From NCBI RefSeq assembly GCF_003367705.1, contig NZ_CP031425.1, forward strand, positions 124,001 to 188,000: a stretch of DNA of 64,000 nucleotides, given 5' to 3'. Below, in pieces: positions 1 to 64,000 of this stretch. The first letter of the stretch is position 1; each line of letters opens with the position of its first letter. Origin of the DNA: Microbacterium foliorum. Its GTDB lineage: Bacteria > Actinomycetota > Actinomycetes > Actinomycetales > Microbacteriaceae. The notes beneath the pieces are model-generated. The model saw only the letters and a program-made list of their open reading frames with translations, did no database searches and was not told the origin of the DNA. The position numbers were made by a program, and so were the translations under genes.

Positions 1-33
1 CTCCTCGAGACCTACGGGCGGGACTCGGCGTGA
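1..33 (+). CDS. 3' end of a truncated upstream gene
   Basis: The first ten codons read LLETYGRDSA and then stop at TGA. Only the C-terminus lies in the window, so the product cannot be named. A hairpin follows directly (45-71), consistent with a real gene ending here. Confidence 0.45.
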   Translation, partial: LLETYGRDSA

Positions 34-44
34 TCCGCAAGAGA

Positions 45-71
45 ATCCGCCCGGGGCGCTCGCGGGCGGAT
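45..71 (+). terminator. hairpin after the truncated first gene
   Basis: Arms ATCCGCCCG (45-53) and CGGGCGGAT (63-71) are perfectly complementary around a 9-nt loop. It sits 12 nt after the stop codon. There is no T-run, as usual for high-GC actinobacterial terminators. Confidence 0.5.
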
Positions 72-241
72 GCCGGTGGGCGATCCGTTCCGGCATCCGC
101 TCCGAACAGACACGGGAGGCAGGGCGCGTTCCGCGCGCGCTGACCGGGATTGTTACTCACATCGACAGCCCCGCGCGCAAGCCTGGGACGGATGTCGCAG
201 ACCTCTATTACGCTCGAACCCACATCCGAGGAGGCAGGACC

Positions 242-544
242 ATGAAGGCTGTACTCGCAGGAACCGTCATCGCCGAGGCAGACGAGAGCGATCTCGCACG
301 CATCGAAGGCAACTGGTACTTCCCGCCCGCATCGATCACCGAGGGAGCGCTCGTCGAGAGCCCGACCCCGTACACCTGTCCGTGGAAGGGTGCTGCCCAG
401 TACTTCTCCGTGCAGGCCGGAGGCGAGCTGCACACCGACTACGCGTGGTCGTACCCGACGCCGTTCCCGAGCGCGTTCGATCGCGTCGGCAAGGACTTCT
501 CGGGCTTCGTCGCGTTCGATCCACGGGTCGAGGTCTCCGAATGA
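242..544 (+). CDS. DUF427 domain protein
   Basis: A 100-residue soluble protein that matches the DUF427 family in length and pattern: an N-terminal beta strand with NWYFPPASI, a central TPYTCPWKG segment, and a C-terminal block with DYAWSYPTPF and VAFDPRVEV. The molecular function of the family is not established, and I infer none. The ATG is preceded by a strong GAGGAGG ribosome binding site (230-236), which fixes the start. It stands alone, 64 bp before the osmoprotectant operon and on the same strand, so read-through is possible, but the spacing gives no reason to assign a transport role. Confidence 0.85.
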   Translation: MKAVLAGTVIAEADESDLARIEGNWYFPPASITEGALVESPTPYTCPWKGAAQYFSVQAGGELHTDYAWSYPTPFPSAFDRVGKDFSGFVAFDPRVEVSE

Positions 545-608
545 CCTCCGTATGCCGCAGTCGGGGCGCTGACGCGCGTCTCGTCGATCCTCCGTCTGGA
601 GACCAGCC

Positions 609-1496
609 ATGATCGAATTCCGCAACGTCACCAAGCAGTTCCCCGACGGCACCACCGCCGTGAAGGACTTCAGCCTGGTGCTGCCGTCCCGCAAGACGAC
701 GGTCTTCGTCGGGTCCTCGGGGTGTGGCAAGACCACCCTCCTGCGCATGATCAACCGCATGGTCGAACCGACCTCCGGTGACATCGAGATCGACGGCGAG
801 AACGTCCTCGGCGGCGATCCCGTGCAGCTGCGGCGGAGCATCGGGTACGTCATGCAGAACTCCGGGCTCATGCCGCACTTCACCGTGATCGACAACGTCG
901 CCACCGTGCTGCGCCTGACCGGGGTCAAGAAGGGGCCGGCCCACGACCGGGCGCGCGAGCTGCTCACGACCGTCGGCCTCGACCAGTCGCTGGCCGATCG
1001 GTACCCGAGCCAGCTCTCGGGCGGGCAGCAGCAGCGCGTGGGCGTGGCCCGCGGGCTCGCGGCCGACCCCAACATCCTGCTCATGGACGAGCCGTTCGGC
1101 GCGGTCGACCCGATCGTGCGCGCCGATCTGCAGACCGAGACGCTGCGGCTGCAGCGCGAGCTCGACAAGACGGTCGTCTTCGTCACGCACGACATCGACG
1201 AGGCGTTCCTGCTCGGCGACCAGGTCGTGATCCTCGACAAGGGCGCGCGCATCGTGCAGGTGGGCAGCCCGAGCGAGATCATCGAGAACCCGGCCGACGA
1301 CTTCGTGTCGTCCTTCATCGGTGCCGACCGCGGACGCCGCGCTCTGCATCTGCGGGAGACGCCGCACGGCACCGTCGTCGTCGACTCCGAAGGTCGCACG
1401 CAGGGAGCCATCGTGGCCGACGTCGAGAGGTCCGACGGTCCTCTCGCAGGACCGGATGCGGAAGCGCTCGGTGCCGTTCGGGGCGATCTGGCGTGA
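609..1496 (+). CDS. osmoprotectant (OpuC-type) ABC transporter ATPase
   Basis: Energises uptake of betaine-like compatible solutes at the membrane. The 295-residue protein has Walker A GSSGCGKT at about residues 35-42, signature LSGGQQQR at about 136-143, Walker B ILLMDE at about 156-161, and the switch histidine in VFVTHDIDEAF. The phrase RMINRMVEPTSG is typical of the ProV/OpuCA subgroup. The tail after about residue 240 is short and lacks a clear CBS pair. It overlaps the first permease gene by 4 bp (GTGA), so translation is probably coupled. First gene of a four-gene operon: ATPase, two permeases, lipoprotein. The exact solute (betaine, carnitine, choline, proline betaine) cannot be told from sequence. 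Confidence 0.88.
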   Translation: MIEFRNVTKQFPDGTTAVKDFSLVLPSRKTTVFVGSSGCGKTTLLRMINRMVEPTSGDIEIDGENVLGGDPVQLRRSIGYVMQNSGLMPHFTVIDNVATVLRLTGVKKGPAHDRARELLTTVGLDQSLADRYPSQLSGGQQQRVGVARGLAADPNILLMDEPFGAVDPIVRADLQTETLRLQRELDKTVVFVTHDIDEAFLLGDQVVILDKGARIVQVGSPSEIIENPADDFVSSFIGADRGRRALHLRETPHGTVVVDSEGRTQGAIVADVERSDGPLAGPDAEALGAVRGDLA

Positions 1497-2173
1497 ACTG
1501 GGTCACCGACAACCTCGGTCTCATCTTCGAGCTGACTCTGGTGCATCTCCGGCAGAGCATCATCCCCATCGTGCTCGGCTTCGTGCTGTCGCTGCCTCTC
1601 GGGTGGGTCGCCTGGCGGTTCCGACTCGTGCGCGGACCCATCATCGTCCTGACCGGTCTGCTGTACACGATCCCCTCGCTCGCGCTGCTGATCCTGCTGC
1701 CGGCCGCCCTCGGCTACTCGGCCATCAGTGAGTCGAACCTCGTGATCGCCCTGACGATCTATGCGATCGCGATTCTCGTGCGGGCGGTGTCCGACGGCCT
1801 CGACTCGGTCGACGACGGAGTGCGACAGGCGGCGACCGCCACCGGATTCGCCGCCTTCCGCCGCTTCTGGGCGGTGGAGTTCCCCCTCGCCGGACCGGTC
1901 ATCCTCGCCGGGCTCCGAGTCACCGCGGTGAGCACGATCTCGCTCGCCACGGTCGGCATCCTGATCGGCGTCACGAACCTCGGTTATCTCTTCACCAACG
2001 GCCTCGAGCGCCGTATCATCGCCGAGGTCTTCGCCGGCGTGATCGCAGTCGTCGTCATCGCCCTCGTGATCGACCTCATCCTGTTGCTGGTCGGTCGCGC
2101 GCTGATGCCGTGGACACGCGCCGCGTCCAAGCCGACCGCCGCCCGCGCGCTCGCCGTGGGGGCTCCCGCATGA
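1493..2173 (+). CDS. osmoprotectant ABC transporter permease 1
   Basis: A 226-residue integral membrane protein of the OpuCB/ProW class with about five or six transmembrane segments. The cytoplasmic coupling loop reads DGVRQAATATGFAAFRRFW, followed by VEFPLAGPVILAGLR, as in binding-protein-dependent permeases. The GTG start overlaps the ATPase stop, and its own stop overlaps the next permease start as ATGA. Two permeases plus one ATPase and one lipoprotein is the usual OpuC arrangement, so this one is inferred to form a heterodimer with its neighbour. Confidence 0.88.
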   Translation: MNWVTDNLGLIFELTLVHLRQSIIPIVLGFVLSLPLGWVAWRFRLVRGPIIVLTGLLYTIPSLALLILLPAALGYSAISESNLVIALTIYAIAILVRAVSDGLDSVDDGVRQAATATGFAAFRRFWAVEFPLAGPVILAGLRVTAVSTISLATVGILIGVTNLGYLFTNGLERRIIAEVFAGVIAVVVIALVIDLILLLVGRALMPWTRAASKPTAARALAVGAPA

Positions 2174-2904
2174 ACCTCTTCGCGGAAGCCATCGCCTGGA
2201 TGCTCGCCCCCGCGCAGTGGACGGGCAGCTACGCGCTGCCCGTGCTGCTCGGTCAGCACCTCGTGCTCACGGCGGTCTCGGTACTGGTCGCGGCGGTCAT
2301 CGCCCTCCCGATCGGCTGGCTCATCGGTCACACGGGACGCGGTCGCGAGATCGCGGTCGCCGTGTCGGGAGCGGCTCGCGCGATCCCCGCCTTCGGACTG
2401 ATGGTCCTGCTCGTCCTTCTGCTCGGCGTCCTCCGCGTGCCGCAGGCCGCTGTCGTCACGTTCGTGCTGCTGGCGATCCCGTCGCTGCTCGCGGGCGCCT
2501 ACACGGGGCTCGAGGCCATCGACCGTCGGGTCATCGACGCCGCGAAGGCCATGGGCATGACCGGCTGGCAGGTCTTCTGGAAGGTCGAGGTGCCGCTCGG
2601 TCTGCCGTTGCTGGTCGGCGGCATCCGCTCGGCTCTGCTGCAGGTCATCGCCACGGTCACGATCGCCGCATACGTCAACCTCGGCGGCCTCGGATACCCG
2701 ATCATCCAGGGCATCCCGCTGCGTCGGTTCGATCAGGTGCTCGCCGGCGCGATCATCGTCGCCGTGCTCGCTCTCATCGTCGACCTGCTGCTCGCGGCCG
2801 CCCAGCATGCTGCAGTCCCCGCGGGCCTGCGCACCGGCCGGCAGACCAAGCCCCGGGGCCGAGCCTCGGCGCGACCCGCAGCCGTGACGCCCGCGGCCGC
2901 CTGA
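2170..2904 (+). CDS. osmoprotectant ABC transporter permease 2
   Basis: A 244-residue permease of the same family as its upstream partner. The coupling loop is AKAMGMTGWQVFWKVEVPLG, and the C-terminal third contains NLGGLGYPIIQGI. I chose the ATG at 2170 (MNLFAEAIAWM). It overlaps the previous stop as ATGA, and the reading frame upstream of it only mirrors the end of permease 1. The last 30 residues are a charged and Ala/Pro-rich cytoplasmic tail. It probably pairs with permease 1 to form the membrane channel. Confidence 0.88.
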   Translation: MNLFAEAIAWMLAPAQWTGSYALPVLLGQHLVLTAVSVLVAAVIALPIGWLIGHTGRGREIAVAVSGAARAIPAFGLMVLLVLLLGVLRVPQAAVVTFVLLAIPSLLAGAYTGLEAIDRRVIDAAKAMGMTGWQVFWKVEVPLGLPLLVGGIRSALLQVIATVTIAAYVNLGGLGYPIIQGIPLRRFDQVLAGAIIVAVLALIVDLLLAAAQHAAVPAGLRTGRQTKPRGRASARPAAVTPAAA

Positions 2905-2956
2905 ACCGCCCCTCACCGTGCACCACCCCACAGCAGTCCCAGAGAAGAGGAAGTCC

Positions 2957-3892
2957 ATGTTCACAGCGTTCACAGCACGAGGCAAGCGCTCCGTCTTCGC
3001 CGTAGGCCTCGTCGCCGCGGCGGCGCTCGCCCTGTCCGCCTGCAGCTCGAGCAACCCGCTCGACGAGCCGTCCGACGAGTCGAGCTCCGGCTCGGGCAGC
3101 GGAGACACGATCGTCGTCGGTTCTCAGGCGTACTACTCGAACGAGATCATCGCCGAGATCTACGCGCAGGCGCTCGAGGGCGCCGGCTTCGACGTCGAGA
3201 AGAAGCTCAACATCGGCCAGCGCGACGCGTACATGCCCGACGTCGAGTCCGGCGCGATCAACGTCTTCCCCGAGTACACGGGCAGCCTGCTCGAGTACAT
3301 CTCCGATGACGACGTGACCGTGACCAGCCCCGATGACGTCTACGCCGCGTTGCAGGATGCGCTGCCCGACAGCCTCACGGCCCTCGACTTCGCCGAAGCG
3401 ACCGACCAGGACTCCTACACGGTGCTGAAGAGCTTCGCCGAGGAGAACGACCTGAAGACGATCGGCGACCTCAGCAAGGTCACCTCGCAGGTCACCATCG
3501 GCGCGTCGCCCGAGTTCGAGCAGCGTCCGTACAGCCCGGCCCGGGCCAAAGAGGTCTACGGCGTCGACCTGACGTTCTCGGCCACCGGCCCGACCACGCT
3601 CGAGTCGCTGCTCGCCGGCCAGATCCAGGTCGCAGACATCTACACCGCCGACCCGGCCTTCGAGACCGAAGACATCGTCGCCCTGGAAGACCCCGAGAAC
3701 CTCATCATCTCGTCGAACGTCGTGCCGATCGTCTCGAGTGACATCGCCGACGACGTGTCCGACGTGCTCAACGCGATCAGCGCCAAGCTGACCGGTGAGG
3801 AGCTCGTCGCCCTCAACGTGCTGAGCACGGTCGACCAGCAGTCCTCCGCCGAGATCGCCAAGAAGTGGCTGGCTGACAACGACCTCAGCTGA
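2957..3892 (+). CDS. osmoprotectant-binding lipoprotein
   Basis: Extracellular solute-binding protein of the OpuAC/OsmX type, 311 residues. It starts with basic residues, a hydrophobic signal and the lipobox LSAC, so the mature protein is a lipid-anchored binding protein. A Ser/Gly/Asp-rich linker leads into TIVVGSQAYYSNEIIAEI, the characteristic first strand and ligand loop of the family; later motifs are FPEYTGSLLEY and QPYSPA-like RPYSPARAKEVYG. The ATG at 2957 follows AGAGAAGAGGAAG, an acceptable ribosome binding site. Last gene of the operon; a strong hairpin follows at 3909-3949. Confidence 0.9.
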   Translation: MFTAFTARGKRSVFAVGLVAAAALALSACSSSNPLDEPSDESSSGSGSGDTIVVGSQAYYSNEIIAEIYAQALEGAGFDVEKKLNIGQRDAYMPDVESGAINVFPEYTGSLLEYISDDDVTVTSPDDVYAALQDALPDSLTALDFAEATDQDSYTVLKSFAEENDLKTIGDLSKVTSQVTIGASPEFEQRPYSPARAKEVYGVDLTFSATGPTTLESLLAGQIQVADIYTADPAFETEDIVALEDPENLIISSNVVPIVSSDIADDVSDVLNAISAKLTGEELVALNVLSTVDQQSSAEIAKKWLADNDLS

Positions 3893-3908
3893 CCACTGTC
3901 GTCCCGTC

Positions 3909-3949
3909 GCAGAAGTGCCCGGTCCCGCACGGGGGCCGGGCACTTCTGC
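3909..3949. terminator. bidirectional terminator hairpin
   Basis: Perfect 14-bp arms GCAGAAGTGCCCGG (3909-3922) and CCGGGCACTTCTGC (3936-3949) lie between the convergent ends of the osmoprotectant operon and the AI-2E-family gene. It can serve both. Confidence 0.85.
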
Positions 3950-3971
3950 ATCCGCCGGCGGGTAGCGAGCG

Positions 3972-5273
3972 CTAGACCCGGGAGTCCTGCCGGGGGATCA
4001 GCACCTGCTTGATGATGATGAGGATGGATGCCGCAACCGGAACAGCGACCAGCGCACCGAGCAGGCCGAGCAGCGTGCCGCCGGCGAGGGCGCCGATCAC
4101 GACGAGGGCTCCGGGCACGGCGACCGCACGGTTCATCACGCGCGGGGTGATCACGTACGCCTCGATCTGCATGTAGACGAGGTAGACGATCGCGAAGACG
4201 AGGGCAGCGATCGGATCGCTGAACAGCGCGAGTCCGGTGCCGATGATCCAGAAGATCACCGAACCGACGAGCGGGATGAGCGTGATGCAGAACGCGACCG
4301 TCGCCATCAGCGGAGGGAAGGGCAGCCCGAGGAAGAAGTACAGCAGGAACGCGAGGATCGCGTTGCAGAACGCGAGCACCACCATGCCCATCACGTAGGC
4401 GCCGACCGAATCGGTGATCTGATCGGTGATGTCGCTCGCACGAGCGCGGTCGCGGGCGGGAGCGAGGCGCAGCATCCCCACCTTCATCGCGGGCAGCGTG
4501 GCGACGAAGTAGAGAGTCAGCACCAGTACGACGATGATTCCCGAGATGGCGTTCGCGATCGAGGCGCCGACCTGCAGCGCCCCGCCCCCGATCGCGGCGA
4601 TGTTGCCCGGATCGGTGAGGAACTTCTGCACGTCGGAGACGAGCGTCTGGAACTGATCGCCGAACTGCGCGTCGAGTGTGGCGTAGATGTCGCTGCGCGT
4701 GAACTCCTGGATCATGCCGGGGACGGCCTTGACGAAGCCCGCGATCTGGTCGATGACGACCGGGAGCACCATCCAGAGGACCAGCGCGATCACCACGACC
4801 AGCCCGGCGATCGAGGCGACGACGGAGAGCGCCCGCGAGAGCCCGCGTCGCTCGAGGAACCGCACGGTCGGGTCGAGGCCGAGGGCGGCGAACAGCGCGA
4901 GAGCGATGTAGATGAGGACAGTGGAGAGGTTGGCGACCGCCAGGCCGAGGACGAGGGCCGCCAGACCGCCGAGCGTCACCAGGAAGCCGAACACGAAGGG
5001 GCGGTCGATCCGGGTCCAGAACGAACGGCTGGGGGTCATCGGCTCGATGATCACCGGACGGGGGGAGGCGAGCGCATGTGCGACAGCGGTGTCGGCCGGG
5101 CCGGTGGTGTGCGGGTCGGTCGCGTGCGGTTCGGCGTCGTGCGGGTCCGCCGGAACGGGATGCTCGGTCGCTGCTGCCGTGTCGACGGTGAGAGCCGGCA
5201 GCGAGGCCGCCGCGGGAGCCCCGGATGCCGCATCGGGCGCTGTCGAGGAGGGGTCCTGATCTTCACGGCTCAT
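3972..5273 (-). CDS. AI-2E family transporter (PerM/YhhT-like permease)
   Basis: A 433-residue membrane protein with the family pattern: paired hydrophobic helices near the start of the core, a long amphipathic middle (about residues 190-270), then a cluster of helices with the conserved PFPPLMATVAFCITLIPLVG region and a closing VPVAASI segment. The first 100 residues are a poorly conserved Ala/Pro/His/Asp-rich cytoplasmic extension with repeated ADPHD/ATDPHTTG-like words. Substrates of such proteins vary (autoinducer-2 in a few, sodium/proton exchange in others), so none is assigned. The start is the ATG giving MSREDQDPSS. Divergent from the chorismate mutase gene. Confidence 0.85.
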   Translation of the reverse strand: MSREDQDPSSTAPDAASGAPAAASLPALTVDTAAATEHPVPADPHDAEPHATDPHTTGPADTAVAHALASPRPVIIEPMTPSRSFWTRIDRPFVFGFLVTLGGLAALVLGLAVANLSTVLIYIALALFAALGLDPTVRFLERRGLSRALSVVASIAGLVVVIALVLWMVLPVVIDQIAGFVKAVPGMIQEFTRSDIYATLDAQFGDQFQTLVSDVQKFLTDPGNIAAIGGGALQVGASIANAISGIIVVLVLTLYFVATLPAMKVGMLRLAPARDRARASDITDQITDSVGAYVMGMVVLAFCNAILAFLLYFFLGLPFPPLMATVAFCITLIPLVGSVIFWIIGTGLALFSDPIAALVFAIVYLVYMQIEAYVITPRVMNRAVAVPGALVVIGALAGGTLLGLLGALVAVPVAASILIIIKQVLIPRQDSRV

Positions 5274-5375
5274 GTGCTCACGATACTGCCGACGCGGGTG
5301 CCGCCTGCAGGATGTGGAGCCCGCGCCCGCGCACACGGAGGGTCGTGTGGCCCCGTGTTTCCGTAGAGTAGGGGC

Positions 5376-5675
5376 ATGACCGCCGTCGAAGATCCTCGGG
5401 CTGAGCTCCTCCGCCTTCGCGCCAGCATCGACAACATCGATGCCGCCCTCATCTTCATGCTCGCCGAGCGGTTCCGGGCGACGCAGCAGGTCGGCCAGCT
5501 CAAGGCCATGCACGAGATGCCGGCGTCCGACCCCGGCCGCGAGGAGCAACAGGTCGCGAGGCTCAAGTCGCTCGCGGAGGAGGCGCATCTCGACCCCGAG
5601 TTCGCCGAGAAGTGGTTCAACTTCGTGGTGGCCGAGGTCATCCGCCATCACACCGAAGCCGCAGAAGGACGATGA
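5376..5675 (+). CDS. chorismate mutase (AroQ class)
   Basis: Converts chorismate to prephenate on the way to phenylalanine and tyrosine. The 99-residue, all-helical protein has the AroQ layout: an N-terminal helix LRLRASIDNIDAALIFMLAER with the catalytic arginine, KAMHEMPASDPGREEQQ around residue 50, and a third helix ending FNFVVAEVIRHH. There is no fused dehydratase or dehydrogenase domain. A TAGAGT box (5364-5369) lies exactly 6 nt before the ATG, so the transcript is probably leaderless. Divergent from the AI-2E-family gene. Confidence 0.9.
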   Translation: MTAVEDPRAELLRLRASIDNIDAALIFMLAERFRATQQVGQLKAMHEMPASDPGREEQQVARLKSLAEEAHLDPEFAEKWFNFVVAEVIRHHTEAAEGR

Positions 5676-5734
5676 TCCGGTCGTCCGAGCGGATGACAGT
5701 GTGTGCAGCACTCACCCGCCCGGAGACCGAACTA

Positions 5735-5751
5735 AGTTTATTGAATAAACT
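5735..5751. promoter_or_regulatory. perfect palindrome, probable operator of the ROK regulator
   Basis: AGTTTATT-G-AATAAACT is a perfect inverted repeat (8-bp arms, 1-nt centre) and very A/T-rich against its surroundings. It lies about 60-80 bp before the ROK regulator start. Autoregulation is inferred from position. Confidence 0.6.
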
Positions 5752-5813
5752 ATGACCGAGCGTACGCAGGGCATCGGAGCGTGTCAACAGAGGGCGTCGA
5801 CGGGATCGGATCC

Positions 5814-6980
5814 ATGCTGAACAGCGATGACACCCTCGACACCCAGGCGGCCCTCCGTCGGGCGAACCTGCGCCGTGCTCTGCAGCTCGTCTTCAGCGAA
5901 CCCGGTGTGCAGACCCGCGCGGGAATCGCCCGGGCCACCGGCCTCACCGCGGCGACCGCGTCGTCGCTCGTCGCCGAGCTCATCGATCTCGACCTCATCG
6001 TCGACGGCGAGCAGGCGGCCAGCACCGGAGGCAAGCGTGCGACGACCCTGACGATCGACGCGAGCCGTCACCTCATCGTCGTCGTCGTGATCAGGCCCTC
6101 CGAGGCTGCGCTCGCTCTGGTGGCCCTCGACGGAACCGTGGTCGAGTCCCGCCGGATCTCGTACGCACCGAGCTCGAGGGACGCGGTCCTCGATGAGGCC
6201 GTCGCCCGCATCGCCGCGGAGTACGCGGGTCGCCTTCTCGTGGTGGGCGTGCAGCTGCCCGGCACCACGGACGGACGTCGTGTGCTCGAGAGTGTGCAGC
6301 TCGACTGGACCGACGTCGCGCTCGCCGACCGTCTCGAACGGGCGATCGGCGTGCCGGTGCTGCTCGTCAACGACGTGGATGCCGAGGCCATCGCCGAAGC
6401 CGCCCGCGAAGACGAGGCCGCCGGCTACCGCCTCTTCGTCCACCTCGGCACGGGCATCGGCGCGGCGGTGACTCTCGACGGCGAACTGGCCCCGGGCCCG
6501 CGCGACCGGGCCGGCGAGATCGGGCACGTGCAAGTGCAGTTCGGCGACGACGCCCGAGCGTGCCGCTGTGGGCGGCGGGGATGCCTCGAAGCCGTGGCCT
6601 CGATGACGGCCATGCTCGGCGACGACGTCGACGACGCGATGGACGAGGCGGCGATCGCCGTGCTCGCGGCCTCCGCCGACGAGCGACGTCTGGTCGTCGG
6701 GGCGCGGGCTCTCGCGGGCAGCATCCGTCTCATCGCGGCGGTTCTCGATGCGCGGGAGGTCGTGATCGGCGGACCGGCGCGGGCGCTCGGTGACCGGTTC
6801 CTCCGACTCGTGCAGAGCGAGATCGACTATCCGGCGATGGGCACCGTCGGTGTGTCCGTGCGGTACTCGGCCGCCGACGCCTCTATCTCGACAGGCGTCG
6901 CCCAGGTGGCGCTGTCCCGCGCACTGGGCGTGCGCTGGAGCCCGGCGCAGCTGCGCCCGGCATCCGTCGCAGCACCCTGA
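5814..6980 (+). CDS. ROK family transcriptional regulator
   Basis: DNA-binding sugar-responsive regulator of the NagC/XylR class. A winged helix-turn-helix occupies about residues 10-65 (ARATGLTAATASSLVAELIDLDLI). A ROK domain follows, with the glycine-rich phosphate loop LGTGIGAAV and the zinc motif CRCGRRGCLEAV. Usual family length is about 390 residues. The ATG at 5814 (MLNSDDTL) is chosen. A GTG at 5781 in the same frame is possible, but its upstream GGAG is too close. No sugar genes are directly adjacent on this strand; the nearest candidates are the ABC importer genes at 7737-10936, so its target is open. Confidence 0.85.
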   Translation: MLNSDDTLDTQAALRRANLRRALQLVFSEPGVQTRAGIARATGLTAATASSLVAELIDLDLIVDGEQAASTGGKRATTLTIDASRHLIVVVVIRPSEAALALVALDGTVVESRRISYAPSSRDAVLDEAVARIAAEYAGRLLVVGVQLPGTTDGRRVLESVQLDWTDVALADRLERAIGVPVLLVNDVDAEAIAEAAREDEAAGYRLFVHLGTGIGAAVTLDGELAPGPRDRAGEIGHVQVQFGDDARACRCGRRGCLEAVASMTAMLGDDVDDAMDEAAIAVLAASADERRLVVGARALAGSIRLIAAVLDAREVVIGGPARALGDRFLRLVQSEIDYPAMGTVGVSVRYSAADASISTGVAQVALSRALGVRWSPAQLRPASVAAP

Positions 6981-7036
6981 CCGAGGAGCAAACGCCGACG
7001 CACCCGAATCGACGCCTCCACGGCGCCGGATCACTC

Positions 7037-7513
7037 TCAGCGCGTGGCGATCCCGACGAGCGCGGCGACGAGTCCGGCGATCACCAGGACGACGATCGCG
7101 AGGACGTGCACGATCTTGCCGGCGACGAGCATCGGCAGGTCCGGTCCGTCGTACGACGCGGGGTTGAAGAGCACGCCGCGCGCGTGGAAGCTCCAGCGCA
7201 TGCTGAACCCGATGCGCCGCAGTGCGTGCGACGGCGCGCGAAACGTCTGCCCGCGCTCTTCGCGTGACGACTTCCACGCCGCCTGCGCCGCGTACCAGGC
7301 GATCACGAAGAAGGGCATCGCGAGAGACACCGCCCAGGCGATGAGCGCGACGCCGATCAGGGTGCCCGCCCCGGGATCGAGCTCTCGGAGGAAGAACATC
7401 CCGAGAGCCGCGAGTCCGACCGCCACGGGCACGAGCACCACGCCCCAGCCCCATCCGGGGTACGCACCGGTCGTCTGACGTCTGTCGACGCGCCCCGCAT
7501 CCTGCCACGTCAT
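7037..7513 (-). CDS. hypothetical membrane protein
   Basis: 158 residues with three to four hydrophobic segments (about residues 20-45, 50-80 and 125-155) separated by a basic loop containing SSREERGQTFRAP. I do not recognise a family. The ATG is preceded by an AGGGGGG ribosome binding site, which excludes the longer Arg-rich in-frame extension. It lies downstream of the sugar ABC operon on the same strand, but the palindromic hairpin at 7625-7703 separates them, so cotranscription is doubtful. Confidence 0.65.
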   Translation of the reverse strand: MTWQDAGRVDRRQTTGAYPGWGWGVVLVPVAVGLAALGMFFLRELDPGAGTLIGVALIAWAVSLAMPFFVIAWYAAQAAWKSSREERGQTFRAPSHALRRIGFSMRWSFHARGVLFNPASYDGPDLPMLVAGKIVHVLAIVVLVIAGLVAALVGIATR

Positions 7514-7624
7514 CTGATTCCCCCCTGCCTCACCGCACCGGACGGCGGAGTCGACCGTGCCAGCGTAACCGGGCCCATGTGCAGACGGCGATCGCCCGGA
7601 CTCTCGCTGGGCGAATCCGGTGGA

Positions 7625-7703
7625 CCGTCTGCAGGACCGGGGCACGGCTGCACGATCGAATCGGCCGGATGGCCCTGCATCCGTGCCGAAGTCCTGCAGA
7701 CGG
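7625..7703. repeat. palindromic repeat, TGCAGGA family copy 1
   Basis: Arms 7625-7652 and 7676-7703. The outer 13 bp (CCGTCTGCAGGAC / GTCCTGCAGACGG) pair perfectly, and the inner part GGCACGGnTGCA pairs after a 3-bp mismatch block. Its arms share the words TGCAGGAnnnnGGCACG with the two copies at 21891-22073. It sits 34 nt past the stop of the MalG-type gene and may double as its terminator. Confidence 0.7.
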
Positions 7704-7736
7704 GACGAGATGAGACCGCCCAGGGACCCCGACGAC

Positions 7737-8657
7737 CTACTTGACGCTACCGGCGGTGAGCCCGCCGACCAGACGCTTCTCGATGAGCATGAACAGGATG
7801 ACGACCGGCAGGATCGCGACGATCGAGACGCCGAACACGTACTGCCAGCTGGTCTCGTACTGACCGACGAACTTGGTCAGCGCGACCGACAGCGGCTGGT
7901 TCTTGTCGGTGGAGAGGATCACCAGCGATGCGGCGAACTCGTTCCAGCAGGCGACGAACGTGAAGACGATCGCGGTGACGATTCCCGGCCACACGAGCGG
8001 CAGGTTGATCTTGAAGAGCACGGTGAAGCGCCCTGCTCCGTCGATCTGGGCGGCCTCGTCGATCTCCTTGGGGATGCCGGCGAAGAACGAGTGCATGATC
8101 CAGACCGCGAACGACAGGTTGAACGCCGCGTTGATGAAGATCATCGCCGCCCACGTGTCGCTGAGCCCCAGCACCGTGAACTGGCGGAACAGGCCGGAGG
8201 TCAACACCGCGGGCTGCAGCATCTGCGTCACGATCACCAGGAACAGGAAGACCATGCGTCCGGGGAACGTGAAGCGGGCGGTGTAGTACGCGGCGGGCAG
8301 CGAGACCAGGAGCACGAGCAGGGTCGCGAACACGGCGATGATGATCGTCGAGATCAGGTTGTAGGGCAGCGGCGTCTCGGGGGTCGACCACATCGAGATG
8401 TAGTTCTCCCAGTGCCACTCGATCGGCAGGTAGGTCGGGTCGACCGACCGGATCTGCGGCTTGGTCTTCACACTGCCGAAGAACATGATCAGGTACGGCA
8501 GCACGAAGATCGCGAGCACGAGCAGGCCGGCGGCCATGCGCAGGATGACGCGGGGCAGCGTCACCTGGTCTTCGGTGTACCGGCGCTTGCGTCCGGGGAT
8601 GCGGGGTGCGGCGTCGTCTCCGGCGGTGGTGACGAGGGCGGTCTCGGTCAGGGTCAC
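7737..8657 (-). CDS. carbohydrate ABC transporter permease, MalG type
   Basis: 306-residue inner permease of a CUT1 sugar importer with six transmembrane helices. The EAA loop reads EIDEAAQIDGAGRFTVLF, the ATPase contact site. The gene starts with GTG, placed just after an excellent AAGGAGGT ribosome binding site that lies inside the end of the upstream MalF gene, with a 2-bp gap between stop and start. It forms a heterodimer with the MalF-type protein. No ATPase gene is present in this operon; such importers usually borrow a shared MsmK-type ATPase encoded elsewhere (family knowledge). Confidence 0.9.
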   Translation of the reverse strand: MTLTETALVTTAGDDAAPRIPGRKRRYTEDQVTLPRVILRMAAGLLVLAIFVLPYLIMFFGSVKTKPQIRSVDPTYLPIEWHWENYISMWSTPETPLPYNLISTIIIAVFATLLVLLVSLPAAYYTARFTFPGRMVFLFLVIVTQMLQPAVLTSGLFRQFTVLGLSDTWAAMIFINAAFNLSFAVWIMHSFFAGIPKEIDEAAQIDGAGRFTVLFKINLPLVWPGIVTAIVFTFVACWNEFAASLVILSTDKNQPLSVALTKFVGQYETSWQYVFGVSIVAILPVVILFMLIEKRLVGGLTAGSVK

Positions 8658-8659
8658 GA

Positions 8660-9640
8660 TCAGACCTCCTTCATGGGCTTGACGGCCTTGACGTAGATCG
8701 CGACGATCACGATCACGATGAGGAAGGCCACGACCGACAGCGCGCTCGCGACATCGACCTTCTTCTGCAGCTCGATGTATTTGAAGATCATCGTCATGAT
8801 CGTGTCGGCGCCGTAGCCCGGGATGGATCCGGTCATCACCTTGAGGATCGGCAGCGAGTTGAACACGTTGATGATGTTGATCAGCACGGCGACCGCGAGT
8901 GCGCTGCGCAGCTGCGGCAGCACGATGGTCCAGTAGGTGCGGGTGGCGCCGGCGCCGTCCATCTTCGCGGCCTCGAGGGTGTCGGCCGGAACCGTCTGCA
9001 GGCCGGCGAGGATCGTGTACGTGGTGAAGGGGAGGGATACGAAGATCGCGATCACGATCGACCAGGCGAATGCGGTCGCCGGGTTCTTCGTCCACCCGTA
9101 GCCCACCGCGTCGTCGGAGAGTCCGATGTCGTAGAGGAACTTGTTGAAGACACCGAAGTACGGCTCGAGGCTGTAGTAGAAGACCATCGTCGTCATCACG
9201 ACGGATGCGGCCCACGGGACGATCACGGCCATGCGCACGATCTGTCGTCCGGGGAACGCCTTGTTGAGGATCTGGGCGAGCCCGAGCGAGATCATCACGG
9301 TGAAGCCGACCACCACGACCACCCAGACGACGGTGCGGAAGATGATCGGCCAGAACTCGGCGAACGCGAACACCGTCGCGAAGTTGTCGAAGCCGACCGA
9401 CCCCTTGTCGAGGCCCGAGAGCGAGATGTCGCGGGTCGAGTTGAAGAACATCACGCCGGCGGGGAAGAGCACGACGCCGATGATGAGCAGCAGCGCCGGC
9501 GCGATCCACGGCAGTGCCTGCAGGAGGTCTTTGCCGCGGGTGCCGCGGGTGCCGGCCCGCGCGCCGGGGCGACGCCCGGGGGTGCGGGGGCGACCGGTGG
9601 CCGCCCCCGCGAGGTTCGAGGATTCTGTCGTCTGGCTCAT
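8660..9640 (-). CDS. carbohydrate ABC transporter permease, MalF type
   Basis: 326 residues. A 35-residue Gly/Arg/Pro-rich cytoplasmic N-terminus is followed by six helices. The EAA loop is TLEAAKMDGAGATRTYWTI with VLPQLRSAL, typical of MalF-type CUT1 permeases. It lies between the binding protein gene (52 bp upstream) and the MalG-type gene (2-bp gap), so the three form one leftward operon. Confidence 0.9.
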   Translation of the reverse strand: MSQTTESSNLAGAATGRPRTPGRRPGARAGTRGTRGKDLLQALPWIAPALLLIIGVVLFPAGVMFFNSTRDISLSGLDKGSVGFDNFATVFAFAEFWPIIFRTVVWVVVVVGFTVMISLGLAQILNKAFPGRQIVRMAVIVPWAASVVMTTMVFYYSLEPYFGVFNKFLYDIGLSDDAVGYGWTKNPATAFAWSIVIAIFVSLPFTTYTILAGLQTVPADTLEAAKMDGAGATRTYWTIVLPQLRSALAVAVLINIINVFNSLPILKVMTGSIPGYGADTIMTMIFKYIELQKKVDVASALSVVAFLIVIVIVAIYVKAVKPMKEV

Positions 9641-9691
9641 GGGAATACCCGAACCTCTCCGTCGCTTGGTGTGGGGCAGGGTCTGCGGGAC

Positions 9692-10936
9692 TCAGCCCGC
9701 GTCGACCTGCGCCTGGATCTCGGTCAGGACATCCTGTGCGGACTTCGTCTGCAGCTGACCGAAGAGCGACTTGAAGGCACCGTCGGCGGCCGACCACTTC
9801 GCATTCGTCGACGGGTAGAACTGCGCGTCGGGCAGCACGTCGAGGAACGGCTTGAGAGCCTCCTCGCCGGAGAGCTGCTCGGCACCCGACTTGGTGACGG
9901 GCAGGAAGCCCTCGGCCTGCACCCACGGCACGTACACGTCGGCCGAGTAGTAGTAGTCGAAGAAGGTGGTGATGGCCTCCTGCTTGTCCCCGTCATTCTG
10001 GAACGCCATCAGCTGATCCATGACGCCGAGGGTGAACGGCGAGCCGTCTTCGGTCGGGATGGGGACGATCGAGTAGTCGAGCTCGGGGTTGCCCTCTTCG
10101 ATCTGGCCGACTGTCGGGGGCAGGCCCACCTGCATGCCGATCTTGCCCTGGATGAAGATGTCCATCAGGGGGGAGCGCTGGGTGGAGCCGGGGTCGGCCT
10201 GCGTCGCGCCGGCGTCGATCATCTTCTTGATCTGCTCGGCACCGGCGAGGTTCGCCGGAGTGTCGATCGTGATCTCGGAGGCGTCGCCGAACGAGCCGCC
10301 GCCTCCCCAGAGCCACACGGCCGCCTCGGCCTGAGCCTCTTCGGAGCCGAGGGGCATGCCGTAGCCGGCCACGCCGCCGCCGAGCGCCGACACCTTGGTC
10401 GCGGCGTCGAGCAGCTCGTCCCAGTTCTTCGGCGCCTCGACGCCGGCCTGCTCGAGCAGCGCGTTGTTGACGAACAGCGCGCGGGCTGAGGCGATCAGCG
10501 GCAGGGCGTATGCGGTGCCGTCGACCTCGGCGTTCGCGAGGAATGCGTCCTGGAAGTCGGAGTAGGTGTCGTCCGAGACGACGTCCTTCACCGGGTAGAG
10601 GAGCTCGTCGCCGACGAACCCGGCGAACGGGCCGCCGTTGTAGATGTCCGGCGCCTCACCGGCCTGAATCTTGGTGGAGACGACCTTCTCGAGGTTGTCC
10701 CAGGACTGCACCTCGAGCTCGACCTTGATGTCGGGGTTCTCCTTCTCGAACCCGTCGATCACGTCTTCCCACAGGCCCTTCGTGGCGTCGGAGTAGCTCG
10801 GCACGAGGAGGTCGAGCGTGGTCTCGCCGTCGGCGTCTCCCCCGCCTCCGGTCGAGCCGCCGAACCCGCACGAAGCGAGCGTGAGAGTGGCGGTCGCCGC
10901 CAGGGCGACGGCGCCGAATCGCAGTGACTTCTTCAT
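9692..10936 (-). CDS. sugar-binding lipoprotein of a CUT1 ABC importer
   Basis: 414-residue extracellular solute-binding protein. MKKSLRFGA begins a signal sequence ending in the lipobox LASC; a Gly/Asp spacer and the binding domain follow. Typical MalE-type words are VIDGFEKENPDIKVELEVQSWDNL and the late segment FLPVTKSGAEQ. First gene of the leftward importer operon, divergent from the sugar catabolic operon that starts at 11220. A shared control region lies between. Substrate inferred from that context: a hexosamine or galactose-type sugar. Confidence 0.9.
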   Translation of the reverse strand: MKKSLRFGAVALAATATLTLASCGFGGSTGGGGDADGETTLDLLVPSYSDATKGLWEDVIDGFEKENPDIKVELEVQSWDNLEKVVSTKIQAGEAPDIYNGGPFAGFVGDELLYPVKDVVSDDTYSDFQDAFLANAEVDGTAYALPLIASARALFVNNALLEQAGVEAPKNWDELLDAATKVSALGGGVAGYGMPLGSEEAQAEAAVWLWGGGGSFGDASEITIDTPANLAGAEQIKKMIDAGATQADPGSTQRSPLMDIFIQGKIGMQVGLPPTVGQIEEGNPELDYSIVPIPTEDGSPFTLGVMDQLMAFQNDGDKQEAITTFFDYYYSADVYVPWVQAEGFLPVTKSGAEQLSGEEALKPFLDVLPDAQFYPSTNAKWSAADGAFKSLFGQLQTKSAQDVLTEIQAQVDAG

Positions 10937-11090
10937 GTGTATTGCATTCCTCACTGTGTAGGTGGTGCACAGACGCACGCACAGCACGCGACGGTGCGTG
11001 TGATCGCCCGTTCTGATGGCGGGGCGATCGGTCAAGCCGGGTCGGCTCGGGGTCCTCCGAGACCGGGCGGTGGAGGGGCGGTGGAACTTG

Positions 11091-11186
11091 TTCGATTATT
11101 TGTCAGGAGAATAAACAAATCAAGAGGAACCTTGCATCGATTCCTGATGACGAAATACTATGATCGAATAAGCAATAAAACGATCA
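11091..11186. promoter_or_regulatory. A/T-rich divergent promoter/operator region
   Basis: This is the only A/T-rich stretch between the divergent importer and catabolic operons. It contains TTATTTGT and ATAAACAAATCAAG as an imperfect inverted pair (about 11097-11123), and TGATCG (11161-11166) facing CGATCA (11181-11186). Repeated A/T-rich half sites are usual for DeoR-type repressors such as AgaR/GlpR. The DeoR gene at 14950 is the natural candidate, but binding is inference. Confidence 0.4.
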
Positions 11187-11219
11187 CAAACCTGCAACAT
11201 CTGGTCCGGAGGATCTGAC

Positions 11220-12116
11220 ATGCCTGAACTTCAGCCCGGCGCACACATGCGCGAAGAGCTCCACTCGCAGCCCGAGACCTGGTCGCGTGCGGCCGATCTG
11301 CGTGACGCGCAGGCTCTGCTGCCGGCATCCGGGGCCCGCATCGCGGTCGTCGGATGCGGGACATCGTGGTTCATGGCGCAGTCCTACGCGTTCCTCCGCG
11401 AGACCGCGGGGCATGGCGAGACCGATGCCTTCGCCGCGTCGGAGGCGTTCGTCGACCGCGGCTACGACGCCGTCGTCGCACTGACGCGGTCTGGCACCAC
11501 CACCGAGGTGCTCGAGCTCGTCGACCGGATCAGGGGCCGCGTGCCCACGATCGGAGTGATCGGCGACGAGACCTCACCGCTCGTGTCGCTCGTCGACGAC
11601 GCGGTTCTGCTGCCCTTCGCCGACGAGAAGTCGGTCGTGCAGACGCGTTTCGCCACCACAGCGCTCGCGCTCTTCCGGGCATCGCTCGGCGAAGACCTCA
11701 CCGGCGCGATCGAGGACGCGGCGGCCGTCCTCGCCGACGACTACGACGGCGAGCTGCGGGACGCCGAGCAGTACTCCTTCCTCGGACGCGGCTGGACCGT
11801 CGGTCTCGCGCACGAGGCGGCGCTCAAGATGCGCGAGTCCTCGCAGTCGTGGACCGAGTCGTATCCCTCAATGGAGTACCGCCACGGTCCGATCGCGATC
11901 GCGGCGCCCGGTCGCGTCACCTGGCAGTTCGGCGAGGCGCCCGAGGGGCTGGCCGCGCAGGTTCGCGCCACCGGTGCGCGCTTCGTGCAGCATCCGGTCG
12001 ACCCTCTGGCCGACCTCGTCCGGCTGCACCGCGTCGCGCTCGACCGCGCCGTGGCCCGCGGCCTCGACCCCGACCTGCCGCGCAACCTCACGCGATCCGT
12101 CATCCTGGACGCATGA
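11220..12116 (+). CDS. SIS domain sugar isomerase/deaminase (AgaS/GlmS-like)
   Basis: 298-residue protein with two SIS folds. Near the N-terminus is EELHSQPETW, the sequence shared by GlmS and AgaS proteins. The first sugar-phosphate loop is GCGTSW followed by TRSGTTTEVLE, and the second SIS half carries YPSMEYRHGPI. AgaS enzymes deaminate/isomerise galactosamine-6-phosphate to tagatose-6-phosphate, which matches the kinase and aldolase genes that follow. GGAGG is 7 nt before the ATG. First gene of the catabolic operon. A glucosamine-type or other sugar phosphate substrate cannot be excluded. Confidence 0.8.
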   Translation: MPELQPGAHMREELHSQPETWSRAADLRDAQALLPASGARIAVVGCGTSWFMAQSYAFLRETAGHGETDAFAASEAFVDRGYDAVVALTRSGTTTEVLELVDRIRGRVPTIGVIGDETSPLVSLVDDAVLLPFADEKSVVQTRFATTALALFRASLGEDLTGAIEDAAAVLADDYDGELRDAEQYSFLGRGWTVGLAHEAALKMRESSQSWTESYPSMEYRHGPIAIAAPGRVTWQFGEAPEGLAAQVRATGARFVQHPVDPLADLVRLHRVALDRAVARGLDPDLPRNLTRSVILDA

Positions 12117-12140
12117 CCCGAACCGAGTCCGGAGCAGTCC

Positions 12141-13133
12141 ATGACCAGCGCTGAGGATGCCGCGCACATCGCCGATGTCGTGCGCGACCCGTCCGGCGAG
12201 ACGCTCGTCGCGGCGCGCACGGTCGGCCCCGGAGTCCCCGTGCTGGCCTTCGACGTCGGGGGCACCGACATCAAGTCGGCACTGTTCGACGCCGACGGCA
12301 CGGCGCTGGGCCTGCGGCGCACGCCGACTCCCGCGGCCGACGGCGATCGCACCGCGGTGCTCATCGACCGCCTCGGTGTGCTCGCCGCGGAGCTGCAGGC
12401 CGACCACCCCGACGTCATCCCTCGCGCCGCGGGGCTCGTGGTGCCGGGGATCGTCGACGCGGATGCCGGACTCGGCGTCTTCGCCAGCAATCTCGGCTGG
12501 AAGAACTCCCCGCTGCGCGACCTCGCCGCCGCGCGGCTGGGCCTGCCCGTCGCGTTCGACCATGACGTGCGCGCGGCGAGCTGGGCGGAGCATCGCCTCG
12601 GCGGCGCTCGCGCCTATGCGAACTCCGTCGTTCTCGTGATCGGCACCGGCATCGCGGGCGCGCTGCTCGTCGGCGGTGAGCCGTACACGGCCGGGGGCTA
12701 CGCCGGCGAGATCGGCCACTCGCCGATCGCCGACGGACCCGTGTGCCCGTGCGGGGCCCGCGGATGCCTCGAGATGGTCGCCTCGGCGGGGGCGATCGCC
12801 CGTCGGTACCGTGACGCGACCGGAATCGCCCCCGACGGTGCGAAAGACGTGATCGCTCGTGCTGCGGCCGGCGACCCGGTCGCCTCCGAGATCTGGGATT
12901 CCGCGCTCGACGCCCTCACCCTCTCGCTCGCCCAGCTCACCGCGGTCGTCGCCCCCGAGGCCATCGTGATCGGCGGCGGACTCTCGCGCGCCGGCGGAGC
13001 GCTGTTCGACGAGCTCCGGGCGCGGCTGACCGCCCGGCTGAGCTTTCACCGCATCCCCGCCCTCGTGCCGGCCGAGCTGTCGGGCAACGCCGGCATCCTC
13101 GGAGCGGCGCTGCGCGCGAGGGAGCTCGCATGA
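12141..13133 (+). CDS. ROK family sugar kinase
   Basis: 330 residues. The ATP-binding loop FDVGGTDIKSALF is at about residues 38-50, the catalytic Asp region is AFDHDVRAASW, and the zinc motif CPCGARGCLEMV is present. Unlike the ROK gene at 5814 there is no helix-turn-helix, so this is the enzyme form. It probably phosphorylates the incoming hexose or amino sugar to give the substrate of the SIS protein. The first 35 residues extend beyond the usual kinase start. Its end overlaps the PfkB gene by 4 bp (ATGA). Confidence 0.85.
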   Translation: MTSAEDAAHIADVVRDPSGETLVAARTVGPGVPVLAFDVGGTDIKSALFDADGTALGLRRTPTPAADGDRTAVLIDRLGVLAAELQADHPDVIPRAAGLVVPGIVDADAGLGVFASNLGWKNSPLRDLAAARLGLPVAFDHDVRAASWAEHRLGGARAYANSVVLVIGTGIAGALLVGGEPYTAGGYAGEIGHSPIADGPVCPCGARGCLEMVASAGAIARRYRDATGIAPDGAKDVIARAAAGDPVASEIWDSALDALTLSLAQLTAVVAPEAIVIGGGLSRAGGALFDELRARLTARLSFHRIPALVPAELSGNAGILGAALRARELA

Positions 13134-14071
13134 TCCTCACGGTCACCCCCAATCCCGCCCTCGATCTCACCTGGCATCTCGATCGGCTCACGCCCGGCGA
13201 GACGCATCGCGCGGATGCGGGAGCGGCGCAAGCCGGAGGCAAGGGCCTCAACGTCGCCAGGGTCGCCCACGCGCAGGGCGCCTCCGTGCTGGCGGTGTCG
13301 ACGGCAGGCGGTCGCACCGGAATCGAGCTCGCGGCCGAACTCGCGGCCAGCGGCGTGCCGCACCGACTCGTGCCGGTGGCGGCCGCCACGCGGCGGAGCA
13401 TCGCGCTGGTCGACCAGGAGCTCGGTGACACCACGATCGTGAACGAGCGCGGCGTGAATCCGACCGATGCCGAGTGGGTCACGCTCGTCGGCGAGGTCGT
13501 CGACGCTCTTCCCGGAGCACAGGTGCTGGTGATCTCCGGCAGCCTGCCTCCCGGAGCGCCCGAGACGCTGCTGCCCCTGCTGATCGGCACGGCCCGGGAC
13601 GCCGGTGTGCCGGTGATCGCCGACACCTCCGGCCCCGCCCTGCTGCTCGCCGCGGATGCCGGAGCATCCGTGCTCAAGCCCAATGCCGCCGAGCTCGTCG
13701 AGGCGACCGGCATCGCCGACCCCGTCGACGGCGCCCGCTCGCTGATCGCGCGCGGCGTCGATCTCGTGCTGCTGTCGCTCGGAGCCGACGGGATGCTCGC
13801 GGTGACGGCATCCGACGTGCGGCACGCACGGCTCGAGACCCCGCTCACCGGCAATCCGACCGGTGCAGGCGATGCCGCCGTCGCGGCCTGCGCCGTGCTC
13901 TATGCCGACGGCGTGCGCGACCCCGAGACGATCCTGCGCCGGGCGACCGCCTGGTCGGCCGCGGCGGTGCTGATGCCGCTCGCCGGAGAGATCTCCGACG
14001 ACTGGGAGGCGCTCGAGCAGCGCCTCCTCGTCGCACCCTTCACCCCCGTCTTTCGAGAGGACTCCCTGTGA
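13130..14071 (+). CDS. PfkB family hexose-phosphate kinase (tagatose-6-P or fructose-1-P kinase type)
   Basis: 313 residues with the LacC/FruK layout: TPNPALDLTWHLDRL at the N-terminus, substrate loop AGGKGLNVARV, the middle motif LKPNAAEL, and the anion hole with catalytic Asp in GNPTGAGDAAVAA. These enzymes make a hexose bisphosphate that an aldolase then splits. The class II aldolase gene follows with a 4-bp overlap (GTGA). The context favours tagatose-6-phosphate as substrate, but fructose-1-phosphate is possible. Confidence 0.85.
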   Translation: MILTVTPNPALDLTWHLDRLTPGETHRADAGAAQAGGKGLNVARVAHAQGASVLAVSTAGGRTGIELAAELAASGVPHRLVPVAAATRRSIALVDQELGDTTIVNERGVNPTDAEWVTLVGEVVDALPGAQVLVISGSLPPGAPETLLPLLIGTARDAGVPVIADTSGPALLLAADAGASVLKPNAAELVEATGIADPVDGARSLIARGVDLVLLSLGADGMLAVTASDVRHARLETPLTGNPTGAGDAAVAACAVLYADGVRDPETILRRATAWSAAAVLMPLAGEISDDWEALEQRLLVAPFTPVFREDSL

Positions 14072-14922
14072 CCCTGGTCTCCGCCCGCGAGCTCGTGACG
14101 GATGCCGCAGCCCGCGGCACCGGCATCGGCGCGTTCAACGTGATCCACCTCGAGACCGCCGAAGGGCTGGTGCGGGCCTCCGAGGCAGCGCACCTGCCGG
14201 TGATCCTGCAGATCTCGCAGAACTGCGCCGACTATCACGGTGGCCTCGAGCCGATCGCGCTGGCGACCCTCGCGATCGCCCGCCGTGCGCAGACGCCCGT
14301 CGCGGTGCACCTCGACCACGCGGAGCGACCGGAGCTCGTCGACGAGGCCATCGCCCTCGGATTCGGCTCGGTCATGTTCGACGGGGGAGCACTGCCCTAC
14401 GACGAGAACGTCGCGATCACCGCCGCCGTCGCCGCGCGGGCGCACGCCGCCGGCGTCTACATCGAGGGCGAACTGGGCGAGGTCGGCGGCAAAGACGGGG
14501 CGCACGCGCCCGGAGTGCGCACAGATCCCGACGAGGCGCGGGCGTTCGTGGCCGCGACCGGCGTCGATGCGCTGGCCGTGGCGGTGGGGTCGTCGCATGC
14601 GATGACCGATCGCACCGCATCGCTCGATCTCGAGCTGATCGGCCGCCTTCGCGATGCGCTGGATGTGCCCCTGGTGCTGCACGGCTCGTCGGGCGTCGCG
14701 GATGCCGTGATCGCCGACGCCGTGCGCGCGGGGATGACCAAGATCAACGTCTCGACGCACCTGAACGGCTTCTTCACTCGGGCGGTCCGCGCGACGCTCG
14801 ACGCCGACCCGCGCCTGGTCGACTCGCGGAAGTACCTGACCCCTGCGCGCGAGGCGCTCGCCGGCGAGGCTGCCCGGATGCTGCGACTGTTCGCGCTCGA
14901 GGGCGCCGGAGTTGCGGGATGA
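14068..14922 (+). CDS. class II (zinc) ketose-bisphosphate aldolase
   Basis: 284 residues, GTG start overlapping the kinase stop. Class II signatures are seen: GIGAFNVIHLE at the start, HLDHAE with the zinc-binding His, a second metal region IEGELGEVGGKDG, VGSSHAM (commonly GTSHG in the family), HGSSGV, and KINVSTHLN for phosphate binding. It splits tagatose-1,6- or fructose-1,6-bisphosphate to DHAP and glyceraldehyde-3-phosphate (GatY/KbaY/Fba group). Fourth enzyme of the operon. The SSHAM variant is a small departure from the usual motif. Confidence 0.87.
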   Translation: MTLVSARELVTDAAARGTGIGAFNVIHLETAEGLVRASEAAHLPVILQISQNCADYHGGLEPIALATLAIARRAQTPVAVHLDHAERPELVDEAIALGFGSVMFDGGALPYDENVAITAAVAARAHAAGVYIEGELGEVGGKDGAHAPGVRTDPDEARAFVAATGVDALAVAVGSSHAMTDRTASLDLELIGRLRDALDVPLVLHGSSGVADAVIADAVRAGMTKINVSTHLNGFFTRAVRATLDADPRLVDSRKYLTPAREALAGEAARMLRLFALEGAGVAG

Positions 14923-14949
14923 CCCCGTGAACACGGGCAGGATGGTGAC

Positions 14950-15726
14950 ATGAAGCGCGCCGCCCGACTGAACGCGATCCTCGACCTGCTGGCCGCGGAC
15001 GGCGAGGTGAACGTCGACGAGCTCGTCGACCGATTCGGAGCATCCGCCGCGACCACCCGCCGCGATCTCGACTCGCTCGCCGAGCAGCGTCTGCTCACCC
15101 GCACCCACGGCGGGGCGGTCGCGCATTCGGTCGCCTACGAGCTGCCGATCCGCTACAAGAGCCACCAGCGCGCGCAGCAGAAAGAGAGCATCGCCCAGGC
15201 CGCGGCCGCCCTCGTGGCCCCGGGCATGGTCGTCGGGCTCTCCGGAGGCACCACCACCACCGCGATCGCCGCCGCCCTCGCCGCGCGCGACGACCTCGCG
15301 GTCGGTTCGGGGATCACGGTCGTCACGAACGCCGTGAACATCGCGGCGCAGCTCGCGACCCGCCCTGACATCAAGGTCGTCGTCACGGGCGGCGTGATCC
15401 ACTCGCGCAGCTACGAGCTGGTCGGCCCCTTCGTCGAACAGCTGCTGCGCGGGGTGCGACTCGACATCGCCTTCATCGGCGTCAACGGCATGGATGCCGC
15501 AGCCGGCGCCACCACGCAGGACGAACGTGAGGCCGCAGTGAACCGCATGATGGCCGAACGTGCGCGTCGTGCCGTGGTGGTCACCGACAGCAGCAAGCTC
15601 GGCACGGTCGCGTTCGCCGCCGTCGGCGGTGCGGAACTGTTCCCCGTGCTCCTCACCGACGACGGCGCGGATGCCGCGACCCTCGCCGATCTGCGCGCCG
15701 CCGGCTACGAGGTCCTCACCTCATGA
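14950..15726 (+). CDS. DeoR family transcriptional repressor
   Basis: 258 residues. The N-terminal HTH is RLNAILDLLAADGEVNVDEL with the recognition segment ASAATTRRDLDSL and wing THGGAV. The C-terminal DeoR sensor domain has GLSGGTTTTAIA and the sugar-phosphate loop VVVTDSSKLG. Regulators of this type (AgaR, GlpR, LacR) respond to a phosphosugar of the pathway they control. It is the last gene of the sugar operon, 27 bp after the aldolase, so it probably controls this operon and the divergent importer via the A/T-rich region at 11091-11186. Confidence 0.88.
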   Translation: MKRAARLNAILDLLAADGEVNVDELVDRFGASAATTRRDLDSLAEQRLLTRTHGGAVAHSVAYELPIRYKSHQRAQQKESIAQAAAALVAPGMVVGLSGGTTTTAIAAALAARDDLAVGSGITVVTNAVNIAAQLATRPDIKVVVTGGVIHSRSYELVGPFVEQLLRGVRLDIAFIGVNGMDAAAGATTQDEREAAVNRMMAERARRAVVVTDSSKLGTVAFAAVGGAELFPVLLTDDGADAATLADLRAAGYEVLTS

Positions 15727-15739
15727 GACGTCTGCGCGA

Positions 15740-16117
15740 TCACGACTCCGGGGCATAGTCAGCGAATCCGCCGACGACGCGATACCTCGACCCGAGCTCT
15801 GCCTGGATGGCTTCGACGAGAGCGTTCCCTTCAGCTATCCACTGACGCCCTACCTCTGGCTCAGGCCAGTGGATCGTCTTCTGTGGGTTGAGTATGAACT
15901 TCCACTCGTCGTTCCACGCGCGGATCCGTGTTCGAAGCTCGCTCGATAGTGAGGGAGAGAATACTCCGGCCACCCGTTGCGAGCTCCCCCAGTCAGGCAT
16001 GATGGTGAGCACTTCGGGGACATCGCCGGGATCAGGTGTCGACGGCATGTACCGAGTCCATCGGTTCGACAGCCGAATCGTCAAGTGTTCTTCCGGTCGC
16101 ACGTCTCCTGCAAGCAT
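15740..16117 (-). CDS. hypothetical protein
   Basis: 125 residues from the chosen ATG (MLAGDVRPEE). The ribosome binding site is weak, and a longer in-frame start exists at 16297, but the extra residues look like Arg-rich read-through. The core has DEWKFILNPQKTIHWPEPE and a Tyr/Val-rich C-terminus. I recognise no family. The stretch 15730-16330 is somewhat less GC-rich than its neighbours and lies convergent to the DeoR gene, so it may be a small acquired piece. Function unknown. Confidence 0.5.
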   Translation of the reverse strand: MLAGDVRPEEHLTIRLSNRWTRYMPSTPDPGDVPEVLTIMPDWGSSQRVAGVFSPSLSSELRTRIRAWNDEWKFILNPQKTIHWPEPEVGRQWIAEGNALVEAIQAELGSRYRVVGGFADYAPES

Positions 16118-16330
16118 CACCCCTGCCGGACTCCATGCGGGGATGCCGCGACCCTTCTCGCGACATCCCCGGAGCAGATGGTGTCTGTCGGCCTCACACT
16201 CCCCAGTGCACGAGGTACCCCATACCGACTGCGCCTCCCTCGCACTCCGTCTCCGAAGCCCTTCGCGTGGCACCTTCTGGAGATAAGGAGAGAGCATCCG
16301 ACGTTCTGATACATCGAGTGGAGACTTTTC

Positions 16331-18766
16331 TCAGAGCCCGCTCCCGTGGCACTGGAAGGGGGCTTTCAACCCGGTCGATTCGGATGCGGCGGCCAGGGCG
16401 ACAGCCGGAGCGACACCGGCCGCGAGCTGGTCGTGCACTGCTCCGAGCAGCTCGCACGCCACGTCGTCGGCGACCACGACAGGCGCCGCGATGACGCAGC
16501 GCGTGCCCGCGTGCAGCCAGACCCTGGTCATGCCCAGCGCCTCCTCGCCCCAGCGCACGGATGAGCGGCCGAGCTCGCACGCCGAGAGCACCACAGTGGC
16601 GGGTGCGCGTGCGATGAGATCGACGTCGTATCCGAACAGGGTGCCGTCGGCGAGCTCGAAGCCGGAGAACAGCGGGTTGTCGACCGCGTGACGCCCGTGC
16701 GCGGCGATGTGCAGGATGTCGACGTCTTCGGCGAGTGCGGTGACCGCGGAGACCCGGGCGTCGTCGCCTCCGAGCACCGTGGCGTCCTGCCACGCCGCCG
16801 CCGCTCGACGCACCTCCTCGTCGGCGCGCGCGACCCGCGGGCCGGTCGCGAAGCCGGCGGCGACCTGCGCGATCGTGGCAGGTGCCGGAGCGATGTCACC
16901 GAGCCAGCGCGAGACCGACGTCGCGAGGGTGAACGGCGTTCCCGACATCCCCGGGAGCATCGCCCAGGGGACGCCCGCCAGAATGCCGGGAATCGTCAAC
17001 ACCAGCCTCCGCGCTCCCCCCGCGGCCGCGCGCACCGGGGCGAGGAGGGCGTCGTCGAGCACCCGGAGCCGGTCGTCGAGCGAGCGGGAGACGAGCGCCG
17101 CCATCGCACCACCGCGGGTCAGCGCCGCGACGTCGAGATCGGCGCGGAGTCCGTCGAGCGCATCCTGGATGCGTGCCCACGACAGCTCGACGATCGATGA
17201 GTCCGATGCCGTCACCACCACGCACAGCAGCTCGGTGCGCGTGTAGATGTAGGCCAGGATCGCGGTGTCGCCGTCGAGGGTCGAACGGGTCTCTCGCAGT
17301 CCGAGGCGTTCGCGGTTGCCGCCGGCTCCGGTCGACGACCACTGCCGGTCGCGCACCCGGTCGCGCAACTCGCGCACACGGGTGTCGGTCGTCCAGTCGG
17401 ACCCGGCGAGGTCGGCGCGCAGCATCCGCAGCTCCGCGAGATCGGCCGACAGCTCCGCGTCGTGCGGAGGCCGCACCGGTGCGACCTGCTGGCTCAGATG
17501 TCTGGCGCGCTCCGACCACTCGAACACCACCTCAGGGTCGTGGGAGCGAGCGGCGGCCGCGAGGCCGGTGAACATCAGCTCGGTGCCGTGCATCGCCACG
17601 GATGCCTGCAGGTCGAGCGCGCCGAAGGACTGCTGCCAGGTGGTGAGCAGGTCGAGTCCGGCGGCGGCGGCGCGGCGGGCGTCGGCGTCCCTCCCCGCCG
17701 CGGATGCTCGCGCGGCGCGCACCTCGTGGGCACGCAGCCGCAGGGGCATCGGGGCGTCGGGGGCGAGCCGCGGCATCCGTCCCCCGTCGGCGAACCGGGC
17801 CGTGAGCGACAGGGCGGCGGCTTCGGTGCGGAACCCGCCGCGGGTGAGCGCGGCGGCGGTGCGGGTGAAATCGGCGGCGGCCGGCGGACGTGTCGGGTGG
17901 GCGCGCAGCCCGGCCTCGAGGCGCACGGCCTCTGCACGAGCCGCCCACCCTTCACTGCCGAGGGTGGCGAACCGGCGGGATGCGGTCGCCGCGGCGCGCT
18001 CGGCGGCGACCGCGTCGTGCCGCAGCAGTGACCGGGCGAGGTGGAACTCGGCCTCCCCCCGGGCCTGCCGCATCCGCTGCGCTCCGAACTGCACGGCGAC
18101 CGTGCCGAGAAGCTCCTCGGCCTCGGTCGTGAGTCCGGCATCGCGCAGCACCTCGGCCCGGTCGAGATCGCTGATGGCGGCGGCGAGGTCGCTGGTCGCC
18201 GCGAGCATGGGGCGTGACCTCGTCATGAGGGCGAGAGCGGTGACGAGGTCTCCGCCGAGCAGCGCGGCGTAGCCGAGATTGTGTCGCGCTTCGGCGAGGG
18301 GCTCCTGCGCGTCATGCGCCTCGTAGGTCGCGATGGCCCGCTGCAGATCGTCGGCGCAGCGGTCGAGACGGTGCCGTTGCATGTCGACCATGGCCCGGCT
18401 CATGCGCAGATTCGCGCCCTCGATCGAGTCGTCGTCGAGGCCGTTGATCGCGGTGGTCAGCGAGAGCTCCGCCTCGTCGAGCCGTCCGCCGTGCATCAGC
18501 AGCGTGCCGAGCTGGCCGTGTGAGAGTGCGACGGTCTCGGCGCTGAGCCCCGGTCGCGACAGCGTCTCGCGGGAGAGCTGCTCGGCCGCGGCGGGCTGGC
18601 CGGTCTGCGCGAGCACGTACGCCATGGTGCCGTCGATGCGGGCGCGCAGATCCTGGTCATCGGTGCGCGACGATGCGGCGGTGAGGGCGCGGCGTGCCTG
18701 CGCGAACCGTCGGGAGTTGGCCGCGTCGACGCCGCGCCGATGCAGCACGTGCGCGGTCAGGGGCAT
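16331..18766 (-). CDS. TPR-CHAT protease
   Basis: About 811 residues. The N-terminal two thirds is alpha-helical with tetratricopeptide-type repeats (Ala-rich pairs such as LSHGQLGTLLMHGGRLDEAE and ARHNLGYAALLGGDLVTALA). The C-terminal about 300 residues form a CHAT caspase-like peptidase: His in ILHIAAHGRH (about residue 690) and Cys in VVLSACELG (about 730) are the expected catalytic pair, with NPLFSGFELADG between them. No signal peptide or membrane segment, so cytoplasmic. TPR-CHAT proteins act as switchable proteases in several bacterial conflict systems. It is the last gene of the cluster with the subtilisin, small protein and sigma factor. The start is GTG-ATG at 18769/18766 without a clear ribosome binding site. 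Confidence 0.85.
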   Translation of the reverse strand: MPLTAHVLHRRGVDAANSRRFAQARRALTAASSRTDDQDLRARIDGTMAYVLAQTGQPAAAEQLSRETLSRPGLSAETVALSHGQLGTLLMHGGRLDEAELSLTTAINGLDDDSIEGANLRMSRAMVDMQRHRLDRCADDLQRAIATYEAHDAQEPLAEARHNLGYAALLGGDLVTALALMTRSRPMLAATSDLAAAISDLDRAEVLRDAGLTTEAEELLGTVAVQFGAQRMRQARGEAEFHLARSLLRHDAVAAERAAATASRRFATLGSEGWAARAEAVRLEAGLRAHPTRPPAAADFTRTAAALTRGGFRTEAAALSLTARFADGGRMPRLAPDAPMPLRLRAHEVRAARASAAGRDADARRAAAAGLDLLTTWQQSFGALDLQASVAMHGTELMFTGLAAAARSHDPEVVFEWSERARHLSQQVAPVRPPHDAELSADLAELRMLRADLAGSDWTTDTRVRELRDRVRDRQWSSTGAGGNRERLGLRETRSTLDGDTAILAYIYTRTELLCVVVTASDSSIVELSWARIQDALDGLRADLDVAALTRGGAMAALVSRSLDDRLRVLDDALLAPVRAAAGGARRLVLTIPGILAGVPWAMLPGMSGTPFTLATSVSRWLGDIAPAPATIAQVAAGFATGPRVARADEEVRRAAAAWQDATVLGGDDARVSAVTALAEDVDILHIAAHGRHAVDNPLFSGFELADGTLFGYDVDLIARAPATVVLSACELGRSSVRWGEEALGMTRVWLHAGTRCVIAAPVVVADDVACELLGAVHDQLAAGVAPAVALAAASESTGLKAPFQCHGSGL

Positions 18767-18910
18767 CACACCAGAATGCCGGTCTGCGGGGCGTCAGGGA
18801 AGGGCCGCGGCGGCATCCGAAGCGCCGGATGGCTGAACGATGCCCGACTGGCTGACGATTCCGTCCCCTTCGGTCAGCCGTCCGGGCGTTCGTCAGCCAC
18901 CCGAGCGCGC

Positions 18911-20479
18911 CTACCCCCGCTCGACCGGCGTCGGCAGCGTCTTCAGCACCGCTGCGACCGCCTTCGCCGCGGCGGCAGGAGTCACCCCCTGCGTCGGAAC
19001 CGTTCCGAGTTCGGCCGCGACGCGTCCCGCGACGTAGGGCGCCGAGAACGAGGTGCCGCTCCAGATCGCGAAGCCGCCCCGATAGTCGTCGGGATCGATC
19101 GTCTCGCGGCGCAGTCCCTCGACGTCCGCCCGGGTGCTCGCCTGCTCGCCGCCGACGAACGCCGGAGACGTGCTGACGACGGCCGCACCCGGTGCGTACG
19201 TCTGCACCCAGGGCCCGACGTTCGAGAACAGGGCGACCGAGCGGGCCGACGGGTTGAGGGCGCCCACCGACACATGCGGAGCATCGCGGTCACGGGGGAT
19301 GCCGTTGTCGGCCCCCGGCCACGACCACAGCGAGGCGGGGAACGAGGGGCGGTCGATCGCGTCGTTGCCCGCCGAGCACACGACGACGCATCCGAGCTGC
19401 CGCGCCGTGGTGAGCAGCGCATGCAGGGTCCGGCTGAACAGTCCGTCGACCGGCGTCTCGTGGTAGTACCCGAGCGACAGATTCAGCACGTCGATCGGAT
19501 GCCCGGTCTTCGGGTCCTCACGGTGGCGCCGCAGCAGTTCCACGACCTGCGCGACCGTGGTGAGGAACGTGCTCTCGTCGATCACCCCGAGCGCCCCGGC
19601 CATGCGGATCGACAGGATGTCGGCATCCGGTGCCGCCTGGCGGATGATGCCGGCGATGAAGGTGCCGTGCCCGGCGACGGCGTCGATCTCACCGTCGAGC
19701 TGCCCGTACAGGTCGGGGTACCGCTCGGGGTCGGCGTCGTCGGTGAGGCCGACCGGAACACCGTCGAGCTCGATGTGTCGGGTCACCACGTCATCCGGCA
19801 GCCAGTCGTGCACACCGCATCCGGTGTCGAGCACGGCCACGACGGGGCGGCGTCCGCGCTTCGGGGCCGCCGCGCGCTGCGGCGCCGCTCCCACCCAGGC
19901 CACCGGCTGCCGCGCACCGCGCCCGGGCTCGAGGTAGTCATCGCTGCCGCCGGCACCCGCACCGCGCACCGGGTTGGTGCGGCTGAACGGGTTGGTGCGG
20001 CTGAAGGGATTCGTGCGACTGAACGGATTGAGCCCCACCGGGTCGATCGACAGCACGTGCTCGAGGCTGGTTCGCGGCATCGATGTGCGGGAGCTGCGCC
20101 GTGCGCGCTGCAGGACGCGCCATGCGTCGGGAGGGACCGGTGACTCGCCGCGGGTGGGTTCGTCGGGGGTGGTCAGCTGTGCGCGCAGGAATCCGGGGAC
20201 TCCCGGCGCCAGCGGGCCTCGGACGACGGCATCGTCGTCGGGTTCGAGCTCGAGGGTCCACCCGAACGTTCCCGCGGCCTCCTGCAGCTCCTTGATCTCC
20301 CGGTCGTAGCCCTCCTGATCGTCGTCCTGATCCTGCGTGATCAGCAGTCGATCCTGCAGATAGGCGGTCGGGAACGCTCTGACCCCGCCCACCGGTTCGA
20401 TCGAGGGATCGAGCGCCGTGCCGCGCCTGATCGATCCTTCCGCTCTGTCCTGCCAGGTCCATCCCGCGGGCTGTTCCAT
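18911..20479 (-). CDS. S8 family serine peptidase (cytoplasmic subtilisin)
   Basis: 522 residues. About 145 residues of unassigned N-terminal domain are followed by three NPFSRT repeats (residues 151-168), a linker, and a subtilisin domain. The catalytic residues are all present: Asp218 in AVLDTGCGVH, His271 in GHGTFIAGI, oxyanion Asn372 in SAGND, Ser477 in GTSFSAPYVAG. No signal peptide is visible, unusual for subtilases, so it probably works inside the cell. A good AGGAGAGG ribosome binding site precedes the ATG. The neighbours suggest it is part of a regulated proteolytic pathway; CHAT-mediated activation at the repeat linker is only an inference. Confidence 0.88.
   Translation of the reverse strand: MEQPAGWTWQDRAEGSIRRGTALDPSIEPVGGVRAFPTAYLQDRLLITQDQDDDQEGYDREIKELQEAAGTFGWTLELEPDDDAVVRGPLAPGVPGFLRAQLTTPDEPTRGESPVPPDAWRVLQRARRSSRTSMPRTSLEHVLSIDPVGLNPFSRTNPFSRTNPFSRTNPVRGAGAGGSDDYLEPGRGARQPVAWVGAAPQRAAAPKRGRRPVVAVLDTGCGVHDWLPDDVVTRHIELDGVPVGLTDDADPERYPDLYGQLDGEIDAVAGHGTFIAGIIRQAAPDADILSIRMAGALGVIDESTFLTTVAQVVELLRRHREDPKTGHPIDVLNLSLGYYHETPVDGLFSRTLHALLTTARQLGCVVVCSAGNDAIDRPSFPASLWSWPGADNGIPRDRDAPHVSVGALNPSARSVALFSNVGPWVQTYAPGAAVVSTSPAFVGGEQASTRADVEGLRRETIDPDDYRGGFAIWSGTSFSAPYVAGRVAAELGTVPTQGVTPAAAAKAVAAVLKTLPTPVERG
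19976..20029 (-). repeat. three 18-bp in-frame tandem repeats (NPFSRT linker)
   Basis: Units at 20012-20029, 19994-20011 and 19976-19993 differ at a few silent third positions and encode NPFSRT three times, then NPV. Silent divergence with constant amino acids argues that the peptide is under selection rather than the array being a recent slippage product. Confidence 0.85.
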
Positions 20480-20524
20480 CGTCGGTCCTCTCCTCGCGGG
20501 CGCACCCGCATCCTGCGCGGGTCC

Positions 20525-20652
20525 ACCCGCGGTGTGTGCGGGCGAACCCGCGGTGTGTGTGGTGTGTCACGCGCGGTCTGCGTGGTCTGCGTGGATTCTC
20601 ACGCGCGGTGCGTGCGGGCCGATCCGCCTCGCGTGCGGGCCGATCCGCCTCG
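20525..20652. repeat. 21-bp-period repeats between two genes of the protease cluster
   Basis: The 190-bp gap between the subtilisin gene and the small-protein gene is built from degenerate 21-bp units. The clearest pair is 20611-20631 and 20632-20652 (identical, starting CGTGCGGGCCGATCC); ACCCGCGGTGTGTG recurs at 20525 and 20546. I see no gene in this gap. Confidence 0.6.
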
Positions 20653-20669
20653 CGCCCCACGGCGGTCGA

Positions 20670-21152
20670 TCACAGCTCGAACTGCGGGGTCGACAGCGTG
20701 CGCGTCTCATCGCCGATGGTGGTGGAAAGGCGCACGAGTGTCAGGCCGTCGGGCACCTCGTCGAACACGAACCGTCCGGTCGCGCTCGCTGTGGTGGTGC
20801 GGACGTTCTCGCCCTGCGCGAGCTCGATCGACCCGGCGGCCGCGTCGACCCAGCCGTCGACGCGGTGCGCGCCGGTCGCGGTGCCGGTGACGTGGAGCAG
20901 GATGTTCGTGGTGCCGTCGCTGAACTGCAGGGTCAGAGCATCTGCATCTCCCCGCACCGCGCCGAGCGGCTCGTCGACGAGGGTGAGCAGCGCGTACTCG
21001 GCCGAGAGCCCGTCGGCGGCCACCGCCGCGATCATGCGATCGATGAGGCTCGCCGGCATCGGGTCCACGCTGCGCCAGAGCGAGCGCAGGTGGGCGAACA
21101 GTTCAGCATCCTCGTGGTTGTCGCCGCCGTTGCTGCCATCGTTCTCACTCAT
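20670..21152 (-). CDS. small protein with predicted beta-sandwich C-terminus, protease cluster
   Basis: 160 residues. The N-terminal half is acidic and helical (LFAHLRSLWRSVDPMPASLI, then a helix), and the C-terminal half alternates hydrophobic and polar residues with GRFVFDEVPDGLTLVRL, the pattern of carboxypeptidase-regulatory-like beta-sandwich domains. Its ATG overlaps the sigma factor stop (ATGA), so the two are translationally coupled. This is the place where an anti-sigma factor is often found, but I see no known anti-sigma motif (no zinc HXXXCXXC). Role unknown; adaptor or regulator is inference. Confidence 0.7.
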   Translation of the reverse strand: MSENDGSNGGDNHEDAELFAHLRSLWRSVDPMPASLIDRMIAAVAADGLSAEYALLTLVDEPLGAVRGDADALTLQFSDGTTNILLHVTGTATGAHRVDGWVDAAAGSIELAQGENVRTTTASATGRFVFDEVPDGLTLVRLSTTIGDETRTLSTPQFEL

Positions 21153-21781
21153 GAGCGTCCCTCCATCCGTGGGGTCGTGTCGAGCAGGTCGCGCAGCTTC
21201 GCCAGGCAGCGCTGGCGGGTCGGCCCGATGCTGCCCACCGGCATCGCCAGATCGGCCGCGAGGCGGGCGTAGTCGGGGCGCTCTTCGAAGGCGATCACTC
21301 GCAGCAGCCGCTGGCAGCGTTCGGCGAGGTTCTGCACCGCCGCCCACAGCCGCCGGCTCTCGTCGCCGATCGCGGCATGGTCTTCGGCCGACTGCTGCTC
21401 GGGAAGGAGCGCGTCGAGAGCATCCGCCTCCGTCGTGTCGAGACGGTTGAGTGCCTTGCCCGCGCGCCAGGCTTCTCGGCGGGCGGTGGTGGTGAGCCAG
21501 GCGGAGACGGCCTTCGGGTCGGAGATCGAGCGGTGGCCGCGGACCAGCTGCAGCCACGTCGTCTGGATGACGTCTTCGGCGAGCGTGCGCTCGAGCCCGT
21601 AGGCGCGCACGACATGCCAGAGGACAGGGGTCATCAGCCGCACGAGGTCTTCCATCGCGCGGCTGTCGCCGTCCCGCCATGCGTCGAAGTGGCCGGCGGC
21701 ACGCGTCCAGCGCGCCGCTCCGTCGTCCGGTGCAGGATCGAGGCCGGCGCCATCGGGTGCGCCGTCGATCATGAGTCCCAT
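21149..21781 (-). CDS. ECF-type RNA polymerase sigma factor
   Basis: About 210 residues. Region 2 runs through MEDLVRLMTPVLWHVVRAYG and LAEDVIQTTWLQLV with the following SDPKAVSAWLTTTARREAWR. Region 4 is a helix-turn-helix with QRLLRVIAFEERPDYARLAADL and the recognition helix VGSIGPTRQRCLAKLRDLL. The start is ATG 21781 or 21772; no clear ribosome binding site is seen. First gene of the leftward cluster sigma, small protein, subtilisin, TPR-CHAT. A plausible reading is that the proteases control, or are controlled by, this sigma factor. Confidence 0.85.
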   Translation of the reverse strand: MGLMIDGAPDGAGLDPAPDDGAARWTRAAGHFDAWRDGDSRAMEDLVRLMTPVLWHVVRAYGLERTLAEDVIQTTWLQLVRGHRSISDPKAVSAWLTTTARREAWRAGKALNRLDTTEADALDALLPEQQSAEDHAAIGDESRRLWAAVQNLAERCQRLLRVIAFEERPDYARLAADLAMPVGSIGPTRQRCLAKLRDLLDTTPRMEGRS

Positions 21782-21879
21782 TGTGATCACACAGGTAAGG
21801 AGCACGGCAAGGGGCCAGTGATACATGGACTCGGTTGTTTTCCGGAATGTGGGTTTTGGGTTCGGGGTCCCGGCTCCAA

Positions 21880-22088
21880 GACGGGCCGGATGCAGGAGGG
21901 AGGCACGGATGCAGGACGGGAGTCGGGTTCTCATCCTGCAGACGTGCCGGGGTCCTGCATTCGGACGGAGGAAGGGGACGGCCGAAAACGGGTGACGGGC
22001 CGGATGCAGGAGGGGGGCACGGATGCAGGACGGGAGTCGGGTTCTCATCCTGCAGACGTGCCGGGGTCCTGCATTCGGACGGAGGAAG
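21880..22088. repeat. 95-bp direct repeat, each copy a palindrome (TGCAGGA family copies 2 and 3)
   Basis: 21880-21974 and 21994-22088 are identical except for one base (21901 A versus 22015 G). Within each, arms of about 26-31 bp face each other (21891-21916 with 21934-21959; 22005-22030 with 22048-22073), carrying TGCAGGAnnnnGGCACG as in the copy at 7625-7703. The downstream part (22089-22150) is G/A-rich with repeated GGGGGACGA. Located in the 437-bp gap between the sigma factor gene and the small membrane gene; no gene is seen in that gap. Confidence 0.85.
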
Positions 22089-22218
22089 AGGGGGGACGAG
22101 GAGAGGGGGGACGACGAAGGGGGGACGAGGAAAGGGGTCTGGCACAGGGGACGAGAGATACGGGCCGGGACAGCGCCGGAGGGACGATGTCGGGTGCCGG
22201 GGACGATACCGTGGAGGG

Positions 22219-22437
22219 GTGATCGCTCTCGCTGTCGTCCTGTTCCTCAATGCCGCCTTCAACGTGGTGGTGTGGCCCCGCTTCTACAAGCGCGTCGCGA
22301 CCGACCCGCGGGCACGGGATGCCGACGGCAAGGCCACGACCTTCCTCAAGGTGCACGCCGTGCTGATCGCGATCGCCCTGGTGCTGGCTCTGGTCTCGGT
22401 GCTCGTCGGCGTCGCCGCACTCACCGGCGCACTCTGA
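22219..22437 (+). CDS. small membrane protein (SCO4848-like)
   Basis: 72 residues with two transmembrane helices around a basic loop: VIALAVVLFLNAAFNVVVW, then RFYKRVATDPRARDADGKAT, then a VHAVLIAIALVLALVSV helix. Length and pattern resemble the actinobacterial SCO4848 membrane family; function unknown. The GTG is 6 nt after TACCGT (22207-22212), so it is probably leaderless, since the GGAGGG between is too close to serve as a ribosome binding site. Its last codons and trailer are duplicated 47 bp downstream. Confidence 0.65.
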   Translation: MIALAVVLFLNAAFNVVVWPRFYKRVATDPRARDADGKATTFLKVHAVLIAIALVLALVSVLVGVAALTGAL

Positions 22438-22496
22438 AGATCACGCCCGACCGAGCGGCAGGGCCACCGTCCGGCGCACTCTGACGATCATGCCCG
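22424..22496. repeat. duplication of a gene 3' end
   Basis: The last codons and trailer of the small membrane gene (22424-22449, CCGGCGCACTCTGA then GATCACGCCCG) recur at 22471-22496 with 24 of 26 bases identical. The second copy carries no gene. Confidence 0.7.
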
Positions 22497-22504
22497 GGTG
22501 ATGC

Positions 22505-22963
22505 TCAGCCCGCCGAGACCGGCTGCTGCAACTCGGTGATCCAGTCAGCCTGGTCTTCGGATTCGGACTGCAGGTAGACCTCTCGGCATGGTCCTACCGC
22601 CTCTGCGCCACGCTCGGTGATCGCGGCGTTGACGGCGCCCCAGCTCTCGTCGATCGTCGCCATGGACCCGTGATGGGTGGCGGTGAAGGCCGTAGCCACG
22701 GCGGGCAGCTCCACGATCACGAGGCCGTCGATCGCGGGACCGTCGTACGTGAAGCCGACGGTGATGCGCACGCCGTGACGGTCCATGTCGTACTCGGCGA
22801 TCGGCATCCCCGGCGTCGCTCCGGATGCCAGAAGCGCGTCGGCCACGCGGTCGAACAGCGGTCCGACGACCGCGGCGACCTCGGGCTGCGTGTCGACCGA
22901 CTGCGTCAGGGTCGCGAGTCGGACAAAATGAAGGGGCTTCTCGGTGATCTCCAGGGCTGACAT
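22505..22963 (-). CDS. GyrI-like / AraC effector-binding domain protein
   Basis: 152 residues of a stand-alone GyrI-like small-molecule-binding domain: the two SHS2-type halves, with VGPLFDRVADALLASGATPG and GVRITVGFTYDG, then a second repeat ending REVYLQSESEDQADWITELQQP, the pattern of the family C-terminus. No DNA-binding domain. Such domains bind hydrophobic drugs or act as cyclopropanoid hydrolases. It starts with ATG after CCGAGGAGACGACG. It lies next to, but is oriented away from, the MFS/ArsR pair; a link to drug handling is speculative. Confidence 0.8.
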   Translation of the reverse strand: MSALEITEKPLHFVRLATLTQSVDTQPEVAAVVGPLFDRVADALLASGATPGMPIAEYDMDRHGVRITVGFTYDGPAIDGLVIVELPAVATAFTATHHGSMATIDESWGAVNAAITERGAEAVGPCREVYLQSESEDQADWITELQQPVSAG

Positions 22964-23088
22964 CGTCGTCTCCTCGGGTAGGGGTGGTCGGTGCCGCCGA
23001 TCCTACGCACCGACACCGACATCCGATACGGGCATTCGTCAGGCGTGCGCGCGCGTCGGCGGCTTCCGTCCGGTCTCCCGAGCGAGAC

Positions 23089-24498
23089 TCAGGTGTTCTC
23101 GTACTGCTTCGCGTGCTCGGCCCACTGCGATTCCACGGGCAACCCGCGCAGCGCGCGGTTGCCGAGGGCGAGCGCGACGGCGATGACGCAGAGCGCGGCG
23201 CACACGAGGATCGTCGCCTCGCGGCCGATCCAGGTGAGTCCGAAGCCGGCGATCATGGGCGCGAGCGGCATCGCGCCCATCCCCAGAACGGCGGCCGCGC
23301 TGTTCGCGCGCCCGAGCAGCTGGGTGGGGGTCGCGACCATGAAGTAGCCCATCATCCCCGCGTTCAAGGCCGGAAGCAGCAGCACCGATGCGCCCAGCAC
23401 GACGACGATGGCCCACGGCTCGGTGACCGTCGACAGCACGATGGCGCCGACGGCGACGACCGACAGCCCGCTGATCGCGATGATCCCTGCCCGGAAGCGC
23501 GGCACGAGCATCGGCGCGATGACCGCACCGACGAGCATCACGGCGCCGACGGCCGCGCTCAGCGAGCCGATGAGCAGCTCCGAGTAGCCGTCCTGCTGCA
23601 GGGCGTAGATCGTGGTCGTGATTGCGGCGTTGAAGCCGAGGTTGATGATCGTGATGATCAGCAGCACGCCGCCGAGGTCGGCGCGAGAGAGCAGCCACCG
23701 GAACCCCTCCCGAAGCTCGGACCACGCGTCGGGTGTGGCGGGGGCGGCGACCACGGCGACCTCGGCGCTCAGCTCTGTCGAAGAACCGAGGCCATCGCGC
23801 GCATTGAGGGCGGGCGCGGCAGTGGTCGACGGCGCGGCGGCGGTCGACGTCGCGGCATCCGCTCCCACGCGATCGGCCTCCGCTCCCGCATCGACGATCC
23901 CGGAGCGGCGGGCCTCCCTCTTCAGCACCCATGCCGTCACCGCGGCGACCGCATGGCAGAGCGTCATCACGACGCCGACCAGCCATCCGCCGACGCCCAG
24001 CAACAGACCGCCCAGCGGTCCGCCGGCGAGCTGCAGCGCGGCATCCCGCCCCTGGTTCGCTGCCTGGGCCCGGCCCATCGCGTCGTCGGGGACGATCTCC
24101 TTGATGGCGCTCTCGCCGGCGACGTCGAACAGTCCGCTGCGCGCGGCGAGCAGCACGTTGGCGGCGAGAAGGGTGCCGAAGGTGAGCGCATCGGCGAGGG
24201 CGAGCAGCGTGAAGGCGCCCGCGAACAGGATGCCGACGAGGGAGCCGATCAACATCAGGACGATACGAGGATGCCGGTCGGCGAGGATGCCGCCGACGAG
24301 GGTCAGCAGGAGCCGCGCGACCATGCCGGCACCGCCGATGATGCCGGCCTGGGCGGGGTCGTTCGTGACGATCAGGGCGAGCAGAGGAATGGCGAAGGCG
24401 AACAGCGCGGCCGCGAGTCCCTTGCTCGTGTCGCTCACGAGCCAGGTCAGGTATCGGGTGTTGCGCCACAGGCGGTGCGGTGCGGTCACGGTCGTCAT
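23089..24498 (-). CDS. MFS efflux transporter
   Basis: 469 residues, 12 transmembrane helices in two halves separated by a variable, Ala/Asp-rich cytoplasmic loop of about 70 residues (about 205-275). MFS loop motif LADRHPRIVLM follows helix 2. It belongs to the drug-proton antiporter-like group with an 'enterobactin exporter' type layout. The start ATG (MTTVTAPHR) is preferred over an upstream in-frame start that would lie in the operator. Divergent from the ArsR-type gene, with a 26-bp palindrome between them, so it is very likely repressed by that regulator. Confidence 0.85.
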   Translation of the reverse strand: MTTVTAPHRLWRNTRYLTWLVSDTSKGLAAALFAFAIPLLALIVTNDPAQAGIIGGAGMVARLLLTLVGGILADRHPRIVLMLIGSLVGILFAGAFTLLALADALTFGTLLAANVLLAARSGLFDVAGESAIKEIVPDDAMGRAQAANQGRDAALQLAGGPLGGLLLGVGGWLVGVVMTLCHAVAAVTAWVLKREARRSGIVDAGAEADRVGADAATSTAAAPSTTAAPALNARDGLGSSTELSAEVAVVAAPATPDAWSELREGFRWLLSRADLGGVLLIITIINLGFNAAITTTIYALQQDGYSELLIGSLSAAVGAVMLVGAVIAPMLVPRFRAGIIAISGLSVVAVGAIVLSTVTEPWAIVVVLGASVLLLPALNAGMMGYFMVATPTQLLGRANSAAAVLGMGAMPLAPMIAGFGLTWIGREATILVCAALCVIAVALALGNRALRGLPVESQWAEHAKQYENT

Positions 24499-24524
24499 GC
24501 TCCTCACGATAGTTCCGCAAGAAC

Positions 24525-24550
24525 AATTGCGCAATACTTATTGCGCAATT
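24525..24550. promoter_or_regulatory. perfect 26-bp operator between MFS and ArsR-type genes
   Basis: AATTGCGCAATA-CT-TATTGCGCAATT: 12-bp perfect arms with a 2-nt centre. It lies 26 bp before the MFS start and just upstream of the ArsR gene -10 box (TAGACT, 24562-24567), the right place to repress both. Confidence 0.8.
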
Positions 24551-24573
24551 TCGCGTGCGGATAGACTGCGAGG

Positions 24574-25155
24574 ATGACGGAGTCGCAGAGCGGAGAAGAC
24601 CAGGTCTGGATGACCACGGCCATGCTCAAGGCCTATGCGCACCCGCTGCGGCGTCAGATGATCCGGCTCTTCGCGCGCCGCGAGCACCTCCGTGCAGCCG
24701 ACGTGGCGGAAGACCTCGGCGTCGCCCCGAACAGCGCGAGCTTTCACCTGCGGGTCCTCGCCGATGCCGGGCTGATCGAAGAGGCGCCGGAGCACGCGAG
24801 AGATCGCCGCGACCGGGTCTGGAAGTCGCGCAAGGGGTCGATCAACCTCGGCGGCCCCGAGCATCCGGTGCCGGACGAGGCGCTGGGGACCGCGATGGTG
24901 CGCTCGCTCGCCGAAGACCATCAGGAGATGATGGCGCGGGTGATCGCCTGGACCCCCGAGTACCTCTCCGGACGCGCGACCGAGATCCACGCCGCGTTCT
25001 CGCAGCGCATGGTGCGGCTGACCGAGTCCGAGTTCGACGCGGTGATGGAGCGTGTGCAGGAGGTCATCACCGAAGCGGTCGACGCGCACGATCCGAACGA
25101 TCCCGACGGGCGTCCCTGGCAGATCGACATCCTCGCCGCCGACGACACCATCTGA
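24574..25155 (+). CDS. ArsR-family winged-helix repressor
   Basis: 193 residues. The winged helix covers about residues 12-85 (MLKAYAHPLRRQMIRLF, VAEDLGVAPNSASFHLRVLADAGLIEE, wing RDRRDRVWKS). The C-terminal half is a longer helical domain than in metal-sensing ArsR proteins and has no metal-binding CXC motif, so it more likely senses an organic ligand exported by the divergent MFS pump. The ATG is 6 nt after TAGACT, so the mRNA is probably leaderless; the 26-bp palindrome suggests autoregulation. Confidence 0.85.
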   Translation: MTESQSGEDQVWMTTAMLKAYAHPLRRQMIRLFARREHLRAADVAEDLGVAPNSASFHLRVLADAGLIEEAPEHARDRRDRVWKSRKGSINLGGPEHPVPDEALGTAMVRSLAEDHQEMMARVIAWTPEYLSGRATEIHAAFSQRMVRLTESEFDAVMERVQEVITEAVDAHDPNDPDGRPWQIDILAADDTI

Positions 25156-25158
25156 CCG

Positions 25159-26376
25159 TCAGTCGCGGGTGGCCCGGTCGCCCTCGGGCTCCGAGGCCTC
25201 CGTCTCGGACGTCTCGGCTTGCGGCTCCGGCGTCTCCGTCGGCTCCGGTGTCTCCCTCGGCTCCGGCGTCTCCTCCTCCGGCTCCCGGTGGCCGCTGACG
25301 ATCAGGATGCGACGAAGGTGCATCGCGGCGAGCACGCCAGGCCCCATGGAGCGATGCTGCCGGATCGTGCGGTCGTCGACCGTCTCGAGCAGCAGCCGGA
25401 TCGCACGCGCCGCCTCGCCACGCGCCCGATGGTCTGCGGAGTCGACCGGATCCTGCTGCGCGATCACGTCGGCGACGGCCCGGCACGCGGCCGACAGCGG
25501 CTCGGGAAGCGCGGGGTCGAGATCGAGAGCCCCCGGACGGTCCCAGATGGTGTCGGCGATCTCGTCCGAGATGTCGCGGATGAGATGGGCGATCCGGTCG
25601 AGACGGGCCAGCTCTTCGTGGATGTGCCGGGTCTCGCCGCGGCGGCCCCATGCCCGGGGATTGCCGCGTCGGCTGTCGTCGGCCTCGGCCAGCGCCGAGC
25701 GCAGGGCGGCCGTGGTGTCGGCGAGGGATGCGGCATCATTCGCCCACTGCTGGTGCTCGGGAGGCCAGGATTCCGACACGGCGGCACCGATGTCCTCGAG
25801 GTGCGCGCTCAGCTGCGAACGGAACTCGTCGACCTGCGCCGAGGCCGCGAGGGTGAGGGGAGCAGGGGCGATCACCACATTCACGATCAGGCCGATGACG
25901 ACGCCGACGGCCATCTGCACGAGATATCCGAGCGAGTAGTCGTCGGCGTTCTGCCCGCCGACGATCAGCACGAAAAGCGCGGCGATCGGCACATACTCCC
26001 GGCCCGCGCCGAACCAGCCGGTACCCGAGACCAGCACGCCGATCCCGACGACCACGGGGATCGTCCACCAGTTCGGACCGACGGTCATGACCACCAGGAA
26101 TGCCAGCCCGATGCCGGTGGCGAGGCCGATCAGCGTCTGCAGTCCCGAGCGCACCGATCCCATCAGCGTGGGGTACATGCTCACGAGGGCGCCGAGCGGC
26201 GCGTAGTAGGGGTACTGCTCCGTGACGCCGGGCATGTGCGGCGCGATCATCCAGGCGAGTCCGACGGCGAGCGTCGTCTTGGCGACCAGGAGCAGGCGTG
26301 CGGGGTGCACCGCCTCGCGGATCGACCGGCCCGCGCCCACACGGCGTGCGCGCCATCGCGTTCTGATGTCGGTCAC
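25159..26376 (-). CDS. FUSC family membrane protein (aromatic compound exporter-like)
   Basis: 405 residues. N-terminal half with about six helices (VAKTTLAVGLAWMIAPHMPG, then YYAPLGALVSMYPTLMGSVR), the conserved FUSC/ArAE segment; C-terminal half is a soluble helical domain. The last 40 residues are a Pro/Glu/Thr tail with TPEPxET repeats, probably disordered. GTG start after GGGAGGATGCA. Family members export aromatic acids or polyamines; substrate unknown. Its 3' end is convergent with the ArsR-type gene, separated by only 3 bp. Confidence 0.82.
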   Translation of the reverse strand: MTDIRTRWRARRVGAGRSIREAVHPARLLLVAKTTLAVGLAWMIAPHMPGVTEQYPYYAPLGALVSMYPTLMGSVRSGLQTLIGLATGIGLAFLVVMTVGPNWWTIPVVVGIGVLVSGTGWFGAGREYVPIAALFVLIVGGQNADDYSLGYLVQMAVGVVIGLIVNVVIAPAPLTLAASAQVDEFRSQLSAHLEDIGAAVSESWPPEHQQWANDAASLADTTAALRSALAEADDSRRGNPRAWGRRGETRHIHEELARLDRIAHLIRDISDEIADTIWDRPGALDLDPALPEPLSAACRAVADVIAQQDPVDSADHRARGEAARAIRLLLETVDDRTIRQHRSMGPGVLAAMHLRRILIVSGHREPEEETPEPRETPEPTETPEPQAETSETEASEPEGDRATRD

Positions 26377-26476
26377 TGCATCCTCCCGTCCGCCTCCCGG
26401 AGGGTGACGCTAGTCGGGAGCGCGCGCATCGCTCCAACGGGTTGCGCCGTCGGCGACGGACGGCTAAGCGCACGCG

Positions 26477-26510
26477 CGGCGGCGCCGACCCCGAGGGGTC
26501 GACGCCGCCG
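26477..26510. terminator. terminator hairpin after the GntR-ABC operon
   Basis: CGGCGGCG-C-CGACCCC (26477-26492) faces GGGGTCG-A-CGCCGCCG (26495-26510): 15 of 16 positions pair around a 2-nt loop. It lies 25 nt past the permease stop. Confidence 0.75.
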
Positions 26511-26534
26511 TCACCGGTCTCGGAGGCCGAGGTG

Positions 26535-27221
26535 TCAGGGGGTCGCCCGGCGGAAGGCGAAGAACGACACCGCGCCGAGCAGCACCACGATCGCGAGGCC
26601 CCACAGTGCGAGCCCGAGTGCGCCGAGATCGCCCATCGCGAGCCCGACCTGGACCCACAGCTCGAGGCGGGTGACGAGGAACACGAGACCCACCAGCACG
26701 AGGGAGAGTCCCACGCCGACGATCGTCACCACCGTGGGCCCCCAGCTCTTGTAGATCGTGGCCCCGGTGAAGCCGAGGACGAAAAGGAAGAGCGCGAGGG
26801 TGAAGTAGACGACGAACGCCCCGAGCGGACCCGCCTCCCACAGCCATGGCAGGTAGAACATGTAGCCGTTGACGCCGTAGCCGTTCGTCGCGACCTCGAT
26901 GCCCCCGCCGAGCAGGAACAGAGCCGCGAGAAAGGCGCTGCCCAGGATCGCGGTGAGCATCGTGCCGACGAAGAAGTCGCGGCGGGTGATGCTCATGGCC
27001 TGCGAGAACGGGAAGGTGAGGGTCATCGCCGAGATCCCGATGGCGAAGAAGTACCAGAGCGGGGCCTGTCCGCCCCCGCCGTACTTGGGTCCGTCGCCGG
27101 GGATCATCGCGTAGATGAGCACCGAGAGCACGGTCGCCGAGCCGAGGATGATCAGCGGCACCCAGACGAACGTCTGACGGTTGATCAGCTGCAGGCGGAT
27201 GACGTTGAGTGTGCGTCGCAT
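26535..27221 (-). CDS. ABC-2 type transporter permease
   Basis: 228 residues with about six transmembrane helices (LINRQTFVWVPLIILGSATV at the start; others around residues 45-75, 80-110, 120-150, 160-185, 195-220). No conserved catalytic motif, as expected for an ABC-2 export permease. Its start touches the ATPase stop (TGATG), and the order GntR, ATPase, permease is the YtrA-type layout used for envelope-stress or antibiotic-responsive exporters. Substrate unknown. Confidence 0.8.
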   Translation of the reverse strand: MRRTLNVIRLQLINRQTFVWVPLIILGSATVLSVLIYAMIPGDGPKYGGGGQAPLWYFFAIGISAMTLTFPFSQAMSITRRDFFVGTMLTAILGSAFLAALFLLGGGIEVATNGYGVNGYMFYLPWLWEAGPLGAFVVYFTLALFLFVLGFTGATIYKSWGPTVVTIVGVGLSLVLVGLVFLVTRLELWVQVGLAMGDLGALGLALWGLAIVVLLGAVSFFAFRRATP

Positions 27222-28132
27222 CAGAGGACTCCTTCCTTCGCGGTCGAGGCTCTGTCGGCTGCCTCGGCCTTCTGGGTGAGACGGACCACCAGCTGCTGCA
27301 GCGAGACGGGCGTCAGATCGAGGCCGGACGCCGTGACCTCGGCCCGCTCCGCGGCGGAGAGCGCCCCGAGCACGGTGACCGAGGCCACGCGTCCGAGGGC
27401 CTCGCGGTGCAGGATCTCGCGGCCGGAGGCCCAGGCGTCGACCGCCTCCGCATCGCCGACCACGGTGACGGCGCGGTCGCGCACGGCATCCGTGTCCTCG
27501 TTGAGGATGATGCGACCGCTGTCGATCACGATGACCTTCTCGATGAGGTTCGAGACCTCGTCGATCAGGTGCGAGGACAGCACGATGGTGCGCGGATGCT
27601 CGGCGTAGTCCGCGAGCAGCCGGTCGTAGAAGATCTGCCGAGCCACCGCGTCGAGACCGAGGTACGGCTCGTCGAAGAACGTGAGATCGGCGCGGGAGGC
27701 GAGTCCGATGATGACTCCGACCGCCGACAGCTGGCCCCGCGAGAGCTTCTTGATCGTCTGCTTCATCGGCAGCTGGAACTCCGCGATCAGCTCGTCGGCG
27801 AGATCCTGATCCCAGTTCTCGAAGAACAGGCGCGCCGCGGCGAAGGCATGACGCGGGTAGGCGTCATCCGGGTACTTCTGGCCCTCGCGCACGAAGCACA
27901 CGCGGTTCAGCACCCGCGAGTTCTCGTAGGGGTGCTCCCCGAAGACGCGCACGGTTCCGGAGGACTCGAAGTTCTGGGCGGTGAGGATCGACATGAGTGT
28001 CGTCTTGCCCGCGCCGTTGCGGCCGAGGAGACCGTAGATGGCGCCCCCTTCGAGGCTGAGCGAGATGTTGTCGAGCGCGCGGGTGTCTTTGTAGCGCTTC
28101 GTGAGGTTCTGCACCTCGATGACGGCGGTCAT
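27221..28132 (-). CDS. ABC transporter ATPase (YtrB-like)
   Basis: 303 residues. Walker A GLLGRNGAGKTTLM at about residues 35-48, a Q-loop-type TAQNF, signature region LSRGQLSAVGVI, Walker B LTFFDEPYLGLDAVAR, and the switch His in VLSSHLIDEV. C-terminal 80 residues contain an accessory beta-rich domain. The start overlaps the GntR stop by 4 bp (ATGA). Partner of the downstream permease. Confidence 0.88.
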   Translation of the reverse strand: MTAVIEVQNLTKRYKDTRALDNISLSLEGGAIYGLLGRNGAGKTTLMSILTAQNFESSGTVRVFGEHPYENSRVLNRVCFVREGQKYPDDAYPRHAFAAARLFFENWDQDLADELIAEFQLPMKQTIKKLSRGQLSAVGVIIGLASRADLTFFDEPYLGLDAVARQIFYDRLLADYAEHPRTIVLSSHLIDEVSNLIEKVIVIDSGRIILNEDTDAVRDRAVTVVGDAEAVDAWASGREILHREALGRVASVTVLGALSAAERAEVTASGLDLTPVSLQQLVVRLTQKAEAADRASTAKEGVL

Positions 28133-28536
28133 GCTCCGGTCTTCCCTTCTGCTCGGGGTGTGGCGGGATCTGCGATGGTCTGTGCCGCACGCTCGCGAAG
28201 GAGGGCGGCGAGGTCCTCGGCTCCGAGCCCGAGCGTGCGGGCCTCGGAGAGGAGGGGGTCGATGAAGCGGTCGGCGAAGGCCGCCCGGCGCTCGCCGAGC
28301 ACGAGATCCCGAGCCCCGGATGCGACGAACATGCCGATGCCGCGGCGCTTGTACAGCACTCCCTTGTCGGTGAGCATGGCGACTCCCTTCGCTGCGGTCG
28401 CGGGGTTGATCCGGTAGAAGCCGGCGAGCTCGTTGGTCGACGGGGCCTGCGCCTCCTCGGACAATGAGCCGTCGAGGATCGAGTCCTCGATCTGCTCGGC
28501 GATCTGGAGGAAGAGCGGCTTGCCTTCGTCGATCAC
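28129..28536 (-). CDS. GntR family regulator, YtrA type
   Basis: 135 residues: a GntR winged helix (PLFLQIAEQIEDSILDGSL, PSTNELAGFYRINPATAAKG, wing LYKRRGIGMFV) with only a short helical C-terminus, which defines the YtrA subfamily. Such proteins repress their own operon of ABC exporter genes. A candidate operator lies just upstream (28549-28584). First gene of the operon. Confidence 0.88.
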   Translation of the reverse strand: MIDEGKPLFLQIAEQIEDSILDGSLSEEAQAPSTNELAGFYRINPATAAKGVAMLTDKGVLYKRRGIGMFVASGARDLVLGERRAAFADRFIDPLLSEARTLGLGAEDLAALLRERAAQTIADPATPRAEGKTGA

Positions 28537-28548
28537 GAGTCCTCCGCG

Positions 28549-28584
28549 GTGGTTAGTGGGTTAGTTGCTAGACTAGGTAACCAC
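28549..28584. promoter_or_regulatory. candidate YtrA-type operator/promoter
   Basis: GTGGTTA (28549-28555) faces TAACCAC (28578-28584), with an inner TTAGT-TGCTAG-ACTAG pair (28561-28575). It lies 13-48 bp before the GntR start and covers a TAGTCT -10-like box on the minus strand. Confidence 0.5.
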
Positions 28585-28660
28585 TGAACCTGGGTCGTGT
28601 CAACCCTTCTGCGTGCCGGCCCCCGCCTGCATCCGCGTCGTCGCTGCGGAGTCGGGTCGG

Positions 28661-29064
28661 GCGGGGTCACTTTCGCACCCTCGCTGGCGCCCCCTACTCG
28701 CGCGGGGTCACTTTGGCATCCTCGCGGGCGCCCAGGCTTGGGCGGGGTCACTTTGGCATCCTCGCGGGCGCCCAGGCTTGGGCGGGGTCACTTCTGCATC
28801 GGAAAAGCTCGATAGCGGTGCGGAAATGACCCCGCTGGGTGGGGCGGTGCGGAAGCGGCCCCGCTGGGTGGGGCGGTGCGGAAGTGGCCCCGCTGGGTGG
28901 GGCGGCGTCGCTTCGCATCCTCGCTGGCGCGTCCACACTGGGCGGGGTCACTTTGGCATCCTCGCGGGCGCCCAGGCTTGGGCGGGGTCACTTCTGCATC
29001 GGAAGAGCTCGATAGCGGTGCGGAAATGACCCCGCTGGGTGGGGCGGTGCGGAAGCGGCCCCGC
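28661..29064. repeat. array of GCGGGGTCAYTTYNGCA boxes, non-coding
   Basis: Twelve copies of a 17-bp box in both orientations. Forward copies are at 28661, 28702, 28742, 28782, 28902 (degenerate), 28942 and 28982; reverse copies at 28819, 28848, 28877, 29019 and 29048. Facing copies can form hairpins. A 131-bp block (28741-28871) is repeated 200 bp later (28941-29071) with one mismatch. Reading frames through it are repetitive on both strands and I do not regard them as genes. 29072-29150 is a low-complexity GGCGAGC tract. Confidence 0.8.
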
Positions 29065-29150
29065 TGGGTGGGGGCGGGCGAGCGGCGGGCGAGCGGCGGG
29101 CGGGGGCGAGCGGCGGGCGGGGGCGGGCGCGCGGCGGGCGGGCGAGCGGC

Positions 29151-29178
29151 GGGGGCGGATGCCGGGGCATCCGCCCCC
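29151..29178. terminator. terminator hairpin of the TetR-ABC operon
   Basis: Perfect 13-bp arms GGGGGCGGATGCC (29151-29163) and GGCATCCGCCCCC (29166-29178) around GG, ending 6 nt from the permease stop. Confidence 0.8.
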
Positions 29179-29183
29179 GGCCG

Positions 29184-29984
29184 TCAGCCGCGCAGGTCGC
29201 GGGTGCGCAGCGCGACGATCGAGGCGACGACGAAGGCGAGCGCCAGGCCCCACGTCAGCGCGAGGCCGCCGGGGTCGACGCCGTCGGCCAGCGGCGACTG
29301 CCGGTAGACCCATGCATATGGCGAGAGGGCGTTCAGCCAGTCGAGATCCGTCGACTGCTTGGCGAGCGCCTGCAGGATGTACCCGACCACCGCGATCCCT
29401 GCGCCGACACCGGTCGCCCAGACCCGGCGCCCGGTCGCAGCCCCCGCGAGCAGGGCCGCGGATGCCGTGAGGAACGCGAGCCCGCTGAGCGCCGCACTCG
29501 CGCCGACGATCCGCGAGCCCGCGAGGCCGAGCTCGGCGGAGTCGTTCAGAGACCAGACGACGAAGCCCGAGAACGCACCGAGCCAGAGCAGGCGGACGAG
29601 CACGGCGACCGCCGACTCGAGCGCGTACTGACCGCGTCCGATCCCGTGCGCGAGGTCGAGCTCGGCTCGTCCGCTCTCCTCCGCCCCGGCGATCGCGGCG
29701 GAACCCCAGAGCACCGCGGCGATCGTGAGCAGCAGAAAGCCCATCAGTCCGTAGAAGGTGCTCTGCGTGTACCCGGCGCCGCTGGAGATCTGGTCGTATC
29801 CGATGGTCTCGACGAGCTGTTTCGGCAGCGCCGAGATGATGTCCTGCAGCTGCCCGTTGCCGCCGAGGCTCGGGTACAGCGGAAGGTAGAGGAGGAGCAC
29901 GGCGGCGAGGCCGACCGTCCACCCGAGCAGGCTCCGCCACGAGTCGCGCAGGCTGCGCCGGAACACCGGCAGGATGCCGTTCAT
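29184..29984 (-). CDS. ABC-2 type exporter permease
   Basis: 266 residues, six transmembrane helices. It starts MNGILPVFRRSLRDSWRSL, and GYDQISSGAGYTQSTFYGLM forms an extracytoplasmic loop seen in the 'exporter of polyketide antibiotics' permeases. The start overlaps the ATPase stop by 4 bp. Second gene after the ATPase in a TetR-controlled operon; exported compound unknown. Confidence 0.8.
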   Translation of the reverse strand: MNGILPVFRRSLRDSWRSLLGWTVGLAAVLLLYLPLYPSLGGNGQLQDIISALPKQLVETIGYDQISSGAGYTQSTFYGLMGFLLLTIAAVLWGSAAIAGAEESGRAELDLAHGIGRGQYALESAVAVLVRLLWLGAFSGFVVWSLNDSAELGLAGSRIVGASAALSGLAFLTASAALLAGAATGRRVWATGVGAGIAVVGYILQALAKQSTDLDWLNALSPYAWVYRQSPLADGVDPGGLALTWGLALAFVVASIVALRTRDLRG

Positions 29985-31108
29985 CGCCGTCCCTCCCCGT
30001 CGCGCATCGAGCGTCTCGTCCGGCGCTCGGCACGGGTCTCGACACGCGCCTCGGCACGGGTCTCGACAGCGGGATCGACACGGGTCTCAACAGCGGGATC
30101 GGCACGGGTCTCGACAGCGGACCCGGCGTCGGGCTCGGCAGCACCCGTGCGGCGCTCGCCGCGTGATCGAACCGACGCTGCGCTTGCCGCCGAGTCGCCG
30201 TAGAGCCGCAGCACGGACTCCTCGAGGTCGGGTTCCTCGACCGTCAGGTCTCGCACCTCGAACGGGGCCAGCGCCTTGATGAACGGGTCGATGGCGCCCT
30301 CGATCGTGCCCGACAGCTGCAGGATGCCGTCGGCATCCGTCGCGTCGATCCCGCTCAGCCCCGGAACCCGGTCGAAGCCGGCGCGCGTTGCGGCGGCATC
30401 CGTCGTCGAGATCTCGACGCGCACCCGGCGGATGGAGCCGAGCCGCAGCGAGGCGACGTCGCCGTCGGCGACCACTCGGCCGTTCGCGAGCACGGCGACC
30501 TCGTCGGCGGTCTGCTGGATCTCGCTGAGCACGTGCGAGCTGAGCAGCACGGTCTGCCCCGCGTCCCTCGCTTCGCGCACCATCTGCAGGAACTCGCGCT
30601 GCACCAGCGGGTCGAGGCCGCTGGTGGGTTCGTCGAGGATCAGCAGCTCCGGCCGATGCATGAAGGCCTGGATGAGCCCCACCTTCTGCTTGTTGCCCTT
30701 CGACAGCGTGCGGACGGGACGTGAGAGGTCGACGCCGAGGCGGTCAGCGAGATCTCGTCCCGTGCGCAGCGTGGTCGCGGCGTCGCGCATTCCCGACACC
30801 TGCGCGTAGAACGACAGCATCCGATGGCCGCTCGATCGCCCCTCGAGGTGCAGTTCTCCTGGCACGTAGCCGATGCGTCGCCGCAGTGCCGCCCCGCCGT
30901 GACGCGGGTCCTCACCGAGCACACGCACCGTGCCGGACGAGGGGCGGATGACATCGACCAGGGTGCGCAGAGTGGTGGTCTTGCCGGCGCCGTTCGGGCC
31001 GATGAGCCCGAAGACGGTGCCGGGGCGCACGTGCAGACCGAGCTCGTGCAGCGCGATGCGGCTGCCGTACCGCTTGTGCAGGCGGTCGATCTCGACGGTG
31101 TCGGTCAT
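29981..31108 (-). CDS. ABC transporter ATPase with repetitive C-terminal tail
   Basis: 375 residues. Walker A GLIGPNGAGKTTTL at about residues 34-47, signature LSKGNKQKVGL, Walker B LLILDEPTSGLDPL, switch His in LLSSHVLSEI. About 60 extra C-terminal residues form a charged tail with an 8-residue repeat (DPAVETRx, encoded by 24-bp repeats at about 30035-30130), which is not part of the ABC fold. Overlaps both the TetR gene and the permease gene by 4 bp. Confidence 0.87.
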   Translation of the reverse strand: MTDTVEIDRLHKRYGSRIALHELGLHVRPGTVFGLIGPNGAGKTTTLRTLVDVIRPSSGTVRVLGEDPRHGGAALRRRIGYVPGELHLEGRSSGHRMLSFYAQVSGMRDAATTLRTGRDLADRLGVDLSRPVRTLSKGNKQKVGLIQAFMHRPELLILDEPTSGLDPLVQREFLQMVREARDAGQTVLLSSHVLSEIQQTADEVAVLANGRVVADGDVASLRLGSIRRVRVEISTTDAAATRAGFDRVPGLSGIDATDADGILQLSGTIEGAIDPFIKALAPFEVRDLTVEEPDLEESVLRLYGDSAASAASVRSRGERRTGAAEPDAGSAVETRADPAVETRVDPAVETRAEARVETRAERRTRRSMRDGEGRR

Positions 31109-31761
31109 GATGCGTCTCCTTCCGAGGCGGTCCCCTCTGACGAGAGGGCGTTGCGGGCACTGTCGAGCAGCGCGGTCGTCGAGTAGATGCCGTGCGTGAG
31201 CAGCTCGAGTGTGGGCAGCGTCAGGCGGAGGAGCCCCGCGGGACTCAGCTGATCCGTGCCCAGTGCGCGCGCGATCTGACTGCGCATCACGACGGGGCCG
31301 AGGCCCATCAGAGTCACGAGCAGGGTCGTGAGCTCGGGGTCGCTCATGGGCTCGAGCATCCCCGCGTCGCGCTGCTCGGCGAGCACGCTGCGGGTGCTCG
31401 CCAGAAAGCTGTCGAACAGTCGATCGGCGGCGGGCGAGCCGTCGACGAGCATCCGTGAGAGGTAGTCGACGTACCTGCCGTAGCGGTCGAGATCGTGCAG
31501 GGCGGCGCGGATGCGGTCGCCGGTCGGCGCCTCGATGAGGTCGTGCTCGTCATCGATGAATACGCTGACCACGTACTCGTCGCACTCGGCGCGGAGGGTG
31601 TTCTTGTCGCCGAAGTGGTGCACGATCAGCGCGGCGCTGACCCCGGCCTCCGCGGCGATCGCTCGCAGGCTCGTGGCGTCGAATCCGTCGCGGGCGAAGG
31701 CGGCGATCGCGGCGTCGCGGATGCGGGCACGAGCGGTGAGGTCGTTAGCTGCTGAACGCAT
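31105..31761 (-). CDS. TetR family regulator of the ABC exporter
   Basis: 218 residues. HTH about residues 8-55: ARARIRDAAIAAFARDGFD, SLRAIAAEAGVSAALIVHHFGDK. The C-terminal ligand domain is typical in length. The ATG at 31761 sits 7 nt after a TAGTCT -10 box with TTGACG 17 bp further up, giving a leaderless transcript; an operator lies inside this promoter. The longer frame starting at 31797 would run through the promoter and is rejected. Confidence 0.87.
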   Translation of the reverse strand: MRSAANDLTARARIRDAAIAAFARDGFDATSLRAIAAEAGVSAALIVHHFGDKNTLRAECDEYVVSVFIDDEHDLIEAPTGDRIRAALHDLDRYGRYVDYLSRMLVDGSPAADRLFDSFLASTRSVLAEQRDAGMLEPMSDPELTTLLVTLMGLGPVVMRSQIARALGTDQLSPAGLLRLTLPTLELLTHGIYSTTALLDSARNALSSEGTASEGDAS

Positions 31762-31768
31762 GTACAGC

Positions 31769-31797
31769 AGACTAAACAGTTGTTCAGTCCACGTCAA
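31769..31797 (-). promoter_or_regulatory. promoter with internal TetR-type operator
   Basis: On the minus strand: -35 TTGACG (31792-31797), 17-bp spacer, -10 TAGTCT (31769-31774), ATG 7 nt later. The spacer and -10 contain ACTAAACA-GT-TGTTCAGT (31771-31788), 7 of 8 arm positions symmetric. Binding would block the polymerase. Confidence 0.75.
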
Positions 31798-31822
31798 GGG
31801 GAGCCACTCGTAGTCTGGAGGC

Positions 31823-33043
31823 GTGGACTTCCCCTACAGCCGCCTGCGCCGCTGGCCCGATGTCGAGGCCGACAATCTGCAGGCCCACGATGCGACTGAT
31901 CTGCTGCTCGTCGAGCGCGCCCTGTCGCTCGGGATCGACGGAGGGGAGGCCGTGGTCATCGGTGACGACTACGGTGCGATCACGCTCGCGCTGGCCGCCG
32001 CCGGTCTCGACGGCATCCGTGTTCATCAGGACCTCGCGACCGGGCGACGCGCCCTCGCGCGCAACGCCGACGAGCTCGGGCTCGCCGGGTTCTCCGCCCA
32101 TGAACTCGACGTCGCACTGCTCGGCGGGGCGCGGCTCGTGCTGCTGCAGCTGCCGAAGGCCCTCGCCGAGCTCGACGAGATCGCCGACGCGGTCGCGCGG
32201 TGGGCCGCCCCGGACGTCGTGCTCGTCGCCGGCGGTCGCGTGAAGCACATGACGATCGCGCAGAACGAGGTGCTCGGACGCCGCTTCGCGCACGTGCAGG
32301 CCCAGCACGCCGAGCGCAAGTCACGCCTCGTCGTGGCATCCGAGCCCCGGCCGGTGCCCGCCGAGCCGCCGTTCCCGGTGACCGCGCAGCATGAGGGACT
32401 GGTCCTGGTCGCCCATGGTGGCGCGTTCGCGGGCGCGAAGCTCGACATCGGCACGCGATTCCTGCTCGAGGTGCTCGGCCCCGGTGGTTCACAACTCAGC
32501 ATCGGTTCACAACTCAGCATCGACGCCACCCCGCAGGGTGAAGGCGCCCCGGAAGCGGCCGATCCCGGCAATCCGTGCTGCGTTGTGAACGACCACGGGT
32601 CGAGCCCGACACCGATCGTCGTCGATCTCGGCTGCGGAACAGGGGCGCTCGCCGCGTCGTATGCGCTCGCACACCCGGATGCGCGGGTCATCGCCACCGA
32701 CCGGTCGGCGGCGGCCGTCGCCTCCGCACGTGCCACGGCGGCCGCGAACGGCGTCGCCGACCGCGTCACCGTCATGCACGATGACGCCGGATCGCAGATC
32801 GCCGACGCGAGTGCCGATGTCGTCCTCCTCAACCCCCCGTTCCACCTCGGCACCAGCGTGCACACCGGCGCCGCGACGCGCCTGTTCGAGGCCGCCGCGC
32901 GCATACTCCGCCCCGGCGGCGAACTGGTCACGGTCTACAACTCGTCGCTCGGATATCGGGGCGAACTCACCCGTCTCATCGGCACCACCGAGCAGCTCCA
33001 GCGCACTCCGAAGTTCACGGTGACGCGCAGTGTCCGTCGCTGA
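31823..33043 (+). CDS. RsmC/RlmG-like rRNA guanine-N2 methyltransferase
   Basis: 406 residues with two Rossmann halves. The N-terminal half (1-210) is a degenerate methyltransferase domain, and the C-terminal half has the SAM site VVDLGCGTGALAAS at about 271-284 and the catalytic NPPFH motif (LLNPPFHLGTSVHTGA) of N2-guanine methyltransferases. Family members methylate 16S G1207 or 23S G1835. Between the halves (about residues 222-256) lies an extra segment encoded by a dispersed palindromic element, beginning with the tandem peptide GSQLSI-GSQLSI. The GTG start is 6 nt after TAGTCT (31811-31816): probably leaderless, with no room for a ribosome binding site. Confidence 0.82.
   Translation: MDFPYSRLRRWPDVEADNLQAHDATDLLLVERALSLGIDGGEAVVIGDDYGAITLALAAAGLDGIRVHQDLATGRRALARNADELGLAGFSAHELDVALLGGARLVLLQLPKALAELDEIADAVARWAAPDVVLVAGGRVKHMTIAQNEVLGRRFAHVQAQHAERKSRLVVASEPRPVPAEPPFPVTAQHEGLVLVAHGGAFAGAKLDIGTRFLLEVLGPGGSQLSIGSQLSIDATPQGEGAPEAADPGNPCCVVNDHGSSPTPIVVDLGCGTGALAASYALAHPDARVIATDRSAAAVASARATAAANGVADRVTVMHDDAGSQIADASADVVLLNPPFHLGTSVHTGAATRLFEAAARILRPGGELVTVYNSSLGYRGELTRLIGTTEQLQRTPKFTVTRSVRR
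32487..32590. repeat. GTTCAC element, copy inside the methyltransferase gene
   Basis: The left end GTTCACAACTCAGCAT is present twice in tandem (32487-32502 and 32505-32520, 18-bp period); the right end GTGCTGCGTTGTGAAC (32575-32590) is its inverted repeat (14 of 16). An inner hairpin CACCC-CGCA-GGGTG is at 32527-32540. The element keeps the reading frame open. Related copies are at 40908, 46313 and 63719. Confidence 0.8.
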
Positions 33044-33398
33044 CCGCACGCCCCGAAACGCCCGCGCGGCAGTGCCGCACCGCCCTGTCCGAAACCCGCA
33101 CAATCCCCCGGTCAGACGCGGGAACTGAACGGCATCAGAAATTGCGGATTTGCCCCTGACCGGCCGTTTCGGTACGTTGGACGATGGGCCTGACGGCCCG
33201 AAGACCAGTCCGCGACCACGTCCTTCTTTCGAATGTGCTGTGCTGCGAAGAGGCGTGGACGTACGGTCGATGCTCTATCGCGGTGGATCCGAAATCCGCC
33301 GTCCGCGCCGCCACAGCACCATGTCGAAACGGCCGGGAGGATCACCCGGGCGTAACCGAAGCAGGCTCAGCCGCCCGAAGGCGAGCCGCAGGGGAAAC
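33044..33398 (+). other. long leader of the proVWX operon
   Basis: A 355-bp gap. A promoter (33150-33178) lies in the middle, leaving about 215 nt of leader before the proV GTG. From 33184 (5 nt after the -10) an ATG opens a 77-codon frame that runs to 33417 and overlaps the proV start; it may be a leaderless leader peptide or chance. I recognise no known riboswitch. Confidence 0.4.
33150..33178 (+). promoter_or_regulatory. probable promoter of proVWX
   Basis: TTGCCC (33150-33155), 17-bp spacer, TACGTT (33173-33178). It is the best sigma-70-like match in the gap and sits after an A/T-richer patch. Confidence 0.5.
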
Positions 33399-34703
33399 GT
33401 GTCCGAAATCGCTCTAGAAGCGCGCAATCTGTACAAGGTGTTCGGGAAGAATCCGAGCAGTGCCGTCCGTCGACTCAAGGCCGGTGAGAGCAGATCCGCC
33501 GTCGGCGACGCAGGGACCGCCGCCGTCATCGACGCCAGTTTCACCGTCAACCGCGGCGAGATCTTCGTGATCATGGGCCTCTCCGGCTCCGGCAAGTCCA
33601 CCATCATCCGCATGCTCAACGGGCTGCACGAGGCGACCGACGGATCCGTCGTCGTGAACGGCGACCCGATCACCGGCATCCCGGCGGGCCGCCTGCGCGA
33701 GATCCGCCGCGACCGCATCTCGATGGTGTTCCAGCACTTCGCACTGCTGCCGCATCGCACGGTCGCCGCGAACGTCGCCTACCCGCTCGAGCTCAAGGGC
33801 GTCGCAAAAGACGAGCGCCTGAAGAAGGCCGAGGAGATCCTCGCCCTCGTCGGCCTCGAGGGCCAGGCCGAGAAGCTGCCCTCGGAGCTGTCCGGTGGCA
33901 TGCAGCAGCGGGTGGGCATCGCCCGCGCGCTCGCTGCGGACTCCGACATCCTGCTGATGGACGAGGCGTTCAGCGCGCTCGACCCGCTGATCCGCCGCGA
34001 GATGCAGGAGCAGCTGCTCGAACTGCAGGAGAAGCTGCAGAAGACGATCGTCTTCATCACCCACGACCTCAACGAGGCCATGTTCCTCGGCGACCGCATC
34101 GCCGTGATGCGCGACGGTCGCATCGTGCAGATCGGAACACCCGAAGACATCCTCACGGACCCGGCGAACGACTACGTCGAGCAGTTCGTGCAGGACGTCG
34201 ACCGTGCCCGCGTGCTCACCGCCGCGAACGTCATGGAGCGTCCGCGCCCGGTCGTCGCCGAGACGGCGGGCCCGCGCACCGCACTGCGCCAGATGCGCGA
34301 CGCGTTCATGTCGGCCACGTACGTGACCGGTCGCGACCGCAAGCTGCTGGGCATCGTCACCGACCGCGATGCCGTCAAGCTCGTGCGCAGGGGCGTGTCG
34401 ACCCTCGAGTCGATCATCAAGCCGGTGCCGCAGAGCGTGAGCGAGGACGAGGTCCTGATGAACCTCTTCGTGCCGTCGGTGGAGTCGCCGCTGCCGCTGG
34501 CCGTGGTGGATGCCGCAGGGCGCCTGACCGGCGTGATCCCGCGCATCACCCTGCTCGCAGCGCTGGGCCCCGGCCCCGGTGCGACCGGAGAGATCACGGT
34601 GCCGCTTCTGCCGATGCCGCAGGCGGAGATCGATGCGGTGCTCGATGACGGATGGACGGCCGACCCGCAGCCGGCCGCAGGTACGACGGAGGAGGTGCGC
34701 TGA
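33399..34703 (+). CDS. proV: glycine betaine/proline ABC transporter ATPase
   Basis: 434 residues. Walker A GLSGSGKST at about 58-66, signature LSGGMQQRVGIARAL, Walker B ILLMDEAFSALDPLIR, switch His in FITHDLNEAMF. The C-terminal third carries CBS-type repeats (MSATYVTGRDRKLLGIVTDR, then VPSVESPLPLAVVDAAGR), the ionic-strength sensor of ProV/OpuA ATPases. GTG start after CAGGGGAAAC; the long frame upstream is leader DNA. First gene of proV-proW-proX. It differs from the OpuC-type ATPase at 609 in having the CBS region and a single permease partner. Confidence 0.88.
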   Translation: MSEIALEARNLYKVFGKNPSSAVRRLKAGESRSAVGDAGTAAVIDASFTVNRGEIFVIMGLSGSGKSTIIRMLNGLHEATDGSVVVNGDPITGIPAGRLREIRRDRISMVFQHFALLPHRTVAANVAYPLELKGVAKDERLKKAEEILALVGLEGQAEKLPSELSGGMQQRVGIARALAADSDILLMDEAFSALDPLIRREMQEQLLELQEKLQKTIVFITHDLNEAMFLGDRIAVMRDGRIVQIGTPEDILTDPANDYVEQFVQDVDRARVLTAANVMERPRPVVAETAGPRTALRQMRDAFMSATYVTGRDRKLLGIVTDRDAVKLVRRGVSTLESIIKPVPQSVSEDEVLMNLFVPSVESPLPLAVVDAAGRLTGVIPRITLLAALGPGPGATGEITVPLLPMPQAEIDAVLDDGWTADPQPAAGTTEEVR

Positions 34704-35725
34704 TGGATGGTTTCCGCATTCCCCTCGGCAGCTGGATCGCGACGGGCGTCGACTGGATCAAGACGAACCTCGACGGTCTGCTCGACGTCATCTCGTTCGT
34801 CGTCAGTTTTCTCGTCGACGGCCTCACCCGCGCGCTGCTCAGCCCGCACTTCGTCGTCATCATCCTGATCGCCGCGTTCATCGCGTGGCTCGTGCGCTCA
34901 TGGCAGCTCGCGATCGGGACGATCATCTCGTTCGGGTTGATCGTGGCCATGAACCTCTGGGTGCCTGCGATGCAGACGCTCGCCCTCGTGCTCGTCGCCG
35001 CGGTGATCGCCGTGCTGATCGCCGTGCCGCTCGGCATCTGGTCGGCCCGCAACGCCACCGTGCGCGCGGTGCTCAAGCCCGTGCTCGACTTCATGCAGAC
35101 CATGCCGGCCTTCGTCTACCTGATTCCGGCGATCGTGTTCTTCAGCATCGGCGTCGTCCCCGGACTCGTCGCCACGGTGATCTTCGCGCTGCCCCCGGGA
35201 GTGCGGCTCACCGAACTCGGCATCCGCGGAGTCGACTCCGAGACCGTCGAGGCGGGGCAGGCGTTCGGCGCCAAGCCGGGGCAGATCCTGCGCGGCATCC
35301 AGCTTCCGCTCGCGATGCCGACGATCCTCGCCGGCGTCAACCAGGTCATCATGCTCGCGCTGTCGATGGCGGTCATCGCCGGAATGGCGGGTGCGGACGG
35401 CCTCGGGAAGATCGTCGTCGAAGCGATCTCGACCATCAACATCGCCAAGGGCGTCGAGGCGGGTCTGGGCGTCGTGCTCATCGCCGTGTTCCTCGACCGC
35501 GTCACCGCGGCCCTGGGAGACCTCGGCAGCAACCGCTCGTCGCTGCTCGGCCTGCTCGCGCGTCGTCGGACGGCGCAGCGCCTCGAGGCGGCATCCGCTG
35601 AGGCGTCGTCGACCGCATCCGCATCCGTGTCGGCCGAGGCGGCCGACTCGAAGGATGCCGCAGACGCGGCCGAGCGCGAGAAGGCCTCCCCACGCCGCAC
35701 CGCCGTCGGCGGCGGCGTGCACTGA
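34703..35725 (+). CDS. proW: glycine betaine/proline ABC transporter permease
   Basis: 340 residues. After an amphipathic start (MDGFRIPLGSWIATGVDWIK) come about seven transmembrane helices; the ProW signature MQTMPAFVYLIPAIVFFSIG and the coupling loop AGQAFGAKPGQILRGIQLPLA are clear. The C-terminal 50 residues are an Ala/Ser/Asp-rich cytoplasmic tail. The ATG overlaps the proV stop by one base (TGATG). Confidence 0.9.
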   Translation: MDGFRIPLGSWIATGVDWIKTNLDGLLDVISFVVSFLVDGLTRALLSPHFVVIILIAAFIAWLVRSWQLAIGTIISFGLIVAMNLWVPAMQTLALVLVAAVIAVLIAVPLGIWSARNATVRAVLKPVLDFMQTMPAFVYLIPAIVFFSIGVVPGLVATVIFALPPGVRLTELGIRGVDSETVEAGQAFGAKPGQILRGIQLPLAMPTILAGVNQVIMLALSMAVIAGMAGADGLGKIVVEAISTINIAKGVEAGLGVVLIAVFLDRVTAALGDLGSNRSSLLGLLARRRTAQRLEAASAEASSTASASVSAEAADSKDAADAAEREKASPRRTAVGGGVH

Positions 35726-35809
35726 CTCATCCCTCCCGCAAGAGAACAGCAACACCCGCAGTACACAGCAACACAGCACCCATATATACGGAACGAGAGA
35801 GAGACACAC

Positions 35810-36727
35810 ATGAAGAAGAAGTTCCTGACGATCGCGGCCATCGGAGCCGCAGCGACCCTGACCCTCGCCGGATGCAGCGGCGACGGCATGGGCGGCACCG
35901 GTGGAGGCACCGGCGGTGGAGACACCGGATCGGGCGACAAGGGCACGATCACCCTCGGCTTCCTGCCCTCGTGGACCGACGGACTCAGCACCGCGTACCT
36001 GCTGCAGGACCAGCTCGAGAAGATCGGCTACACGGTCGAGATGAAGACGCTGACCGAGGCGGGCCCGCTGTACACCGGTCTTGCCCAGGGCGACGTCGAC
36101 ATGTACCCGTCGGCATGGCCGGAGCTGACGCACAAGTCCTACATGGACCAGTACGGCGACGACATCGAAGACCTCGGCGCCTACTACGACAACGCGAAGC
36201 TGACCCTCGCGGTTCCGGAGTACTCCGAGCTGAACTCCATCGAGGACCTCGCGGGCAAGGGCGCAGAGCTCGACGGCAAGATCTACGGCATCGAGCCGGG
36301 CGCCGGTCTCACCGCGCAGACCCAGAAGATGATGCCCGAGTACGGCCTCGACGGCGAGTATGAGCTCGTCACCTCGTCGACCGCGGCGATGCTCACCGAG
36401 CTGAAGTCCGCGACCGACAAGAAGGAGGACGTCGTCGTGACGCTGTGGCGTCCGTTCTGGGCCAACGACGCCTTCCCCGTGAAGGACCTCGAAGACCCCA
36501 AGGGTGCGATGGGCGAGGCTGAGGCCCTGCACTTCCTCGGCACGAAGGGCTTCGCCGAGGAGTTCCCCGAGGCCGCCGAGCTGATCGAGAAGATCAAGCT
36601 CGACGACGAGCAGTACGGCTCGCTCGAAGACAAGGTCGTGAACGAGTTCGGCGAGGGCAAGGAAGCGGATGCCGTCGACGCATGGCTCGAGGAGCACGGC
36701 GACGAGTTCGACTGGGTCGTCAGCTGA
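35810..36727 (+). CDS. proX: glycine betaine-binding lipoprotein
   Basis: 305 residues. Signal MKKKFLTIAAIGAAATLTLAGC ends in the lipobox LAGC; a Gly/Thr/Asp linker separates anchor and domain. The binding domain starts ITLGFLPSWTDG and contains YPSAWPELTH and VVTLWRPFW, whose Trp residues form the usual aromatic cage for quaternary ammonium groups. Third gene of the operon, 84 bp after proW, followed by a strong terminator. Confidence 0.9.
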   Translation: MKKKFLTIAAIGAAATLTLAGCSGDGMGGTGGGTGGGDTGSGDKGTITLGFLPSWTDGLSTAYLLQDQLEKIGYTVEMKTLTEAGPLYTGLAQGDVDMYPSAWPELTHKSYMDQYGDDIEDLGAYYDNAKLTLAVPEYSELNSIEDLAGKGAELDGKIYGIEPGAGLTAQTQKMMPEYGLDGEYELVTSSTAAMLTELKSATDKKEDVVVTLWRPFWANDAFPVKDLEDPKGAMGEAEALHFLGTKGFAEEFPEAAELIEKIKLDDEQYGSLEDKVVNEFGEGKEADAVDAWLEEHGDEFDWVVS

Positions 36728-36769
36728 CCTGAGTCACTGACCTGATTCCGCCCCGGTGGGCGGACTTCT

Positions 36770-36814
36770 CCCCGATGGGCGGAGGATCTCTCGCAGCTCC
36801 TCCGCCCATCGGGG
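36770..36814 (+). terminator. terminator of proVWX
   Basis: Perfect 17-bp arms CCCCGATGGGCGGAGGA (36770-36786) and TCCTCCGCCCATCGGGG (36798-36814) with an 11-nt loop. Confidence 0.88.
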
Positions 36815-36893
36815 CGTTCACCGCCCGACACATCGGGGCTGGGGTTCGCGCAAGCCCCTCCTGCGTCGACGACGGCGGACGTAGCCTGTGGCC

Positions 36894-38354
36894 GTGGACG
36901 GGTTCGCGGCAGTCGACTTCGGGTTCGCCCGCGAGGTCCTGCAGCGGGCCATCGCGGCGCTGTACCTCGTCGCGTTCATCTCGAGCCTCAACCAGTTCCG
37001 GCCGCTCCTCGGCGAACGCGGACTGCTGCCGGCACCGGTGCTGCTCGACTGGGTCGGCGAGAAGAAGGAACGACGGCGGATGCTGCATCCGACGCTCTTC
37101 CTCCGCATCCGCTATACCGATCGACGGCTGGTGACGCTGTGCGTCGCGGGCATCATCGTCGCGGCGGCGCTGGTCGGAGGCATCCCGCAGTGGGGGCCAC
37201 CCTGGGCGCCGATGCTGTGCTTTCTCGCGCTGTGGCTCGGATACATGTCGATCGTCAGCATCGGTCAGACGTTCTACTCGTTCGGCTGGGAGATGCTGCT
37301 GCTCGAGGCGGGCTTCCTCGCGGCGTTCCTCGGCTCGCACGATCAGCCGCCGCCGACCGTCGTGATCGTGCTGTTCTGGTGGCTGCTGTTCCGCGTCGAA
37401 TTCGGTGCCGGCATGATCAAGATCCGCGGCGGGCAGGAGTGGCGAGACCTCACCGCCCTCACCTATCACCACGAGACGCAGCCGATGCCGGGGCCGTTCA
37501 GCCGTCAGGCTCACCTGCTGCCGCGCTGGTTCCACCGAGCCGAGGTCGTCGGCAACCATTTCGCGCAGCTCGTGGTGCCGTTCTTCGTCTTCGCGCCGGT
37601 CCTGTCGGTGTGGATCCCCGGGCCGATCCCGCAGGTCGTCGGGGCCGTTGCTGCGGCGATCATGATCGCGACGCAGGTGTGGCTCGTCGCGACGGGCAAC
37701 TTCGCCTGGCTGAACTGGGTGACCATCGTGATCGCCTTCTCGGCGATCGGGCTGCCCGGGATCGGGAATGCGACAGCCTCCGCGGCGCCCTGGCCCGGCA
37801 TCCCGCTGTACTGGTTCGTGATCACTGCGGCGGTGGGGCTGCTCTACCTCGTGGTGAGCTGGCCGGCGCTGCGCAATCTCTTCGCGCGGCGCCAGGCCAT
37901 GAACGCGAGCTTCAACCGCTGGCAGCTCGCCAACGCGTATGGTGCCTTCGGCACGGTGACGAAGGAGCGGGTCGAGATCGTGGTCGAGGGGTCGGTGGAT
38001 GACGACGGTCTGCAGTGGCGCGAATACGAGTTCAGGGGCAAGCCGGGCGATGTGCGTCGCATCCCTCGCCAGTTCGCGCCGTACCACCTGCGCCTCGACT
38101 GGCTGATGTGGTTCCTGCCGCTCGGCCGCTCGCTCGACGACTGGTTCACGGTGTTCCTGCTGCGGCTGCTCGAGGCCGACGCGCCGACGCTCGCGCTGCT
38201 GCGCGTCGATCCGTTCGACGGCGAACCGCCCAGGTGGGTGCGAGCCGTGTCGTACAGCTACCGCTTCGCGACGCGGGCCGAGCGACGCGACGGTGCCGGA
38301 GTGTGGGTGCGCACCCGCCAGGCCGTCGTGCTCGGCCCGCTCGGGCTGCGGTGA
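36894..38354 (+). CDS. lipase maturation factor (LMF1)-like membrane protein
   Basis: 486 residues, about nine transmembrane helices followed by a soluble C-terminal domain. Family words: FISSLNQFRPLLGERGLLPA, QTFYSFGWEMLLLEAGFLAAF, RVEFGAGMIKIRGG..WRDLTALTYHHETQPMP, and LPRWFHRAEVVGN. In animals LMF1 helps fold lipases in the ER; the bacterial role is unknown. The GTG at 36894 lies 6 nt after TAGCCT (36882-36887), so I prefer it to GTG 36888, which would touch the box. A CCGCAAGA/TCTTGCGG pair (38390-38419) at its end could act as terminator. Confidence 0.8.
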   Translation: MDGFAAVDFGFAREVLQRAIAALYLVAFISSLNQFRPLLGERGLLPAPVLLDWVGEKKERRRMLHPTLFLRIRYTDRRLVTLCVAGIIVAAALVGGIPQWGPPWAPMLCFLALWLGYMSIVSIGQTFYSFGWEMLLLEAGFLAAFLGSHDQPPPTVVIVLFWWLLFRVEFGAGMIKIRGGQEWRDLTALTYHHETQPMPGPFSRQAHLLPRWFHRAEVVGNHFAQLVVPFFVFAPVLSVWIPGPIPQVVGAVAAAIMIATQVWLVATGNFAWLNWVTIVIAFSAIGLPGIGNATASAAPWPGIPLYWFVITAAVGLLYLVVSWPALRNLFARRQAMNASFNRWQLANAYGAFGTVTKERVEIVVEGSVDDDGLQWREYEFRGKPGDVRRIPRQFAPYHLRLDWLMWFLPLGRSLDDWFTVFLLRLLEADAPTLALLRVDPFDGEPPRWVRAVSYSYRFATRAERRDGAGVWVRTRQAVVLGPLGLR

Positions 38355-38400
38355 GCGCCCGGTCTCCTCCGCCCGAGCGCTCCGTCTCACCGCAAGACGG

Positions 38401-39168
38401 TCAACTGACCTTCTTGCGGTAGGCGATGATCGCGAACACGTAGCCGACGATCAGGATGCCGACGCACCAGGCGAGCGCGACCCCGATGTCGGTGCCGACC
38501 GGTTGCTCGGCGAACAGCGCCTGGATGGTGTTCACGATGGAGGTCACCGGCTGGTTCTCGGCGAACCACCGCACGGGCCCGGGCATGGTGTCGGTCGGTA
38601 CGAAGGCCGAGCTGATGAACGGCAGGAAGATCAGCGGATACGAGAATGCCGTCGCCCCGTCGATCGTCTTCGCGCTCAGGCCCGCGATGATCGCCAGCCA
38701 CGTGAGAGCCAGGGTGAACAGCAGCAGGATGCCGATCACGGCGAGCCAGGCGAGGGGGCCGGCTGCGGTGCGGAACCCCAGCACGAATCCGACGGCGAAG
38801 ATGATCGCCAGGGTGACTCCGTTCGCGACGAGCGATGTGAGCACGTGCGCCCACAGGACGCTCGATCGGGCGATCGGCATGGAGTGGAACCGCTCGAAGA
38901 TGCCGCTCTGCAGATCGGTGAACAGCCGGTATGCCGTGTAGGCGATGCCCGAGGCCACGGCGATCAGCAGGATGCCGGGCAGCAGGTAGTTGACGTAGTT
39001 CTCGGATCCGATGCTCTGCCTGAGCGCCCCTCCGAACACGAAGACGAAGAGCAGCATCAGCGCGATCGGAGTGACCGCCGTGGTGATGATGGTGTCGGTG
39101 CTGCGGAAGATGTGCCGCATCGAGCGGCCGGTGAGCGTCGCGGTGTCGGCGACGATGTGCGTGCTCAT
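38401..39168 (-). CDS. ABC-2 exporter permease, DrrB type
   Basis: 255 residues with six helices. The ABC-2 signature region reads YLLPGILLIAVASGIAYTAY and FERFHSMPIARSSVLWAH, and later SYPLIFLPFISSAFVPTDTM, all typical of DrrB daunorubicin-type exporters. The start overlaps the ATPase stop by 4 bp. Last gene of a PadR-controlled operon. Confidence 0.87.
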   Translation of the reverse strand: MSTHIVADTATLTGRSMRHIFRSTDTIITTAVTPIALMLLFVFVFGGALRQSIGSENYVNYLLPGILLIAVASGIAYTAYRLFTDLQSGIFERFHSMPIARSSVLWAHVLTSLVANGVTLAIIFAVGFVLGFRTAAGPLAWLAVIGILLLFTLALTWLAIIAGLSAKTIDGATAFSYPLIFLPFISSAFVPTDTMPGPVRWFAENQPVTSIVNTIQALFAEQPVGTDIGVALAWCVGILIVGYVFAIIAYRKKVS

Positions 39169-39965
39169 GCTGCGGTCTCCTCTCCGGAGTCTGTGGTCGA
39201 CGACGGGCCGACGAGGGCGAGGAAGATCTCCTCGAGGCTGGGTCTCTTCTCGACGTACTCGACCTTGGCGGCCGGCAGCAGTCGTGTGAGTTCGGCGAGG
39301 GTGTCGTTCGCGATGATCCGCCCCTCATGGAGGATCGCGATGCGGTCGGCCAGGTGCTCGGCCTCGTCGAGGTACTGCGTGGTGAGCAGCACGGTGGTGC
39401 CGGTGTCCGCGAGCTCCTCGACCACGTTCCACACCTCGATGCGCGCCTCGGGGTCGAGGCCCGTGGTCGGCTCGTCGAGGTAGATGACCTGGGGGTGTCC
39501 GACGAGGCTCATGGCGATGTCGAGGCGGCGGCGCATGCCTCCGGAGTACGTGCCGACCGTGCGGCCGGCGGCACCCGTGAGTCGGAGCCTGGCGAGCAGG
39601 TCGTCGGCGACGGCGCCCGGCTCCGGCAGATGCCGCAGCTTCGCGACGAGCACGAGGTTCTCGCGTCCGGTGAGGATCTCGTCGACGGCGGCGAACTGAC
39701 CGGTCAGGCTGATCCGCTGCCGCACGGCGAGCGGGTCGGCGGCGACGTCGATCCCCTGCACGGTGGCGATGCCGGCATCCGCGCTCAGCAGCGTCGAGAG
39801 GATGCGGACCATCGTGGTCTTGCCGGCGCCGTTGGAGCCGAGCAGGGCGAAGATCGTCCCCGTCTCGACCTCGAAGTCGACGCCGCGCAGCACGCGGAGA
39901 TCGCCGAAGGACTTCTCGACGCCGCGGACGGCGATGGCCGGTGCGGTCGTGGCGGGATCGGTCAT
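39165..39965 (-). CDS. ABC exporter ATPase, DrrA type
   Basis: 266 residues. Walker A GSNGAGKTTMV at about 44-54, signature YSGGMRRRLDIAMSL, Walker B VIYLDEPTTGLDPEAR, switch motif LLTTQYLDEAEHLADR; the Gln before Tyr replaces the usual His, as is normal in the DrrA group. The ATG at 39965 (MTDPATT) overlaps the DUF1048 stop; the longer frame is read-through. Confidence 0.88.
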   Translation of the reverse strand: MTDPATTAPAIAVRGVEKSFGDLRVLRGVDFEVETGTIFALLGSNGAGKTTMVRILSTLLSADAGIATVQGIDVAADPLAVRQRISLTGQFAAVDEILTGRENLVLVAKLRHLPEPGAVADDLLARLRLTGAAGRTVGTYSGGMRRRLDIAMSLVGHPQVIYLDEPTTGLDPEARIEVWNVVEELADTGTTVLLTTQYLDEAEHLADRIAILHEGRIIANDTLAELTRLLPAAKVEYVEKRPSLEEIFLALVGPSSTTDSGEETAA

Positions 39966-40333
39966 GATCGGGGGCCGCTCTTCTTGGCCTCGTCGACGGC
40001 GGCGATCAGGCGGGAGCGCTCCTTGTCGATCCACCGGGTGCCCCCGTATGCCTGGGCGTAGGTCTCGGCGAATTCGACCGCGTCATCTCCGACGATGTCG
40101 GCGACCGGGGTGCCGTCGACGGCGGCGCGCTCCCAGAGGTCGGCGAGGTCGAGGAACATCTGCACGAGGATGTCGCCGTCGGTGATGCCGCCGTAGCGCA
40201 TCGAGTAGCGATGCTGCGCGACGGCGACCGTGCGATACGGCTCGGGGAGCGATTCGATGCGCTTCTTCGCATCGCGGTACTGCTTCTTCTGTTCGAGCGA
40301 TCCGGTGAGCGCTTCGATCCATTTCGCGGCCAT
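39962..40333 (-). CDS. DUF1048 family protein
   Basis: 123 residues, all helical, starting MAAKWIEALTGSLEQKKQYR and containing RIESLPEPYRTVAVAQHRYS, which fits the DUF1048 family. Members regularly occur in PadR-ABC operons; role unknown. It is separated from PadR by 1 bp and overlaps the DrrA gene by 4 bp, so all four genes are one unit. Confidence 0.83.
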   Translation of the reverse strand: MAAKWIEALTGSLEQKKQYRDAKKRIESLPEPYRTVAVAQHRYSMRYGGITDGDILVQMFLDLADLWERAAVDGTPVADIVGDDAVEFAETYAQAYGGTRWIDKERSRLIAAVDEAKKSGPRS

Positions 40334-40334
40334 G

Positions 40335-40796
40335 TCAGTTCTCCTCGGTGTTCGTGTTCGTGTTGGTGTTGGTGTTGGTGTTCGTGTTCGTGGTGGTGGT
40401 GTTCGCGGCGGGTGCGGTGTTCGTGTTCGGTGCGGTGTCCGCGCCCGGTGCGGTGTCCGCAGAGATGTCGGAGCCGCCGGGGCGCAGGCTCTCGATGTGC
40501 TGGGACAGAAAGGTCCAGGTCGTCCAGAAGTCCTCGAGATCCCGGCGGCCGTCGGCATTGAGTGTGAAGACCTTGCGGGGCGGCCCCTTCTCGCTCGGGA
40601 CCTTCTCGACATCGACGAGCTTCTTCTGCTCGACGCGCACGAGCAGGGCGTAGATCGTGCCCTCGGCGATGTCGGTGAAGCCGTGGTCTCGCAGACGCGC
40701 GGTGATCTCGTAGCCATAGGCCGGCTGCTCGGCGAGGATCGCCAGGACGATGCCCTCCAGAGCGCCTTTGAGCATCTCGGTCATCTGTTTGCTCAT
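40335..40796 (-). CDS. PadR family regulator with Asn-Thr repeat tail
   Basis: 153 residues. PadR winged helix: LKGALEGIVLAILAEQPAYGYEI, GFTDIAEGTIYALLVRVEQ, wing KGPPRKVFTLNADGRRDL. After about residue 108 the protein changes to a low-complexity tail of alternating Asn-Thr ending TEEN, encoded by GTGTTS hexamers (about 40344-40400), which is unstable by slippage. Normal PadR proteins have a helical dimer segment here, so the tail is odd. A large inverted repeat upstream (40827-40879) is the likely operator. Confidence 0.85.
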   Translation of the reverse strand: MSKQMTEMLKGALEGIVLAILAEQPAYGYEITARLRDHGFTDIAEGTIYALLVRVEQKKLVDVEKVPSEKGPPRKVFTLNADGRRDLEDFWTTWTFLSQHIESLRPGGSDISADTAPGADTAPNTNTAPAANTTTTNTNTNTNTNTNTNTEEN

Positions 40797-40826
40797 GACT
40801 GCCTCTTCCGTCGAATTTGGTACTCA

Positions 40827-40879
40827 GTGTTGCTGGGTACCGGTACAAAGTAACACTAAGTACCGGTACTTAGCAACAC
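40827..40879. promoter_or_regulatory. PadR operator region
   Basis: 20-bp arms GTGTTGCTGGGTACCGGTAC (40827-40846) and GTACCGGTACTTAGCAACAC (40860-40879) match at 18 of 20 positions. The right arm lies within a perfect 18-bp palindrome CTAAGTACCGGTACTTAG (40856-40873). It lies 31-83 bp before the PadR start. Confidence 0.8.
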
Positions 40880-40907
40880 CGAATACCGAGTGTGCTCCGG
40901 TGGCTGC

Positions 40908-40992
40908 GTTCACAACTCAGCATCGAATATGCGGATGGCCTCCGACGAGGCGGATTCAGGGAGTTCCCGAGCATCCATGCTGAATCGTGCAC
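40908..40992. repeat. GTTCAC element, 85 bp
   Basis: Left end GTTCACAACTCAGCAT (40908-40923), right end ATGCTGAATCGTGCAC (40977-40992), inner hairpin GCCTC-CGAC-GAGGC (40938-40951). Intergenic, upstream of the PadR operator. Confidence 0.75.
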
Positions 40993-41121
40993 GCTGAAGG
41001 CGGCGCTCCCGTCTGCGGAGTCCGCGCGTCGTCGGCCGGGCGACACCTCAGACGACGCACGGCCTCGCTGCCGAATGCGAGCGCACCACCTCCGATACGC
41101 GGCTCGATCTCGCATCTCCCG

Positions 41122-41185
41122 TCTGTGCGGGGTCGATTTCGCACCGGTAGTCGGCGTGCGCGGTGCGTTTCTGACCCCGCACAGA
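41122..41185. repeat. hairpin pair of GCGGGGTC boxes
   Basis: TCTGTGCGGGGTC (41122-41134) faces GACCCCGCACAGA (41173-41185); just inside, TTTCGCACC faces GGTGCGTTT. The boxes match the array at 28661-29064. The rest of the gap 40993-41238 holds no gene that I can support. Confidence 0.65.
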
Positions 41186-41238
41186 GCGGGGCGGGCCGGG
41201 GCCGGGGTGGGGCGGCAGGACGGAGTGGGGTGCGAAGG

Positions 41239-41961
41239 TCAGAGGCGCGCCGCGGCGACCTGCGCCTCGAGCAGCGGCAGGGTGCGGTCGACCTCGGGCT
41301 GCGGGCGGATGCCGAGGGTGCGGGCGAGCTCGAGCGCGAGCGCGGCGTGGCCCGCGGCGTTGGGGTGGAACGGGTCGTTCATCAGACCCCAGGGCACAGC
41401 ACCGCCGCCCACGTCGGCGAACCGCGCATGCTGGTCGACGAGGATCACGTCGTCCGACGCGGCGACCTCGCGCACGGCATCCGCGAATTCGACGATCCGC
41501 TCGCGACCGGGTGCGTTGGGGATGTCGATCGACGGCGGGGTCTGCAGCACGACGATCGCGCCCGCAGCTCGCGCGCGCGTGACGAACTCGCGCAGCGACG
41601 CGGCGAACTCCACCGGCGCGACGGTCGTGACGCCGGGCCCGGTCGCCATGTCGTTGGTGCCGATCATCAGAGTCAGGATGTCGGGGCGCCACACCGCGAT
41701 GCGACGGTCCCAATCGCCGAGGATGTCGGTGAGACGGTGCCCGCTGATCGCCGTGTTGAGGACGGCATCGCGAGTGCGGCCCAGCTCACCGCGCACCAGC
41801 TCGTGCAGGTGCTCGGCGTAGGTGCGCGCACCCTGCGTGTGCACGAGTCCGTGGGTGATCGAGTCGCCGGTGATGACCCAGTTCAGCGGCTCCGAGCCCG
41901 CGAGCAGGTCGGCGAGGCGGCGGAGGTCGGATGCGGATGCGGGAGACTCGGCGTTCGGCAC
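41239..41961 (-). CDS. SGNH/GDSL hydrolase
   Basis: 240 residues. Block I VITGDSITHG with the nucleophile Ser, block III GTNDMA, and block V DPFHPNAAGH with the Asp-His pair: a complete SGNH catalytic set. No signal peptide is visible, so an intracellular esterase or acyl hydrolase is likely; substrate unknown. The GTG start is 7 nt after TAGTCT (minus strand, 41969-41974), suggesting a leaderless mRNA. Divergent from the next gene with 41 bp between. Confidence 0.87.
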   Translation of the reverse strand: MPNAESPASASDLRRLADLLAGSEPLNWVITGDSITHGLVHTQGARTYAEHLHELVRGELGRTRDAVLNTAISGHRLTDILGDWDRRIAVWRPDILTLMIGTNDMATGPGVTTVAPVEFAASLREFVTRARAAGAIVVLQTPPSIDIPNAPGRERIVEFADAVREVAASDDVILVDQHARFADVGGGAVPWGLMNDPFHPNAAGHAALALELARTLGIRPQPEVDRTLPLLEAQVAAARL

Positions 41962-42002
41962 GCCCTAAAGACTAGCCGCGGGGTCGGTGGAAGACTGGTC
42001 TC

Positions 42003-42461
42003 ATGGCTTCCCCACTGCTCGACGACCTCCTCGCCCGCATCGTCGAGAGCGGACTGCTCGATGATCCGACAGCCGAGAACGGTCTCGTCTACGGCCGCGC
42101 CACGATCGACGCGGCCGGCGCTGTCGTCACGATCAACGTCGATCCCGAGCTCGAGGACGACGAGGAGAACTTCGACGCCGACGCGCTGATCGCGGCGGTC
42201 AGCCGCATTCTGGCGGTGTCGGAGACGCGGTGGCGCGCGGTGATCGACGAGGTCGCCGACGACATCGACGAGGCGGTCGACGACGAGCCGGTGATCGAGC
42301 AGACCGATCTGCGCGACGACCTCGAGGCCACCTCAGCCGTGGTGTTCGCCGATGCCGTGCTGGTCGCCTTCGATGCGCCGAAGCAGTTCCCCGATTCCCG
42401 CATCCTCGTGCAGCTCGATGACGACCTCGAGGTCGCGAGCATCGAAGTGCGCGATCGCTGA
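42003..42461 (+). CDS. hypothetical acidic cytosolic protein
   Basis: 152 residues, strongly acidic (many Asp/Glu, for example ELEDDEENFDADALI). Pattern of strands and helices: LVYGRATIDAAGAVVTINVD, a central helix AVSRILAVSETRWRAVIDEV, then DAVLVAFDAPKQFPDSRILV. I do not recognise the family with confidence. It has no signal or membrane segment. The start is ATG, with an AAGACT box 6 nt upstream, close to the leaderless pattern seen at other genes. Convergent with corA. Confidence 0.65.
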   Translation: MASPLLDDLLARIVESGLLDDPTAENGLVYGRATIDAAGAVVTINVDPELEDDEENFDADALIAAVSRILAVSETRWRAVIDEVADDIDEAVDDEPVIEQTDLRDDLEATSAVVFADAVLVAFDAPKQFPDSRILVQLDDDLEVASIEVRDR

Positions 42462-42472
42462 GTCCGCCCGAC

Positions 42473-43474
42473 TCACAACCACTTCTTGTACTTGAACACC
42501 CCGTAGAGGGCGACGGCGAACGCGGCCATCGCGCCGATCGCCATCGGATATCCGAACGCCCACTCGAGCTCCGGCATCGCCTCGAAGTTCATGCCGTACA
42601 CCGTGCCGACGAGGGTGGGGGCGAAGATGATCGCGGCCCACGACGAGATCTTCTTGATCTCGTCGTTCTGCGCGAGACCCGCCTCGGTCTGCCGTCGCGC
42701 GACGAGCGCGGAGTGCACGGTGAGCGCGTTCTCGAGGATCGCCCGGAACGAGTCGACCCGCTCGTTCACGCGGATCACATGGTCGAGCACGTCGCGCAGC
42801 GACCGCTGCAGCTCCTCGTCGATGCGGTACTTCTCGGATCCCCGGCGCAGCCACTCCAGCATCCCGGAGAGCGGATGCACCGCCCGCTGAAAGTTGATCA
42901 CCTCGCGCGAGAGCTCGTAGATGCGGCGCGAGAGCGCGTCGTCGTCGCTGTCGCCGAAGAGCTGGTCCTCGATCTCGTCGATGTCGTTCAGCAGGCCCGA
43001 GACGATGGGCTCATAGCCGTCGACCACCTCGTCGAGGATCGCGTAGAAGACGGCCTCCGGGCCCATCGCGAGCAGCTCGGGGTTCGCCTCCATGCGCCGG
43101 CGGACGGCGGCGAGGTCGGGCGACTCCGCGTGCCGGATCGTCACGACGAAGTCGGGGCCGACGAACAGGTGCAGCTCGCCGAACTCGATCGACTCCTGCT
43201 CGTCGCGGTAGCGCGCGGGGCGGAGCACCGCGAAGAGGGTGTCGCCGTAGCGCTCGACCTTCGACCGCTGGTGCCCCGAGAGGGCGTCCTCGACGGCCAG
43301 CGGATGCAGGTCGAATTCGCGCGCGACCGAGGCGACCTCCTCGGGGCTCGGACGATACAGGCCGATCCAGGCGATGCCGCCGTGCGCGTCGAGCGACCGG
43401 TAGGTCTCGTCGAGGTTCTCGGGGGTCTCCACGCGACGTCCCTGGACGTACACGCCGTTGTCGATGAGGGCCAT
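42473..43474 (-). CDS. corA: CorA family magnesium/divalent cation channel
   Basis: 333 residues. A large N-terminal cytoplasmic alpha/beta funnel domain, long helix (YRIDEELQRSLRDVLDHVIR region), then two C-terminal transmembrane helices with the signature YGMNFEAMPELEWAFGYP between them (GMN motif, selectivity loop) and a basic end KYKKWL. All are diagnostic of CorA. Stands alone. Confidence 0.92.
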   Translation of the reverse strand: MALIDNGVYVQGRRVETPENLDETYRSLDAHGGIAWIGLYRPSPEEVASVAREFDLHPLAVEDALSGHQRSKVERYGDTLFAVLRPARYRDEQESIEFGELHLFVGPDFVVTIRHAESPDLAAVRRRMEANPELLAMGPEAVFYAILDEVVDGYEPIVSGLLNDIDEIEDQLFGDSDDDALSRRIYELSREVINFQRAVHPLSGMLEWLRRGSEKYRIDEELQRSLRDVLDHVIRVNERVDSFRAILENALTVHSALVARRQTEAGLAQNDEIKKISSWAAIIFAPTLVGTVYGMNFEAMPELEWAFGYPMAIGAMAAFAVALYGVFKYKKWL

Positions 43475-43751
43475 GGCAGGCTCCGTTCTCGCAGGCGCAC
43501 GCCCGGACAGAGGGGTCGTGCGCAGATTTCGTCAGGGGGCGGATGACGCCGCCGACGGCTGCGGAGCAGGACGTGCAGGTGCGGAGCCGGAGCTCAACGC
43601 ACGGATGCCGTCAGACGCGACGCAACGAAGGCGGCGTCGCAACTATCACCGGACATCGCCATCACCGCCTCTCGCGCTCTGAAGGGGTCACATGACCCGA
43701 CGTGCCAGCATACTCCTGCGCGCTGGACGTGGACTCCGCGGAGCGGACGCC

Positions 43752-44591
43752 TCAGGCGTCGATGCCGACGAGTTCGGCGCTCCTGCGCCACAGAGCCTCG
43801 GCGAGAGCGGCATCCTCGATCATCGGATTGACCCGTCGGGTCAGCACGCGCTCGTCGTAGTACCGCCCCGAGATCCAGGTCTCGTCGGGTGTCCCCTCGG
43901 CGAACCAGGTCAGGGTGCGGCCGCCCTTGTCGCTGCTGATGAGCAGCAGGTGCTTGAGCGGCGTGCGATAGACGAGGCGCATGATCGTGCTCGAGTCGGA
44001 CGCGAAGTTGGTCTGCACGGTGCCGGGGTGGAAGGCGACCGAGGTGAGGCCCTCGCCGTGGAACTTCGTGTGCAGGCTCTTCGTGAAGAGGACGTTCGCG
44101 AGCTTGGCATCGCCGTACGCCTTGTTCGCGCTGTACTTGGCGCGATTGTCGAGGTCGTCGACGTCGATGCGTCCGAACAGCCGGTGAGCGACGCTGGAGG
44201 TGTTGATGACCGCCGCGCGGCCGGTGCGCAGCTGCGGCAGCAGGAGGTTGGTGAGCAGGAAGGGCGCGAGGTGGTTGACCTGCAGGGTCTTCTCGTGGCC
44301 GTCGACCGTCGGGGTCTGATCGCCGAAGATGCCGCCCGCGTTGTTCGCGAGCACGTCGATGCCGCCGTCGCCGACGGCATCCGCGATCTTCGCGGCGAGC
44401 TCGCGCACGTCGTCGAGCCGCGCGAAGTCGGCGGTGAACCACTCCGCACCCGTGTCGGCGGCGACTGCGCGTGTCTTCTCGACCGAGCGTCCGACGAGGA
44501 TCAGCCGATGGCCGTCCTCCGAGAGCTGGCGGGCCGAAGCCGCCCCGATGCCGTCGGACGCGCCCGTGAGCACGATCGTCTTGGTCGTCAT
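43752..44591 (-). CDS. short-chain dehydrogenase/reductase
   Basis: 279 residues. NAD(P)-binding TGASDGIG (about 9-16), NNAGG (about 84-88), catalytic Ser in NTSSVAH and Lys in YSANKAYGDAK (YxxxK). The Rossmann fold is long at the C-terminus, as in retinol dehydrogenase/WWOX-like SDRs. GGCAGGATC precedes the ATG. It overlaps the upstream gene by 4 bp (ATGA). Substrate unknown. Confidence 0.85.
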   Translation of the reverse strand: MTTKTIVLTGASDGIGAASARQLSEDGHRLILVGRSVEKTRAVAADTGAEWFTADFARLDDVRELAAKIADAVGDGGIDVLANNAGGIFGDQTPTVDGHEKTLQVNHLAPFLLTNLLLPQLRTGRAAVINTSSVAHRLFGRIDVDDLDNRAKYSANKAYGDAKLANVLFTKSLHTKFHGEGLTSVAFHPGTVQTNFASDSSTIMRLVYRTPLKHLLLISSDKGGRTLTWFAEGTPDETWISGRYYDERVLTRRVNPMIEDAALAEALWRRSAELVGIDA

Positions 44592-46165
44592 GATCCTGCC
44601 TTCGATGGGCGATCGGATGCCGGTTCCCCGGCGGTGCGGCTGCGCGCGACGTACACGGTGTTCGATGAGGTGCCGCCGGTGACGGCGTTCGCGAAGTCGA
44701 TGACGTGAGCGACGACACCATCGAACACGGCGCGCATCGTCTCCAGGAAGTCTTCGTCGGGCGGGTCGTCCGACCACAGTGCGAACACTCCGCCGGTGGC
44801 GAGGTGTCGATCGAGTGAACGCAGACCGTCGACGGTGTAGAGGTCGGCGTGTGTGGGGTCGAGCTGGTGGCGCGGGGAGTGGTCGACATCGAGGAGGATC
44901 GCCGAGTAGTCGCCCTCGCCCTCGGCGGGTGCGGCACGGACCAGCGCGAAGAAGTCGTCTTCGACCAGGCTCGTGCGGGGATCCTCGACGAGCTCGGCCG
45001 ACACCGGGAGCAGCAGTCGCTGATGCCAGCCGATCACCGCGCCCAGCCGATCGACCACGGTGAGCGAGGTCACCCGGTCGTCGTGCAGTGCCGTGACCGC
45101 CGTGTATCCGAGTCCGAGGCCGCCGACCAGCACCGAGAGGTCATCGCCCGTGGCGGCGGCGAGACCCAGAGTCGAGAGCTCCTCCTCCGCCACCGTGAAC
45201 AGACTCGACATCAGATACTCGTCGCCGAGCCTGACCTCATAGATCTCCTGGCCGACCGCCGGCTCGGTGCGTCGGCGCAGCGTCAGCTCGCCGATCGGGG
45301 TGTCCTGCCAGTCGAGCTCTTCGAACCGTGTGATCACTGCGCCGCTTCTCCGTCGTTCGTCGTCTTCGGGGGGCAGGCGCAGCGGCATCCGCTCACCCTC
45401 GGGTTCCGATGCGCTCCGTGCAGACGGCTGCGGGGGCGCGACCGGCGCGGCGATCTCGCGCGCCACCTGCTTCTCGAGCACCTGCACGGCCTCGTCGCTC
45501 AGCAGGATCAGCCCTTCGAGCTCGTCGCGCACGCGACGGTAGGCGACGTTGCGCTCGGCCTGGGTGGCCGACTCGTCGACGGCGACTTTGAGCAGCTGCT
45601 GAGCGCGGTCGAGTCGTTTGCGCTCGGGTTCGGTGAACGTCGAGTCGCGCAGGCGCCGGGCATCCTTCTCGGCGATCTCGAACGCGACGGCGTAGGCGCC
45701 CACCGCGTCGAGGTACTCCGACACCTGCTTCTCGGTGACGGTCTGCTCGGCGGACGCCGGCCGCAGAGCATCCGCCGTCTTCTTGGCCCGCAGGAACGCG
45801 GCGACCAGGGGCTGACGCCCGTCGCTCATGGCGGGGAAGGCGATCAGCTTCGCGACGTCGAGCTCGTAGTCGAGCCAGCGCGCGGTGATCTCGTCGTGCT
45901 CGGCGAACAGCCGCTCGAGCAGCGCGTTCGGGGCCACGGACGCCGTCGTGTCGACGACCGCCGGGCTCGCCCGCCGGGCAGTGCCGCCGCGTGCCTCGAG
46001 CTGGGCCGTCTTGATCTCCGCCTTCAGGCGCAGCGTCTCGAGGCGTCGCTCATGACGGCGCCGCGCATTGCGCTCCCATGCCTTCGCCGCGCCGCCGGCG
46101 ACACCCATGATGGGGAAGATGATCCACCAGGGCACGGTGCCGAGCCAGCTGAAGAAGGGTTCCAT
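44588..46165 (-). CDS. membrane-anchored coiled-coil protein fused to spermidine synthase-like domain
   Basis: 525 residues. One N-terminal transmembrane helix (WLGTVPWWIIFPIMGVAGG), then a charged helical region to about residue 245 (RRRHERRLETLRLKAEIKTA and later segments), a Pro/Ser/Glu linker, and from about residue 280 a spermidine synthase-like Rossmann domain (VLVGGLGLGYTAVTAL, SLTVVDRLGAVIGWH, SAILLDVDHSPRH). The C-terminal part alone has the size of stand-alone proteins of that family, so this is probably a fusion. The SAM-type loop is present, but polyamine-binding residues cannot be confirmed. Downstream partner: SDR gene. Confidence 0.72.
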   Translation of the reverse strand: MEPFFSWLGTVPWWIIFPIMGVAGGAAKAWERNARRRHERRLETLRLKAEIKTAQLEARGGTARRASPAVVDTTASVAPNALLERLFAEHDEITARWLDYELDVAKLIAFPAMSDGRQPLVAAFLRAKKTADALRPASAEQTVTEKQVSEYLDAVGAYAVAFEIAEKDARRLRDSTFTEPERKRLDRAQQLLKVAVDESATQAERNVAYRRVRDELEGLILLSDEAVQVLEKQVAREIAAPVAPPQPSARSASEPEGERMPLRLPPEDDERRRSGAVITRFEELDWQDTPIGELTLRRRTEPAVGQEIYEVRLGDEYLMSSLFTVAEEELSTLGLAAATGDDLSVLVGGLGLGYTAVTALHDDRVTSLTVVDRLGAVIGWHQRLLLPVSAELVEDPRTSLVEDDFFALVRAAPAEGEGDYSAILLDVDHSPRHQLDPTHADLYTVDGLRSLDRHLATGGVFALWSDDPPDEDFLETMRAVFDGVVAHVIDFANAVTGGTSSNTVYVARSRTAGEPASDRPSKAGS

Positions 46166-46204
46166 GATGCCCTCAGCCTACTTCTCGGGGTTCCCGCCGT
46201 CGCC

Positions 46205-46312
46205 GGCTCCCGGGGCGCCCGCCGGTGCCGGTTCCCGGGGCGCCCGCCGGTGCTGGTTCCCGGGGCGCCCGCCGGTGCCGGTTCCCGGCGGGGGCCGTTC
46301 CCGGCGGGGGCC
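46205..46312. repeat. tandem 25-bp and 16-bp GC-rich repeats
   Basis: Three copies of a 25-bp unit (GGTTCCCGGGGCGCC then CGCCGGTGCC; 46205-46279) followed by two 16-17-bp units GTTCCCGGCGGGGGCC (46280-46312). They run directly into the GTTCAC element at 46313. No gene in this gap. Confidence 0.75.
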
Positions 46313-46419
46313 GTTCACTATTCAGCACCGTTGGTCGGCCAACGGTGTCGCGCACCGGACGATCCGCGGGTCGTCGGCGCTCGACCCGGGCGCGAGAACT
46401 TCCTTGCTGAATTGTGAAC
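46313..46419. repeat. GTTCAC element, 107 bp
   Basis: Left end GTTCACTATTCAGCAC (46313-46328), right end TTGCTGAATTGTGAAC (46404-46419). Inner hairpins CACCGTTGG/CCAACGGTG (46326-46347) and GACGATCC..GGGTCGTC. The longest of the four copies. Confidence 0.78.
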
Positions 46420-46450
46420 CGCGTTCGCCGGAGCCAGGTCACCGGCGTCG

Positions 46451-46498
46451 CCGGAAGACGGGCCGGAAGACCGGCCGGAAGACCGGCTGGAGACCGGC
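46451..46498. repeat. 12-bp tandem repeats
   Basis: About four units of CCGGAAGACCGG with small changes, 35 bp before the stop of the GH3 gene. Nothing else is seen here. Confidence 0.6.
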
Positions 46499-46533
46499 CG
46501 GGTCGGGCAGGCGCAGTGACGCGCGTCCGAACG

Positions 46534-48756
46534 TCAGCCGCGCTGCGCGCGCTCGACGAGGGCGATGAGCTCGGCGCGCGGCAGCGGGAATCCGTCGAGG
46601 CGACCGACCGGGAAGTTGCCGAGCATCTTGAGCATCTCGTCGCCCTCGGAGCCGAACTTCTCGGCGATGATCCCGGCGAACTCCGCCCCCACGACCGGGT
46701 CGACCAGCAGCTCGTCGAACGACGAGCCGAGGCTGACCGGCAGCACGACCTCGTCACCGGCGACCGCGACGGCCGTGTGCGCACGCAGGTCACGACTCGA
46801 CGAGCCGAGGTCGATCACGTACTCGCCGGCCTCGACGATCCAGCGGTCGACGCGAACGTCCCAGTACGCCAGCTCCGCGCGGCGAAGTCGCAGCTCGACC
46901 TCGCCGGTCTCGCCCGGCTCGAGCGCTACGGAAGCGAAGGCCTTGAGCTCGCGCGGCGGGCGCTGCACCGACGATCCGGGCAGGCTCGTGTACGCCTGCA
47001 CGACCTCGCGTCCGGCGACCTCCCCGGTGTTCGTGACCGGCACCGTGACGAGGACGTCGCCCGAGCTGTCGACCGATGCCGTCGCGTCGCCGTACGAGAA
47101 CGTCGTGTACGACAGGCCGTGCCCGAACGGGAAGGCGACAGGCAGCTGCCGTGCGTCGTACCAGCGGTACCCGACCAGCAGGCCCTCGCCGTAGTACGAG
47201 TGGCCGTGCTCTCCGGGGAAGCTGCCGAAGGCGGGGGTGTCCTCGAGGCGCAGCGGGATCGTCTCGGCGAGCCGGCCCGACGGGTTCACGACGCCGAACA
47301 GCACGTCGGCGGTGCCGCCGCCTCCCGCCTGTCCGAGCAGCCATGCCTCGACGATGGCGGGCACCCGGTCGGCGAACGGCAGGGCCACGACCCCGCCGTT
47401 CGAGAGCACGACGACGACGTTCGAGGTGACTCCGAGCACGGCATCCAGCAGAGCGAGCTGGTCGGCAGGCAGGTCGATGTGCTCGCGGTCGAAGCCCTCG
47501 GACTCCTCGTGCGCGGGCACGCCGAGGAACACGACGGCGACGTCGGCGGCGGATGCGGCGGCGACGGCCTCCGCACGGAGCGCGGCGGAGTCGGCATCCG
47601 CGTCCTCGCCGATCGCGAACCCGGCGGCGAACGTGACCTCGCCGTCGCTGAGCGCACGGATCTCATCGAGCGCGGTGTCGATGCGGGTCGGGTTGATCTG
47701 CGACGAACCGGCGCCCTGGAACCGCGGGGTGCGCGCGAACTCGCCGATCACGGCGAGTGCCGCCGACGGCTGCAGGGGCAGGATGCCGCCCTCGTTGCGC
47801 AGCAGCACGATCGAGCGGCCGGCGACCTCGCGGGCGAGCGCGTGGTGCCCGTCGACGTCGAGCGGTCCCGATGCCGCGGGCCGCGACTGGGCCTTGCGGG
47901 TCAGGTCGAGCAGGCGGTCGACGACCGTGTCGACGGCGGCCTCCTCGAGGCTGCCGTCCTGCACGGCGGCGACGATCTCGGCATCCGTGCGTCCGCTGCT
48001 ACCCGGCATCTCGAGGTCCATGCCGGCGATGACGCCGGCGACGCGGCTGTTGACCGCGCCCCAGTCCGAGACGACGATGCCCTCGAAGCCCCACTCGTCA
48101 CGCAGGACCGTCGTGAGCAGCCACGGGTCTTCGGACGCGTAGACGCCGTTGATCCGGTTGTACGAGCACATGATCGTCCAGGGCTGGGCGTCTTCGACGA
48201 CCCGCTGGAATCCGCGCAGGTAGATCTCGCGCAGCGTGCGCGGGTCGACGTCGCTCGAGACCCGAAGGCGGTCGGTCTCCTGGTTGTTCGCGGCGAAGTG
48301 CTTGAGCGAGGAGCCGACGCCCTGCGACTGGATGCCGCGCACGAGCCCGGCCCCCATCGCGCCCGAGACGATCGGGTCTTCCGACATGTACTCGAAGTTG
48401 CGGCCGCACAAGGGCGAGCGCTTGATGTTGATGCCCGGGCCGAGGATCACCGCGACGTCCTCGATCGCGGACTCGACGCCGAGGGCGACGCCGACGCGCT
48501 CGGCGAGGGCGGGGTCGAAGGTCGCTGAGAGTCCGACAGCGGGCGGGAAGCAGGTGGCGGGAATGCTGCCGGCGAGACCCAGATGGTCGGTGTCGCCACC
48601 CTGCTTGCGCAGGCCGTGGGGCCCGTCGGTGAGCATGAGCGAGGGGATGCCGAGGCGGTCGATGCTCTTGGTCGTCCAGAAGTCCGCGCCGCTGGTGAGA
48701 GCCGCCTTCTCTTCGAGGGTGAGGTCGTGGGCGCGCGCGCCGGTGGGCTCGGTCAT
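46534..48756 (-). CDS. glycoside hydrolase family 3 beta-glucosidase-type enzyme
   Basis: 740 residues with the GH3 order: (alpha/beta)8 domain, alpha/beta sandwich, fibronectin-III-like C-terminus. Seen: LTLEEKAALTSG, LMLTDGPHGLR, KHF in SSLKHFAANNQE, nucleophile Asp231 in GIVVSDWGAV, and the C-terminal FGHGLSYTTFSY. No signal peptide, so it acts on sugars after uptake. GAGAGGGAAT precedes the ATG. Divergent from an MFS transporter with two palindromes between, so uptake and hydrolysis of a beta-glycoside are probably co-regulated. Beta-glucosidase and beta-xylosidase cannot be told apart by sequence here. Confidence 0.9.
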   Translation of the reverse strand: MTEPTGARAHDLTLEEKAALTSGADFWTTKSIDRLGIPSLMLTDGPHGLRKQGGDTDHLGLAGSIPATCFPPAVGLSATFDPALAERVGVALGVESAIEDVAVILGPGINIKRSPLCGRNFEYMSEDPIVSGAMGAGLVRGIQSQGVGSSLKHFAANNQETDRLRVSSDVDPRTLREIYLRGFQRVVEDAQPWTIMCSYNRINGVYASEDPWLLTTVLRDEWGFEGIVVSDWGAVNSRVAGVIAGMDLEMPGSSGRTDAEIVAAVQDGSLEEAAVDTVVDRLLDLTRKAQSRPAASGPLDVDGHHALAREVAGRSIVLLRNEGGILPLQPSAALAVIGEFARTPRFQGAGSSQINPTRIDTALDEIRALSDGEVTFAAGFAIGEDADADSAALRAEAVAAASAADVAVVFLGVPAHEESEGFDREHIDLPADQLALLDAVLGVTSNVVVVLSNGGVVALPFADRVPAIVEAWLLGQAGGGGTADVLFGVVNPSGRLAETIPLRLEDTPAFGSFPGEHGHSYYGEGLLVGYRWYDARQLPVAFPFGHGLSYTTFSYGDATASVDSSGDVLVTVPVTNTGEVAGREVVQAYTSLPGSSVQRPPRELKAFASVALEPGETGEVELRLRRAELAYWDVRVDRWIVEAGEYVIDLGSSSRDLRAHTAVAVAGDEVVLPVSLGSSFDELLVDPVVGAEFAGIIAEKFGSEGDEMLKMLGNFPVGRLDGFPLPRAELIALVERAQRG

Positions 48757-48822
48757 GGGATTCCCTCTCGCCGTTGAGTCGGATCGGGCCGCGTCGAAGG
48801 TGCAGCATCCGCTCGATTTCTC

Positions 48823-48845
48823 AAAACTTTAATCGTTATGGTTTT
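48823..48845. promoter_or_regulatory. candidate operator 1 between GH3 and MFS genes
   Basis: A 23-bp near-palindrome AAAACnnTAAnnnTTAnnGTTTT, A/T-rich, 67 bp before the GH3 start. The form resembles a LacI-type or related operator. Confidence 0.5.
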
Positions 48846-48888
48846 CTGCCACAAGGAACGCCGACATCTTCGGAAGAATGTCTTGCAG

Positions 48889-48915
48889 TGAAAACCTGAA
48901 CGGTCTAGGTTTTCA
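48889..48915. promoter_or_regulatory. candidate operator 2 between GH3 and MFS genes
   Basis: TGAAAACCT (48889-48897) and AGGTTTTCA (48907-48915): perfect 9-bp arms with a 9-nt spacer, 75 bp before the MFS start. Shares the AAAAC/GTTTT outer words with operator 1. Confidence 0.6.
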
Positions 48916-48989
48916 TCCACGGGAGCGAATCTCCGGCATGTCGCAGCGTTGCGACGCCTTCGGACTCCCACCGGCCGAAGGAGGCAGGC

Positions 48990-50324
48990 ATGAGCGGTTC
49001 CGCAGCGGGTACGCCGTCGGGGATGACGACGGCGACGGCGGTCGCACGAGAGCATCACTGGTTCGCAGAACCGACGGAGCCGGCGAAGAAGGGGTACGTC
49101 GCCTGGCTGATCATCGCGCAGTTCATCTTCTTCATCGCCCTGCTGGGGCCGGCCATCGTCGGCATCGGTCTGAAGATCACCGATCTGCAGAACGCCGGGG
49201 CGATCGCTGACGGCGCCGCGGGCTTCAACACGGCATCCGCGATCCTCGGTGGAGTCGGCGCGTTCTTCGCGACCGTCGCGAACGTGGTGTTCGGACGCGT
49301 CTCCGACCGCACGACGAGCCGGTGGGGGCGCCGACGGATCTGGATCGTGCTCGGAACCGTCATCATGACGATCGGCTTCGTGTTCATGGCGCTCGGCCCC
49401 AGCCTGCTCGTCGCCACGATCGGCTGGGCGATCGCCCAGCTCGGCGCGAACATGACCCTCGCACCGTTCGTGGCGACGATCGCCGACCAGGTGCCCAAGT
49501 TTCAGCGCGGATCGGTGGCCGCGGGTCTCGGCATCGCACAGAACCTCGGCATCGTCGGCGGCACCTATGTCGCGGGCTGGTTCTCGTTCAACCTCTTCAT
49601 CGTCTTCGTGGTTCCCGCGATCCTCGCGATCATCGCCATGGTCGTGTTCGCGATCGTGCTGCCCGACCGGGTGCTCCCGGCCCGGCCGCCGCGCATCAGC
49701 TTCCGCGAGGTCATGCAGACGATCTGGGTCAGCCCGGTCGCACACCCCGACTTCGCGCTCGCGTGGTGGTCGCGGTTCCTCATCACGTTCGCGAGCTTCG
49801 GGTTCACCACCTTCCGCTTCGCCTACATGGGCTTCCACCTGGGGGTCCCCGAAGAGGACATCGGCCTGCTGATCGCGAACACGACGCTCGTGTACACCGC
49901 GGCCCTGGTGGTCACGGCGTGGATCGCGGGCAAGATCTCCGACAGGATCGGTCGACGCAAGGTCTTCGTCTGGACCTCGACGGTGCTCTTCGCCGCCGGC
50001 ACGTTCGCGTTGATCTTCATCCAGGACGTCCCGTCGTACTACATCCTGGAGATCCTGCTGGGGGCGGCATACGGAATCTACGTCGGCGTCGACCTCGCGC
50101 TCGTCGTCGACGTGCTGCCCAACCCGGATGACTCGGGCAAGGACCTGGGCGTCTTCAACATCGCCAACGCGCTGCCGCAGACGGTGGCCCCTCTCATCGG
50201 CGGCCTCGTGCTGGCGTCGACCGGCGGTACCAGCGGTGCCGACTACACGGTCTGGTTCACGATCTGCGCGGTCGCGGCGCTGATAGGCGCCGCGGTGATC
50301 TTCCCGATCAAGAGCGTGAAATAG
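48990..50324 (+). CDS. MFS sugar transporter
   Basis: 444 residues, 12 transmembrane helices. MFS motif A-like FGRVSDRTTSRWGRRRIWI after helix 2 and the repeat AGKISDRIGRRKVFV in the second half. GGAGGCAGGC precedes the ATG. Placed head to head with the GH3 enzyme and followed by a TetR gene, it probably imports a glycoside for that enzyme; this is inference from context. Confidence 0.87.
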   Translation: MSGSAAGTPSGMTTATAVAREHHWFAEPTEPAKKGYVAWLIIAQFIFFIALLGPAIVGIGLKITDLQNAGAIADGAAGFNTASAILGGVGAFFATVANVVFGRVSDRTTSRWGRRRIWIVLGTVIMTIGFVFMALGPSLLVATIGWAIAQLGANMTLAPFVATIADQVPKFQRGSVAAGLGIAQNLGIVGGTYVAGWFSFNLFIVFVVPAILAIIAMVVFAIVLPDRVLPARPPRISFREVMQTIWVSPVAHPDFALAWWSRFLITFASFGFTTFRFAYMGFHLGVPEEDIGLLIANTTLVYTAALVVTAWIAGKISDRIGRRKVFVWTSTVLFAAGTFALIFIQDVPSYYILEILLGAAYGIYVGVDLALVVDVLPNPDDSGKDLGVFNIANALPQTVAPLIGGLVLASTGGTSGADYTVWFTICAVAALIGAAVIFPIKSVK

Positions 50325-50343
50325 CGGGGACGGGGAGTGGCGG

Positions 50344-50369
50344 CCGGATGCCTCGGGGGGCGCATCCGG
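50344..50369 (+). terminator. terminator hairpin after the MFS gene
   Basis: CCGGATGC (50344-50351) and GCATCCGG (50362-50369), perfect 8-bp arms, 20 nt past the stop. Confidence 0.6.
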
Positions 50370-50420
50370 TCGTCACGGGTCTCCGCTCGAGCGTTCATCG
50401 GATTCTCCTAGACTGACGAC

Positions 50421-51014
50421 ATGGCACGACGGGGGCAGTACGCGAAGGGGGCGGCGAAGCGCGCCGAGATCCTCGCCGTCGCGCTCGATGTGGTCGCCGA
50501 ACTGGGCACCCGCAAGGCGTCGAATCGGGAGATCGCCGCTCGCGTCGGACTCACCCAGCCGGGACTCATGCACTACTTCAGCACCCGCGAAGAGCTCTTC
50601 CTCGAGGTCCTCCGTGCGCGCGACGAGCGCGACCACGAGCGGTTTCATTCGCCCCAGCGGGGGTTCCAGAGCTTCCTGGATGTCATCGCGCACAACGCCA
50701 GCGTGCCCGGACTCGTCCGTCTGTACGTGGAGTACTCGGCTGAGGCGACTCTCGAGGGGCATCCCGCCCGGGCGTTCTTCGAGGAGCGCTTCGTGTGGGT
50801 GCGCGCGCTGATGACCGAGGCCGTGCGGCACGATCAGGCCGTCGAGCTGATGGGGCCGGACGTCGACATCCCCTATGTCGTGGACCTGGTCATCGCGGCT
50901 GCCGACGGGCTGCAGGTGCAGTGGCTGCTGGATCCCTCGATCGACATGGCCGACCGGCTCGCGCGCCTCTGGCAGGGCGTCCGCGAGACGTCGTGGCCGG
51001 CCGTCGCCACCTGA
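50421..51014 (+). CDS. TetR family regulator
   Basis: 197 residues. HTH: AKRAEILAVALDVVAELGT, NREIAARVGLTQPGLMHYFSTREELFLEVL. C-terminal helical ligand domain of standard length. The ATG is 6 nt after TAGACT (50409-50414): probably leaderless. Its position behind the MFS/GH3 pair makes it a candidate regulator of those genes, but no copy of their palindromes lies at its own promoter. Confidence 0.87.
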   Translation: MARRGQYAKGAAKRAEILAVALDVVAELGTRKASNREIAARVGLTQPGLMHYFSTREELFLEVLRARDERDHERFHSPQRGFQSFLDVIAHNASVPGLVRLYVEYSAEATLEGHPARAFFEERFVWVRALMTEAVRHDQAVELMGPDVDIPYVVDLVIAAADGLQVQWLLDPSIDMADRLARLWQGVRETSWPAVAT

Positions 51015-51094
51015 TCCGCAGCCTCTGTCGGTCGATGCCGTGCACCCCGCGGCCACGTTCGGCGTGCCTTCTCGATCTCCTAGATCGCATTTTC

Positions 51095-51119
51095 CGTAAT
51101 TACGAACTATTGATATGTT
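51095..51119 (+). promoter_or_regulatory. promoter with palindrome, winged-helix regulator
   Basis: Perfect palindrome CGTAATTACG (51095-51104) is followed by -10 TATGTT (51114-51119), which lies 6 nt before the ATG. The A/T-rich patch stands out here; autoregulation is a reasonable guess. Confidence 0.55.
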
Positions 51120-51125
51120 CGAGTC

Positions 51126-51719
51126 ATGGAATCCGAGAACGAGCGCGCGATCGAACGCCGCCTGGCCGACCTCGAGCACGAGGTCGCACGGCTCTCCGCC
51201 CTCGCAGAGGGGCGTATCGACATCGTGTCTTCGGATGTTCCGGGCTCCTCAGAGCCGGCGGCTGCTCCCGATGCCCCGGACGCCGATGCGGCGCCGGATG
51301 CCGCTGATGCGCCCGCCGGCACGGATGACCCGCTGTGGTTCGTGAACGAGCTCAGCCGACGCGTGCCGGGCGCGGTCATGATGGCCGGCGCGCTCGACAC
51401 CGTGTCCGGGCCGGTCCGCTGGCAGTACGGCCTCATGGCCGACGGCCTGCTCTCGCAGGACTGGAGCGACCTCGCGCGCCCTCTCGAGGCGCTCGGCCAT
51501 CCCGCTCGCATCGAGCTCGTCCGCCAGGTGCTGCGCGGAGCGCACACGACGGCCGAGCTGCTGCAGCTCGAGCATCTCGCCTCGTCCGGCCAGCTCTACC
51601 ACCACCTGCGCCAGCTCGTCACGGCGGGGTGGCTCGTCTCGCCTCGCCGCGGGTACTACGAGGTTCCTGTCGCGCGCGTCGTCCCCCTTCTCGTCCTGAC
51701 CATGATCGCTTCGAGCTGA
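51126..51719 (+). CDS. ArsR-like winged-helix regulator
   Basis: 197 residues. Acidic, Ala/Asp/Pro-rich segment at about 40-70, then a central linker, and a C-terminal winged helix (ALGHPARIELVRQVLRGAHT, LLQLEHLASSGQLYHHLRQL, wing LVSPRRGYYEVPV). No metal-binding cysteines. The N-terminal DNA-remote part may sense a ligand. It is 10 bp from the beta-lactamase-type gene, so the pair is an operon. Confidence 0.8.
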   Translation: MESENERAIERRLADLEHEVARLSALAEGRIDIVSSDVPGSSEPAAAPDAPDADAAPDAADAPAGTDDPLWFVNELSRRVPGAVMMAGALDTVSGPVRWQYGLMADGLLSQDWSDLARPLEALGHPARIELVRQVLRGAHTTAELLQLEHLASSGQLYHHLRQLVTAGWLVSPRRGYYEVPVARVVPLLVLTMIASS

Positions 51720-51729
51720 GGAGCCCCCC

Positions 51730-53271
51730 GTGACCACCCCCTCGACATCCCCGACATCCCTCGACCCCGAAGTCCGCCCGAACGGATCCGAGGCGCCGCG
51801 TCGCCGCCCGACGCGCACGATCCTCGCCGTCATCGGCGCCGCCGCTGTCGTGGGCATCGCGCTCGGCGCAGCGATCGGTCCGCAGCACCAGACCGTGAGC
51901 GCCTCGACGGCGGGCGATGCGGGTCTCGCCGACCGCATCCGCTCTCTTCCGGGCAGCCTCGACAGCTTCCGCTCTCTCTCGGTGGCCGAGATCGGTCCCG
52001 ACGGAGCGGTGTTCGCGGGGCTCGGCGACGCCGACCCCGGCGCTCCGGGCGCGCCGACCGCCGACACGGTCTTCGAGCTCGGATCCATCACCAAGACCTT
52101 CACCGGAGCGCTGTTCGCCGAGGCGATCGAACGCGGCGAGGTGAGCGCCGACGACGCCCTCGCCGAGCACCTGCCCGAACTCGAGGGCACGCCCGCCGGC
52201 GACGTGACGCTCGCCTCGCTCTCGCAGCACACGTCGGGCCTGCCCGGCCTCGGGGCCACGGCCGCCGACGCGGCGGTCACCGGTGTGCTCCTCAACGAGA
52301 ACCCCTACGCCACCACGACGACCGAGCAGCTGATCGCGGATGCCGCGGTGGCACCCGTCGACCCGGATCAGGGATCCCTCTACTCGAACTTCGCCGTCTC
52401 GCTGCTCGGCACCGCGCTCGTCGAGGCAGCGGATGCCGGAGACTACGCGACCCTGCTCGAGGAGCGCATCACCGGCCCGCTCGGGATGGACGACACGGTC
52501 GTCGCGGCGACGGCCGACGAGGTTCCGGCCGATGCCGTGCCCGGATTCCTCATCAACGGCGTCCGTGCGCCCCGCTGGTCGGGTGAGGGGTACCTGCCGG
52601 CCGGCTCGTCGACCTTCACGACCGCCGCAGACCTCGCGCTCTGGGCGCAGGCCAACCTCGACGGCACAGCACCGGGGGCCGCGGCGCTCGAACCCACCGC
52701 GCCGATGGGCGAAGGCACCGAGATCGGCTGGGGCTGGATCACCTCGCCGTCCTTCTCGGGCGAAGGCCTGCAGACGTGGCACAACGGCGGCACCGCGGGC
52801 TTCCGCACGATGCTCACCCTCGATCGGGAGGCCGGAACGGCGTTCCTCGCCCTGTCGAACACCGCGGCCCCGGCCGACTACATCGCGATGTCATACGCCT
52901 CGGGCGCCCCGATCCCCGCGGTCGACGCTCCGACGGCGACCGTCGCGTGGGGTGTCTTCGGACTCGCGCTGCTGCTCGGCCTGATCGTCCTGCTGCGTTC
53001 GTTCCGGGTGAAGGCGCTGCTCCCGTCGGTCAGCGATCTGATCTGGGCGACGTTCGGACTGCTGCTGCTCTGGCACAGCGGGCCCTGGTTCGCGGTCGGC
53101 GGATGGCTGTGGGGACTCGCCCTCGCTCCCGCGCTCGCCGCGATCGGCGTGCTCGTTCTTCGCGCGTCGCGGACGCCGCTGCCGTTCCTGCCTCGTCGCC
53201 GCGCCTGGCTCTGGTGGCCGGTCGCCGTGATCGGTGCGGCGCTCGCGGTCGGCGTCACGTTCCTCTGGTGA
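51730..53271 (+). CDS. beta-lactamase-fold serine hydrolase with C-terminal membrane domain
   Basis: 513 residues. N-terminal membrane anchor (RTILAVIGAAAVVGIALGAAI), then a class C beta-lactamase/esterase fold: Ser119-x-x-Lys122 in GSITKTF, Tyr-Ser-Asn in SLYSNFAVSLLG, and HNGG in TWHNGGTAGF as the third motif. The last 120 residues hold about four transmembrane helices, an arrangement of D-alanyl-D-alanine-peptidase-like or esterase proteins anchored in the membrane. GTG start after TGAGGAGCCCCCC. Role in cell envelope is inferred; antibiotic hydrolysis is not shown. Confidence 0.83.
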   Translation: MTTPSTSPTSLDPEVRPNGSEAPRRRPTRTILAVIGAAAVVGIALGAAIGPQHQTVSASTAGDAGLADRIRSLPGSLDSFRSLSVAEIGPDGAVFAGLGDADPGAPGAPTADTVFELGSITKTFTGALFAEAIERGEVSADDALAEHLPELEGTPAGDVTLASLSQHTSGLPGLGATAADAAVTGVLLNENPYATTTTEQLIADAAVAPVDPDQGSLYSNFAVSLLGTALVEAADAGDYATLLEERITGPLGMDDTVVAATADEVPADAVPGFLINGVRAPRWSGEGYLPAGSSTFTTAADLALWAQANLDGTAPGAAALEPTAPMGEGTEIGWGWITSPSFSGEGLQTWHNGGTAGFRTMLTLDREAGTAFLALSNTAAPADYIAMSYASGAPIPAVDAPTATVAWGVFGLALLLGLIVLLRSFRVKALLPSVSDLIWATFGLLLLWHSGPWFAVGGWLWGLALAPALAAIGVLVLRASRTPLPFLPRRRAWLWWPVAVIGAALAVGVTFLW

Positions 53272-53460
53272 GGTGAGGTGAGGTGAGGCTCGGGGCTCGG
53301 GGCTCGGGGCTCGGGGCTCGGGGCTTGGGGCCGGGGCGGGGTCGGGGCTCGGGGCTCGGGTCGGAGCTCGGGGTCGGAGCTCGGGGTCGGGGCTCGGGGC
53401 CGGGTCGGGGTCGGGGCTTGGGGCCGGGGCGGGGCCGGGTCGGGGTTGGGCTGCTGCGGC
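53272..53460. repeat. G-rich low-complexity tract
   Basis: Starts with repeats of GAGGT after the stop codon and continues as degenerate GGGGCTCGGGGTCGG units, with long runs of four or more Gs on the + strand. It could form G-quadruplexes. Frames run open on both strands because of the repetition; I see no gene. 53461-53603 also shows nothing. Confidence 0.7.
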
Positions 53461-53603
53461 GCCGGGCACGGCTTCGGATCCGGCATCCGACTCGCCGTGT
53501 CGCGGAGGAAGACCCCCGGTGTGTCGGCATCGGTCTCCGAAGTTGTGCTCGGTATCTCGGGCTCGTGAGGTCAGGCGGGCCGTCGGTCAGGCGGGCCGGT
53601 CGG

Positions 53604-53954
53604 TCAGAGGCCGAGCTTCTCGGCACAGGCGACGCAGTGGGTGGCGAACGGGCGCACCTCGAGGCGACCTGCCGGAATCGGTCGGCCGCAGTGCGCGCAG
53701 GCGCCGTAAGTGCCGGCGTCCAGGCGGGCGATCGCGTCGTCGACTTGGCGGAGTTCGGATGCCGCGGCCTCGGCCAGCCCGGTCAGTCGTGACCACTCCG
53801 ACGAGAGCGTGACGCCCTCGGGGTCGTGCTCGTCGTCGTCGTTCGAGCCCTCGCGGTCGTGCATCAGCTCGGCGAGAGTCGCCGCCGTCGCTGCGACCCG
53901 AGCCGCGGACTCGGCGCGCAGCGCAGTGAGGCGAGAGCGGGCATCCGACGTCAT
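53604..53954 (-). CDS. TraR/DksA-type zinc finger protein
   Basis: 116 residues. Coiled N-terminal half (LRAESAARVAATAATLAELM) and a C-terminal C4 zinc finger CAHCGRPIP...CVACAEKLGL preceded by the family phrase ARLDAGTYGAC. DksA-type proteins bind RNA polymerase in the secondary channel; short actinobacterial forms are less understood. The ATG at 53954 lies 6 nt after TAGAGT (53961-53966, minus strand), preferred over the GTG two codons upstream. Confidence 0.85.
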   Translation of the reverse strand: MTSDARSRLTALRAESAARVAATAATLAELMHDREGSNDDDEHDPEGVTLSSEWSRLTGLAEAAASELRQVDDAIARLDAGTYGACAHCGRPIPAGRLEVRPFATHCVACAEKLGL

Positions 53955-54103
53955 CCGCACACTCTAAGCCGCCCCTCTGACATCCGCTCTCCGCGTGCCG
54001 ATACCCTCTGGCGCCCGCCGCTGCTGAACGCGCGACCAGGTGGCGTCCTCCGCGTCAGGAGGCAGCTCCGTGTCGGGCGGAGTCCTCCCTGTCGGGCGGT
54101 GTC

Positions 54104-54508
54104 CTAGCTGTCAGAGGTCCGCCGGTCGGGGAGTTCTCCGCCCGTCGGCGAGACCACCTGAACCGTGTCGGTCCGCACGCCGGGGTGGTCGCGCTGCGTG
54201 TTGGGCGGAGTCCCCCGTGTCAGGTGGCGTCCTCCGCGTCAGGAGGCACCTCCGTGTCGGGCGGAGTTCTCTGCGTGGGGCGGTGGCCTAGCTGTCAGAG
54301 GTCCGCCGGTCGGGGAGTTCTCCGCCCGACGGCGAGACGACCTGAACCGTGTCGGTCCGCACGCCGGGGTGGTCGCACCTCCGTGTCGGGCGGAGTCCTC
54401 TGCGTGGGGCGGTGTCCTAGTTGTCAGAGGTCCGCCGGTCGGGGAGTTCTCCGCCCGACGGCGAGACCACCTGAACCGTGTCGGTCCGCACGCCGGGGTG
54501 GTCGCGCT
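54104..54508 (-). repeat. three copies of an MMPL gene 3' end
   Basis: 54417-54508 is the genuine end of the MMPL gene including its stop. Near-identical copies lie downstream at 54288-54376 and 54104-54195, each including the stop. Between them are further repeats with CCTCC-GCGTCA-GGAGG and CTCCG-TGTCGGG-CGGAG hairpins. The extra copies have no start and are not genes. The rest of 53967-54103 shows only the same hairpin units. Confidence 0.85.
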
Positions 54509-56975
54509 CGAGGGCGGCGCCCTCCATGTCGACGTTCGGGAGGATGCGGTCGAGCCACCGCGGCAGCCACCAGGCCGAGCGTCCGAGCAGATGCATGAGC
54601 GCCGGCATGAGCAGCATCCGCACGACGAAGGCGTCGAGCAGCACGCCGAAGGCGAGGCCGAAGCCGATCGAGCGGATGATGGTCGACTCCGAGAAGATGA
54701 AGCCGCCGAACACCGACACCATGATCAGCGCCGCCGCGATGACGACCGAACGGCCGGCGCGGAAGCCCTGCGCCACGGCATCGCGTGCCGAGGCGCCGTG
54801 CACGTACGCCTCGCGCATGCCGGACGCGAGGAACAGCTGATAGTCCATCGCCAGCCCGAAGAGGATGCCGACGAGGATCACCGGCAGGAAGCTCAGGATC
54901 GGCCCCGTGCTGTGCAGTCCGATGATGTCGGCACCCCAGCCGAACTGGAACACCGAGACGATCAGCCCGTACGTCGCGAAGAGCGAGAGCACGAAGCCTC
55001 CGGTCGCGATGATCGGCACCAGGAGCGAGCGGAACACGACGATCATGATGAGCAGCGAGAGCCCGACCACCACCACGAGGTACAGCGGCAGGACGCCGGC
55101 GAGCGACTCGGAGATGTCGATGTTGGTCGCCGCCTGACCTGCGACGCCCAGGGTGATGCCGCCGTCGAGCTGCGGCAGGGCGCGGATGTCCTGCACGAGC
55201 TTCTCGGTCGACGAGCTGTTCGGGCCTTCCGCGGGCAGCACCTGGAACGCGAGCAGCGTGTTGTCGTCGGAGGTCGCGATCGGCGCGACGGCGACGACGT
55301 CATCCTGATCGGCGATCTTCTGGGCGACTTCGACCTGCGTGGCGAGCAGGTCGTCGTCGCTCACCGCATCGTCGAGGGTCGCCGTGACGAGCAGCGGTCC
55401 GTTGGCTCCCTCGGCGAACTGCTCCTCGACGGCGTGGAAGGCGCGATAGCTGGTGGAGTCCGACGGCTCGCTGGCCCCGTCGGGGAGGCCGAGACGCATC
55501 GACATCGAGGGGATCGCGATGATGAGCAGCGCGACCACGCTGACGAGGACGGTGACGATGGCGCGCAGCGTCGACATCCGCTTCACCGGCCTGCCGGCGG
55601 CGTGCGGCTGGCCGATCGTGGCGCGGGCCTTCCCGCTCAGCAGGCGGGTGCCGACGAGTCCGAGGATCGCGGGTGCGAGGGTGATCGCCACGAGCACGGC
55701 CACCGCGACGCAGACCGCGCCGACCGTGCCCATGAGCCCGAGGAACGGCACGCCCGTCACGTTGAGGGCGAGCAGGGCGACGATGACCGTGGTACCGGCG
55801 AACACGACGGCGGTGCCCGAGGTGCCGGTGGCGAGGCCGATCGACTCCCGCACCGGCACGCCGTTGAGCAGCTGCTTGCGGTGTCGGTTCACGATGAAGA
55901 GCGAGTAGTCGATGCCGACGGCGAGGCCCAGCATCACGCCCAGCACGGGCGTCACGGATGCCATGTCGACGACGCCCGAGAAGGCGAGGGAGGCGGTCAC
56001 GCCGACCCCCACGCCGACGATGGCCGTGACGATGGGCAGCGCGGCGCCGATCAGCGTTCCCAGCATCACGATCAGCACGACCGCGGCGAAGGCGAGTCCG
56101 ACGGCCTCGCCGACCCCGAAGATCTCGGGCACGCCCTGCGCGATGTCGGTGCCGAAGTCGACCTCGACGCCGTCGATCGGCGCGGACTCGAAGTGATCGA
56201 TCGTGCCCTGCTTGATCTCCTCCGAGAGCTCGAGTCGCGGATCCTCGAACGACACGTTGACGATCGCGGTCGAGTCGTCGTCCGACACGACGCCGATGCC
56301 GTCGGAGAGGCCGAGCAGCGTCGTGCCGAGGTCGACCTTCTCGGCGTTCTCATCGAGGTCGGCGCGGGAGTCGTCGATGGTCTTCTGCTGAGCCTCCAGC
56401 TCGGTGAGCTGCCCGTTCAGTGCGGCGATCTGCGTATCGAGCGCTGCGAGCTGTGCGGCGGGGGCACCGCCGGCCTCAGCCTGCGCCCGGCCCGCAGTCA
56501 GCTGCTCCAGCCCTGACTCGAGCTGCGCGCGCCCCTCGTCGAGCTGCGTCTGTCCGGCATCCAGCTGCGCGCGTCCGCCTTCGATCTGATCGGTGCCGTC
56601 GGCGAGCTGCTGGGCCTGCTCGGCCCGCTGCTGCTGAGTCTCGAACGGGTCGACGACCGAGGCCACACCGTCGAGATCCTCAGCGCTCGACGCCAGCGCC
56701 GAGATCTCCTGCTTCTGCTCCTCGGTGAAGGCCGAACCGTCGGTGGTCCGGTAGACCACGGTTCCCGTGCCGCCTGCCGTGTCGGGCAGCTTCTTCGCCA
56801 GCTGATCGGTCACCGCGCCCGAGGCCGTGCCGGGGATGTCGAAGCTGTTGCTAAGCGTGCCGCCGAGGGTCAGGAACGCGCCGACCCCGAGGCCGAGGAT
56901 GAGGACCCACGTGACGATCACCGTCCATGCCTTGCGCGCAGCGAGGGAACCCAGACGGTAGAGCAGTGATGCCAA
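54417..56975 (-). CDS. MMPL/RND-type membrane exporter
   Basis: 852 residues in two similar halves, each with one helix, a large outer domain and five helices. Features: start MASLLYRLGSLAARKAWTVI; in the first outer domain a repetitive coiled region with a GQTQLDEGRAQLESGLEQL-like heptad pattern at about 130-220; GIDYSLFIVNRHRKQL in helix 4-5 (proton relay Asp-Tyr) and its counterpart AMDYQLFLASGMREAY in the second half. Exports lipids or hydrophobic compounds, as in mycobacterial MmpL proteins. TTG start after AAGGAGAT. Divergent from the TetR gene, which probably controls it. Confidence 0.88.
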   Translation of the reverse strand: MASLLYRLGSLAARKAWTVIVTWVLILGLGVGAFLTLGGTLSNSFDIPGTASGAVTDQLAKKLPDTAGGTGTVVYRTTDGSAFTEEQKQEISALASSAEDLDGVASVVDPFETQQQRAEQAQQLADGTDQIEGGRAQLDAGQTQLDEGRAQLESGLEQLTAGRAQAEAGGAPAAQLAALDTQIAALNGQLTELEAQQKTIDDSRADLDENAEKVDLGTTLLGLSDGIGVVSDDDSTAIVNVSFEDPRLELSEEIKQGTIDHFESAPIDGVEVDFGTDIAQGVPEIFGVGEAVGLAFAAVVLIVMLGTLIGAALPIVTAIVGVGVGVTASLAFSGVVDMASVTPVLGVMLGLAVGIDYSLFIVNRHRKQLLNGVPVRESIGLATGTSGTAVVFAGTTVIVALLALNVTGVPFLGLMGTVGAVCVAVAVLVAITLAPAILGLVGTRLLSGKARATIGQPHAAGRPVKRMSTLRAIVTVLVSVVALLIIAIPSMSMRLGLPDGASEPSDSTSYRAFHAVEEQFAEGANGPLLVTATLDDAVSDDDLLATQVEVAQKIADQDDVVAVAPIATSDDNTLLAFQVLPAEGPNSSSTEKLVQDIRALPQLDGGITLGVAGQAATNIDISESLAGVLPLYLVVVVGLSLLIMIVVFRSLLVPIIATGGFVLSLFATYGLIVSVFQFGWGADIIGLHSTGPILSFLPVILVGILFGLAMDYQLFLASGMREAYVHGASARDAVAQGFRAGRSVVIAAALIMVSVFGGFIFSESTIIRSIGFGLAFGVLLDAFVVRMLLMPALMHLLGRSAWWLPRWLDRILPNVDMEGAALERDHPGVRTDTVQVVSPSGGELPDRRTSDN

Positions 56976-57045
56976 GACGATCTCCTTCAGACATCCATGA
57001 TCATACGGTGCGTCTCGTCTAGTGTTCTGTGGTTATCCTGAACTT

Positions 57046-57618
57046 GTGGTGAACGATCATCGGAGCGGGCCCGTGCGCAGCACAGCGGCACGCGAGGCCA
57101 TCCTCGACGCCACGGCCCGGCTGTTCCACAATCAGGGCTACGACCGACTCACGATCGAGGGGATCGCGAAGGAGGCCGGCGTCGGCAAGCAGACCATCTA
57201 CCGGTGGTGGCCGTCGCGCGGCGCGCTGATCGGCGAGTGCCTCGCCGAGGGTCGGCTGATCCCCGTCGACTTCGACGTCCCCGACACGGGAGACCTCGTC
57301 GCCGACGTCGAGACCTGGCTGCGCAGCGTGCTGTCGATCCTCGAGGCGCCGGAGGGCGGGGTGCTGCTGCGATCGCTCGTCGCCGCGGCGACCGAGGACG
57401 CCGGTGTCGGAGCGCACCTCGGAGAGAGCCTCGGCGTCGAGAAGTACCTGAGCGAGCGCATCCGCGGCGGCATCCGCGATGGCCAGCTCGCCGCCGACGC
57501 CCCCGTCGAGCAGCTCGGACGAGCCATCCTCGGCGCGATCATCGTCGAATCGCTGGGGCGCGAACGCCACGACCCGGAGTCGATCGTGCAGCTGACCCGG
57601 TTCCTTTTCTCCCGCTAG
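57046..57618 (+). CDS. TetR family regulator of the MMPL exporter
   Basis: 190 residues. HTH: AREAILDATARLFHNQGYD, IEGIAKEAGVGKQTIYRWWPSRGALI; the C-terminal domain ends SIVQLTRFLF. The GTG at 57046 is 6 nt after TATCCT (57034-57039), a better start than one 8 codons upstream that would cover the promoter. The 70-bp divergent gap to the MMPL gene makes co-regulation likely, although I find no clear palindrome there. Confidence 0.83.
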   Translation: MVNDHRSGPVRSTAAREAILDATARLFHNQGYDRLTIEGIAKEAGVGKQTIYRWWPSRGALIGECLAEGRLIPVDFDVPDTGDLVADVETWLRSVLSILEAPEGGVLLRSLVAAATEDAGVGAHLGESLGVEKYLSERIRGGIRDGQLAADAPVEQLGRAILGAIIVESLGRERHDPESIVQLTRFLFSR

Positions 57619-57832
57619 GCCGTCGCCAAACACTGTGCCAACATGTCACGGATTGATGGTTGCTCACTATAGGTGAACCCCGATGCGGGGAATGCGGCCG
57701 GAGACGGTCAAGCGAAAGTCGTTCAATACCCACGCCGTTCGAAACTCGGAAACCAAGTAATCGCATTACCCCCCCCGCAATTGGGAAGCGAAACCAGCCC
57801 GGTTGAGTCCTGCGATGCCTGAAGGTCGATTG
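57619..57832. other. left edge of an A/T-richer island, no gene
   Basis: Base composition drops right after the TetR stop. Seen: a small hairpin CCCCG-ATG-CGGGG (57678-57690), GTAAT-CGC-ATTAC, and a run of Cs near 57770. No tRNA, att repeat or integrase is recognised. Confidence 0.5.
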
Positions 57833-60800
57833 CTATGACTCGTCACCTCGGCGCTGCCAGGCGGTATTTGTCGACCAGACACTCACCGATTGGGCATCGG
57901 CCGCGAGCTCGACAAGCTCGTCTCTGCACTCAATCGACCGTTGGTCTTCGTCGGAGAGCCAGCTGATCAGCCGCTCGAAGTAGTCCTGGTCGTCCAGGGA
58001 GCTAAAATCGCTACGAGATGGTTGCACGCCTTGAGCGATCATGTAGAGGGCAGCTTCACCCTTGGCGCGAGGGAGCGGTAGCTCCTCTTGAAGCTTGAGC
58101 CGAGCCTTCGAGAACCGGGAAGTCGGACCGAACATGCGGTATCTCCCGATGAAAAGAGCCTCGGCGTCGTCGGGGATCTCTTCGAAGGTAACAGTCTCGT
58201 CCACGCAATAGACGTTCTCGAAACTCTCTCTGCGTCCCAATCGTGACCGATCTACGACATGGAGCAAAGCGTTTGCGGCGGATACAAATGCATGGTCGTA
58301 GTTTTCGCGGATCCAGCGGTCTTTTGCAGTCCCAAAAGACACTAAAAGGCTTCGTCCATGCTCGAGTGATTTTACAGAACGGACCTCGAACTCGTTCCAA
58401 AGTAGTTCCTTGTAGGCGAAGAGCGATTCGCGTCCGCCAAGAAGCGGAAGTTGCGCGGCATCGGTCTCTGTAAGAAGGCCTCCTTCTTGCAGGATCGCCA
58501 TCATTCCCTTCGGTCGCGGAAGCCAATCCATGAAACGAGCGGCGTCATCGGCGGCGGGACCTATAAGAACGCTGAAACCTGTTTCCCCAAGAGCGCTTGA
58601 TGTGCGTCGTTCGAGCACAGAATCTACTTCGACGGGGTGCACTGCAAACTTGGCCAACACGCGATTCATAATGAGAGGCTTCGTGAGCGCCGATCCTCGA
58701 TCGCTAGCGACGGAGTAAGCGAAAAGAAATTGGGCCTCTTTCAACGCCAAGCGCATCGACGCTCGTCGAGTGATTTCTGGAATCTGGTCTTCGATGGAAA
58801 GCAACACGACGGAGTAGATGCTCTCAATAAGTGTGTCTAGGCCCTGACCGGCTTCGAGATCCGTGCGAGCAACGTTCGTGGTTGGTGCTGACAATCCACT
58901 AACGTCGACTAGTATCGCGGGCGAGTTGGACCACCCGGGGAGGTCGCTGGTTACGCGGATACCTTGAACGCAAACCCCAGCAAGTGGTATCGAAGCTTCC
59001 GTTCCGTCGCCGGATGTCGAGGCAGTGCGGCTCAACCGCATGTCTGCATCACCGATGCGCAACAACTCCCATTCCTTGTACACGTTGCTCCAGGTCTCAG
59101 CGACGGCCGCAACCGCACCACCGACAGTCTTCTCGGTGACTCTCCAGTCCTGCGAGGTGCCGACAGTCAACTCCAGTAGGCCTTCAAGGGCTTGCTTAGG
59201 GCTATCCCAACCGATCGCGACCGGAACCTCCCCTGCGACAGAGCACTCGACCGCGCACCTCGGCAGAATTATCCACCTTCGAAGTAGATCGATAATTGAG
59301 CCGTCGAAGAGAGAGCTCGGCCGGAGGCTGAGTTCGATCTCGGTGCCGCGGTCGCCGATGCGCTTCGCGACATCGCTTCGGTCGTCAAGGTCACGCATCA
59401 GGTAGCGACCGTGAACCGACTTGAGTACCAGTTCGCGTCCCGCAACTTCGTCACCGGAGAGGGTTGCGACCTTGACTTCATCAGCAATCATGAACGCGGA
59501 GAGCACGCCGATGCCGAACCTGGAGATAGATGCGAACTGCGGATGGAGTTCCTTGAAAGCCTCCGATTGATAGCTCGACGAGCCCACCTTCAGAAAATGC
59601 TCCTTAAGGACCTGCTCGGTCATTCCAGTGCCACGATCTCTGACTCTCAGAATGCGAGTGTCCGGTTCATACTCGATCATGACATCGGGAACGCTTTGGT
59701 CACTCGTGCCGTCCACGCTACGTTGCAGTCGGACAGCGTCGATAGAATTCTGCACGAGCTCACGAATCGCGACGCTCGCGTCGTTATATAAGGTGTGACC
59801 AGTCAGGAGATCGAGGACCTTCTGCTGATCGAAGGTGAACTTGAACTGATTCCTATTGAAGCCGATTGTCTCGATCTGTTCTCGCTCTATAAGCTGCCAG
59901 GGAAACATGTAGTGACTTGACCGGGGATCGTGAGCGTGAGCGGCAGAAACCCAGCGGCCGGAAAGCTTCAGCTGTTCATCGCAGTAGTCCAGATACTCCA
60001 TGAGAGAGAAGTACCCGTCGGGCTCATCGAAGCTGGCATGAATCTCAATCCTTGCGGGTCCTGCGGTGTCTGCGTAACGCGGTCTCACTGCCCTAACGGC
60101 CGCTTGCTTGCGCCATTCTCGCTGTCCCAGAGGATCCGTGGGACTCGCAAGTCTGAACTGAACCGTAGGCGTCCGGTCTCGAGTGACATGTACAAGATCC
60201 GCGGTCCGAAGAATTATCGCTGCGTACTGCAGATTGGCTTCATCGGATCGCTCGTTGCCATATGCTCGGCTGATTTTATATTTCTTGATGTCGTCCAGGT
60301 CGTCAAGATGGTGGCTGCGCGCTACGAGCGCAATATCGTTCTTGACGACTCCGTCGAGGGTCGAGAAGACATCGTTGACCAGTGCAACCGCCTCCGTTGC
60401 AATCCCAAATCGCTCATGATTCTTCCCGGTGATCCAGGATTCAATTCGTTCGGCGTGGTGAACTCTTACGAACTCTTCATAAATAAAATGCTCTTGGTCC
60501 GTCTCGTCGAGCGCGTTAAGGCGGTGACGAAAGTCCACTCCTCGCGAACTCTCATCACCGAGGATTCCGTCTCTGAAGATCGGGAAGGTGCTTTCCGATC
60601 TTCTGCGATACTCGTCCTTCGTTACCAGCATGCCTAAATCGTGAACGTAGACAGCTAGGGTGATCACAAGCGCATCGGCTACCGTGAGCTCGGCCCACGT
60701 CTCAGTCGGGATGATCCAGTCGATCGACTCCAGCAGGGCGTCGATGTGAGAAATGTCGTGCTGGGTGTATGTAGAGAACTCTGCCGTACGCCCAATATTG

Positions 60801-60922
60801 GCAAGTAGGGTCGTGAGTGTCTTGCGGGCTGCGGCTAGGTTGAACCCGCCGAGCGCGGCCCTTTTGCTTGCCTCCGAGGCCAGCGCTTCAATTCGGCTCG
60901 CACCGAGAACCAGGTTGCTCAC
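57833..60922 (-). CDS. HD domain - Hsp90-like (GHKL) ATPase protein, probably acquired
   Basis: 1029 residues. N-terminal HD-type metal phosphohydrolase domain: His55-Asp56..His59, HD in VYVHDLGML (94-95), later VRVHHAER, ARSHHLDD and TADLVH. From about residue 375 a GHKL ATPase as in Hsp90: N-box IRELVQNSIDAV (E388, N392), G1 box RDRGTGM (D429), KVGSSSY lid, G2 box SRFGIGV, and GDRGTEIEL. The rest is unassigned. GTG start after TTGGAGA. The gene is much more A/T-rich and uses codons rare in its neighbours. Stand-alone HD-Hsp90 proteins occur near defence genes; antiviral or stress function is inference. Confidence 0.8.
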   Translation of the reverse strand: MSNLVLGASRIEALASEASKRAALGGFNLAAARKTLTTLLANIGRTAEFSTYTQHDISHIDALLESIDWIIPTETWAELTVADALVITLAVYVHDLGMLVTKDEYRRRSESTFPIFRDGILGDESSRGVDFRHRLNALDETDQEHFIYEEFVRVHHAERIESWITGKNHERFGIATEAVALVNDVFSTLDGVVKNDIALVARSHHLDDLDDIKKYKISRAYGNERSDEANLQYAAIILRTADLVHVTRDRTPTVQFRLASPTDPLGQREWRKQAAVRAVRPRYADTAGPARIEIHASFDEPDGYFSLMEYLDYCDEQLKLSGRWVSAAHAHDPRSSHYMFPWQLIEREQIETIGFNRNQFKFTFDQQKVLDLLTGHTLYNDASVAIRELVQNSIDAVRLQRSVDGTSDQSVPDVMIEYEPDTRILRVRDRGTGMTEQVLKEHFLKVGSSSYQSEAFKELHPQFASISRFGIGVLSAFMIADEVKVATLSGDEVAGRELVLKSVHGRYLMRDLDDRSDVAKRIGDRGTEIELSLRPSSLFDGSIIDLLRRWIILPRCAVECSVAGEVPVAIGWDSPKQALEGLLELTVGTSQDWRVTEKTVGGAVAAVAETWSNVYKEWELLRIGDADMRLSRTASTSGDGTEASIPLAGVCVQGIRVTSDLPGWSNSPAILVDVSGLSAPTTNVARTDLEAGQGLDTLIESIYSVVLLSIEDQIPEITRRASMRLALKEAQFLFAYSVASDRGSALTKPLIMNRVLAKFAVHPVEVDSVLERRTSSALGETGFSVLIGPAADDAARFMDWLPRPKGMMAILQEGGLLTETDAAQLPLLGGRESLFAYKELLWNEFEVRSVKSLEHGRSLLVSFGTAKDRWIRENYDHAFVSAANALLHVVDRSRLGRRESFENVYCVDETVTFEEIPDDAEALFIGRYRMFGPTSRFSKARLKLQEELPLPRAKGEAALYMIAQGVQPSRSDFSSLDDQDYFERLISWLSDEDQRSIECRDELVELAADAQSVSVWSTNTAWQRRGDES

Positions 60923-61047
60923 ACATTCTCCAAGGATTAGTCAATTCACGTGAGTGAATCCTACCGGAAAGTGTCATTTGCTGGCGATTCGCAGTCTCAA
61001 CCGCAGGTGCCGCCTTCTTGGGCGTCAGGTACGAAACACACCCGAAC

Positions 61048-61254
61048 TCAGACGATCAGCAGGCTCAGCACGGTCGCGCCGCCACCGCCGAGGATGAGCG
61101 CGACGATCACCGTCCATGCGACGACGCGGATGCGGCGATTCCGACGCTCGCCCAGATCGCCGTAGTCCTCGCTCAGCTCGGCAGGGCCGCTCGCATCGGG
61201 CCGCGCCCGGTCGGGGCGACCTGACGGGTCGGGCCGCCGGCTGAGCTCGCTCAT
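61048..61254 (-). CDS. small single-pass membrane protein
   Basis: 68 residues: a charged cytoplasmic part ([20 protein letters not shown]) and one C-terminal helix [20 protein letters not shown]. Its ATG overlaps the purL stop (ATGA), so it is translated from the purL message. Function unknown; the overlap position looks conserved-type rather than accidental. The high GC matches purL, so the island to its left ends before this gene. Confidence 0.7.
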
Positions 61255-63584
61255 GCGCCGACCGGCTCGGCGACCGTCGGGCCGAAGGCGGCGGGAAGGG
61301 TGGCCTGCGAGCGCTCGCGGATCTCGGCGACGGGAACGGTGAAGACACCCTGCACCTCGAGCTTCGCGCCCTCGGTGTCGGTCACGCCGATGCGCATGAC
61401 CGGGTATCCCCGGCCCTCGCACAGTCCGCGGAACTTGACGTCGTCTTCACGCGGCACGGTCACGATGACGCGGCCGGTCGACTCCGAGAACAGAGCGGAT
61501 GCGGCATCCACACCACAGCTCTCGAGGATCTCGTTCAGCCACACGCGGGCTCCGACACCGAAGCGAGAGACGCCCTCGGCCAGTGCCTGCGCGAGGCCGC
61601 CCTCCGACAGGTCGTGCGCCGACGAGATCAGCCACTCGTCGCGAGCTGCCGCGAGCAGGCCGGCGAGGCGCTTCTCGCCCGCGAGGTCGACCTTGGGCGG
61701 CAGTCCGCCGAGGTGCTGGTGCACGGTCTCGGCCCACGCCGACCCCGACAGCTCGGTCGACGTGGTGCCGAGCAGGTAGATGTTCTGGCCTTCGTCCTGC
61801 CATCCCGAGGGGATGCGGCGCGAGACGTCGTCGATGATGCCGAGCACGCCGACCAGCGGGGTGGGGTGGATCGGCACGTCGCCGGTCTGGTTGTAGAACG
61901 AGACGTTGCCGCCGGTGACCGGCGTGCCGAGCTCGTAGCATCCGTCGGCCAGGCCGTCGACCGTCTGCCCGAACTGCCACATGACCTCGGGGTTCTCGGG
62001 GGATCCGAAGTTCAGGCAGTCGGTGATCGCGGTGGGCACGGCGCCGGTCACGGCGACGTTGCGGTATGCCTCGGCGAGGGCTAGCTGCGCGCCCGCGTAC
62101 GGGTCGAGCTGCGAGTAGCGGCCGTTCGCGTCGGTCGAGATCGCGAAGCCCAGGCCCGACTCCTCGTCGACGCGGATCATGCCGGCGTCGTCGGGGAACG
62201 CGAGGGCCGTGTTGCCGAGCACGTAGTAGTCGTACTGGTTGGTGATCCAGCGGGTGTCGGCGAGGTTCGGCGAGGCGACGAGGTTCAGGAACTGCTCGCG
62301 CAGCACCTCGGGGTCGTTCGAACGGGGGAGGTTCTCGGCGGCATCCGCCTGCAGGGCGTCGATCCACGTCGGGTACGCGACCGGGCGGTCGTAGACGGGG
62401 CCGTCGACCGCGACGGTCGACGGGTCGACATCGACGATCCGCTCGCCCTGCCAGTCGATGATGAGGCGGCCGTCGCCGGTGACCTCGCCGAGCACGGAGG
62501 TCTCGACCTCCCACTTGTTCACCACGGCGAGGAACGCGTCGAGCTTCTCAGGCGAGACGATCGCCATCATGCGCTCCTGCGACTCCGACATCAGGATCTC
62601 TTCGGCCGTCAGCGACGGATCGCGCAGCAGCACGTTGTCGAGCGAGACCTTCATGCCGCTGTTGCCGTTGGCCGCAAGCTCGCTGGTGGCGCACGAGATG
62701 CCGGCGGCACCGAGGTCTTGGATGGCCTCGACGAGCTCGTCGCGGTACAGCTCGAGGCAGCACTCGATGAGCACCTTCTCGGCGAACGGGTCGCCGACCT
62801 GCACGGCCGGACGCTTGGTGGGGCCGCCGTCGGCGAAAGTGTCGGAGGCCAGGATGCTGGCGCCGCCGATGCCGTCGCCACCCGTACGGGCGCCGAACAG
62901 CACGACCTTGTTGCCGACGCCGGTGGCGTTCGCGAGCTTGAGGTCTTCGTGGCGGAGCACGCCGACCGCGAGCGCGTTGACGAGCGGGTTGGCCTGGTAG
63001 ACGGAGTCGAAGACCGTCTCGCCGCCGATGTTCGGCAGACCCAGGCAGTTGCCGTAGAAGCTGATGCCGCTGGTGACGCCGTGCACGACGCGGGCGGTGT
63101 CGGGGTGGTCGATCGCGCCGAAGCGCAGGGCGTCCATGACCGCGACCGGACGGGCACCCATCGAGATGATGTCGCGGACGATGCCGCCGACGCCGGTCGC
63201 CGCGCCCTGGAACGGCTCGATGAAGGAGGGGTGGTTGTGCGACTCGGCCTTGAAGGTGACGGCCCAGCCCTCGCCGACGTCGATGACGCCCGCGTTCTGT
63301 CCCATGCCCACCATGAGGCGTTCCTTCATCTCGTCGGAGACCTTCTGGCCGAAGCGGCGCAGGTAGTTCTTCGACGACTTGTAGGAGCAGTGCTCCGACC
63401 ACATGACCGAGTACATGGCCAGCTCGCCGGAGGTGGGACGACGGCCGAGGATCTCGCGGATCCTCGCGTACTCGTCGTCTTTGAGGCCCAGCGCTGCGTA
63501 GGGCTGCTCCTTCTCGGGAGTAGCGGTCGCGTTCTCGACGGAGTCGGGGACGTGCTTGTGGGCAGGTGCAGGGGCGGTGGTCAC
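61251..63584 (-). CDS. purL: phosphoribosylformylglycinamidine synthase, PurL subunit
   Basis: 777 residues, the small-PurL type that works with PurQ and PurS (not in this window). ATP-dependent conversion of FGAR plus glutamine-derived ammonia to FGAM in purine synthesis. Seen: active-site His in [14 protein letters not shown]-binding [64 protein letters not shown], and [13 protein letters not shown] at 63584 is 6 nt after AGGAG; a GTG two codons earlier also fits the frame. Confidence 0.95.
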
Positions 63585-63718
63585 GCGCACTCCTAGATGA
63601 GGGGCCGGCGGGGCATGGCCAGTCTACCGGGGGATGCCGACACCGACGGTCGGCGGGGATGCGGCGGCGAAGCGGGCCGTGAGCGTGCGGGCGGCGTCCG
63701 CGGGCTGAGCCGGATGCC

Positions 63719-63804
63719 GTTCACGATTCAGCATGTAATGCGGCGGAACGGCTCGAGACTGGGGTGTCGAGGGGGATCGAGCACATCCTTGCTGAATTGT
63801 GAAC
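63719..63804. repeat. GTTCAC element, 86 bp
   Basis: Left end GTTCACGATTCAGCAT (63719-63734), right end TTGCTGAATTGTGAAC (63789-63804); inner hairpin CTCGA (63752-63756) / TCGAG (63767-63771). It lies between purL and the next gene, upstream of purL and downstream of the other. Confidence 0.78.
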
Positions 63805-63816
63805 GCGTGACCCGGG

Positions 63817-64000
63817 TCAGTTCTTGCCGGAGTCGCCGTTCGACTTGTCGGCCTTGTCCGGTTTGCCGCCCTTATCGCCCTTGACGCCCTTGTCGCCCTT
63901 GTCGGTCTTGTCGTTCTTGCCGGAGTTGCCGGAGTTTCCGGGGTTGCCTTCGTTCCCGGGGTTTCCCGAGTCGGCGGGCGTTCCCGCGTCGGTGACCGTC
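63817..64000 (-). CDS. C-terminus of a protein with collagen-like tail (partial)
   Basis: The last 60 codons of a gene entering from the right. The end is low-complexity: GNPGNEGNPGN, then KGDKGVKGDKGGK and DKADKSNGDSGKN. Such Gly/Asn/Lys/Asp tails close several actinobacterial secreted or cell-wall proteins, but the domain that would identify the protein is outside the window. Confidence 0.7.
   Translation of the reverse strand, partial: TVTDAGTPADSGNPGNEGNPGNSGNSGKNDKTDKGDKGVKGDKGGKPDKADKSNGDSGKN

Follow-up and report, generated by a model that had tools for sequence, protein, structure and literature searches.

Four genes in a row on the minus strand of a 64,000-nt stretch of Microbacterium foliorum DNA (the window) may encode a cytoplasmic switch of the ECF54 type, controlled by proteases, in which the output of a sigma factor would be its own operon and a structured RNA. 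We give this model, taken as a whole, about an even chance of being correct. Promoter-like sites and a conserved RNA are present at the locus. The association of sigma factor and protease genes is not new, since a review (PMC8999054) describes, in the part available to us, an ECF54 neighbourhood with subtilase, CHAT, and carboxypeptidase-type proteins and proposes proteolytic control. An ECF sigma factor neighbours subtilase and CHAT proteins here too, and by this context ours is ECF54-like, although the available part of the review describes no repeat array, promoter pair, or RNA. These three features are also absent from the literature that we found, as far as its accessible text goes: with a few search terms, the open-licence literature yielded nothing on the array or on the RNA, and only PMC8999054 names ECF54 in this context.

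Gene Organization and Conservation

The first gene (21149..21781, minus strand, like all features below) encodes an ECF-type sigma factor of 210 aa (Sigma70_r2, 8.3e-9 in Pfam; TIGR02937, 2.4e-16 in NCBIfam). It is followed by an open reading frame for a 160-aa small protein (20670..21152), by the gene of a cytoplasmic subtilisin of family S8 with an N-terminal prodomain (18911..20479; Peptidase_S8, 1.6e-22 in Pfam), and by that of an 812-aa TPR-CHAT cysteine protease (16331..18769; CHAT, 1.3e-27 in Pfam) that starts with GTG, an ATG being also present at 18766. The first-pass annotation had drawn four consecutive genes, the first two overlapping by ATGA; all four reading frames are indeed intact, and the sigma and small protein genes share that overlap. 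The subtilisin has the Asp-His-Ser triad and the oxyanion Asn of its family, and the residues that had been claimed as a complete catalytic set (D218, H271, N372, and S477) do not vary among nine Microbacteriaceae. The CHAT pair, previously placed near residues 690 and 730, falls on His691 and Cys731 in the GTG-started reading; among 109 such proteins, some of them truncated, the His motif escaped our regular expressions in 8 and the one for Cys in 15. Apart from the TPR-CHAT protein, nothing in the genome matches PF12770 at E ≤ 0.001, and the TPR models of Pfam match that protein weakly, below the cut-off. Neither protease has an apparent signal peptide on reading the sequences, as had also been claimed. 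That annotation made no mention of three features described below: the repeat array, the pair of promoter-like sites that flank the operon, and the RNA behind the CHAT gene.

The co-occurrence of the four genes is strong, contrary to the outcome by which the first-pass annotation would have been refuted. All four, with order and strand kept, were found in 8/8 family loci located with the small protein alone and in 73 of the 79 named loci located with the S8 protein, the latter set being drawn from the best 80 of 492 relatives. Of 394 genomes sampled from the class, 78 yielded the small protein. In the 40 class loci retrieved from places found with the small protein, the pair of sigma factor and small protein is retained, and the operon order and strand are kept in only six.

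A Repeat Array Joins the Subtilisin Prodomain to Its Catalytic Domain

Its sequence and a structural model show the subtilisin to be a zymogen, in which identical short repeats connect the prodomain with the catalytic domain. The prodomain (residues 39-144, 20048..20365) has a beta-alpha-beta-beta-alpha-beta fold and is followed at the pro-mature junction by three tandem copies of the hexapeptide NPFSRT (residues 151-168, 19976..20029); both the fold and the position of the array between the two domains were taken from an AF2 model and 3whi. Prodomain and catalytic domain resemble those of pro-subtilisin E and pro-Tk-subtilisin (3whi, 4jp8), from which our protein differs by the junction array of 2-9 units and by the lack of an apparent signal peptide. 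The DNA pattern of the NPFSRT array is unique to this site in the genome, even with up to two mismatches allowed.

Arrays of this kind, tandem copies of a short peptide that is mostly P-[FY]-x-x-[TSG]-N, were found in all 87 close S8 proteins (loci L011-L097). Of the 12 S8 proteins from the class that score above 250 bits, 8 have one; none was seen by eye in the lower-scoring ones. No exact array was found in the S8 proteins of L131, L134, and L136, and the counts omit L132, whose match falls outside the linker. The arrays have 2-9 copies, which are identical in 85 of 96 arrays. The unit differs between species, with 48 different units overall, and Phe or Tyr comes next in 35 of the 40 distinct six-residue units that start with Pro; the GYGDGV arrays are without proline. 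At the DNA level, neighbouring copies differ by 704 synonymous against 29 non-synonymous codon differences, although the synonymous share of mutational opportunity is 0.24-0.29. DNA slippage as the sole origin of the array is hard to reconcile with these codon differences.

The TPR part of the CHAT protein co-varies modestly with the S8 repeat unit when sequence distances are compared. The partial correlation between unit distance and TPR distance was 0.29 (0/200 permutations as high) against -0.08 to 0.07 for the other five regions, in a set of 72 of the 96 arrays that comprised Pro-starting hexamers within length limits, the array of the window being left out. The TPR part is the longest block, and random column sets equalled its value in 11/150 draws from the S8 catalytic domain and 17/150 from the small protein.

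The array could instead be a purely self-processing or self-inhibiting element of the subtilisin, its repeats acting as pseudo-substrates of the active site and their number setting the cuts needed before activation, with CHAT uninvolved. It sits at the pro-mature junction, and intracellular subtilisins are held, according to the available part of PMC6220982, by a LIPY/F propeptide that obstructs the active site with its Pro-Tyr/Phe core, a pairing that most Pro-starting units share through their Phe or Tyr. Those enzymes likewise lack an apparent signal peptide and carry a Pro-Tyr/Phe motif before the catalytic domain; here a full prodomain and several tandem copies are found. The arrays without proline speak against such a role, as does the partial correlation of the unit, which is absent for the S8 catalytic domain (-0.08) and slight for the prodomain (0.07) but present for the TPR part. 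We consider this alternative somewhat unlikely. The preferred reading is that the array would be where the TPR-CHAT protease docks or processes the subtilisin, as the covariation suggests. The first-pass annotation had proposed a two-protease cascade wired to an ECF sigma factor. A sigma-tied protease circuit fits the strong co-occurrence, and the idea is in print for ECF54; the link between S8 and CHAT is supported indirectly, by the covariation of repeat unit and TPR part described above.

The Small Protein Is a Candidate Anti-Sigma Factor

In an AF2 model (mean pLDDT 84.8, pTM 0.61), the 160-aa protein has two N-terminal helices (residues 12-29 and 36-51), a flexible linker, and a beta-sandwich with strands in residues 72-154. 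The AF2 input alignments had 69 and 85 rows, chosen for diversity. Genes of anti-sigma factors often overlap their sigma gene, and on the model the small protein is a candidate soluble anti-sigma factor and not a peptidase. No known anti-sigma factor was matched by sequence in a profile search, and none was among the matches of a fold search, by which the helices were barely probed. Where the review has a carboxypeptidase in the ECF54 neighbourhood, gene 2 here matches CarboxypepD_reg at only 0.048 (Pfam), below the cut-off, and is modelled as helices and a beta-sandwich.

Another possibility, proposed for ECF54 in section 3.3 of PMC8999054, is that the proteases degrade the sigma factor itself and keep the system off without an anti-sigma factor. 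That proposal, in the part of the review available to us, counts a carboxypeptidase among the proteases, whereas the gene that overlaps the sigma gene here, in the manner of anti-sigma genes, gives a model that is not a peptidase. Direct degradation of the sigma factor appears unlikely to us.

Two Promoter-Like Sites and a Structured RNA

The pattern TGTATCA-N16-CTCCT has exactly two exact sites in the 3.57-Mb genome, and its reversed control has none. The first, P1 (21798..21825), lies before the sigma gene and is predicted to be an autoregulated promoter; a relaxed form precedes the sigma gene in 71 of 81 loci. The second, P2 (16286..16313), is 17 bp past the CHAT stop codon. A relaxed P2 within 76 bases of the last CHAT codon was found in 61 of 80 loci (reversed control 0), at 19-21 bases past that codon in 38 of the 61. 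The same scan gave not even a relaxed P2 in the other 19, one of which, L047, does carry an exact site beyond a CHAT match that is shortened.

Directly adjoining P2 is a conserved structured RNA of 148 nt (16138..16285) with a UGGGGA motif and a terminator-like 3′ hairpin, a candidate new family. It scores 144.6 bits with the covariance model R1, which was built from 20 of 25 aligned RNAs with this RNA among the 20. Changes on both sides were seen in 20 of 32 pairs of the stems (0/500 shuffles), in an alignment of 28 matches (E ≤ 2e-5, from 28 selected sources) that was fitted to the structure, so that its pair counts are biased towards structure; at the outset, when no model had been fitted, 11 of the 31 pairs predicted co-varied. 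GGGG hairpin loops occur behind P2 in 20/25 close stretches (26 close loci were tried and 25 used) and 21/27 distant ones, against 14% and 9% in shuffles. The GGGG loop of the RNA in the window forms in one predicted fold and is absent from the fold of a slightly shorter stretch.

The RNA model found one copy per genome in 19 of 119 genomes of the genus: 15 adjoin an exact P2, three are on the strand of P1, 5.4-9.3 kb beyond it, and one is a weak, unlinked match. It reaches E ≤ 0.05 in only 13 of the 72 sources searched; at more distant loci P2 and G-rich stretches are present and a model match is absent. Some of the model matches are minus-strand alignments to the palindromic 3′ hairpin, which resembles a terminator without a U run. 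An Rfam search of the RNA gave no family, its four matches falling far below the gathering scores (best E 1.5).

Other products of such sites were considered. ORF 15743-16297 was rejected as the product of P2; it begins inside P2 and has no Pfam match, and what is conserved at this place is the RNA. Inspection by eye showed that a P2-like site in some Nocardioides loci lies upstream of a small protein gene and not of this RNA. On our own reading of the sequences these proteins might have been chagasin-like inhibitors, an identity that Pfam does not support, L092 matching only ORF126-like at 0.0012, below the cut-off.

The sequence behind P2 might also be a functionless leader and terminator, with P2 a spare copy of the promoter; the terminator-like hairpin, without a U run, would fit this, as would the failure of the model at most of the distant loci. 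Several separate stems co-vary, however, and not the terminator-like one alone, the GGGG loops recur behind P2 in distant loci, and the spacing of P2 from the last CHAT codon is kept in most loci that have it. We regard a functionless leader as very unlikely.

Comparison with Known Systems and Proposed Mechanism

According to the available part of PMC10028731, the TPR-CHAT protease of CASP cleaves an inhibitor of an ECF sigma factor. CASP/Craspase (type III-E CRISPR: Cas7-11, Csx29, Csx30, and CASP-sigma) and our operon share a TPR-CHAT protease, an ECF sigma factor, an inhibitory partner (putative here), and predicted autoregulation of the locus; they differ by the second protease, S8, with its array. 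A scan of eight ORFs around the operon showed neither Cas7-11 nor a CRISPR array; in the PDB, Csx30 was not matched by the small-protein profile at E ≤ 1, and CHAT matched nothing there at all. That the operon is a module of phage defence or regulated cell death, as the first-pass annotation suggested and as the function of TPR-CHAT proteases in CRISPR systems (PMC10028731, same part) might suggest, found no support and is highly improbable: PADLOC called no system, with only weak matches of S8 to IetS and subtilase models and none of the other three proteins at E ≤ 0.01, and the eight surrounding ORFs hold no defence family, the six with Pfam matches belonging to sugar-related or regulator families.

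In the switch that we propose, the small protein, encoded at the usual place of an anti-sigma factor, would hold the sigma factor. Activated CHAT would unleash the subtilisin, or else the TPRs would sense array peptides made by it, and the proteases would then destroy the anti-sigma protein. The freed sigma factor would transcribe mainly two units, its own operon, in a positive feedback, and the short RNA behind it, whose GGGG-rich loops may make it an effector on other transcripts or RNAs.

A bolder version, which we hold only tentatively and think unlikely in full, is that the proteases form a relay with RNA as its read-out. A lineage-specific "barcode" made of identical peptides in the subtilisin would be read by the TPR part of CHAT, either as a set of docking sites or in the form of peptides released inside the cell, and the freed sigma factor would, apart from itself, give rise to essentially a single product, an RNA of a new family with GGGG loops capturing RNAs with C-rich loops, such as 6C, or C-rich sites in mRNAs. 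With 6C/B11 RNA (RF01066), which is likewise structured and actinobacterial, our RNA shares hairpin loops in which one base abounds; the loops here are GGGG and not C-rich, and the 6C-like match of this genome is a separate locus. The predicted duplex of the RNA with 6C is strong, yet uninformative, since C6 loops will pair with every G tract, and the link to 6C is a guess.

In the available part of the review, the proteolytic regulation of ECF54 rests on genomic context, and our results offer the promoter pair, the candidate anti-sigma protein, the array, and the RNA as handles on it. Copies that agree in protein and differ in DNA, in a unit that nonetheless changes from one close species to the next, point to a recognition code that evolves quickly and perhaps links the two proteases. 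If the sigma factor has, apart from itself, a single G-looped RNA as its output, as predicted, this would be a read-out of a new kind for actinobacteria.

Operon Content and Conservation

Four intact open reading frames, encoding an ECF-type sigma factor, a 160-aa protein, an S8 protease, and a TPR-CHAT protease, run leftward at 16331-21781. The M. foliorum genome, a single 3.57-Mb contig, holds one match to the CHAT family and one to the S8 protein of the operon. Microbacterium was the source of the nearest named relatives of the 160-aa protein; searched alone in 199 genomes of the family, this small protein gave matches in 9, that of the window among them, and the four genes stood in order at all 8 other family loci with such a match. 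A scan of named genomes with an S8 alignment returned at least 492 relatives, the best of which were kept as 79 loci. The order sigma-small protein-S8-CHAT on one strand was found at 73 of the 79, a count that rests on the best S8 matches and does not extend to S8 in general. At the six exceptions the sigma factor and small protein (three loci) or CHAT (two) were not found, or S8 came last (one); at least three of the six are short contigs. Across the class Actinomycetes the small protein was present in 78 of 394 genomes; among 40 places fetched, order and strand were identical at 6, the order was S8-sigma-small protein-CHAT at 12, the sigma factor and small protein alone were found at 10 (some at contig ends), and 12 were otherwise arranged. 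At locus L011, from a same-genus genome, a phosphonate-type ABC transporter gene set (10240-14300, assigned from translations) lies between S8 and CHAT, mostly on the opposite strand. Microbacterium sp. Leaf320 (L019) keeps the sigma factor, small protein, and S8, and no CHAT match was found within that locus.

A Peptide Array in the Subtilisin and Its Covariation with CHAT

Alignment of nine S8 proteins revealed tandem copies resembling NP[FY]xxT between the N-terminal and catalytic domains. The S8 prodomain fold is counted among our results as a prediction. We surveyed the 100 S8 proteins above 250 bits (the window's, 87 from the close set, and 12 from the class set), and an exact tandem repeat was present upstream of the catalytic His in 97, including 87/87 of the close set; none was found there in L131, L134, and L136, and the repeat of L132, one of the 97, falls outside the S8 linker. 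Copy number ranges from 2 to 9, with a period of 6 in 87/97. The 96 arrays use 48 distinct units, and every copy within the array is identical in 85 of them. Neighbouring copies differ by 704 synonymous versus 29 non-synonymous codon changes, a tally in which related loci are counted repeatedly, and by 514 versus 23 when one array is taken per unit-and-copy class. Between close relatives whose S8 proteins are ~93% identical, NPFSRT x3 in one corresponds to NPFTRT x3 in another, every copy having changed. Since the copies differ mostly synonymously and all change together between close relatives, selection on the protein seems to keep them identical, and the unit itself evolves fast. More tandem repeats, with 40-, 29-, 25-, 7/13-, and 184/129-bp units, lie elsewhere in the window at 28659-28905, 46182-46288, 53287-53439, and 54037-54505.

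In a set of 72 loci, and with every other region partialled out, unit distance showed a correlation with the TPR part of CHAT alone (partial r 0.29, as high in 0 of 200 permutations). The TPR part again ranked highest among 458 close pairs (0.27; sigma factor 0.15, CHAT catalytic part -0.35). For comparison, six variable columns at a time were drawn at random from each of the other regions and their values set against that of the TPR part, which was reached by 0/300 sets from the S8 linker, by 0/150 each from the prodomain, sigma factor, and CHAT catalytic domain, by 11/150 from the S8 catalytic domain, and by 17/150 from the small protein. These values are suggestive of the TPR part of CHAT reading the array and are not proof, the compared sequences being related and non-independent.

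Promoter-Like Sites and the RNA behind P2

The motif TGTATCA-N16-CTCCT was first seen by reading the regions upstream of sigma genes. Its exact form occurs twice in the M. foliorum genome, before the sigma gene (P1, 21798..21825) and downstream of CHAT, 17 bp from its stop codon (P2, 16286..16313), and the reversed pattern 0 times; allowing two mismatches adds 2 window matches, at chance level. The exact motif was present in 67 of 149 genus genomes. A manual tally over these results gave 121 sites versus 33 for the reversed pattern, with a same-strand pair spaced 5 to 13 kb on a single contig in 26 genomes. Among the close-set loci L011-L097, exact and relaxed forms precede the sigma gene at 44/81 and 71/81 loci and follow CHAT at 35/80 and 61/80, against 0 for the reversed pattern and 25/4350 random background windows. 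In the class set the relaxed motif was found before sigma at 10/38 loci and after CHAT at 2/27. We infer that these sites may be promoters of ECF54, a sigma-factor group. A short way upstream of P1 lies a 114-bp direct repeat (21880-22088; 1.8 copies, 98% matches) with a 33-nt core occurring only twice in the window.

A conserved stretch, for which no Rfam match was found, lies directly behind P2. The window's copy folds better than most shuffles (z -2.52; 3/200 as good). A covariance model built from 20 sequences, the window's among them, scores 144.6 bits at 16138-16285 and reaches E <= 0.05 in 13/72 sources. Outside the building set, matches were strong in L022, L026, and L038 and weaker in L042, L036, L011, L044, L040, L076, L079, L061, and L073. 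An alignment of 28 matches had 95.1% paired cells and both-side changes in 20/32 pairs, neither value being reached by any of 500 shuffles. The model matched 19 of 119 genus genomes, once per genome. GGGG hairpin loops occur in the 175 nt behind P2 at 20/25 close and 21/27 distant loci (shuffles, 14% and 9%), and CCCC loops at none of them. The RNA would be transcribed and functional. Five Nocardioides loci (L082, L084, L089, L091, and L092) carry, after CHAT and a P2-like site, a small gene of ~100 aa instead of the RNA; for L082, L084, L091, and L092, Pfam matches all fell short of the cut-off or were absent. At L016 (12988-14079) CHAT is followed by an LGFP-repeat protein and at L078 (10972-11640) by a LuxR-type regulator, a GTATC site preceding each.

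The M. foliorum genome also contains a 6C-like RNA (43.7 bits, below the gathering score of 47 bits) with C-rich predicted hairpin loops. In B11, a mycobacterial relative of 6C, a C-rich loop binds G tracts near ribosome-binding sites (PMC12395582). As a guess, the G-loop RNA could oppose an RNA of the 6C/B11 type.

Relation to Known Systems

The association of sigma factor, subtilase, and CHAT genes is already known and is no discovery, because a review describes the ECF54 neighbourhood; in its account, proteolytic control without an anti-sigma factor has been proposed for ECF54, based on carboxypeptidase, subtilase, and CHAT proteins conserved around ECF54 (PMC8999054). The nearest working analogue in the literature consulted is CASP, the type III-E CRISPR system with the TPR-CHAT protease Csx29, of which we do not claim the operon to be a member. 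There, Csx30 inhibits an ECF sigma factor and is cleaved by Csx29, and the sigma factor has predicted sites inside its own locus (PMC10028731). In the M. foliorum operon, the 160-aa protein would be the anti-sigma factor and CHAT would contact the S8 array, and we infer an order in which the two proteases would act.
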